Below the pieces are notes generated by a model. That model ran no database searches. It was not told where the DNA came from and saw only the letters and a list, made by a program, of their open reading frames with translations. Source: Planctomycetota bacterium (GTDB taxonomy: Bacteria > Planctomycetota > Phycisphaerae > Phycisphaerales > SM1A02). From it: 33,114 nucleotides of DNA. The stretch lies in NCBI GenBank assembly GCA_014381305.1, contig JACNLW010000050.1, positions 1 through 33,114 of the forward strand, written 5' to 3'. The position numbers and the translations under genes are program-made. This document shows, piece by piece, positions 1 to 33,114 of the stretch (its first letter is position 1; each line of letters begins with the position of its first letter).

Positions 1-98
1 GTATTACACTCAGGAGTAACAATGTTGAAGAGAAAATGTAGCGTCACAATGGTGCGAGAGCCAAAATCTACAATTCCAATACAGTACTTCCAAGCTAC

Positions 99-530
99 TT
101 ATCTAAGGCGTTCTCTTGTCATTTCGATTCGTCGGCCATTCTCAGAAATTGTGACTTGGCTCATAAATGCCTTAATCATTGCAAGACCGCGACCTGAGGG
201 TAGCGTTAAATTTTCATCAGCAGTAGGGTCAGGCACTGCACTCTCGTCATACCCTCGCCCACTATCGCAAACAACCATTACAACCTTGTTTTTATCAATT
301 GACCACCTGACATCAATGGTTCTCTCTTGATCACCTTGATGCCCATGCAAAATTGCATTTGCAATCGCTTCCTCGATTGCAATGCGCACTGCAAACAAAT
401 CTTCCTCCGCATATCCCAACGATTCCATGGCATCGAGAATAGAATGCTGAACAAAATCCATCGACTCACGAGTGCCTTTCAACTGGTGACTCTCAGTAAT
501 TGTTCGTGGTTCAGCGTCTTCTGGCATCAT
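99..530 (-). CDS. Anti-sigma factor, RsbW/SpoIIAB-type serine kinase
   Basis: A 143-residue GHKL ATPase (HATPase_c_2) protein of the size of RsbW/SpoIIAB. From the ATG at 530 the N-box EEAIANAILHGH lies near residues 53-64, the G1 box DSGRG near 89-93 and the G2 box SGRGLAM near 112-118. These are the ATP-binding motifs of anti-sigma kinases, which bind a sigma factor and phosphorylate a STAS antagonist on serine. The open frame could begin at a TTG at 539, but the two adjacent ATGs at 530 and 527 are better starts; a G-rich stretch lies about 10 bases upstream. It is the last gene of a minus-strand group after the STAS gene (58-bp gap) and the secretin, so the STAS protein is the obvious partner. 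No sigma factor is present in the window, so the target is unknown. The family call is firm and the regulatory role is inferred. Confidence 0.88.
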   Translation of the reverse strand: MMPEDAEPRTITESHQLKGTRESMDFVQHSILDAMESLGYAEEDLFAVRIAIEEAIANAILHGHQGDQERTIDVRWSIDKNKVVMVVCDSGRGYDESAVPDPTADENLTLPSGRGLAMIKAFMSQVTISENGRRIEMTRERLR

Positions 531-597
531 CGCTCTCAATCCCCCATTTCCCCCCTCACATCATCTTTAGGTCTTTCATCCAAGAAATGAATTGGGT

Positions 598-960
598 TTA
601 ATTACGAACTGCAGTAAGTGCCTCACCGACCGTGTCATGAATCGAAAAGGCTTTGTCTAACTTCGTAATTCTAAACACCTCGCGAATTGGTCCTTTGATA
701 CAAGCCATCGCAAGTTTGCCGTGCTTCTCGTTCACTTTCGTATTTACAGTGATTAACATGCCAAGGGCAGATGAACTCAATGCAGAAACATTTTTAAAGT
801 TCAGTACGATTTTCGGAAGGCCCTTGCGATCAATGACGGTCTGCAACTCATCACCAATTTTACGAATAGCAATCTCGTCAAGAATGTTACTCTCAGCGAA
901 TTCGACATTCGATATGCCTTCTTGTTCGAAGATTTGGAGCATGGATTGATCTGCCATCAT
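598..960 (-). CDS. Anti-anti-sigma factor (STAS domain, SpoIIAA/RsbV-like)
   Basis: A single-domain STAS protein of 120 residues. The segment NVSALSSSALGMLI (residues 57-70) corresponds to the DSSGLG motif of SpoIIAA/RsbV, making Ser63 the likely phosphorylated serine; the usual preceding Asp is replaced by Ser62. In this family the unphosphorylated form captures the anti-sigma kinase and frees the sigma factor. The kinase is encoded directly downstream, the classic partner-switch arrangement. Two ATG codons start the frame (960 and 957), and an AAGG sequence lies about eight bases upstream. Only 27 bp separate it from the secretin stop, so co-transcription with the secretin is likely. The linkage suggests, but does not prove, that the switch responds to envelope or secretion state. 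Confidence 0.88.
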   Translation of the reverse strand: MMADQSMLQIFEQEGISNVEFAESNILDEIAIRKIGDELQTVIDRKGLPKIVLNFKNVSALSSSALGMLITVNTKVNEKHGKLAMACIKGPIREVFRITKLDKAFSIHDTVGEALTAVRN

Positions 961-987
961 ATAAAACCTTTTTAATCTGTTGTAACC

Positions 988-3900
988 TTAACGGTTAAAA
1001 GAATCTTGCATTCCTGCGTCAAGGATGCGGTGACTAAATAGCATCTCTTCGCTCTCTTGTTGAATAATAATTTCAGGACGAAGCAAAATCAAGAGTGATT
1101 TTTCTTCTCGGGAAGTTGTACGGTTTGTAAAGAATCGATTGATGTATGGAATCTTTGATAGCACTGGAACACCAATTTCAGTTTCATATTCCTTCACGCT
1201 TCGTTGACCACCTAAAAGTGCTGATCCCTTGTCTGGCACTGACACTGTTGTCCGAATTCTGTGTGAAAGCGTGATTGGCAGATCAACAAATACTGGTGTA
1301 GTTTGTGATGCTGAAGAGTTGTCACCACCTCCAGCTGCCACAGCACTAAATGCATCTGATTTTTTCAACTCTAACAAGTCACCAATATCGAAGATGACTT
1401 CAAGCGTTACATATCTGCGATCTGCAGAAATAACACCTCGAACCATAAAACTAAAGCCTGTGTTAATTGTTCCCAGTTCTGGTGTAAAACCAATTGCCCC
1501 TGCATTACTAGTGAGATTCAAATTCTCAACATAGGTTTGTTGTGTTTGAACAGAAATCCAAGCCATTTGACCGTTGTGCATCGTTAACCTTGGAGCAGTA
1601 AGAATTGTGTTTCGGCTATCAGCCTGCGTTGCTTCAATCAACAAGTCTACTTGAACGTCATCTAGAAATTGCATGCCAAGACCAAGTGCTGGATTTGAGT
1701 TCACAATTGAACTCGCGAAGGAGGAAAACTGCCCTACTGACTTGAGAAGTTCACTATGATTTTGAACAATGCCAATCGGGCTAAAGCCAGGACTCGTATT
1801 TTGATTTTGGCGAACAATACCACCCATATCACCTTGGGTGAGTACATTGTAAGTGCTAAAACCTTGCGTTCCGGGTGTATCAACAGGATCATTTTCCTGC
1901 AACCATACACGCTGCCATGGAATAGTATTCCCTGGCGAACTTGCAATTGGATTACCATCCGCATCCGCATTCAGTGCTCCGTAAATCACAGGATCTTTTA
2001 ATTGTCCTGATCCAGGGATAAAGAAGTCACTCAAACGTGCATACTCATCCTTGTCTTGCAATTCGTCAAACAATGATTTGTTTGTATTGAAATATAGATC
2101 TAGGTCAAAGCCAATTTGTTCAAACCAGTCAGTTGCAATACTAAGAAATCTGCCTTCAACATTAATTTGAAGCGTTCTCACTTCTCGAAGTTTCCCGAGC
2201 AATTCCATAATTTCTCGATGATTCGCAGGTGTTTGGCTGATAATCAAATTACCATTCAATTCAGTAATGCGATGCGGATTGGCTGTTGGAATGCCCGGAT
2301 CAATCCAACCATCAGAATCAACATTATCTTTAATAATGTTACTAATCTCTTCTACGAGTTCTTCCCGTGTTTTACGTTCTGGGTCAGCATCTGGGGCGCC
2401 AAAGTTAAATCCACCACCACCGCTGCTGCCGCCGCCGCCGCCCCCACCACTGCTACCTCCACCTCCGCCAAATCCTCCACCCCCGCCGCCGCCACCGCCG
2501 CCGCCGCCCCCACCGCCGCCACCGCCGCCGCCCCCACCGCTTGCACCCATGGTTGGAGCATTGTCAAAATCACGGATTTCAAACAGAAGATCTGTAATAT
2601 TGTAAACTTCGAGCGTGACTCTCTCGGCTAAAGCAGATTTCGTTGACACTTCAAGAATGCCATCCTGAATGTCGTAAGTAATGATCTCGGTGTCGCTTAA
2701 CTGTCCTAATACACGTTCAAATACGACAACCATTGGTACATCGCCAATATGAATCGTAACTGGCGTTGATTGATCAATTCCGGAATCGTTCAATGCGGGC
2801 CAATCAACATAAAATGGGACGCCTGAAAGATCACTAAATGTTCTAAACACATCCTCCAAGGGTTCATCTAAAAATTCGAAACCTGCGCCCGTTGTTTGTT
2901 CAAGTGCAATCCGAATTCGGCGGTTCTCAACAGAATCGCGGAATCCATCGACAGAACCAAACCGACGATTTGTAAGATCTTCCCAATCAGAAGGGTACGT
3001 GATCATTCCATTTAAAGAACGCTCGCCCGGACCATATCTATTTTCTCGCGGTGGAATTAGAGCTTCCTTTGACTCTACTGCAAGTTCCGAATACCCAAAC
3101 TCTCTCAATCGATTCGCCTCCGCGTATCGTCTATACAGTTGGGTTGATTGCAATGCATCTTTGAGCACAAGCGCTGCAGGGTTATCATCTTCAATAAAGA
3201 GTATTTCATTTACAACATCCAACGCTTCAGTGTATTTTTGCTCCGCTTGCAATTGTCCAACTCGACGCAAATTCTCGTTAATAATTTTTTGTCTTTTGTC
3301 TGCTTCAATAGCAGCACGATCGGCTTGGTCTCGGGTCTTTTCATTCGCCGCAATCTGATCCCTGTGGTGCTGCCAAGCTTCCATATCTACAGATATCTGG
3401 TTGAGCAACTTTGTTGCTTGCCCGCGACGGTTTTTATATTCTGTTTCTGAAAATAAGGCCCGGTCGTTTCTGTCTAATCTTGCAATCGCGGTTTCCACAC
3501 TTCTTCGTGCACCAATAAAATCTTCTTGTTGCAGTTTGTCGTGCCCTGCTGCCATTGATGCATCAAATTGAGCCCTTGCTGCTTGTCGCTCCATCGCCTG
3601 TCGTTGCTGGAACTTATCAAGACCAGGTCCGTTATCAATCATGGAATATGCTTTTTGTAAACCAGCAATAATCGCAGGATTATTAGGCAAATACTTGTTT
3701 GCGTTGAGATATTCATTTGCTGCTTCTCGCCAGCGACCTGCCTCTGCAGCAGCAATTGCACTGTCTAGTGCAGCCTGTCCCATTGCTTTTTCCATAAGCG
3801 TGGCTTGTTCAGCTGCGAGTGCGGCAACCTCTTCTTTAGTAAGTTCCGGCTCTTCAATCGCAAGTTCTACAACTTCTACTTCTTCAACGATTTCTTCAAC

Positions 3901-4116
3901 TACTGGCTCTTCTTCTACAACGACCTCTTCAATCACTTCGTCTTCATCATCTGGAATAACAATGTCGTCGTCGTCCTCTACAACAGGCTCTTCACTTGGA
4001 GCAGGTGGCGCTTCGCCAGAGTCTTGTGAATAAGATTCAGAAGTAAAAGATAAACAGATGGTCGCAACAAGAATGAAGTTCAAATGTGCGTTGAGTAAAT
4101 TGAGAAAGCGTTTCAT
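988..4116 (-). CDS. Secretin-family outer-membrane channel (GspD/PilQ-like) with acidic, TPR-like and polyglycine regions
   Basis: A 1042-residue exported protein. An N-terminal signal peptide (MKRFLNLLNAHLNFILVA...) precedes an Asp/Glu-rich segment near residues 45-100, an alpha-helical TPR-like region near 110-340, and N-domain-like beta-alpha segments. A nearly pure glycine tract follows near 526-568, then an N-domain resembling the N1/N3 repeat (ELNGNLIISQTPANHREI). The C-terminal secretin core contains the conserved ...PVLSKIPYINRFF...EEKSLLILLRPEII block near the end. Secretins form the outer-membrane ring of type II secretion and type IV pilus systems; no other secretion gene is in the window. 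The frame opens at a TTG (4128), but GGAGAG lies six bases before the ATG at 4116, which decides the start. First gene of the group with the STAS and anti-sigma genes. Whether it serves secretion or pili cannot be told. Confidence 0.85.
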   Translation of the reverse strand: MKRFLNLLNAHLNFILVATICLSFTSESYSQDSGEAPPAPSEEPVVEDDDDIVIPDDEDEVIEEVVVEEEPVVEEIVEEVEVVELAIEEPELTKEEVAALAAEQATLMEKAMGQAALDSAIAAAEAGRWREAANEYLNANKYLPNNPAIIAGLQKAYSMIDNGPGLDKFQQRQAMERQAARAQFDASMAAGHDKLQQEDFIGARRSVETAIARLDRNDRALFSETEYKNRRGQATKLLNQISVDMEAWQHHRDQIAANEKTRDQADRAAIEADKRQKIINENLRRVGQLQAEQKYTEALDVVNEILFIEDDNPAALVLKDALQSTQLYRRYAEANRLREFGYSELAVESKEALIPPRENRYGPGERSLNGMITYPSDWEDLTNRRFGSVDGFRDSVENRRIRIALEQTTGAGFEFLDEPLEDVFRTFSDLSGVPFYVDWPALNDSGIDQSTPVTIHIGDVPMVVVFERVLGQLSDTEIITYDIQDGILEVSTKSALAERVTLEVYNITDLLFEIRDFDNAPTMGASGGGGGGGGGGGGGGGGGGGGGGFGGGGGSSGGGGGGGSSGGGGFNFGAPDADPERKTREELVEEISNIIKDNVDSDGWIDPGIPTANPHRITELNGNLIISQTPANHREIMELLGKLREVRTLQINVEGRFLSIATDWFEQIGFDLDLYFNTNKSLFDELQDKDEYARLSDFFIPGSGQLKDPVIYGALNADADGNPIASSPGNTIPWQRVWLQENDPVDTPGTQGFSTYNVLTQGDMGGIVRQNQNTSPGFSPIGIVQNHSELLKSVGQFSSFASSIVNSNPALGLGMQFLDDVQVDLLIEATQADSRNTILTAPRLTMHNGQMAWISVQTQQTYVENLNLTSNAGAIGFTPELGTINTGFSFMVRGVISADRRYVTLEVIFDIGDLLELKKSDAFSAVAAGGGDNSSASQTTPVFVDLPITLSHRIRTTVSVPDKGSALLGGQRSVKEYETEIGVPVLSKIPYINRFFTNRTTSREEKSLLILLRPEIIIQQESEEMLFSHRILDAGMQDSFNR

Positions 4117-4420
4117 GAAACTCTCCAAAGTTCCTAATATCTATCAGCACTGCGACGGTGCAATGCTGCTTGATCGACGCGTAGAAATGTAGTTACGAAT
4201 AACCAAACGCCGATCCCCCAAAAAAGTCAACCCTGCATTTGTTTTGTCCAATACAAAAGATGCAGAATTCCCATTTACGATGCGCCTAACAAAGGCGCAA
4301 AAATGGCTGTGCGGTAGCGTACAACACCCATAGAATGGTCGCAAGGCGGTTTGAAGGTAACTTGGAGGTTTTCGGACTTAGCGAAAAAAGTCCCCCGTAA
4401 AAGACCCCTTCGTGCCCCAT
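4117..4420. other. Intergenic region upstream of the secretin, with two hairpins
   Basis: About 300 bases between the carA stop and the secretin start, both minus strand. It holds a perfect 6-bp stem with a 7-base loop at 4281-4299 (TGCGCC / GGCGCA) and a longer imperfect hairpin at 4233-4265 (arms CTGCAT...TTTTGT / ACAAAA...ATGCAG). Neither is followed by a clear T-run, so intrinsic termination is doubtful. The short open frame at 4144-4344 has no start signal and looks non-coding. The secretin promoter presumably lies here; a TTGACT at about 4226-4231 (minus strand) has no good -10 partner. Confidence 0.5.
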
Positions 4421-5575
4421 TCACACTGGCTTTTGTGAAGTTCGCATCATCTGGGCAAATTGCCTAAAAAGATGGGCAGAATCGTGGGGTCCTGGGGACG
4501 CTTCGGGGTGAAATTGAACGCCCATAATCGGAAGTTTCTCGTGCCTAAACCCCGCGACGGTATCATCATTTAGATGACGGTGGGTCACCACACAGCCAAC
4601 CGCTTTCAGAGAGGCTTCATCAACGCAAAAACCGTGATTTTGGCTCGTTATCTCTACTTTATTCGTTTCAACAGCCCGAACTGGCTGGTTTGCGCCGCGA
4701 TGCCCAAACTTCAATTTCCACGTCGTTGCCCCAAGTGCGATTGCAAGCATTTGATGCCCAAGACAAATACCAAATGTAGGCAATTCCTTTGCCATCACTT
4801 TCAACGTCTCAATAGTCGTATTCACCGCTTCGGGATCGCCTGGTCCATTTGAGACAAATAACCCGTCTGGATTTTGTGCTCTAATTTCAGCAGGACTCGC
4901 ATCGTTGGGCATCGAAACAACCTCACAACCAGCAGACACTAAGTTCTTGTAAATACTACTCTTAGCACCACAATCGAGAGCCACAACGCGCAATTGGCCA
5001 GATGATTTGCTCGTCTTATGAATATTCCATTCGCCTAGGTTTTCAGTCCAGTTAGAAGGCGTCTCCGCCGACGCTTGGCTCGCTAAGTCTTGCCCTGTCA
5101 TGACGTTAGACGTCTTTGCCTTCGAAAGTAAATCTTCATCTGTGCATGCGGGATCTGTACTCATCACACCTCGCAATGCACCAAATTGCCGGATATGGCG
5201 AACAAGCGCTCTTGTATCCACACCATCCATTGCAAGCACGTTGTTGTTTGCAAGCCAATCTGCTAATTCACCCTCAGAACGATAATTAGAATCTGTCCTT
5301 GATGCCTCTCGCACTACAAATCCCGCAACTTGGGCTTGTTTCGATTCTAGATCAGCCCCGCAGACACCATAATTTCCAATCATCGGTGCGGTCATGATCA
5401 AAATTTGACCTGCGTAACTTGGATCCGTCAGTGCTTCTTGGTATCCACACATCGCGGTATTAAAAACAACTTCACCACAGGAAGATGAAAGTGCTGTTTT
5501 TCCGAAGGATCGTCCCCGAACAATTGTCCCATCCTCAAGTACAAGCCTGCATGGTATTCCATTATTTTTTGCCAT
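4421..5575 (-). CDS. carA: Carbamoyl-phosphate synthase small (glutaminase) subunit
   Basis: Hydrolyses glutamine and passes ammonia to the large subunit CarB to make carbamoyl phosphate for pyrimidine and arginine synthesis. The 384-residue protein has the full family length. The N-terminal CPSase small-chain domain runs to about residue 190 (LVLEDGTIVRGRSFG, GEVVFNTAMCGYQEALTDPSY). The class I glutamine amidotransferase domain has the nucleophile in FGICLGHQML (Cys near 271) and the catalytic pair in GVQFHPEASPGP (His near 356, Glu near 358). A TTG lies one codon before the ATG at 5575; the ATG is preferred. A promoter-like -35/-10 pair ends eight bases before this ATG, so the mRNA may be leaderless. 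carB is not adjacent in this window. Confidence 0.97.
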   Translation of the reverse strand: MAKNNGIPCRLVLEDGTIVRGRSFGKTALSSSCGEVVFNTAMCGYQEALTDPSYAGQILIMTAPMIGNYGVCGADLESKQAQVAGFVVREASRTDSNYRSEGELADWLANNNVLAMDGVDTRALVRHIRQFGALRGVMSTDPACTDEDLLSKAKTSNVMTGQDLASQASAETPSNWTENLGEWNIHKTSKSSGQLRVVALDCGAKSSIYKNLVSAGCEVVSMPNDASPAEIRAQNPDGLFVSNGPGDPEAVNTTIETLKVMAKELPTFGICLGHQMLAIALGATTWKLKFGHRGANQPVRAVETNKVEITSQNHGFCVDEASLKAVGCVVTHRHLNDDTVAGFRHEKLPIMGVQFHPEASPGPHDSAHLFRQFAQMMRTSQKPV

Positions 5576-5583
5576 CAATTGCC

Positions 5584-5612
5584 ATTGTATTGACCACAGG
5601 CTGCAGTTGCAA
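5584..5612 (-). promoter_or_regulatory. Candidate sigma-70-type promoter of carA
   Basis: On the minus strand TTGCAA (5607-5612) and TACAAT (5584-5589) are separated by exactly 17 bases. The carA ATG begins eight bases after the -10 box, so initiation would fall at or next to the start codon. This fits a leaderless message and the absence of a Shine-Dalgarno sequence. Sequence-based prediction only. Confidence 0.45.
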
Positions 5613-5780
5613 CAACAATGACCTGTTATTGACTTGGCATTGGGGCTTGCTCAATGCGCATTTGAAATCAATCACGAAAACAACGCCGCAGGTTGTTTCT
5701 TAGAACTGAAGCATATTGATTCCATGAATCCACCAACACATTACCCGCGGTCTTGTACCGATGAGGTAAACTTTCTCAGT

Positions 5781-8072
5781 ATGGCGGGGCTATTTGACGA
5801 ACCGACACGTTCCTATGTTCAATTTTCTGGAGAGCGCGCAGTCGACAGGGATTCCCCCCGGCTCACCTTCGGGGGGCCCCTAAATCTCTCGCCGATCGCG
5901 GGTGGGCAGCTGTGGAGGGGCCCGCCTGGTGGGGGGGATGCACCCCCTGCAGGCTCGGTGCTCGCAAAAAGAGAGAACCCGCCAGACCTTGGAAAAAACA
6001 AAGAGACCAAACAGGTCTTTTCAAAAAGTGCCGAAACGGTTTCCTTACCATTTGATCTTGTCAATCTTGCTGCTTGGATCAGCGCGTATTACTGCGCTCC
6101 AATTGGCCCAACGCTTTCAACGATGTTACCCGGACCCGTTCGCAAAGGAACAGGGCTCAAAACAAAAACGCTTGTTGACCTCACTACACCAACACCCGTT
6201 GGTATCGAAGTAACAAAAAAACAACAACACGTGCTTCACTGCATCGCTGACCTTCCACAAAACAATCGCCCAGTTGGCATCGCACAACTCATGAAGATTG
6301 CAGATCTCGGAAGCAGAGGACCAATCGATAGATTGTGTGATCACGGTTTTCTCTCAACACAACAAGTGACAAATGTCGAAGCTGCTTGGTTCAAGCATAC
6401 AATTGACAACAAAGAAGCACCCACTCTCACCGAAGATCAGAACAAAGTGTTTGAAGCAATTTTGCCAACACTTACTGCGGGGTACAGTTGCCATTTATTG
6501 CACGGAGTTACAGGTTCTGGAAAAACTGAACTGTATATTCGGCTCATCGAACAAGCAATCAATGGCGGGGGAAAAGCAATAGTGCTTGTTCCAGAAATTT
6601 CTCTCACGCCACAAACCGCCGCCCGTCTGATGGGTAGATTTCCGAAGAAACAAGTTGCGATTCTCCACTCTGCACTTACAAAAGCGCAGCGACATCAACA
6701 ATGGGCAATGGTTGCAAGCGGAGAAGCTGACATCATTCTTGGTGCTCGCAGCGCAATCTTCGCACCAGTTCCAATTGAAGAACTCAAAATCATCATTGTA
6801 GATGAGGAACACGATCATTCCTACAAACAAGATCAAACCCCGCGTTACCACGGGCGTGACGTTGCGATTCGCCGCGCTTTCACAGCGAAATGCCCAATTG
6901 TGCTTGGCTCTGCAACACCTTCGATGGAATCTTGGTGGAACGCAACACGAAGAGAGATATCAACATTACACACACTTCCCAAACGCGCTCCTGGATTAAC
7001 TTCCCCAACAATTGAAATTGTCGACATGCGAATCGCACGCGCAGCGGCAAAAGGCGTCATGCCAGTCTTCAGCAGAGAACTCGAAAGTGAAATGCAACGC
7101 GCACTTGCAAGTGATGGACAAATATTACTTTTACTCAACCGCCGCGGTTTTGCGCCATGGATTGCATGCTCTAGCCGTGGGTGCGACTGGATGATGCGGT
7201 GCGAGCATTGTGAATCTTCGATGGTCTACCACAGAAAAAAACCGCTTGAAGAAGTTGGGTTCGTTCGTTGCCATCACTGTGCGAAAGAACAGCGTGTTCC
7301 AAAATCTTGTCCAGATTGTTCCAAACCTGTCATTCGGCTTGGTGCGGGAACGCAACGCCTTGAAGCAATCATCCGCGAAACAATTCCACTGCCTAACGAT
7401 CAAATCGCAAGACTTGACACAGATACTGCACGCAAAAGTTCTGAACTTCACGCGATACTTGATCGTTTTACACGTGGTGAAATCCGAGTGCTCCTTGGAA
7501 CGCAAATGATTGCAAAAGGTTTGGATGTTGCTGGCGTCACACTCGTTGGTGTCATCGACGCAGATACAGCAATTGACCTTCCAGATTTTAGAGCTTCTGA
7601 ACGAACGTACCAACTTGTTGCACAAGTATGTGGGCGCTGTGGTCGCGGAAGCGGAAATGCAAAAGCGATCGTACAAACATACAACCCCCTAGCCCCAGCA
7701 ATTGTGCTTGCTTCACAAAACAAGTACGAAGAATTTGCAAATCGAGAGCTGAAACTCCGCCAAGAAACAGGGCTTCCGCCAACAACACGGATGGTCCGAT
7801 TTGTTGTGCGAGACGATGCATTTGAGATAACCGCTGGGCGAGCAGATGCACTCGAAGAGCGGCTTTTGTCTATCGCCCCACCTGCAATTCAACTGACCTC
7901 AGCGGCCCCCTGTGTCCTTACAAGAATTGCGGATCGCTACCGTTTTGATCTCACCGCTTCTGCCACGACTGCGCGGGAGTTACAACAATTTCTTGCCGAT
8001 GCTCGCGCAAAGCAATACATCTCAAATAATAGAGATCTTGCAATCGATGTTGACCCAGTTTCGATGCTCTAA
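5781..8072 (+). CDS. priA: Primosomal replication-restart helicase PriA
   Basis: Superfamily 2 DNA helicase that reloads the replisome at stalled forks. From the ATG at 5781 the protein is 763 residues, normal for PriA. Walker A GVTGSGKT lies near residues 242-249 and the DEEH box (IIIVDEEHDHSYKQ) near 341-344. Eight cysteines form the two zinc sites near 463-513 (CSSRGC, CEHC, CHHC, CPDC), and helicase motifs V/VI follow (GTQMIAKGLDVAGVTLVGVIDAD). The segment LVNLAAWISAYYCAPIGPTLSTMLP matches the winged-helix/N-terminal junction. The frame is open back to 5634, but residues before MAGLFDEP look non-conserved. The 3'-end-binding N-terminal domain (residues about 20-65) is GC-rich, full of G and C runs, and diverges from the usual G-x-x-V-x-V-P pattern (see findings). 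Divergent from carA. Confidence 0.95.
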   Translation: MAGLFDEPTRSYVQFSGERAVDRDSPRLTFGGPLNLSPIAGGQLWRGPPGGGDAPPAGSVLAKRENPPDLGKNKETKQVFSKSAETVSLPFDLVNLAAWISAYYCAPIGPTLSTMLPGPVRKGTGLKTKTLVDLTTPTPVGIEVTKKQQHVLHCIADLPQNNRPVGIAQLMKIADLGSRGPIDRLCDHGFLSTQQVTNVEAAWFKHTIDNKEAPTLTEDQNKVFEAILPTLTAGYSCHLLHGVTGSGKTELYIRLIEQAINGGGKAIVLVPEISLTPQTAARLMGRFPKKQVAILHSALTKAQRHQQWAMVASGEADIILGARSAIFAPVPIEELKIIIVDEEHDHSYKQDQTPRYHGRDVAIRRAFTAKCPIVLGSATPSMESWWNATRREISTLHTLPKRAPGLTSPTIEIVDMRIARAAAKGVMPVFSRELESEMQRALASDGQILLLLNRRGFAPWIACSSRGCDWMMRCEHCESSMVYHRKKPLEEVGFVRCHHCAKEQRVPKSCPDCSKPVIRLGAGTQRLEAIIRETIPLPNDQIARLDTDTARKSSELHAILDRFTRGEIRVLLGTQMIAKGLDVAGVTLVGVIDADTAIDLPDFRASERTYQLVAQVCGRCGRGSGNAKAIVQTYNPLAPAIVLASQNKYEEFANRELKLRQETGLPPTTRMVRFVVRDDAFEITAGRADALEERLLSIAPPAIQLTSAAPCVLTRIADRYRFDLTASATTARELQQFLADARAKQYISNNRDLAIDVDPVSML

Positions 8073-8084
8073 CACTGCTTTTTA

Positions 8085-8099
8085 TGTTAGAATGTAACA
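8085..8099 (+). promoter_or_regulatory. Short dyad upstream of sucA
   Basis: In the 54-bp priA-sucA gap a dyad TGTTA-gaatg-TAACA occurs, and TAACACT is repeated at 8070-8076 and 8095-8101. A TTTATA at 8101-8106 could be a -10 box but lacks a convincing -35. The dyad could be an operator; nothing in the sequence identifies a regulator. Confidence 0.2.
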
Positions 8100-8126
8100 C
8101 TTTATAGCAATCAAGATGCGAGCATT

Positions 8127-10925
8127 ATGCAGCAGTCAAACGCAGACAAAAGCGACCTTACACCGACAACAATCGACCCCGCAATCAACGCTTGGAATAC
8201 GCAATTCCTCGACGACCTTTTTATGCAGTGGAAGGCCGACTCTTCGTCGGTAACAAAACAGTGGCAAGATTTTTTCCAAGGCTTCGAACTTGGTGCTTCA
8301 CTTGAAGAAAAACAAGCACCTGCACTTGCTGGATCAGCGTTGCAAGCACGCGTCGACTCCCTCATTTCAAACTACAGAATGACTGGACACTATGCCGCAA
8401 ATCTTGACCCCCTTGGTTTACAAGAAATTGATCGTTCTGCATTAGAGTTACACTCATTTGGCTTGGACAAATCTCAACTTGAGTCATTGTTTGATCCGGG
8501 ACATCTCGATCTTCCAAGACCTTCCAAACTCCGTGATATTATTGATTGCCTTGAACAAACATATTGCAAACATATCGGCGTTGAATATTCTCACATCGAA
8601 AATCGAGAACAGCGTAGATGGCTTCAAGCAGAAATGGAACCAATCGAAAACCAACCGTTGTTTGATGAAGACATGAAATGCCGCATACTTCGAAAACTCA
8701 CTGAAGCGACAACACTCGAACACTTTTGTGCAACAAGGTACATCGGAAAGAAACGCTTTAGCCTTGAAGGATCCGAATCACTCATACCGATGATGAACGA
8801 ACTCATCAATGAAGCTGGCGAAGACGGTGTTGAAGTTGTAACTATCGGGATGGCGCACCGTGGAAGAATTAACGTACTTGTGAACATCTTACGAAAATCA
8901 TACGATCAGTTGTTTACTGAGTTTGAAGAGAGTTGGATTGAAGATTTTTCTGGTGGCGGTGGAGATGTAAAGTATCACCTTGGCTACAACGCAGACATCT
9001 TGACAGATACTGGCAAGCCGATGCACATCACGCTTGCACCAAACCCATCGCACCTTGAATTTGGACATTCAGTTGTTCTTGGCAAGGCAAGATCACGGCA
9101 ACGTACACAATGTGATGAAGACAGGCGCTTGTGCATTCCACTGCTTATTCATGGTGATGCTAGTTTTCCCGGACAGGGGATTGTTGCTGAAATGTTTAAC
9201 ATGGCACACCTTGATGGCTACACTGTTGGTGGGGCTGTTCATATTGTTGTGAATAATCAAATTGGTTTTACAACAAACCCACATGACAGCTACTCGGGTA
9301 GATATTGCACAGATATTGCAAAAATGGCAGGCGCACCCATTATTCATGTCAACGGAAACGACCCCGAAGCGTGCGTGCATGCGATTCAACTTGGCGTTCG
9401 GTACCGACAAAAATTTCACAATGATGTTGTGATTGATGTTTGGACATATCGAAAACATGGGCACAACGAATCAGACGAGCCAAGATACACACAGCCAAAA
9501 ATGTACAAGGCGATTTCGAAAATGCAACCAATAACGGATCAGTATGCTGACAAACTGATCAATGACGGTGTGCTTACAAAAGATGTTCACGAACAGATGA
9601 TCGAAGATGTACGTAGCGAACTTGAAGCGTCACAAGTACGATCAAAAACGCAACCAATCTCATCAAGCGTCCCCCCCTACCAACCTTCTACTGCTTGGGA
9701 GGGATTACAGGGAAATGTAAAAGACAGATCGGTTGACACGACCGTTTCGAAAGAAGTGCTAACCAAAGTAGCGCATGCTCTTGGCAAAGTTCCTGACAAT
9801 TTCACAGTGCATCCAAAATTACGAAAATTGCTTTTGGCTCGAAAGAACATCCTCGAAAACAACACACCATTTGATTGGGGTGCGGGAGAATTGCTAAGTT
9901 TCGGTACGCTCCTTGAGGAAGGCAGTCCTGTACGACTCACAGGACAAGACGTAGAACGCGGCACGTTCAGTCATAGACACGCCGTTCTCATTGATGCTGA
10001 GACCAGCATTCCGTTACTCACGCTCAACCACATTTCTCCAGACCAAGCAAAATTATGCGTTCACAACAGCCCTTTGACTGAGAGCGCTTGTTTAGGATTT
10101 GAATACGGATATTCCTTAGGTGATCCGCACATGCTTGTTGTGTGGGAAGCGCAATTCGGAGATTTCGTCAACGGCGCCCAAGTCATTATTGACCAGTTCA
10201 TTTCTTCTGCGGAGATAAAATGGAGGCGTTCATCTGGTCTTGTCATGTTACTTCCACATGGATACGAAGGGCAAGGTCCCGAACACTCTTCCGCTCGATT
10301 GGAAAGGTTTCTCGCACTCTGCGCAGACAGGAACATGACTGTGATTAATCCAACAACACCGTCGCAAATTTTTCATGCACTCAGACGACAAGTGAAGTGG
10401 TCGTTTAGAAAACCACTTGTTGTCATGTCGCCAAAAAGTTTACTCAGGCATCCGCAAGCAGTTTCGACAATTGCGGATCTTACTGATCGATCTTTTCTTA
10501 CCGTCATCGACGACACCACCACCGAGAAACAAAAAGTAAACCGAGTTATTTTTTGCTCAGGAAAAATATATTACGACCTTCTTTCTCATCGCGAAACGAT
10601 GACAAATCCCGAGACCCCCGAGACCCCCGAGACCATTGCCTTTGTCCGCATCGAAGAACTCTACCCATTTCCAGAGCATGAGTTGCAAACAATACTGAAT
10701 GCGTATGCAAATGCTGAGTTTATGTGGGTCCAAGAAGAACCTGAAAATATGGGAGCGTGGAGGTATATTGACGCAGCCTTTAGAGACACCTTCTCGATGA
10801 ATCTCACGCGTGTCTGCCGAAGACCAAGTGCTTCCCCCGCTGTTGCATCACATACCATGCACAAAACCGAACAACACCGTATCCTCATCGAAGCAGTTGG
10901 GCTCCCAACAGAAACACAAGCATGA
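8127..10925 (+). CDS. sucA: 2-Oxoglutarate dehydrogenase E1 component
   Basis: Thiamine-diphosphate-dependent decarboxylase that starts the conversion of 2-oxoglutarate to succinyl-CoA in the TCA cycle. At 932 residues it has the E. coli SucA length. The N-terminal E1o segment (FLDDLFMQWKADSSSVTKQWQDFF, residues 27-50) is present. Active-site motifs GMAHRGRINV (241-250) and the ThDP/Mg signature GDASFPGQG...NNQIGFTT (343-383) follow, then the C-terminal transketolase half with LLPHGYEGQGPEHSSARLERFL. A 9-bp triplicate repeat inserts PETPETPET in the C-terminal third. The ATG at 8127 has no Shine-Dalgarno sequence. Its stop overlaps the sucB start by four bases (ATGA), so the two are translationally coupled. 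Confidence 0.97.
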   Translation: MQQSNADKSDLTPTTIDPAINAWNTQFLDDLFMQWKADSSSVTKQWQDFFQGFELGASLEEKQAPALAGSALQARVDSLISNYRMTGHYAANLDPLGLQEIDRSALELHSFGLDKSQLESLFDPGHLDLPRPSKLRDIIDCLEQTYCKHIGVEYSHIENREQRRWLQAEMEPIENQPLFDEDMKCRILRKLTEATTLEHFCATRYIGKKRFSLEGSESLIPMMNELINEAGEDGVEVVTIGMAHRGRINVLVNILRKSYDQLFTEFEESWIEDFSGGGGDVKYHLGYNADILTDTGKPMHITLAPNPSHLEFGHSVVLGKARSRQRTQCDEDRRLCIPLLIHGDASFPGQGIVAEMFNMAHLDGYTVGGAVHIVVNNQIGFTTNPHDSYSGRYCTDIAKMAGAPIIHVNGNDPEACVHAIQLGVRYRQKFHNDVVIDVWTYRKHGHNESDEPRYTQPKMYKAISKMQPITDQYADKLINDGVLTKDVHEQMIEDVRSELEASQVRSKTQPISSSVPPYQPSTAWEGLQGNVKDRSVDTTVSKEVLTKVAHALGKVPDNFTVHPKLRKLLLARKNILENNTPFDWGAGELLSFGTLLEEGSPVRLTGQDVERGTFSHRHAVLIDAETSIPLLTLNHISPDQAKLCVHNSPLTESACLGFEYGYSLGDPHMLVVWEAQFGDFVNGAQVIIDQFISSAEIKWRRSSGLVMLLPHGYEGQGPEHSSARLERFLALCADRNMTVINPTTPSQIFHALRRQVKWSFRKPLVVMSPKSLLRHPQAVSTIADLTDRSFLTVIDDTTTEKQKVNRVIFCSGKIYYDLLSHRETMTNPETPETPETIAFVRIEELYPFPEHELQTILNAYANAEFMWVQEEPENMGAWRYIDAAFRDTFSMNLTRVCRRPSASPAVASHTMHKTEQHRILIEAVGLPTETQA
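10608..10634 (+). repeat. Triplicate 9-bp tandem repeat inside sucA
   Basis: Three exact head-to-tail copies of CCCGAGACC (10608-10616, 10617-10625, 10626-10634) encode Pro-Glu-Thr three times. The 9-bp period keeps the frame, so copy number could change without breaking the gene. It sits in a likely surface loop before the C-terminal TVAFVRIEELYPFP-like strand (here IAFVRIEELYPFP). Confidence 0.9.
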
Positions 10926-12136
10926 CACACCCACTTATTATTCCTAATCTTGGCGAATCGATCACTGAAGTGGTACTTGGGGAGTGGCTTGTTCAAGATG
11001 GAGACTGGATTGATCGTGATCAGCCGCTGCTTGAAATCGAATCCGACAAAGTCACGCAAGAATTACCTGCACCTGTTTCAGGAATAGTCGCAATCACAAA
11101 ACGCTCTGGTGAAGAATGCAACGTAGGCGACACGATCGGTTCGATTGACGAGTCAGCTTCTAAACCAGACAACCCACAAGCAGAAGACGTTGCACTTGAA
11201 GAAGTGACAAGAGAGACTGTTGCTTCTGCTGAGCAAACCAAAGCAACGCCTCTTGCTAAAAAAGTAGCAGATGACATGGGGGTAAAAATTGATCAGCTCA
11301 CAGGTTCAGGCAACGCTGGAAAAGTAACAAAAGCTGACGTCATCAGTGCAAGCGAATCTTCAATTGCAAAACCTGTTGAAGAAGAACCACAGCCAACATC
11401 GATAGTCGAAGAAAGTGCAGTAGAGCGCCGAGGCATACGCAGAGAAAAAATGTCCATGCTCCGAAGGCGAATTGCAAAACGACTCGTCGAAGCGCAGCAC
11501 TCCGCTGCGATGCTCACAACGTTCAACGAAGCAGACATGACGAAAGTGATTGCCCTGAGAAAGATTCACAAAGAAGAATTCAATGATCGGTATGGTGTCA
11601 ACCTCGGATTTATGTCATTTTTCACGAGAGCATGCGTTTCTGCGCTTCGTGCTTGGCCAGCGATAAACGCATCAATTGAAGGCGATGAGGTGGTCTACCA
11701 CGAGTATGTAGACATGTCGATTGCAGTTGGTACTGAGCGAGGGCTTGTTGTTCCTGTCATCCGAAATGCCGACCGTTTGAGTTTTGCAGAAATTGAACGC
11801 ACGATTAAAGAACTTGCCTTGCGCGCAAAAGACGGAAAACTCACCATCGAAGATATGACCGGTGGCACGTTCACAATCAGCAACGGGGGCGTGTATGGCT
11901 CAATGATGTCAACGCCAATTTTAAATCCGCCGCAATCTGGAATTCTTGGACTGCATCGCATCCAAAATCGCCCGATTGAAAATCCCGATAACCCCGGCGA
12001 GATCGTCCTTCGACCAATGATGTATCTCGCACTCAGTTATGACCACAGAGTTGTCGATGGTGAAGGCGCTGTTCGTTTTCTTGTTCACTTGAAGGATTGC
12101 ATCGAAGATCCGCAACGATTGCTACTTGGTCTTTAA
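10922..12136 (+). CDS. sucB: Dihydrolipoamide succinyltransferase, E2 of 2-oxoglutarate dehydrogenase
   Basis: Transfers the succinyl group from E1 to CoA. The 404-residue protein has one lipoyl domain with the modified lysine in ESDKVTQE (Lys43). An E1/E3-binding domain follows near 107-141 (TPLAKKVADDMGVKIDQLTGSGNAGKVTKADV), then the catalytic acyltransferase domain ending with the active-site motif DHRVVDG (His375, Asp379). The GESITEVVLGEW start is typical of 2-oxoglutarate, rather than pyruvate, E2 proteins. It overlaps sucA by four bases and its stop is one base before the rsmH ATG. The E3 gene (lpd) is not in the window. A second E2, pdhC, lies at 28013-29275. Confidence 0.96.
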   Translation: MTHPLIIPNLGESITEVVLGEWLVQDGDWIDRDQPLLEIESDKVTQELPAPVSGIVAITKRSGEECNVGDTIGSIDESASKPDNPQAEDVALEEVTRETVASAEQTKATPLAKKVADDMGVKIDQLTGSGNAGKVTKADVISASESSIAKPVEEEPQPTSIVEESAVERRGIRREKMSMLRRRIAKRLVEAQHSAAMLTTFNEADMTKVIALRKIHKEEFNDRYGVNLGFMSFFTRACVSALRAWPAINASIEGDEVVYHEYVDMSIAVGTERGLVVPVIRNADRLSFAEIERTIKELALRAKDGKLTIEDMTGGTFTISNGGVYGSMMSTPILNPPQSGILGLHRIQNRPIENPDNPGEIVLRPMMYLALSYDHRVVDGEGAVRFLVHLKDCIEDPQRLLLGL

Positions 12137-12137
12137 C

Positions 12138-13061
12138 ATGCCTGATGATTCTGGACATCTTCCTGTTCTTCCAGACCAAGTCTGTGACCTGCTTGATCCT
12201 CAAGAAAGTGATCTCATCGTTGACCTTACTGCGGGCAGAGGCGGACACGCGGAACTTCTCGCCCAACGCGCAGGTGGAAATCCCACTGTCATCTTGTTCG
12301 ATCTAGACGAGGCAAACTTAGAATATGCAACTCGCCGTCTTGAAAAACTCGGCATCCGCACCCAATCTCACCACGCTAGTTTTGTCACCGCTGCATCAAC
12401 CCTCTGTGAATCTGGCATGCAGGCAAACTGCGTGCTCGCTGACCTCGGTTTTTCATCTAATCAAATGGACGATGGCCAGAGAGGGTTTAGTTTTGGAAGC
12501 GATGGCCCACTTGATATGCGACTTGATCCCTCGAAAGGAACGACTGCCGCTGATCTTGTCAACGCACTAAGTGAAAAAGAACTTGCAGATACTATCTATT
12601 TCCTTGGCGAAGAGCCTTATTCTCGCCGAATTGCTCAAAAAATTACACTTGAACGACAAGAAACGCCGATTTTAACCACTGCTAGGCTCGCACAACTTGT
12701 GCGTGATGCCTACGGCGCACGGGCTCGCTCCTCACGACTGCACCCCGCAACTCGCACCTTCATGGCATTGCGAATTGCAGTCAACGGAGAACTCGACGCG
12801 CTCGATGCATTGCTCCTCGATGTCGAGACTGGCGGCCGCAAGGTCGACACTGGCGGTTGGTTACATCCAACTGCCAAAATAGCTGTGATCAGTTTTCACA
12901 GCTTGGAGGATCGCCGAGTCAAGCAATCTTTCGTTGCCCTTGAGAAGAGTGAATTGGCGAAGCGATTAACTCGCAAACCAGTTCGAGCAACGGATGAGGA
13001 GAAATCCTTCAACCCACGCTCTCGCCCTGCGAAACTTCGTGCGGTCCAACTTGGTTCGTAG
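12138..13061 (+). CDS. rsmH: 16S rRNA (cytosine-1402-N4)-methyltransferase
   Basis: RsmH (MraW) methylates C1402 of 16S rRNA in the decoding centre and usually heads the division/cell-wall cluster. The 307-residue protein shows the HLPVLPDQV N-terminus, the SAM-binding DLTAGRGGH (29-37), DLGFSSNQMDDGQRGFSF, and the C-terminal RTFMALRIAVNGELDAL and ISFHSLEDRRVKQSF blocks. A TTG in frame at 12126 would extend it inside sucB; the ATG at 12138, one base after the sucB stop, is preferred because PVLP sits at the normal distance. It is followed by LysM, FtsL-like and FtsI genes, the usual rsmH-ftsL-ftsI order. mraZ is absent, and sucAB takes the upstream position. Confidence 0.96.
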   Translation: MPDDSGHLPVLPDQVCDLLDPQESDLIVDLTAGRGGHAELLAQRAGGNPTVILFDLDEANLEYATRRLEKLGIRTQSHHASFVTAASTLCESGMQANCVLADLGFSSNQMDDGQRGFSFGSDGPLDMRLDPSKGTTAADLVNALSEKELADTIYFLGEEPYSRRIAQKITLERQETPILTTARLAQLVRDAYGARARSSRLHPATRTFMALRIAVNGELDALDALLLDVETGGRKVDTGGWLHPTAKIAVISFHSLEDRRVKQSFVALEKSELAKRLTRKPVRATDEEKSFNPRSRPAKLRAVQLGS

Positions 13062-13102
13062 AAGGCTTGCCTTCTTCTTTTGTGATCGGATTTCCATTCC
13101 CC

Positions 13103-13732
13103 ATGGATAGCAATAACAAAATTTCAATCGTCATTGGTTTTGGTTTACTTATTTTTGTAGGCATGTTTGTTGCAGACCATTATTCGCGTGCAACACAGCG
13201 TGAAGTTGCCATCCTTGGAGGTGAAATCCCAACACCACCTCCAATTCCTGCATCCCAACTGATCACCGGCCCACTTCCCTCACTCGAAACAATTCAACAT
13301 CCTGTGCATGCAAATGACAAAGTCCACGTTGTCAGCAAAGGTGAGTCACTTCGATCCATCTGCAGCAAGGAGTATGGTGATTCTGGTTTAGCAAACGCAG
13401 TAGCGCTTTGGAACGGGCTCTCTTCTGCAAACCGCATTGAAATCGGTCAACAGATAGCACTTCCTACAAGATCTGCACTGGTTGCTGCACCCATCCTCGC
13501 CTCCTCCCCCACCCCGGATCCCGACATGCAATCTACTCCAAAGCGACAGGAATCAGTCCCTCTTGACTTTGGTACATATACAGTAAAAAGTGGTGATACC
13601 CTTTCAGAAATCGCACAACACGTGTGTGGATCGGCAAAGTTTACAAACAAAATTATAGAACTCAATAAGAAGACACTTCCGAACCCTGACCGATTGCAAG
13701 TTGGCATGACACTTCGGTATCCAATCAATTAA
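13103..13732 (+). CDS. Membrane-anchored protein with two LysM domains
   Basis: A 209-residue protein with one N-terminal transmembrane segment (ISIVIGFGLLIFVGMFVADHY, residues 7-27), a Pro-rich linker and two LysM repeats at about 75-121 (HVVSKGESLRSICSKEYGD...) and 159-207 (YTVKSGDTLSEIAQHVCG...). LysM domains bind the glycan backbone of peptidoglycan, so the protein probably tethers the inner membrane to the wall. No enzymatic domain is visible. The frame also opens at a TTG (13067), but the ATG at 13103 places the membrane segment normally. It sits between rsmH and the FtsL-like gene, which suggests a role in wall synthesis or septation. Its precise function is unknown. Confidence 0.85.
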   Translation: MDSNNKISIVIGFGLLIFVGMFVADHYSRATQREVAILGGEIPTPPPIPASQLITGPLPSLETIQHPVHANDKVHVVSKGESLRSICSKEYGDSGLANAVALWNGLSSANRIEIGQQIALPTRSALVAAPILASSPTPDPDMQSTPKRQESVPLDFGTYTVKSGDTLSEIAQHVCGSAKFTNKIIELNKKTLPNPDRLQVGMTLRYPIN

Positions 13733-13738
13733 TCACCA

Positions 13739-13966
13739 ATGGCACGCAAGTTACTTATTGTCATTTTTGTATTTACACTCGCAGCACTTTCGCTCCTTGC
13801 CATTCGTCAAGAACAAATTAACACAGTCCACACGATGACAGTTTTACATCAAAAAATTGCAAGACAAGAAACTTCACTCGATGCACTTCGTTTTGCAATC
13901 GAGAAAGAGTGCTCTGCCGAATCACTTGGTCTTTTCCTAACTGCAGAAGTTCTTCCAGATGAATAA
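13739..13966 (+). CDS. Small bitopic FtsL-like division protein
   Basis: 75 residues: an N-terminal transmembrane helix (LLIVIFVFTLAALSLLAI, about 5-22) followed by a helical region with coiled-coil character (TVLHQKIARQETSLDALRFAIEK). FtsL has the same topology and the same position directly before ftsI, where it activates septal wall synthesis with FtsB. FtsL sequences diverge quickly, so the call rests on size, topology and synteny rather than motifs. It starts six bases after the LysM gene stop and overlaps ftsI by eight bases, which supports real translation. Confidence 0.65.
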   Translation: MARKLLIVIFVFTLAALSLLAIRQEQINTVHTMTVLHQKIARQETSLDALRFAIEKECSAESLGLFLTAEVLPDE

Positions 13967-15680
13967 AGGGGATGAAACAAGAATCCTTCGCGTAGCAATA
14001 GCCGTCTGCGTTCTTGTTGGAATTGCACTCTGCGCAGGGTTTTACAGAGTCGTTTCACTTAAAGTTGACACTCCGCAAGAGTTAATATCCGTTGCGATGC
14101 CAACAAATAGCAAAATCACACAACTTGCTACTCGCGGTTCCCTACTCGATAGACGCGGAAGAATACTTGCTGGAAGTAGGGTTGGGTACAAGTTATTCAT
14201 TGATCCTTCACTTGTAGATGACCCAGAAGAACTCGCGCTTGAACTTGGCGCAAAACTAAAATTACCGCCCGCTGACATTGAACGTAAAATTCGCCAACGC
14301 AGAGGGAGTAAATATGTAGTCGTAGTTGATTTGCTCGAACATTGGCAAGTCGAACTCATTCGAGAGTCGTCGTACAAAAATGTTGGACTTGAACAGAGGC
14401 TCGTTCGGAGTTATCCACACGGCGATTCGATTGCAAGTCTTGTTGGGCTCGTTGGAACTGAACACACAGGCCTTGCGGGGCTAGAACATTCCTTGAACGG
14501 CTCGCTTGACGGAAAGTCTGGGACGCTCGTTCGCCTTCGTGATGTACGAAAGCAAACGCTTTGGGTTGATCCTGAAAATTACAAACCAAAAAGTGATGGC
14601 AAAGATGTACAACTTACGATTGACGTAGTGATTCAAGAAATTGCAACGAACCATCTGAAAAAAGAAGTGCTTCGATGCAATGCAGGTGGTGGTCGAGTTG
14701 TTGTGCTCGACCCAAATACTGGTGACATCCTTGCGATGACAGATATATTGAACCCTCGCGAAAATTGGACGCAAGAAGTCACCGACCCATCAAGAGATAT
14801 TGACCCGCGTCTTGGTCGCAATCGATGCCTCAGCGATCCGTACGAACCGGGCTCGACGTTCAAACCGTTTGTGTGGTCGGTTGCGACGCAACTTGAAAAA
14901 GTATCTGTCGATGAAGTACTCCCCACTCCATCAGTCAATCCATACCGAACGAGTTCCGGTCGCCCGATTCGAGACGCCCACTGTTACGGTCCCTCAACAT
15001 GGCGAAAAGTATTAGTAAAATCGATGAACAGCGGGATGGCGATTGTTGCTGAACGTTTAACGAAAAAAGAAATGCAAGATGCAATTACTGGGTTTGGCTT
15101 CGGTTCACCCACATACCTTGGTCTTGCGGGCGAAACGAGGGGGCTGATTACGTCAGCAAAAAACTGGTCAAAGTTCACACAAGCATCCGTCGCCATGGGA
15201 CATGAAATAGGTGTCACGCCTGTGCAGATGGTGCAGGCTTTTTGTGCTTTTGCGCGGGATGGTTCGATCCCACAATTACGCCTCGTTGCAAAAACAAATA
15301 CTGCTGTCCCAATTGTGCGGCAAGCAATTACACCTGAGATCGCAAACACAACACGAACAATTATGGGGGAAGTCATGACTGAGGGTACTGGAAGAAATTC
15401 ACAAAGTGATCTCTATGACTTGTTTGGGAAATCTGGCACAGCGCAGTTGCCAAAAGTAGATGGAACTGGATATTTTGAAGATAGATACATAGCGAGTTTC
15501 ATCGCAGGCGCTCCACTCGAAAACCCCGAGCTCGTAGTTGTGTGCGTTATCGACGACCCTGATAAAAAGATCGCCCACTATGGTGGCGAAGTTGCTGGGC
15601 CTGTGGTTCGAGACATCATCGATGACACACTCGAATATCTCGGCGTTGCACCTACAAAAATACAAGTCGCTTTTGAATAA
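13959..15680 (+). CDS. ftsI: Class B penicillin-binding protein, septal transpeptidase FtsI-like
   Basis: Transpeptidase that cross-links peptidoglycan at the septum. The 573-residue protein has one N-terminal membrane helix (about 10-33), the pedestal-domain motif RGSLLDRRGRILA (59-71), and all three catalytic motifs: SxxK as GSTFKPF (Ser299, Lys302), SxN as SMNSG (355-357) and KSGT (491-494). The lengths and short C-terminus, with no PASTA repeats, fit FtsI rather than SpoVD. It is the last gene of the sucA-to-ftsI train; only 10 bases separate its stop from the convergent UbiA-family gene. MurE/MurF genes that often follow ftsI are missing here. PBP2 (MrdA) is a less likely alternative given the position after rsmH and an FtsL-like gene. 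Confidence 0.9.
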   Translation: MNKGDETRILRVAIAVCVLVGIALCAGFYRVVSLKVDTPQELISVAMPTNSKITQLATRGSLLDRRGRILAGSRVGYKLFIDPSLVDDPEELALELGAKLKLPPADIERKIRQRRGSKYVVVVDLLEHWQVELIRESSYKNVGLEQRLVRSYPHGDSIASLVGLVGTEHTGLAGLEHSLNGSLDGKSGTLVRLRDVRKQTLWVDPENYKPKSDGKDVQLTIDVVIQEIATNHLKKEVLRCNAGGGRVVVLDPNTGDILAMTDILNPRENWTQEVTDPSRDIDPRLGRNRCLSDPYEPGSTFKPFVWSVATQLEKVSVDEVLPTPSVNPYRTSSGRPIRDAHCYGPSTWRKVLVKSMNSGMAIVAERLTKKEMQDAITGFGFGSPTYLGLAGETRGLITSAKNWSKFTQASVAMGHEIGVTPVQMVQAFCAFARDGSIPQLRLVAKTNTAVPIVRQAITPEIANTTRTIMGEVMTEGTGRNSQSDLYDLFGKSGTAQLPKVDGTGYFEDRYIASFIAGAPLENPELVVVCVIDDPDKKIAHYGGEVAGPVVRDIIDDTLEYLGVAPTKIQVAFE

Positions 15681-15690
15681 TTGACTCAGC

Positions 15691-16701
15691 CTACATTCGC
15701 CAAGCGAGAGGCTTCCCACTCCCGCCAGTTGTTTCCTTTACAAGCATCACAGTTATACCTGCAAAAAGTGCAAACCCGAACATCGCAAGAGATGCGAAGG
15801 TCAGTTGCAATGCAGCAAGCCAAGCGCCTGCATAAATACACTCCCACAGCGCGCCGTATCTTCTAATTTTTTCTGCAGCAATACGGTTGGAACTTGCGTG
15901 CATTATTTTCCAACGAATTGTCACAATAAAACCAACGATCGCAGCAACCATCCAAATCAGAGAGAATACTGACATGCCATCTGGCAAGATCGATCCAGTT
16001 CTCGCATACGGACCACCGAGAATTACCCCAGACCAAAAGATCCAACCAAGCACAATTCCAGTCCAACCTCTAAAAGATAATTTTGGCCGCTTCCCCTCAA
16101 GAACATAGACTGAAATACCACAAATCATGACATGTGTCATCACCAACCAAACTGGCAAAGTAAATGTCAGTTCGATGTTCGCAATCAACATGTGCGTCGC
16201 ATACAACAAACCAATTGAAACAATCCCAACAGCCGGAACGAACTTCCCAACCGTGTTGTAAAACAGCACAATCGCAGCAGTCAACAACGCAATTTGCACC
16301 GCCCAAGTTCCCAAAAATGAAGCGGCAAGAAGCGCCAAAAGCAAACAAGACACCATCACGACAGCAGCGTGGCTCATCGAAACAAGCCCTTTGGGAATTG
16401 GGCGATTAGGATGAAATGCAGCATCGTGGCGAACATCTAACGTGTCATTCAATGAAGCAGCAAATCCACACATACAGATGGCAACAACTGCGGTTGCAAG
16501 CAATGCCGACCACCAAGGGATCATGTACACACTTATGCCGACAAAATCCGAATCACTCTTTGTCAAAATCAGCACCAACCATATATCAGCGACAGCACCA
16601 ATTGCAACACTTAACCTCGTTAAGTGCAATGTCGCTAAGGCTTGTCTAGAACTCTTTAACACAAGCGTATCGTATCGACCCCCACCACCTACTGCCCTCA
16701 T
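15691..16701 (-). CDS. UbiA-family integral membrane protein (prenyltransferase-like)
   Basis: A 336-residue polytopic membrane protein with about eight to nine hydrophobic segments. The first UbiA Asp motif is present as NDTLDVRHD (residues 85-93), followed by the typical HPNRPIPKGLVS. UbiA enzymes attach prenyl chains to aromatic acceptors using Mg2+ held by two Asp-rich motifs. No second DxxxD motif is recognisable in the C-terminal half, so catalytic activity is uncertain. The overall pattern resembles EboC-like UbiA members. It is encoded alone, convergent with ftsI and divergent from ribH. The substrate cannot be named. Confidence 0.75.
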   Translation of the reverse strand: MRAVGGGGRYDTLVLKSSRQALATLHLTRLSVAIGAVADIWLVLILTKSDSDFVGISVYMIPWWSALLATAVVAICMCGFAASLNDTLDVRHDAAFHPNRPIPKGLVSMSHAAVVMVSCLLLALLAASFLGTWAVQIALLTAAIVLFYNTVGKFVPAVGIVSIGLLYATHMLIANIELTFTLPVWLVMTHVMICGISVYVLEGKRPKLSFRGWTGIVLGWIFWSGVILGGPYARTGSILPDGMSVFSLIWMVAAIVGFIVTIRWKIMHASSNRIAAEKIRRYGALWECIYAGAWLAALQLTFASLAMFGFALFAGITVMLVKETTGGSGKPLAWRM

Positions 16702-16737
16702 TGCGACTGATAAAACCTAATCAATCCCCTCCTCGCG

Positions 16738-16766
16738 TTGTATTGAATCGCTTTCGCCTTTACTAT
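16738..16766 (+). promoter_or_regulatory. Candidate promoter of ribH
   Basis: TTGTAT (16738-16743) and TACTAT (16761-16766) are 17 bases apart, and the ribH ATG follows nine bases after the -10 box. The spacing would give a nearly leaderless ribH-nusB-ftsY-lptD message. Both boxes match the consensus only partly. Confidence 0.35.
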
Positions 16767-16775
16767 GTCACAACT

Positions 16776-17249
16776 ATGCTCGACTTCCCATCCCTTCCAA
16801 TCTCAACTGCCGATCTTTCGATTGCAATCATTGTCAGCAGGTACCACGCTGACATCACTGATGCACTTGCTGAGGGTGCAAAGCAAGCTTTTATCGATGC
16901 TGGCGGAGATGCATCTCAACTCACACTCATCCCTGTCTCTGGGGCATGGGAACTTCCCGTCGTTGCGAGCACACTCCTTGAAGAAAAAAAAGTTGATGCA
17001 GTTGTCGCACTTGGATGCATCATCACCGGCGAAACAACACACGATCAAGTAATCGCAAATGCAATCGCTGGGGGACTTATGCAACTTTCCCTGAACTCCG
17101 GCAAACCCGTCTCAATGGGCGTCCTCACTTGCAAAACATTTGAGCAAGCAATGGCACGCGCTGGCGGAGATTGTGGCAACAAGGGAATCGAATCAATGAA
17201 CGCAGCTCTTGCAACAATTGCAACAATTAACAATCAACACGAAACATAA
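16776..17249 (+). CDS. ribH: 6,7-Dimethyl-8-ribityllumazine synthase
   Basis: Condenses the ribityl-pyrimidine intermediate with 3,4-dihydroxybutanone 4-phosphate, the penultimate step of riboflavin synthesis. From the ATG at 16776 the protein has 157 residues, the family length. It carries SRYHADIT (substrate-binding strand), GAWELP (56-61), ALGCIITGETTHD with the catalytic histidine (His89), and the late PVSMGVLTCKTFEQAMARAG block. The frame extends back to 16701, but that extension has no similarity to RibH and overlaps the UbiA-family start. nusB begins nine bases downstream, a common ribH-nusB pairing. Other riboflavin genes are not in the window. Confidence 0.95.
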   Translation: MLDFPSLPISTADLSIAIIVSRYHADITDALAEGAKQAFIDAGGDASQLTLIPVSGAWELPVVASTLLEEKKVDAVVALGCIITGETTHDQVIANAIAGGLMQLSLNSGKPVSMGVLTCKTFEQAMARAGGDCGNKGIESMNAALATIATINNQHET

Positions 17250-17258
17250 ACTACACGT

Positions 17259-17696
17259 ATGCCACAAAGCCGAATCCTCCGACAACAAACTCTCCAGCTC
17301 CTCTGCCAATTTGATGCTGGCAATACTGATGTCGCATCAATCACTGATGCGACATTTGATGAAGAAACATCAGAAACTATTTCTCCAAATGCAAAAGTCG
17401 CATCGCTTGCAAAAAAAGTTTGGGAAACAAAAGAAAAGGCAGACGAGACGGTTGCTCCTCTCACCCCAGACTGGCCTACGCACAGGCAACCGTTGATTGA
17501 CCGCAACATTTTGCGACTTGCATACTATGAGATCACAGGTGGAATAACACCGCCGAAAGTCGCCATTGATGAAGCGATCGAACTTGCAAAAGAGTTTGGA
17601 ACGCAAGAATCTCCTGCGTTTATCAACGGCGTTCTTGATAAAATCAAGGAGCAATACGATGCCAACGGAAAAGACGTGGAAATCGCTACACCATAA
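17259..17696 (+). CDS. nusB: Transcription antitermination factor NusB
   Basis: NusB binds boxA RNA with S10 (NusE) and supports antitermination of rRNA operons. The 145-residue all-helical protein shows the characteristic RQQTLQLLCQFDAG start, DRNILRLAYYEI near residues 81-92, VAIDEAIELAKEFGTQESPAFINGVLDKI near 105-133. The acidic insertion after the first helix is longer than in E. coli NusB and looks like a variable loop. It starts nine bases after ribH, and its stop overlaps the ftsY ATG by one base. Confidence 0.93.
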   Translation: MPQSRILRQQTLQLLCQFDAGNTDVASITDATFDEETSETISPNAKVASLAKKVWETKEKADETVAPLTPDWPTHRQPLIDRNILRLAYYEITGGITPPKVAIDEAIELAKEFGTQESPAFINGVLDKIKEQYDANGKDVEIATP

Positions 17697-18622
17697 TGGG
17701 ACTTTTCAGAGCAACAGTAAATGCACTGCGAAGTGGACTTTCCAGAACACGAAGTGTTTTGGCAACTCCACTCGCTGCAATGCGTGGGCGCACTATTGAC
17801 GAAGAATCGATCAATGAACTTGAACGATTACTCCTTTCGTCGGATGTTGGGACAACAACAACCGACATCATCGTAAACGAACTTCGCGAAGCAGTTTCAA
17901 GAGGGGAAAAACAGAATCGAGATATACTCGAACTGTTGCGTGATCAACTTGTCGAACGACTTGTACATAAAAATCGCAGCCTCGCAATTGCTGAAACCTC
18001 GCCAACTGTGATTTTAGTTGCAGGCGTCAACGGGGTTGGCAAAACAACAAGTGTTGCAAAAATTGGTCGTGCACTGCGCGAAGAAAACAGAAGCGTTTTG
18101 CTAGCAGCCGCCGACACATTTAGAGCCGGCGCTGTTTCGCAACTTACAACTTGGGCTGAACGCCTTGACATCGACATCATCAAAGGACAACAGGGAGCGG
18201 ATCCCGCTGCAGTCACTTTTGATGCCGCCGAAGCAGCGCTCTCTCGCAACGCCGATGTACTCCTCATAGACACTGCTGGCAGACTGCACACCCAAGAACC
18301 TTTGATGCGACAACTTGAAAAAATTAAGCAAGTCACTGCAAAGAAAGTTGCTGGCGCTCCACATGAAGTCCTCCTTGTCCTTGACGCAACGCAAGGTCAA
18401 AACACACTTGTCCAAGCGAAGCGTTTTTCAGATGCGATTGACGTCACCGGTATCTTTCTTGCGAAATTAGATGGTACCGCCCGCGGAGGCATCGTTTTTG
18501 CGATCGAAGATGAGATTGGGATTCCCGTGAAACTCATCGGCATCGGCGAACGCCCTGAAGATGTCGAACCCTTTGACCCAGAAGTATTTGTCGACGCCTT
18601 GATCAACGAAGCGGTTGCATGA
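17696..18622 (+). CDS. ftsY: Signal recognition particle receptor FtsY
   Basis: SRP GTPase that docks ribosome-SRP complexes at the inner membrane for co-translational insertion. The 308-residue protein is the short NG form: an N domain (about 1-95) and a G domain with P-loop GVNGVGKT (110-117), DTFRAGA (140-146), DTAGRLHTQ (192-200), AKLDGTARGG (256-265, Ala replacing the usual Thr of TKLD) and IGERPEDVEPF. The long acidic A domain of E. coli FtsY is absent, as in many bacteria; a short basic N-terminus may bind lipid. The start overlaps nusB (TAATG) and its end overlaps the LptD-like gene (ATGA), so the run is tightly coupled. Confidence 0.95.
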   Translation: MGLFRATVNALRSGLSRTRSVLATPLAAMRGRTIDEESINELERLLLSSDVGTTTTDIIVNELREAVSRGEKQNRDILELLRDQLVERLVHKNRSLAIAETSPTVILVAGVNGVGKTTSVAKIGRALREENRSVLLAAADTFRAGAVSQLTTWAERLDIDIIKGQQGADPAAVTFDAAEAALSRNADVLLIDTAGRLHTQEPLMRQLEKIKQVTAKKVAGAPHEVLLVLDATQGQNTLVQAKRFSDAIDVTGIFLAKLDGTARGGIVFAIEDEIGIPVKLIGIGERPEDVEPFDPEVFVDALINEAVA

Positions 18623-21552
18623 CGCCCATGAAGGTATCATGCACGCCCGTGAGATATTGGAGCCAACTCATCCTACTTTGCCTGATCACCGCAACTGCAA
18701 CTGCGCAAGATGTGCAATTCAAAAATGTACAAATTACTGGCGATCGACTTTCAGGAGTAGTGTTACCTGTACTCCCTAGAGATGCTGAAATTACTATTCT
18801 CGCACTCCGCGCTGACGCGTGGACTGTTGACGATACAAAACGATTAGTTCTCTCTACAGACATCGTGATTTCAATTGGCACGTACACCTTCCAATCTGAA
18901 AAAGCTTCTGTCTGGATCAATCGAATGCCAACTGATCGCGGCGTTGTCTCCCAGATTGCCGTGTACATGCCAACATCAACTCGCACAGGCGGTAGAACTG
19001 CACTTGGCGCAGAAGGCAAGGATTTGCTCATAGTCGGCAGCACACTCGGTGGAATCAACATGGATGTTGCACTACTTACTCCGAAAAAACCCGCCAACCA
19101 ACGAGCATTTATTCAACAATCAGAGAACAGACTTGCTGGGTATATTCAGCGTTTGAGACTGGGCGAAACAACACTTTCTATGCACCCTGAAGTCATTGCA
19201 TTTCCCGAGCCTGCAAGCAGTGATGAAACACTCATTTCACAAGTTCCAGTTAAACAAACGAAACAACCATGGCTCCGAACAAAATCTGGAATCATGTCAA
19301 TTACTGCAGATACAGTTGAACTCAAGACAAGTGATACTGAAAATATTGTCACAGTTGTTGGAAACGTTGTACTAGAACTCCGATCTGCATCAGGCATCGA
19401 TGACATGCAAATGACAGCGGATCGAGCTGTTATTTTTACTGATCCCGGTTCAATTAGAGATATGGCTTCTGGAAAAATTGATTCGCAAGACATTCGCGGC
19501 ATCTATCTTGAAGGAAACGTCCTTGTTGATTCAAATCATGGCGCCTACCTCGTTCGATCTCCGCAAGCGTACTACGATTTTACAAAAGACAACGCAATGC
19601 TCGTGGACGCAGTACTCCGCACGTACGCAATGAAAGGAAAAGTCCCGCTTTTTGTCCGTGCTAAAGAAATGCGCCAAATTGCTGTCGATCAATGGACTGC
19701 GCAAGACGTGCAAGTTTCAACAAGTTCATTCGCAACGCCTGACCTCGCAATTGGTTCAAGTAGCATCAAATTAACTGAACAGCCCGATGGAAATATGTTG
19801 ATCCAATCGAAGCACAACACATTACGAATGGGTGGCACACCAATCTTTTATTGGCCCTACTACGAGGGCGAAGCAAACGATATTCCAATCCATAAAGTGA
19901 AGTTTGGATACAAAAAAACATTTGGCAGTTTTCTAGAAACTGAGTGGGATCTCTTTACATTGCTTGGCATCCAACAGCCTAAAGGCCTCCGAGCAGATCT
20001 GAGACTAGACGGTTATAAGGCTCGGGGTGCAGGCATTGGATTAGACGTTGGTTACGCCTTTGGAAACAATAATGGTGACGTTGACATGTATTTCCTTGCT
20101 GATGCTGGCAAACAAAAAACTTCTTCCGGGATCGAAATGGACATCCCTGAAAATGAACACCAAAGGGGCTACGTGCTCTTGGAAAACCAAGCCAAGATCG
20201 GCGATCATTGGTCACTTCAAACACAACTTAGTTACATCAGCGATCCAACATTCATCTCAGTCTGGCGACAAAGTGATTACAAGAATCGCAGAGAATATGA
20301 AACAAGTTTCTATGCAAAATACCAAAAAGAAAACTGGGCATTTACTGCATTTACATCACATGATCTCAACAAGTTTATTTCTAACAGTTGGTTGATGGCG
20401 TCGAGGCAATACGCAGTTGAAAAAGCACCAGAACTTGGCTTGTTTCGATACGCCGATGACCTCTTCAATGGCGCAGTAACTTGGTCAAGCGAAACGAGAA
20501 TTACAAGAGAGCGAATGCGATTTCAAGATGGCACACCCGCCTCCAATGGATTAAAAAGGCAAGCATTTCAAATGCCAGGCGGCGGGTTTCTTGGCAACAA
20601 CCAACCCTTTGCAGATTTGTTTGCAGCGAGGGGTCTGACTGAAGGATTCAAAAGTAGACTCACAACAAGACATGAATTTTCTGCTCCTTTTACAGTTGGT
20701 GCATTCAAATTTGCACCTTTTGCCAGTATGCAAGCAGATGTGAACATTGGTGATGATGATTCGGGTGCAAATGAAGATGACACCAACTGGTTTTCAACAA
20801 TTGGTGTACGTGCCTCTACGCAACTACAACGAATTTTTAACGATGTTGATAACGATATTTTAGATTTGCACCGCCTCAGACATGTCATCGAACCGTACAT
20901 GACTCTTTGGTATGGTTCGGGCAGTGTTGATCCAATGTCAATTGAACAATACAACGCACTTGTTGACAATGTTTCAACAGGCACTGCGGCTTGGTTTGGT
21001 GTAAAAAACACGTTACAAACATGGCGTGGCGGCCCGGGTCGTTGGTACGAAATTGATTGGCTTACCGTTGACGTTTCATTACTCACTGTTGATAATAAAG
21101 CAACAAGACGGTACGACACGCCGCAATTCTTTAGTTGGCGACCTGAATATTCGGCACTTGAAGATTCTGTCATGGCAAAAAGTGTTTGGCAGGTGAGCGA
21201 CGGCGTCGCACTTCTAGGAAACGGAACATGGCTCACAGATGACGGGCGCATGGTACTTGGCGCTGTTGGCGCCGAACTTGACCATGGCAAGGACGTCAGA
21301 ACGTTTGTTGAGTATCGTGAGATCGCGAACAATGACGACCAATATCTGTCGGTTGGAGTGAAGTACAATCTCAGCAAAAGATATTCATTCCACGCAACTC
21401 CCACTTGGAACATGAAGGAAGATGACCTTCAATCTCTACGCTTGAACGTAACAAGACATTATCCTGATTTTGATCTTGTTGGTCAGGTGACGCACAACAG
21501 CATCAAAGATGAAACACAATATGGTGTCGCATTTCGTTTGTTGAAGTTCTGA
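18619..21552 (+). CDS. LptD/OstA-like outer-membrane LPS-assembly protein
   Basis: A 977-residue exported protein. A signal peptide (cleavage probably after TATATAQ) precedes OstA/LptA-like jellyroll segments: ITADTVELKTSD..., QDIRGIYLEGNVLVDSNHGAYLVRSPQAYYDF near 220-320 and a second set near 340-410. A transition typical of LptD follows (NTLRMGGTPIFYWPYYEG, VKFGYKKTFGSFLETEWDLFTLLG), then a long beta-barrel region ending in Phe (AFRLLKF), a usual outer-membrane C-terminus. LptD inserts LPS into the outer leaflet. Sequence divergence from proteobacterial LptD is large, so the symbol is withheld. A second ATG three codons in (18628) could be the true start. Last gene of the ribH train. Confidence 0.8.
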   Translation: MTPMKVSCTPVRYWSQLILLCLITATATAQDVQFKNVQITGDRLSGVVLPVLPRDAEITILALRADAWTVDDTKRLVLSTDIVISIGTYTFQSEKASVWINRMPTDRGVVSQIAVYMPTSTRTGGRTALGAEGKDLLIVGSTLGGINMDVALLTPKKPANQRAFIQQSENRLAGYIQRLRLGETTLSMHPEVIAFPEPASSDETLISQVPVKQTKQPWLRTKSGIMSITADTVELKTSDTENIVTVVGNVVLELRSASGIDDMQMTADRAVIFTDPGSIRDMASGKIDSQDIRGIYLEGNVLVDSNHGAYLVRSPQAYYDFTKDNAMLVDAVLRTYAMKGKVPLFVRAKEMRQIAVDQWTAQDVQVSTSSFATPDLAIGSSSIKLTEQPDGNMLIQSKHNTLRMGGTPIFYWPYYEGEANDIPIHKVKFGYKKTFGSFLETEWDLFTLLGIQQPKGLRADLRLDGYKARGAGIGLDVGYAFGNNNGDVDMYFLADAGKQKTSSGIEMDIPENEHQRGYVLLENQAKIGDHWSLQTQLSYISDPTFISVWRQSDYKNRREYETSFYAKYQKENWAFTAFTSHDLNKFISNSWLMASRQYAVEKAPELGLFRYADDLFNGAVTWSSETRITRERMRFQDGTPASNGLKRQAFQMPGGGFLGNNQPFADLFAARGLTEGFKSRLTTRHEFSAPFTVGAFKFAPFASMQADVNIGDDDSGANEDDTNWFSTIGVRASTQLQRIFNDVDNDILDLHRLRHVIEPYMTLWYGSGSVDPMSIEQYNALVDNVSTGTAAWFGVKNTLQTWRGGPGRWYEIDWLTVDVSLLTVDNKATRRYDTPQFFSWRPEYSALEDSVMAKSVWQVSDGVALLGNGTWLTDDGRMVLGAVGAELDHGKDVRTFVEYREIANNDDQYLSVGVKYNLSKRYSFHATPTWNMKEDDLQSLRLNVTRHYPDFDLVGQVTHNSIKDETQYGVAFRLLKF

Positions 21553-21565
21553 TTACTATCAATAA

Positions 21566-21578
21566 AAACTCACCCCCG
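21566..21578 (+). repeat. Half copy of the CTCACC palindrome
   Basis: AAACTCACCCCCG equals the left arm and centre of the palindromes that follow but lacks the GGTGAG arm. It lies 13 bases after the LptD-like stop and three bases before the first complete palindrome, so it looks like a truncated copy. Confidence 0.8.
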
Positions 21579-21580
21579 AA

Positions 21581-21607
21581 AATAAACTCACCCCCGGTGA
21601 GTTTATT
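21581..21607. repeat. Palindrome A; possible bidirectional terminator
   Basis: Perfect 12-bp arms AATAAACTCACC and GGTGAGTTTATT around CCC. The same 27 bases occur in reverse orientation at 21790-21816. A GC core with A-rich left and T-rich right flanks is the layout of an intrinsic terminator read from either side; it lies 29 bases after the LptD-like stop. The short T-run makes the terminator role tentative. Confidence 0.85.
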
Positions 21608-21628
21608 AGACCGCGGGTGAATTAATCG
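21608..21628 (-). repeat. Inverted 20-mer copy 1 (outer left arm)
   Basis: On the minus strand this reads CGATTAATTCACCCGCGGTC followed by T. The 21 bases are a perfect inverted copy of 21912-21932. It pairs locally with copy 2 at 21665-21685. Confidence 0.9.
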
Positions 21629-21664
21629 CATCATTTTGCATTATTTATCTGGGTGCTCTATCAG

Positions 21665-21685
21665 CGATTATTTCACCAAGGGGTC
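21665..21685 (+). repeat. Inverted 20-mer copy 2
   Basis: CGATTATTTCACC, then AAGGGGTC: a divergent copy of the 20-mer with one extra base. It is opposite in orientation to copy 1 (36-base spacer) and forms a nearly perfect inverted repeat with copy 3, extending outward through ATCA. Confidence 0.8.
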
Positions 21686-21700
21686 AGTTTCCTGCCATCT

Positions 21701-21733
21701 TCAAGAAAAACTCACCCCCGGTGAGTTTCTTGA
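21701..21733. repeat. Palindrome B
   Basis: The same CTCACC-CCC-GGTGAG core as palindrome A, with different outer arms (TCAAGAAA / TTTCTTGA, two extra A residues on the left). The outer arms have changed in step with each other, so pairing seems to be kept. Confidence 0.85.
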
Positions 21734-21753
21734 TTTCAGCGGTCATTTTCCTT

Positions 21754-21777
21754 AAACTCACCCCCGGTGAGTTTATT
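21754..21777. repeat. Palindrome C
   Basis: AAACTCACC-CCC-GGTGAGTTT followed by ATT. These 24 bases are the exact reverse complement of 21790-21813, so C and D could also pair with each other across a 12-base loop and form one long hairpin. Confidence 0.85.
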
Positions 21778-21789
21778 CTTCAATTGCAA

Positions 21790-21816
21790 AATAAACTCAC
21801 CGGGGGTGAGTTTATT
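21790..21816. repeat. Palindrome D
   Basis: AATAAACTCACC-GGG-GGTGAGTTTATT, the exact reverse complement of palindrome A (27 bases). The GGG centre shows that this copy is inverted relative to A, B and C. Confidence 0.88.
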
Positions 21817-21853
21817 CAAAAGAATAGAGAAATGGTGGAGATTGGAAGGAGTT

Positions 21854-21873
21854 GACCCCGGGTGAAATAATCG
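21854..21873 (-). repeat. Inverted 20-mer copy 3
   Basis: On the minus strand CGATTATTTCACCCGGGGTC, differing from copies 1 and 4 at two of 20 positions. It is opposite in orientation to copy 4 with a 38-base spacer, the mirror image of the copy 1/copy 2 pair. Confidence 0.85.
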
Positions 21874-21911
21874 TTGATCACGCACGTGGTCAGGTCCAAC
21901 CCCAAATGACA

Positions 21912-21932
21912 CGATTAATTCACCCGCGGTCT
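21912..21932 (+). repeat. Inverted 20-mer copy 4 (outer right arm)
   Basis: CGATTAATTCACCCGCGGTC followed by T, the perfect inverted partner of 21608-21628. If the element boundary is set at GACC/GGTC, the three bases outside each end are TTA (21606-21608 and 21932-21934), which could be a target duplication or chance. Confidence 0.9.
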
Positions 21933-21971
21933 TAAACGTGACAGGCAGCAAGTGGAGTTCGAATGCCGCCA

Positions 21972-22772
21972 TCACGAATGAAGTCCCGTGACCCACAAAC
22001 TCTCAAGTTGTGCAATCGTCAGCGTAGAGGGTCTCGCTGATGGATCAATACCTTCTGGCAATACTTGATCGCGACCAAGAATTGCACCAAGTTGTTTTCT
22101 TCTTTTTGTAAAGAGTTGTGTTACAAATTTCGCAAACGATTCAGACTCTTCAGGTGGCAATGTTTCTCGCCTAACGATCGACACACACGCACTTGTAATT
22201 TTGGGAGGAGGCCAAAAGCACGTTGGAGGAACTTTCGCAATCAAAGAAACATCAGCAAGCCGCTGGGTCAAAATTGAAAGGACTCCCCAATCTGATGAAT
22301 CCACTTCTGCCATTAATCGCTGGGCAACTTCAAATTGAATGGTGACGAACTCGCCTTCGCAATGTGGATGATTCGCCATCAAATCAACAATCAGCGGACT
22401 TGCAATTTGGTATGGCAAGTTAGAAACTAATTTCCAAGGCGCATCACCCATTGCCCTAGCAACTTCTTCGTTGAGATGACGCTTGGTGAGACAATCACCA
22501 CGAATGAGCTGGATCGAATCGCCCAATCGCTCTTCAACTAAATCGCCTAGACCTCGATCAAGTTCACAGGCAACTACGCGACATCCTTTTTCAAGCAAGG
22601 CTTCTGTCAACGTCCCTGTTCCAGGGCCAACTTCTAGAACTAAATCCCCTTCAGACAATTGGGCAGCATCAATCAATTTTGTCAGGACATTATGATCGTG
22701 TAAAAAATTCTGCCCAAAACGGTGACGCGGAGAAAGCCCACGTTCCGAAAGCATGGCTCGAATCTCACTCAA
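21972..22772 (-). CDS. rsmA: 16S rRNA (adenine-1518/1519-N6)-dimethyltransferase
   Basis: RsmA (KsgA) dimethylates A1518 and A1519 in helix 45 during small-subunit maturation. The 266-residue protein has the family length: GQNFLHD (20-26), the SAM motif LEVGPGTGTLT (46-56), CELDRGL, catalytic motif IV NLPYQIASPL (118-127), and the C-terminal helical domain with TQLFTKRRKQLGAIL. The start is a TTG at 22772, which gives the usual segment before GQNFL; the next ATG (22754) would shorten the N-terminus. It lies 11 bases after the efp stop, third in rny-efp-rsmA. Confidence 0.95.
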   Translation of the reverse strand: MSEIRAMLSERGLSPRHRFGQNFLHDHNVLTKLIDAAQLSEGDLVLEVGPGTGTLTEALLEKGCRVVACELDRGLGDLVEERLGDSIQLIRGDCLTKRHLNEEVARAMGDAPWKLVSNLPYQIASPLIVDLMANHPHCEGEFVTIQFEVAQRLMAEVDSSDWGVLSILTQRLADVSLIAKVPPTCFWPPPKITSACVSIVRRETLPPEESESFAKFVTQLFTKRRKQLGAILGRDQVLPEGIDPSARPSTLTIAQLESLWVTGLHS

Positions 22773-22783
22773 CCGTTGCAGGG

Positions 22784-23359
22784 TTATGCCTTCCCGAGAT
22801 ACTCACCCGTCTCGGTATTAATTTTGACAACTTGACCAATTTCAATAAATGGAGGCACGCGTACTCTTGCACCAGTTTCCACTGTTGCTTCTTTCAACTG
22901 ATTCGTCGCAGTTGCTGATTTTGGCTGATCGATCGTATCTGTAATTTCTAATTCCACTGACGCTGGCAATTCTACGCCAAGCGCTTTGCCATCAAAGACC
23001 ATCACAGAAACTTCAATGCCATCCTTCAACCACTGTGATTGATCCTTATCAATAACATCTGCGTCAAGTTCAAGTTGATCATACGTTTCATCATCCATAA
23101 ACACCCATGGCCCTGCGCCATGCCCACTGCTGTCATACAAGAACTGCATTTTACGTTTGTCGATGTTGACATCTTCGACTTTGTCAGATGTGTTAAAACG
23201 ATTCACTTTAATCGTCCCTGTACCAACATTTTTCATTTTAGCCTGCACGTATGCAGGACCCTTGCCAGGCTTCACGTGATCTGTTCCGATGACAATTTGT
23301 AAATTGCCCTCATAAATGAGCGCCTGACCTTTTCGTAAATCGTTTGCTTTAATTGACAT
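22784..23359 (-). CDS. efp: Translation elongation factor P
   Basis: EF-P relieves ribosome stalling at polyproline stretches. The 191-residue protein has the three beta-barrel domains: the KOW-like N domain (MSIKANDLRKGQALIYEG), the tip loop KPGKGPAY with Lys33 at the position modified in other bacteria, and the C-terminal signature region near 150-191 (GARVRVPPFIEIGQVVKINTETGEYLGKA). The tip Lys implies either lysine modification or no modification; no epmA, epmB or earP gene is in the window. An AAAGGGA sequence about eight bases before the ATG is a fair ribosome-binding site. 25 bases after rny. Confidence 0.96.
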   Translation of the reverse strand: MSIKANDLRKGQALIYEGNLQIVIGTDHVKPGKGPAYVQAKMKNVGTGTIKVNRFNTSDKVEDVNIDKRKMQFLYDSSGHGAGPWVFMDDETYDQLELDADVIDKDQSQWLKDGIEVSVMVFDGKALGVELPASVELEITDTIDQPKSATATNQLKEATVETGARVRVPPFIEIGQVVKINTETGEYLGKA

Positions 23360-23384
23360 TATTGATCCCTTTACTCATATTCGT

Positions 23385-24956
23385 TTAATGCGCAGTTGCT
23401 TCTGCCCGTATTTCTCTCAGTACTGTAACTTTAATTTCCCCAGGGAAAGTCATTTCTTCCTCAATTCGAGCAGCAATTCGTTTTGCGATCGAGAATGCTT
23501 CGCCATCACCAACACTTTTCGCATCAACGATGACTCGGACTTCTCGACCTGCTTGAATTGCATGAGATTCATTAACGCCCTTTTGCTCTTTTGCAATTGT
23601 TTCTAATTGTTCGAGACGTTTAACATACGCCTCCATCGATTCACGGCGTGCGCCTGGGCGAGCACTACTGATTGCATCTGCAGCCATTACGATCGGTGTA
23701 TAGGGTGTCGTCGATGGAACATCGCCATGGTGACCAACAACTGCGTTGAGCACGGCTTCTGCCTTTTCGCCATATTTTTTACAATAATCCATACCGATTT
23801 GAGGATGTGTCCCCTCAACTTCGTGATCCATCGCTTTGCCAATATCATGCAAAAAGCCACAACGTCGTGCAAGTTCACCGTCAAGCCCAAGTTCATCTGC
23901 AATTACTTGACAGAGAAATGCTACTTCGATTGAGTGACGTAAAACATTTTGTCCATAACTTGTACGAAAATGCATCCGTCCCATCGCTTCTACAATTTTT
24001 GGATGTAAACCACGGATGTTCGCTTCCATCACTGCGGCATTCCCTTCTTTCAAAATTTGTTCATTCACATCTTCTCGAACTGATTCAACTATCTCTTCAA
24101 TTCGAGATGGATGTACTCGACCATCAGCAACAAGTTTTTCAAGTGAGCGACCTGCAACAGCCCTTCGAATTGGATCAAAACACGAGACTGAAATGATTCC
24201 TGGCGTATCATCGACGAGAATGTCTGCACCTGTTGCTTGTTCAAGTGCACGTATATTACGACCTTCTCGACCGATCACTCGACCCTTCATGTCATCTGAC
24301 GGAATACGAACCGCACGAACTGTTGTTTCTGCAACATGTTCCGCTGCAAATCGCTGAATTGCCTGCAATGTAATCTCACGACTTTTTGCACGTGCTTTTT
24401 CAGTTGCTTCTTCAACAATTTTCTGAATAAGTTCATTCGCATCGTGTTCAGCATCATGCCGAATTTCTTCAAGCAATTGATTTTTTGCTTCTTGGGATGA
24501 CATTCCAGATACTTCTTCAAGACGAGTCTGCAACTCGCCCACTCGAGTTTCAATTGCAATTTTAGATTCTTTCAACTCTTCAGTTTGTGTTTCTAAAACA
24601 GTTCTCATTTCATCAAGTTTGACTTGCCGCTCAGCAACTTGATCGAGTTTATGATCAAGATTGTCTTCTCGCTTTTCGAGCCTTGCTTGGTCTTTCTTCA
24701 TTTCAGACCGAGCATCTGCAATCTCTGTATCAAGTTCTGATCTTCGCTTCGTTGCTTGCCGTTCAGCTTCGAGTTCAATTTTCTGTTTTTCAGCGGCTGC
24801 CTCTGTTTTAGCAGCGGATACAGTTTGCTCAGCTTCACGCTTTGCGAGCCGAATCGTACCTCCAGCCGTAGCTCGTAAAAACAGCCACCCGCCAACACCA
24901 CCTAGAATCAATCCACCAACACCTATTCCTATTTCAAGAACAATATTTGCAAGCAT
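23385..24956 (-). CDS. rny: Ribonuclease Y
   Basis: Membrane-bound endoribonuclease that starts mRNA decay. The 523-residue protein has the typical order: an N-terminal Gly-rich membrane helix (about 5-27), a long charged coiled coil (about 35-205), a KH domain with GRVIGREGRNIR (225-236), and an HD domain with LHDIGKAMDHE (His370, Asp371) and the later VGHHGD. Length and order match B. subtilis RNase Y. The leader has an AGGAGGG sequence 23 bases from the ATG with a 15-base hairpin between (see regulatory entry). First gene of rny-efp-rsmA. Confidence 0.97.
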   Translation of the reverse strand: MLANIVLEIGIGVGGLILGGVGGWLFLRATAGGTIRLAKREAEQTVSAAKTEAAAEKQKIELEAERQATKRRSELDTEIADARSEMKKDQARLEKREDNLDHKLDQVAERQVKLDEMRTVLETQTEELKESKIAIETRVGELQTRLEEVSGMSSQEAKNQLLEEIRHDAEHDANELIQKIVEEATEKARAKSREITLQAIQRFAAEHVAETTVRAVRIPSDDMKGRVIGREGRNIRALEQATGADILVDDTPGIISVSCFDPIRRAVAGRSLEKLVADGRVHPSRIEEIVESVREDVNEQILKEGNAAVMEANIRGLHPKIVEAMGRMHFRTSYGQNVLRHSIEVAFLCQVIADELGLDGELARRCGFLHDIGKAMDHEVEGTHPQIGMDYCKKYGEKAEAVLNAVVGHHGDVPSTTPYTPIVMAADAISSARPGARRESMEAYVKRLEQLETIAKEQKGVNESHAIQAGREVRVIVDAKSVGDGEAFSIAKRIAARIEEEMTFPGEIKVTVLREIRAEATAH

Positions 24957-24964
24957 CTATATCT

Positions 24965-24992
24965 GTGGCAATATGCCACCCTCCTGCTGGAG
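24965..24992 (-). promoter_or_regulatory. Two hairpins around a distant Shine-Dalgarno in the rny leader
   Basis: Reading the minus strand, CTCC-AGCA-GGAG (24992-24981) can fold and hide part of an AGGAGGG Shine-Dalgarno (24985-24979). Directly after it, GTGGCA-TAT-TGCCAC (24979-24965) forms a 6-bp stem. The GGAGG core is 23 bases from the rny ATG, too far for normal use, but looping out the 15-base hairpin leaves eight bases, the ideal distance. Confidence 0.55.
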
Positions 24993-25350
24993 TTAAAACC
25001 TACTGCTTGATACGTTCGATTGTCGTGTACATACAAAGTATGCAAACCAAAATTGGCTAAGTCTGGAATCCATGAAAATCTATCGATCCTTCATGTCTTA
25101 CGCAATCTCTATATTTTGCATGCGCTTGTACACGCTTGATAGCAAAATGTTGTCCAAAAACTTAATCAATCTATCGAGTAACGCAATTACCCCCATCGAT
25201 CCCCCTTTTATCCCTCTCAGCACATATTTTGTACTGGGACACGTTACTGCCGGCATTCGCCGGAACAATCGACCTTGATTTGCTTGATGCAAAACGCTTT
25301 AAAAGCAGGTCGAAAAAACTATGGTGCCGCAAACATTTCGCGGCCACTTC

Positions 25351-25356
25351 TATAAT
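25351..25356 (+). promoter_or_regulatory. Candidate -10 box of the ABC-2 permease gene
   Basis: A perfect TATAAT, 55 bases before the ATG at 25412. No good -35 hexamer is found 16-18 bases upstream, so activator help or chance must be considered. Confidence 0.3.
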
Positions 25357-25411
25357 GAATGATAGTATTCCATGCAACCGACTCCTCGTCAAGACCTTAC
25401 CCTACCACTTC

Positions 25412-27241
25412 ATGAACCAAATTCCCATTCCACGCGTTATTCACGCCGCGCTTCGGCTTACAGCCCTCAACCCAATTGCCATACGGCTCGTTGGGGCTGC
25501 ATCTCGTAGACAGCGTGATTTCTTTATCCGGACTGGATTTGTCACGTTATTGTCTGCCAACCTCCTTCTCGGACTTTTCGCAGTATTGGCTTCTGGAAGG
25601 CTCTCACTGAGAGATCTCGCAGCTGGAAGCGCACAAATTTTTACTTTTTTGGCTGTCGTCGAATTATTACTCATCTGTCTTCTCACGCCAATCTTCATGG
25701 CAGGCGCAATCTCCAAAGAGGCACAACCTAGAACGTGGGACATCATGCTCTCCACACCTCTTTCTGCACTGCAAATTGTCCTTGGCAATTTACTCGGTCG
25801 ATTATTTTTTATTGCAACGCTTTTACTCAGCGCCCTTCCCCTGATGGCAGTTACACAATTCTTTGGAGGCGTTCGCGGAGAAACAATTTTACTCACACAA
25901 CTCATTGCATTTTGCCTTGCACTTCTTATTGGCACACTTGCAATTGCAACAAGTGTGACTCGAACTGCAGGTAGAAAAGCAGTCATTACTTTTTTTGTTG
26001 TAACCGTTTGCTTTCTTGCAATTACTTGGAGCGTTGATCACGCGTTAAGAATTCCCGTTTCTCCGGGTTCGCAAGATTCATGGACAACATTTTTAACACC
26101 GTTCAACCCACTCCTTGTTCTTGAAGCGCTGCTCTCACCAACTTCGTATGTCACACCTGATGCAAGTACACTTGCATGGCCACTTGGTTTTGCGCAAACA
26201 AATCCCATCGCTACTTGGTGCTGGATTACGGTGCTCATTAGTTTGAGTACTATCATCTGGGCTTCATTACAAGTTCGTAAATTAGGCGATCGTTCAAAGC
26301 AGAACGCACTACTAAGACGTACTACGCTTGTTCAAAAACCAAAGCTTGTAAGTGGTAATCCAATCGCATGGAGAGAACGAGTTACTAGACATAGAAACAT
26401 GAGCTCACTCTTTGGAAGATGGGGATTTGCAAGCCTTGGCATGCTTGTGATAGTTGTGACAACAACACTTTTTGCAACAAATTATTGGAGCGCTGATCTC
26501 TACCGTTCAGTTATTGGCATTGTCATTGGAGCAGAAATTGTTATTGTTTCTCTTGCAGCAATGTACGTCTCTGCATCATCAATCACCAAGGAACGTGAAG
26601 ACGGATCACTAGATTTATTACTGACAACTGCAATGACACCCCGCATGTATCTAGGAGGGAAGGTTCGAGGCATCGTCGTACATTTGTTACCAATGGCGGC
26701 TACGCCATGTGTTTCCATGTTTGTTGTTGGTGTTGTCGCGCTTGCTTTTGGTGAGCAAGCGTATGTTTCCGACATTCCAGTTGGCATGCAAGCGGGCGAT
26801 ATGAATATTCCACTGGCTTTATGGGGACCTGCCACGATGTTCCCCCTTGTTCTGATTCCATTTCTCGCTTTCTGTATCACCCTCGGGTTGCAATGGTCTC
26901 TACGAAGCAAGGGATCCATTCGGGCAATCGCAAGTACGTTGATTATGATGCTTGTTATCTCTTTTGGTCTTGGAATTTGCATGACACCAGCTCGCAGCAT
27001 GGGTGTTGGCGGTGCTTTCATCGCAAGTTTATCCCCCATTCCATATTTAATTGCAACAATTTCACCAGCAAGCGGTATCTTGACATCACTTATTCAAGAA
27101 GGTTTGACACAAACAAGCATCGCACTTGTAGCCAGTGCGCCGATCGCTGGTGGAATGTGGATTCTGGCAAGTTGGGGATTGCTGCGTTCCGTTGCAAGTT
27201 CTTTTGTAATGACTGTCCGAAGGCTCGCGGGGACAAGTTAA
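25412..27241 (+). CDS. ABC-2-type transporter permease with two membrane modules
   Basis: A 609-residue polytopic membrane protein built as two ABC-2 permease halves. Each half carries the family motif of a conserved Lys-Glu, a small polar stretch and a Leu-rich turn: AISKEAQPRTWDIMLSTPLSALQIVLGNLLGRL near residues 100-132 and SITKEREDGSLDLLLTTAMTPRMYLGGKVRG near 390-420. Each is followed by several membrane helices. ABC-2 permeases pair with a separate ATPase to export lipids, polysaccharides or drugs; no ATPase gene is next to it here. The ATG at 25412 is chosen because IHAALRLTALNPIAIRLVGAASRR is the first conserved-looking stretch; an ATG at 25355 is possible. The substrate is unknown. 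Confidence 0.75.
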   Translation: MNQIPIPRVIHAALRLTALNPIAIRLVGAASRRQRDFFIRTGFVTLLSANLLLGLFAVLASGRLSLRDLAAGSAQIFTFLAVVELLLICLLTPIFMAGAISKEAQPRTWDIMLSTPLSALQIVLGNLLGRLFFIATLLLSALPLMAVTQFFGGVRGETILLTQLIAFCLALLIGTLAIATSVTRTAGRKAVITFFVVTVCFLAITWSVDHALRIPVSPGSQDSWTTFLTPFNPLLVLEALLSPTSYVTPDASTLAWPLGFAQTNPIATWCWITVLISLSTIIWASLQVRKLGDRSKQNALLRRTTLVQKPKLVSGNPIAWRERVTRHRNMSSLFGRWGFASLGMLVIVVTTTLFATNYWSADLYRSVIGIVIGAEIVIVSLAAMYVSASSITKEREDGSLDLLLTTAMTPRMYLGGKVRGIVVHLLPMAATPCVSMFVVGVVALAFGEQAYVSDIPVGMQAGDMNIPLALWGPATMFPLVLIPFLAFCITLGLQWSLRSKGSIRAIASTLIMMLVISFGLGICMTPARSMGVGGAFIASLSPIPYLIATISPASGILTSLIQEGLTQTSIALVASAPIAGGMWILASWGLLRSVASSFVMTVRRLAGTS

Positions 27242-27288
27242 CAGTATCGACCCTTATGGTTGAGGGAAGCAGACTGAAGGCGGGTGAA

Positions 27289-27996
27289 TCAAAATCCACC
27301 CGATCGCATTACCTTTAAACTGTCTGGAAATGGGTACGTTGCAAAAACACCAGTTGGTGCAAGTTCCCACATTCGTACAGATGGGAAGACGTCGCCTCGA
27401 TATCCTGCTTCGTGCATTGTTCTCAATACTGTCTCAAAACTCGGTTCATTTCCATGTTCGTCGACTAGCCTGTTTGATTTTGCACCAAGAAAACTCACGC
27501 TTGCCATCGGCATGCGATCGCGTCGACCTTCAGCCATTTGAGAAACTTTTTTAAATCCTTTTCTAAAATCTTCCATCGTAAATAATTCACGATTCAATGG
27601 ACGCAAGAGTGCAAACACTTTGACATCGTCCATGTCGTATTTCAAAACAAGTGTTTTATCAGGCGAAAGCGCTGCATACCCCTTTGCATACTTCGTGATG
27701 CTTTCATTGTTCCACTGACTTGTTGGGAGTGCTTCAGCAATCAAACTAATGATGCCATGGCTATTATCAACGGGATTCACACCACAGACGAGTGTGCGAT
27801 ACCTGCTAGTCAACATATCATTTAGTAAAAATTGTCCCCACTGTATCCGAATTCTTTTTCTCGACGTTTCAACTTGTCTTGGATCGCCTACTGGCATAAT
27901 GACCAAACGATTGGACTGTCGATCCGCTTCCATGAGCGTATCACCGTCGCCGTCATAAATTCGTGGTCGAACTTCGTTTTGCGTTTTGGCTGTCAT
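27289..27996 (-). CDS. Hypothetical protein encoded at the end of the pdh operon
   Basis: I do not recognise this 235-residue protein. It is soluble, with no signal peptide or membrane segment. It opens with a polar stretch (TAKTQNEVRPRIYDGDGD), has a basic helix (ETSRKRIRIQWGQFLLNDML), two Cys/Gly-containing strands, and an Arg/Met-rich region (GFKKVSQMAEGRRDRMPMASVSFLGAKSNR). The C-terminal part (FETVLRTMHEAGYRGDVFPSVRMWELAPTGVFATYPFP) looks like a conserved alpha/beta unit. The ATG at 27996 is 16 bases after the pdhC stop with AAGGAA nine bases upstream, so it is probably co-transcribed with pdhABC. Codon use looks like that of its neighbours. The frame extends to 28041, but only by overlapping pdhC. 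Confidence 0.8.
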   Translation of the reverse strand: MTAKTQNEVRPRIYDGDGDTLMEADRQSNRLVIMPVGDPRQVETSRKRIRIQWGQFLLNDMLTSRYRTLVCGVNPVDNSHGIISLIAEALPTSQWNNESITKYAKGYAALSPDKTLVLKYDMDDVKVFALLRPLNRELFTMEDFRKGFKKVSQMAEGRRDRMPMASVSFLGAKSNRLVDEHGNEPSFETVLRTMHEAGYRGDVFPSVRMWELAPTGVFATYPFPDSLKVMRSGGF

Positions 27997-28012
27997 AATT
28001 ATATTCCTTGCG

Positions 28013-29275
28013 TTAGACCAACAATGCTGCTGGATTTTCAATCAGTTCTTTGAGCGTTTTTAGATAACGAGCTGCCATCGCCCCATCAATAACACGATGG
28101 TCAAGACTCAACGTTGCAGAAAGTTCATTCCCCACAACAAGTTCCCCCCCGCGTACAACTGGCTTTTCGATTGCAGCACCTACTGCAAGAATTGCGCTGT
28201 TTGGTGGGTTAATAATTGCGGTAAAGTGTTCAACACCAAACATGCCTAAGTTTGAAATCGTGAATGTTGTGTCACTCATCTCTTCGAGTGACAAACCTTT
28301 ATCTCTTGCTTTCTTCCCAAGTCGAACGGATTCTTGGCTGATCGAGCGCAAACTTTTTTGATCGGCATCTCGAATCGTTCCAACAACTAACCCGCCACCT
28401 TTGTCTTCTGGAAGTGCAATCGCAATACCAACATTCACTGGACCATGAAAATAAATACAATCGCCCCCAAACGAAGCATTGAATGCTGGATGCTCAGCCA
28501 TCGCAAGCGCACAACATCGGACAAGAAAATCATTCACTGATAACTTAACACCTGAATTTGCAAGTTGTTTGTTCAGGGTTTTTCGCATATCAAGCAATGG
28601 ATCCATATCGAACGACATGGTGACTTGGTAATGTGGAATTGTCTGTTTTGATTCAACAAGTCGTTTCGCAATCACCTGCCGCATATTCGACAGCGGCTCA
28701 GATCTGTTTTCTCTCCAGTCACCGGATGCAACTATTGGGTGCGTAGTTGCAACAACTTCTGGCTCTGAGACAGTTCGTTGGATAATCTCATCTGGCTGAG
28801 TAGTTGCAGCGGCCGCAGAAGTTTCTTTGGTTGCATCAACAACTTGTAAAATATCTCGCTTAATCACTCGGCCACTTGGTCCACTGCCCTGTATTGTTTT
28901 TAGATCAATTCCATATTCATCAGCAAGCCGCCGAGCCACAGGACTAATAGCCATTCCTGTTTTTTCTGGTTTTTGTATTTCTACTTTGGTCTCATTAGCA
29001 GGTTCTTCTGGAGTTGTACTTTCAAGCGGCGCTTCATCTTCCTCAGTCAATACGGCAACAACCTTGCCAACCTCAACTTTCTCTCCTTCTTGCACCAAAA
29101 TTTCGGAAAATATTCCGTCATCAAAAGATTGTAATTCCATCGTTGCTTTATCTGTTTCGATGTCTGCGAGAACATCACCTGAAGAAACAACATCTCCCAA
29201 TTGTTTATGCCATTGCAACAGCGTCCCCTCTTCCATAGTGTCCGAAAGCCTAGGCATGGTGATCTCAATTGGCAT
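28013..29275 (-). CDS. pdhC: Dihydrolipoamide acetyltransferase, E2 of pyruvate dehydrogenase
   Basis: Transfers the acetyl group from E1 to CoA. The 420-residue protein has one lipoyl domain with the modified lysine in IETDKATMEL (Lys43), an E1/E3-binding domain near 110-143 (ISPVARRLADEYGIDLKTIQGSGPSGRVIKRDIL), and the acetyltransferase domain ending in DHRVIDG (His393, Asp397). The PRLSDTMEEGTLLQW opening is typical of pyruvate E2 proteins. The frame opens at 29326 inside pdhB, but the ATG at 29275, 14 bases after the pdhB stop and preceded by AAAGGA, is the better start. Confidence 0.95.
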   Translation of the reverse strand: MPIEITMPRLSDTMEEGTLLQWHKQLGDVVSSGDVLADIETDKATMELQSFDDGIFSEILVQEGEKVEVGKVVAVLTEEDEAPLESTTPEEPANETKVEIQKPEKTGMAISPVARRLADEYGIDLKTIQGSGPSGRVIKRDILQVVDATKETSAAAATTQPDEIIQRTVSEPEVVATTHPIVASGDWRENRSEPLSNMRQVIAKRLVESKQTIPHYQVTMSFDMDPLLDMRKTLNKQLANSGVKLSVNDFLVRCCALAMAEHPAFNASFGGDCIYFHGPVNVGIAIALPEDKGGGLVVGTIRDADQKSLRSISQESVRLGKKARDKGLSLEEMSDTTFTISNLGMFGVEHFTAIINPPNSAILAVGAAIEKPVVRGGELVVGNELSATLSLDHRVIDGAMAARYLKTLKELIENPAALLV

Positions 29276-29289
29276 GAGAGAAAAATCCT

Positions 29290-30276
29290 TTACGAATTGT
29301 ACGTTGCAGCGCGAACTGCCTCGCATATTTTACGCGTATTTGGTAAGTATGCCTGCTCAAGGTTAGAAGCATACGGTGTAGGAACATCATCGCTGTGAAC
29401 ACGATGTACAAAATTATCTAGATCGTCAAAGCAATATCTGTGAATTTGCGACGCAATTTCAGAACCCACTGATGCAAATGACCATGATTGGTCTACAACG
29501 ACGCACGTATTCGTTTTCCGAACAGACGCCACCATTGTGTCAATATCAAGTGGTCTTATTGTTCGTCCATCAATAATTTCACACGCAATGCCTTCTTTTG
29601 CAAGTTCCTCAGCTGCTTCTTGGCAGAAATGCAACGGACGACCAAAGCTAATGATTGTGCAATCAGTTCCCTGCCGGCGTACAAGCGCTTGACCAAATGG
29701 AACAGTGTATTCCTCAACAGGAACATGCCCTGTTGTAGATAGAAGGCGTTCAGATTCCAAAAAGAAAACGGGGTTGTCATCGCGGATTGCAGTTTTTAAC
29801 ATTCCCTTTGCATCATAGGCATCATAGGGAATCGCCATTTTGAGCCCCGGCACATTTGCGTACAACGACTCGACACACCAAGAATGCGTCGAACCAAGTT
29901 GTCCACCTGCGCCGTCGTTTCCACGAAACACAATTGGACAACCGAATTGACCGCCAGACATGTAGAGCATTTTTGCGGCGTTGTTTAAAATAGGATCAGC
30001 AGCAACTAGACTAAACGACCAACTCATAAACTCGACGATCGGTCGAAGCCCACGCATTGCGGCGCCAATTGCCATGCCTGAAAAACCGCTTTCACTAATT
30101 GGCGTATCGATGACACGGCGAGGGCCAAACTCATCGAGCATGCCCTTGCTAATTTTATAAGCACCGTTGTACTGCGCAACTTCTTCGCCGAGCAAAAAAA
30201 CTTTTTTGTCATCACGCATTTCTTCAGACATCGCTTCGCAAAGTGCATCACGATATTCTATGATTCGTTCGCTCAT
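29290..30276 (-). CDS. pdhB: Pyruvate dehydrogenase E1 component, beta subunit
   Basis: Beta subunit of the heterotetrameric ThDP-dependent pyruvate decarboxylase. The 328-residue protein has the family length. GEEVAQYNGAYKISKGM (30-46) supplies the conserved Glu for ThDP activation; ESGFSGMAIGAAMRGLRPIVEFM (62-84) and the C-terminal transketolase domain (IIDGRTIRPLDIDTMVASVRKT) follow. The substrate-loop segment reads GSTHSW where many relatives have GAQHSQ, keeping the catalytic His. It overlaps pdhA by four bases. Branched-chain 2-oxoacid dehydrogenase is the nearest alternative, but the alpha-subunit motifs fit PDH. Confidence 0.94.
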   Translation of the reverse strand: MSERIIEYRDALCEAMSEEMRDDKKVFLLGEEVAQYNGAYKISKGMLDEFGPRRVIDTPISESGFSGMAIGAAMRGLRPIVEFMSWSFSLVAADPILNNAAKMLYMSGGQFGCPIVFRGNDGAGGQLGSTHSWCVESLYANVPGLKMAIPYDAYDAKGMLKTAIRDDNPVFFLESERLLSTTGHVPVEEYTVPFGQALVRRQGTDCTIISFGRPLHFCQEAAEELAKEGIACEIIDGRTIRPLDIDTMVASVRKTNTCVVVDQSWSFASVGSEIASQIHRYCFDDLDNFVHRVHSDDVPTPYASNLEQAYLPNTRKICEAVRAATYNS

Positions 30277-31385
30277 TCGTCTTCACCTTGCATCATTTGT
30301 GGCTTGGAAGTTCCTGTGAATAGTCCCCAATGGTCAACGTACACATCCTTGTACAACTCATCCATCGGAGTTTCAGGGGATTTTTTCGCCCACTCTACTG
30401 CCTCTCGAACTTGCGTTTTTACTTGACGAGACATCTGTTTGATTCCATCTCGAGTCAAACCATGTTCATCGCACAATAATTTTTCTAATCGATCTATGCA
30501 ATCTAATTCTTCTTCGCGAGTTTCTTCTTCGCGAGTTCGATATTTTCTTGGATCGGACATCGAATGTCCTTTATATCGATACGTTTGCGCTTCAACAAAG
30601 AACGGGCGCGATTCTTCACGACACCAGTCAGCGATTGACTTGAAGGATTGATACATTGAAACTACGTCTTTCCCGTCCACTATTGCATGGTTGATTCCAT
30701 GCGCCTCTGACTTTGTATGCAGTTCATTCGCCATAGTCGTTCCGCGTTCAATTGCAGTACCCATCGAATATCTATTATTTTCTAATACAAAAATAACTGG
30801 AAGGTCATACAAACCAGCAAGATTCATCGCTTCGTAAAAAGCACCTTGATTTATTGCTCCATCGCCAAGGTAACACAGTGTGACATGTGACGATTTGCCA
30901 TCTTGCAATACTTCATCTTCATATTTTGTCGCAAATGCGAGCCCAGTTCCAAGTGGTGTTTGGGCACCGACGATGCCGTGCCCACCGTAAAGGTGATGCG
31001 GCGCATCAAACATATGCATCGAACCGCCCTTTCCTTTTGCACAGCCACCGATTCGGCCAAACATTTCTGCCATGCAGTGTTTTGGGTCCATCCCACGAGC
31101 AAGGGCGTGCCCGTGACAACGATACGCAAGGACGACTGGATCGTCTGGGTTTACTGCAGCAATTGAACCAACCGCGACCGCTTCTTGACCGATATACACG
31201 TGGCAAAAACCACCTATCAACCGATTTTGGTACGCCTGCATCGTTCGGACTTCAAATTCTCGAATGAGAAGCATTTGTCGAAGCCATCCTAGAAGGATGC
31301 CCGATTCTGGCATTGGGGATTTTTCCAATTGTACATGTGGTAATTCCGTACTTGCCACGTTCTGTTCTGTTTCTGTTTTATCCAT
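30273..31385 (-). CDS. pdhA: Pyruvate dehydrogenase E1 component, alpha subunit
   Basis: Alpha subunit that binds ThDP and decarboxylates pyruvate. The 370-residue protein shows GGFCHVYIGQEAVAVG (58-73), YRCHGHALARG (88-98), the ThDP/Mg motif GDGAINQG (174-181) to ENNRYSMGT, and the phosphorylation-loop region YRYKGHSMSDPRKYR. An ATG at 31412 opens the frame nine codons earlier, but an extended -10 box ends two bases before it, so transcription would start inside that codon run. The ATG at 31385 is therefore preferred. First gene of pdhA-pdhB-pdhC-hypothetical; no E3 gene is near. Confidence 0.94.
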   Translation of the reverse strand: MDKTETEQNVASTELPHVQLEKSPMPESGILLGWLRQMLLIREFEVRTMQAYQNRLIGGFCHVYIGQEAVAVGSIAAVNPDDPVVLAYRCHGHALARGMDPKHCMAEMFGRIGGCAKGKGGSMHMFDAPHHLYGGHGIVGAQTPLGTGLAFATKYEDEVLQDGKSSHVTLCYLGDGAINQGAFYEAMNLAGLYDLPVIFVLENNRYSMGTAIERGTTMANELHTKSEAHGINHAIVDGKDVVSMYQSFKSIADWCREESRPFFVEAQTYRYKGHSMSDPRKYRTREEETREEELDCIDRLEKLLCDEHGLTRDGIKQMSRQVKTQVREAVEWAKKSPETPMDELYKDVYVDHWGLFTGTSKPQMMQGEDE

Positions 31386-31414
31386 ACTCGTTGTTGTTTT
31401 CACTCCGACCATGC

Positions 31415-31423
31415 ATTATATCA
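31415..31423 (-). promoter_or_regulatory. Extended -10 promoter of the pdh operon
   Basis: TGATATAAT on the minus strand matches the extended -10 form (TGnTATAAT) exactly; no good -35 is visible. Initiation about seven bases downstream would be near 31408, giving a leader of about 20 bases before the ATG at 31385. Confidence 0.5.
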
Positions 31424-31486
31424 GTGATGAGAGCGTAAAAACACCACAAATGAAACTCCATGCAGGCTTTCTTTCGTGTATTGGAA

Positions 31487-31560
31487 CGCGGATGACAGGA
31501 CTCGAACCTGTAACCTTCGGTTTCGTAGACCGATGCTCTATCCAGTTGAGCTACACCCGC
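31487..31560 (-). tRNA. tRNA-Arg (anticodon ACG)
   Basis: A 74-base cloverleaf. Acceptor GCGGGTG / CATCCGC pairs fully (one G-U); D arm GCTC / GAGC; anticodon arm TCGGT-CTACGAA-ACCGA with anticodon ACG at 31524-31526; T arm ACAGG-TTCGAGT-CCTGT; discriminator G. The 3' CCA is not encoded. ACG is normally converted to inosine-CG by TadA to read CGU, CGC and CGA. It lies 101 bases upstream of the pdhA ATG on the same strand with no obvious terminator between. Confidence 0.97.
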
Positions 31561-31627
31561 TTTGCGTGTCCCTTTCGAGGATGGGGAGGGTACCACAAGC
31601 ACCACCGCATCGCCAGCCCGTTGCCCA

Positions 31628-31655
31628 TTGACAAACCGGCTCATTTTGGGATAAT
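31628..31655 (+). promoter_or_regulatory. Sigma-70-type promoter of rpsT
   Basis: A perfect TTGACA (31628-31633) and GATAAT (31650-31655) are 16 bases apart. Transcription from about 31662 would give a 45-base leader with a small hairpin (CCCC at 31664-31667, GGGG at 31676-31679) ahead of the GGAG site. S20 mRNA is autoregulated in E. coli, so the leader is a plausible control site, though I see no specific S20 target. Confidence 0.6.
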
Positions 31656-31706
31656 GCCACGTTCCCCTACTGTTTGGGGTAATAATCTGTATTTGGAGTC
31701 TCCACT

Positions 31707-31976
31707 GTGCCTCAATCAATCTCTGCTAAGAAAACTGTCCGACAAAACGCGAAACGCCGCGCCATGAACCATTGGCGAAAGCGACGTATCAAAGATCAAT
31801 CCAAAGCATTTTTGGATGCGATTGCTGCAAAAGATGTCGCAACAGCAGAAACCGAATATCGCAAAGTTTGTGGTCTCCTAGACAAAATTTCTTGCACGAG
31901 CACGATTCATAAAAATACAGCTGCTCGGACGAAGAGTCGATACTCCAAACGACTTCTTCAAATCAAGCAAGGGTAA
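31707..31976 (+). CDS. rpsT: 30S ribosomal protein S20
   Basis: Primary 16S-binding protein of the 30S body. The 89-residue, very basic, all-helical protein shows the S20 pattern: SAKKTVRQNAKRRAMNHWRKRRIKDQSKAF at the N-terminus and HKNTAARTKSRYSKRL near the C-terminus. The start is GTG at 31707, supported by GGAG at 31695-31698 with eight-base spacing. No ATG lies in frame at the correct position. The adjacent upstream promoter suggests an independent unit, divergent from tRNA-Arg. Confidence 0.96.
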   Translation: MPQSISAKKTVRQNAKRRAMNHWRKRRIKDQSKAFLDAIAAKDVATAETEYRKVCGLLDKISCTSTIHKNTAARTKSRYSKRLLQIKQG

Positions 31977-32030
31977 CATTTTTCTTTTTTAAAAATCAAT
32001 TTAATTCGGGTGTCGCTATCATTGCGCAAA

Positions 32031-32789
32031 ATGGCACAGCCTCTTCGACTCTCCAATCAGGGTTCCCCCACACGTCAGCGATATACAACACTCTCGCAAC
32101 GACCTTCATATATCCTTGCTTTTCTTCTGCCAATGATCGTGTATTACGAAATTGCACTCTACACAGCAGATAAAAATATTCAAATCAAAGCGCACGATGC
32201 GTTAGTCCGTTTCTTTGAACGATTCGACATGCCACCAACACAAGGGCTTTTTCTCGGTGGCATTGCAATTATCACAATCTTGGCAATCAAACACATCATG
32301 TCCAAAGATCGTTGGTCGATCGAACCCCGAGTCATCTTCGGCATGGCGTTCGAATCGATCATTCTCACCCTGCCGCTCCTTGCAATTGGTTCAGTACTCG
32401 CGGGCATCACCGCCGCAATGAACCCATCTGCGCTGCAGACACTTGGTCTTTCTGAACGAATTGCAGTCAGTCTCGGTGCCGGCTTGTATGAGGAGTTCCT
32501 CTTCAGATGGCTGCTCATCACAGGCGTTCACACACTCGTTTGCAATGTATTCAAACAAAGTAATCTTGCCGGAATAACCAGCGGAGTAATCATTTCCTCC
32601 ATCACCTTCGCGATGTACCACGACTTTCCAAATTTCGGCACCCTCGGCGTCGTGGCCCTTCTTTTTTACGGAATCGCAGGCGTCTACCTCAGCCTCATTT
32701 ACGTAAATCGCGGTTTTGGTATCGCCGCGGGTACACATGCTGCATACGACATTGTTGCAACCACTTTGCTAGCCTCAATTGCTGCATAA
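32031..32789 (+). CDS. CPBP-family intramembrane metalloprotease (CAAX protease-like)
   Basis: A 252-residue polytopic membrane protein with six to seven hydrophobic segments. The three CPBP (Abi) motifs are present: EEFLFRW with EExxxR at residues 154-159, FAMYH (FxxxH) at 193-197, and HAAYD with His236. These residues form the active site of Rce1-type and MroQ-type proteases. The substrate is unknown; bacterial members process peptides or act as membrane scaffolds. The frame opens at a GTG (32010), but the ATG at 32031 is preferred; TATCAT eight bases before it may be a -10 box of a leaderless message. No peptide-pheromone or bacteriocin genes are next to it. Confidence 0.88.
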   Translation: MAQPLRLSNQGSPTRQRYTTLSQRPSYILAFLLPMIVYYEIALYTADKNIQIKAHDALVRFFERFDMPPTQGLFLGGIAIITILAIKHIMSKDRWSIEPRVIFGMAFESIILTLPLLAIGSVLAGITAAMNPSALQTLGLSERIAVSLGAGLYEEFLFRWLLITGVHTLVCNVFKQSNLAGITSGVIISSITFAMYHDFPNFGTLGVVALLFYGIAGVYLSLIYVNRGFGIAAGTHAAYDIVATTLLASIAA

Positions 32790-32836
32790 AACGCTACACT
32801 TATCATTTGCGACTTACAAAAAAGGAAGTTCTACCC

Positions 32837-33114
32837 ATGAAACGTACTACATCAATTGCACTACTCACAATTTCAGCAACATTACTTGGTTGTGAATCCG
32901 CCCAAAAAGCCGAATCTATTCCAGCTACTCCTCTTGTTCCTGCAGAACCTTCTGCTGAAGAAACAATCGTTGCCCAAGCACCTCCGGCTCCACTTGCGAT
33001 CGGCGACAACGCTCCCACAATTTCAATCGACCACTGGGTCAAGGGTGACGCAATAGATGGTTTTGAAAACGGACAAATCTACGTCATGGAGTTCTGGGCA
33101 ACATGGTGCGGTCC
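32837..33114 (+). CDS. TlpA/thioredoxin-like lipoprotein (partial, cut by window end)
   Basis: The first 92 codons are present. A lipoprotein signal MKRTTSIALLTISATLLGC has the lipobox LLGC with Cys19, followed by a Pro/Ala/Glu-rich linker and the beginning of a thioredoxin fold: IGDNAPTISIDHWVKGD...IYVMEFWATWCGP. The last residues are the first Cys of a probable CxxC active site (WCGPC); the second Cys lies beyond the window. Proteins of this kind act as thiol-disulfide reductants in the periplasm. AAAGGAAG lies nine bases before the ATG. The function of the full protein could include further domains. Confidence 0.85.
   Translation, partial: MKRTTSIALLTISATLLGCESAQKAESIPATPLVPAEPSAEETIVAQAPPAPLAIGDNAPTISIDHWVKGDAIDGFENGQIYVMEFWATWCG

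Follow-up and report, generated by a model that had tools for sequence, protein, structure and literature searches.

Large intergenic mosaics in which palindromes alternate with members of further repeat families are familiar from the dRS3 repeats and intergenic mosaic elements of Neisseria. R. baltica, one of the organisms named below, belongs to the planctomycetes. TIRtrons are the subject of passages of PMC3733652: RAYT-like genes are bounded there by non-GTAG repeats that carry a GGGGWSAS motif. Some of these repeats are self-complementary, others form dispersed families, and many such genes and repeats are mentioned for R. baltica. According to excerpts of PMC6006769, the TIRtron/TIRYT genes belong to subclass 2.1, have HTH-like tails and are each accompanied by a repeat family of their own. 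REPINs were defined in PMC3116915 and cleavage of single strands in vitro by TnpA-REP is reported in PMC8266576, both represented here by extracts. For the dRS3-type (CGTC) repeats, the passages of PMC3733652 drawn on here report no dedicated transposase.

The locus analyzed here lies in a stretch of 33,114 nucleotides from a planctomycete of the order Phycisphaerales (contig JACNLW010000050.1), which as a whole is called the window. A cluster of palindromes has the gene of an LptD-like protein on one side and that of a KsgA-like rRNA dimethylase on the other; farther out lie genes for EF-P and RNase Y. The palindrome, P, has the form AATAAACTCACC-CCC-GGTGAGTTTATT. Most probably it is a short non-autonomous repeat of the REPIN/TIR type that is moved by a Y1 (HUH-tyrosine) RAYT-like transposase, and it is best read as a previously undescribed family of a known kind and not as a canonical GTAG REP. 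No publication describing P was recognised in the open-licence PMC literature on REPIN, RAYT, TIRYT and Planctomycetes.

Architecture of the cluster

Four palindromes of the form CTCACC-NNN-GGTGAG and a half copy had been listed in an earlier note, made from the letters of the window, and all of them are present (Table 1), including the inverted member, D, with its GGG centre. Palindromes A and D are exact reverse complements over 27 nt, as had been described, and the C and D regions, also described as able to pair, do so at 87% over 38 nt. The outer arms of B, said to have stayed complementary, do pair (TCAAGA with TCTTGA), but only via a 2-nt bulge, and the perfect stem measures 9 bp. Selection for pairing in the outer arms, which had been suggested on this ground, is thinly backed: the three outermost positions of the 27-mer pair in 52, 69 and 66 of 101 copies. 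Folding of both strands, also proposed in the note, gave RNA-fold z scores of -15.2 and -15.3, about -15 for each strand of the 419-nt intergenic stretch. Two further features were found, namely a hairpin repeat, Q, in two copies with the arms GACCGCGGGTGAATTAATCG and GACCCCGGGTGAAATAATCG, and the inserted DNA that spans about 21553 to 21997.

Table 1. Repeats and other features of the palindrome cluster, in window coordinates
Feature	Position	Strand	Remark
Half copy AATAAAAACTCACCCCCG	21561-21578	+	left edge of the cluster
Palindrome A, 27 nt	21581-21607	+	centre CCC
Hairpin repeat Q, copy 1	21609-21685	+	arms at 21609-21628 (exact) and 21665-21685 (imperfect)
Palindrome B, core 21 nt	21708-21728	+	centre CCC
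B-C doublet spacer, GGAAAATGACCGCTGAAATCAA type	21729-21753	-	spacing 46 nt; score 16 vs 99% shuffle limit of 14
Palindrome C, core 21 nt	21754-21774	+	centre CCC
Palindrome D, 27 nt	21790-21816	-	centre GGG
Hairpin repeat Q, copy 2, inverted	21854-21931	-	arms 21854-21873 and 21912-21931
Third repeat S, GTGACAGGCAGCAAGTG...TTCGAATGCCGC	21938-21969	+	3 places in fetched own DNA
Inserted mosaic	21553-21997	.	alignment gap; without counterpart at the orthologous lptD-ksgA junction of three relatives

Copy number, range and placement of P

Genome counts were made with the exact 17-nt core ACTCACCCCCGGTGAGT. The window's own genome (1,878,999 bases, 114 contigs) contains 133 exact copies of it vs 0 of the reversed control, and chance is thereby excluded. 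The search of host and relatives advised in the earlier note thus found P elsewhere, both in the own genome and in one congener, although its range is narrow. Only two of 400 sampled genomes of the order carry the core, the window's genome and a congener with 10 copies, taken as NIOZ-UU88 because the site coordinates are identical; these are also two of the 13 genomes sampled within the genus, and 60 other genomes of the family sample gave none. A 21-nt version of P, run against named genome contigs in a scan whose scope possibly excludes the window's own genome, matched four stretches with 10 copies, all from the Planctomycetota MAG NIOZ-UU88. When a 15-nt pattern was allowed up to one mismatch, NIOZ-UU88 gave 11 places and the congeners G018 and G055 none.

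The count of intergenic versus genic copies, another check named in the note, was made on 85 exact cores from 38 own stretches. ORFs of 110 aa or more, taken from a crude ORF caller, cover 87.9% of the bases there, yet 83 of the cores fall outside them. The 44 P clusters in these stretches sit between convergent (16), tandem (14) or divergent (7) genes or are without a called neighbour on one side (7). Several P sites of the genome are close to a contig end, at a distance of up to about 100 nt. The hairpin foot varies over 101 copies, with the consensus AATAAA/TTTATT. Two A-T positions of the 21-nt core pair in 99 and 96 of the 101 copies; the invariance of the inner core is partly imposed by the search pattern.

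Doublets, spacers and half-sites

Cluster and spacing counts rest on the 100 sites listed out of 133. These form 57 clusters, 30 of which are single copies, and 23 of the 43 neighbouring P pairs are spaced 46-47 nt apart. Within these 23 pairs the orientation is CCC-then-GGG in 12, the same way in 6 + 5 and GGG-then-CCC in none; in the 27 clusters with at least two copies, the first copy has the CCC centre in 21 and the last copy the GGG centre in 23. Doublet spacers were compared for 26 own and 5 NIOZ-UU88 doublets. Of these 31, fourteen score above the 99% limit set by shuffles for a single spacer family, a score that is partly circular as the reference was drawn from the same loci, and a 30-nt spacer is identical between the own genome and NIOZ-UU88 (L039, L056).

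Half copies at cluster edges, scanned for both ways, follow one direction in 27 of 27 cases, which are not all independent as several share a cluster: each of the 14 on the left is of the AACTCACC type, and each of the 13 on the right has the complementary form. Other half copies are internal (7) or isolated (10). With up to two mismatches, Q arms have 107 matches genome-wide and occur within 250 nt of 21 of the 44 P clusters, and the junction GAGTTTATTAGACCGC was found again in 10 fetched stretches. From this proximity and the recurring junction it follows that the clusters are mosaics. Their make-up varies between places. Repeat S was found three times, in the window, L040 and L101, among the 294,187 own bases that were fetched. 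A 101-nt hairpin in G064 (L146), whose GACCGC start resembles Q by eye, flanks a related gene.

Insertion at the lptD-ksgA junction

In G018, 3 nt separate the stop codons of lptD and ksgA, and in G055 and G061 the two genes overlap, compared to a distance of 419 nt here. Alignment with G018 leaves a gap of 445 nt at the window site vs 22 nt in the relative. Judged from this comparison of sequences, the window cluster is inserted DNA. Its right limit (21997) is approximate because the end of ksgA lies within the inserted DNA; the insertion seems to have replaced the last codons of ksgA. At 21972-21997, where the ksgA frame ends, the DNA has no match in G018.

The comparison with G018 covered 40 of 140 contigs (11 of these cut at 20 kb) and one locus, and within this scope seven of the 44 P clusters had two-sided matches. 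Six of the seven sites are shorter in G018, so that the clusters there count as insertions relative to it, with gaps in G018 vs here of 22/445, 71/357, 178/518, 31/202, 34/176 and 41/256 nt. At the seventh the gap is longer in G018 (1179 vs 227).

RAYT-like transposase genes and their flanking repeats

NIOZ-UU88 has three Y1_Tnp genes, one of which (L073, 1471-2187) lies between P clusters with 3 palindromes upstream and 2 downstream; a 67-nt stretch on both sides of this gene is 98.5% identical. The window's own genome also has three Y1_Tnp genes, and no P was found within about 1.5 kb of any of them (n = 3). The closest own homologue of the P-flanked gene, C87:50814 (51% identity), is flanked on both sides by another dispersed palindrome, R = TTGACTCCGAGTCAA, found in exact form at 53 places of the own genome and often paired at 35-36 nt (for example at C87:50451 and C87:51316; L033, L145). 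In a quick FastTree analysis of the proteins, L073 and L072 group with this R-linked gene (local support 0.96).

The proteins match Y1_Tnp (Pfam) above the cut-off, and all four tested score 55-76 bits with the NCBIfam RAYT model, below its cut-off of 80. The top match of their profile in the PDB is TnpA-REP (4er8, E = 1.1e-6). Seven aligned proteins share HxH at H59/H61 and an invariant Y120, the putative catalytic tyrosine. Pfam searches of L073 at E up to 1 detected Y1_Tnp alone, with no HTH or DnaA_C domain; the L033 protein has a sub-threshold match to an AT hook.

A survey of the family found transposase homologues in 39 of 121 genomes. Repeats of at least 30 bits occupy both sides of the gene at 13 of 19 tested RAYT-like loci (L071, L155 and L157 among them) vs 4 of 200 swapped controls; the test covered 19 of 36 loci, the other 17 having given no ORF with the motif searched for. 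Ten of the 12 loci nearest L073 have two-sided repeats, three of these (L147, L148, L149) representing one genus, and L072 and L150 have no repeat on both sides. Flanking repeats are dispersed in relatives too, one repeat occurring 35 times in G037, 13 in G067, 43 in G089 and 6 in G023, and all 22 inverted pairs counted at 62 nt in these genomes share one orientation. In G012 the flanking palindrome is present at 5 places, two of which adjoin the gene.

The broken end of contig C36 was considered as the missing P transposase locus because of a doublet spacer resembling the spacer upstream of the NIOZ-UU88 gene. It was rejected: the neighbour is a penicillin-binding-protein-like ORF and not the neighbour found in NIOZ-UU88.

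Comparison with described systems

P resembles the TIRtron/TIRYT systems, as far as passages of PMC3733652 and PMC6006769 portray them, in that a P-flanked RAYT-like gene lies between inverted repeats without GTAG and the repeats form a dispersed, partly self-complementary family with copies close together. The GGGGWSAS motif given in these passages is fitted by GGGGTGAG in P and by several repeats of relatives (GGGGACAG, GGGGTCAG), but with respect to the gene it does not point the same way: GGGG reads outward at the edges of P clusters and inward toward the gene in relatives such as L147. Unlike the subclass 2.1 proteins outlined in the excerpts, the L073 protein has no detected C-terminal HTH or DnaA_C domain.

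With REPINs and REPtrons, in the extracts of PMC3116915 and PMC8266576, P shares short intergenic palindromes, inverted doublets of fixed spacing, a confinement to few lineages and a transposase gene between copies of the same palindrome, the last seen in NIOZ-UU88 and not in the window's own genome. By contrast with the elements in these extracts, P has no GTAG/GTGG/GGAG-type tag at the hairpin foot and is a perfect palindrome with a 3-nt centre, and the cognate gene is missing from the assembly of the high-copy genome. As neither the GTAG tag nor the HTH tail was found, P is described as TIR/REPIN-like with no named subclass assigned. The clusters are like the Neisseria dRS3 mosaics in mixing palindromes with other repeats, but P flanks a RAYT-like gene in the congener and the sequences are unrelated by eye.

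Proposed mechanism and alternative explanations

The likeness to REP and BIME and the small mobile element that the earlier note offered among its possibilities have been strengthened by copy number, intergenic placement, doublets, the P-flanked gene of the congener and the empty sites. In the proposed mechanism, a RAYT-like Y1 transposase acting on single strands would recognise folded P, cut beside it and join it elsewhere, and single copies, 46-47-nt doublets and larger mosaics would build up between genes as a result. We infer that P moves, that it does so on single strands, that this transposase moves it, and that the cognate P gene was lost from the window's genome or lies in an assembly gap; the gene may be missing from the assembly because contigs break at P. 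A mismatch counts against this reading: in the assembly of the richest genome no P-linked gene was found, and the genome with the gene has 10 copies. The missing GTAG-type tag, the RAYT scores below the cut-off, the two nearby loci L072 and L150 and the one longer gap in G018 also speak against it. If P has a role for the host as well, for example in stabilising RNA 3' ends, that role would come second.

A more elaborate form of the transposase reading is tentative and, on balance, rather doubtful. It posits a RAYT-like system with composite modules that comprise P doublets, Q and outward half-sites (AATAAACTCACCCCCG on the left, the complement on the right). Rejoining at a fixed point near the palindrome centre would add half-sites at the outer ends only, and the P population would persist or expand after loss of the transposase, perhaps via the R-linked homologue.

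The R-linked gene may serve both P and R. As a full alternative, in which C87:50814 also moves P and P has no dedicated transposase in this genome, the idea is unlikely. Its place as nearest homologue of the P-flanked gene and the high copy number of both palindromes speak for it, but R differs from P in sequence and in spacing (35-36 vs 46-47 nt), no P lies near this gene, and the excerpts of PMC6006769 assign a separate repeat family to every gene of this kind.

It is still less probable that P arrays are mainly host elements under selection, acting at gene ends as bidirectional terminators or mRNA 3'-end stabilisers. The strong folding of both strands is consistent with such a role, as is the convergent placement: 16 of the 37 clusters that have a called neighbour on each side lie between convergent genes, vs 37 of all 177 gene pairs in these stretches, a total that counts the P-bearing pairs. 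However, terminator-like sites are at chance level, with 1 in 21300-22200 vs 0.9 expected from shuffles in a promoter and terminator scan that was itself at chance level; 11 of 12 sampled congeners are without P, and relatives have almost no DNA at the lptD-ksgA junction. The terminator array put forward in the earlier note is weakly supported. The structured RNA that it also considered is not supported as a conserved element: the make-up of the clusters varies from one site to another and an Rfam scan of the window returned no family at the cluster, its sole match being a tRNA at 31487-31560.

It is very improbable that the P arrays serve to bind a chromosome-organising or regulatory protein. 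The well-kept 21-nt core would suit such sites, but part of the invariance of the inner core is built into the search pattern, and P is restricted to two of the 13 sampled congeners, in one of which it borders a transposase gene. A CRISPR array, to which palindromic repeats spaced 46-47 nt might point, is refuted by the changing repeat orientation, by short arrays spread over at least 57 places and by spacers that are not unique, 14 of 31 belonging to one sequence family.

With P read as a RAYT-mobilised repeat, transposase-linked palindrome families extend to a small planctomycete genome. P and R, with proteins 51% identical, form matched pairs of repeat and gene in one genus and allow a direct test of how the enzyme chooses its hairpin and whether repeats outlive their transposase.

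Further repeats near Y1_Tnp genes

Repeats of other kinds were observed near the two remaining Y1_Tnp genes of the window's genome. A 13-nt tandem repeat, GACCTGACCCTGG / GGTCTGACCCC, lies beside one of them (L031, 1950-2090), and GGGGTC repeats similar to it are present on both sides of L155. Near the third gene, a repeat array with a 12-nt period occupies positions 2063-2640 of L032.
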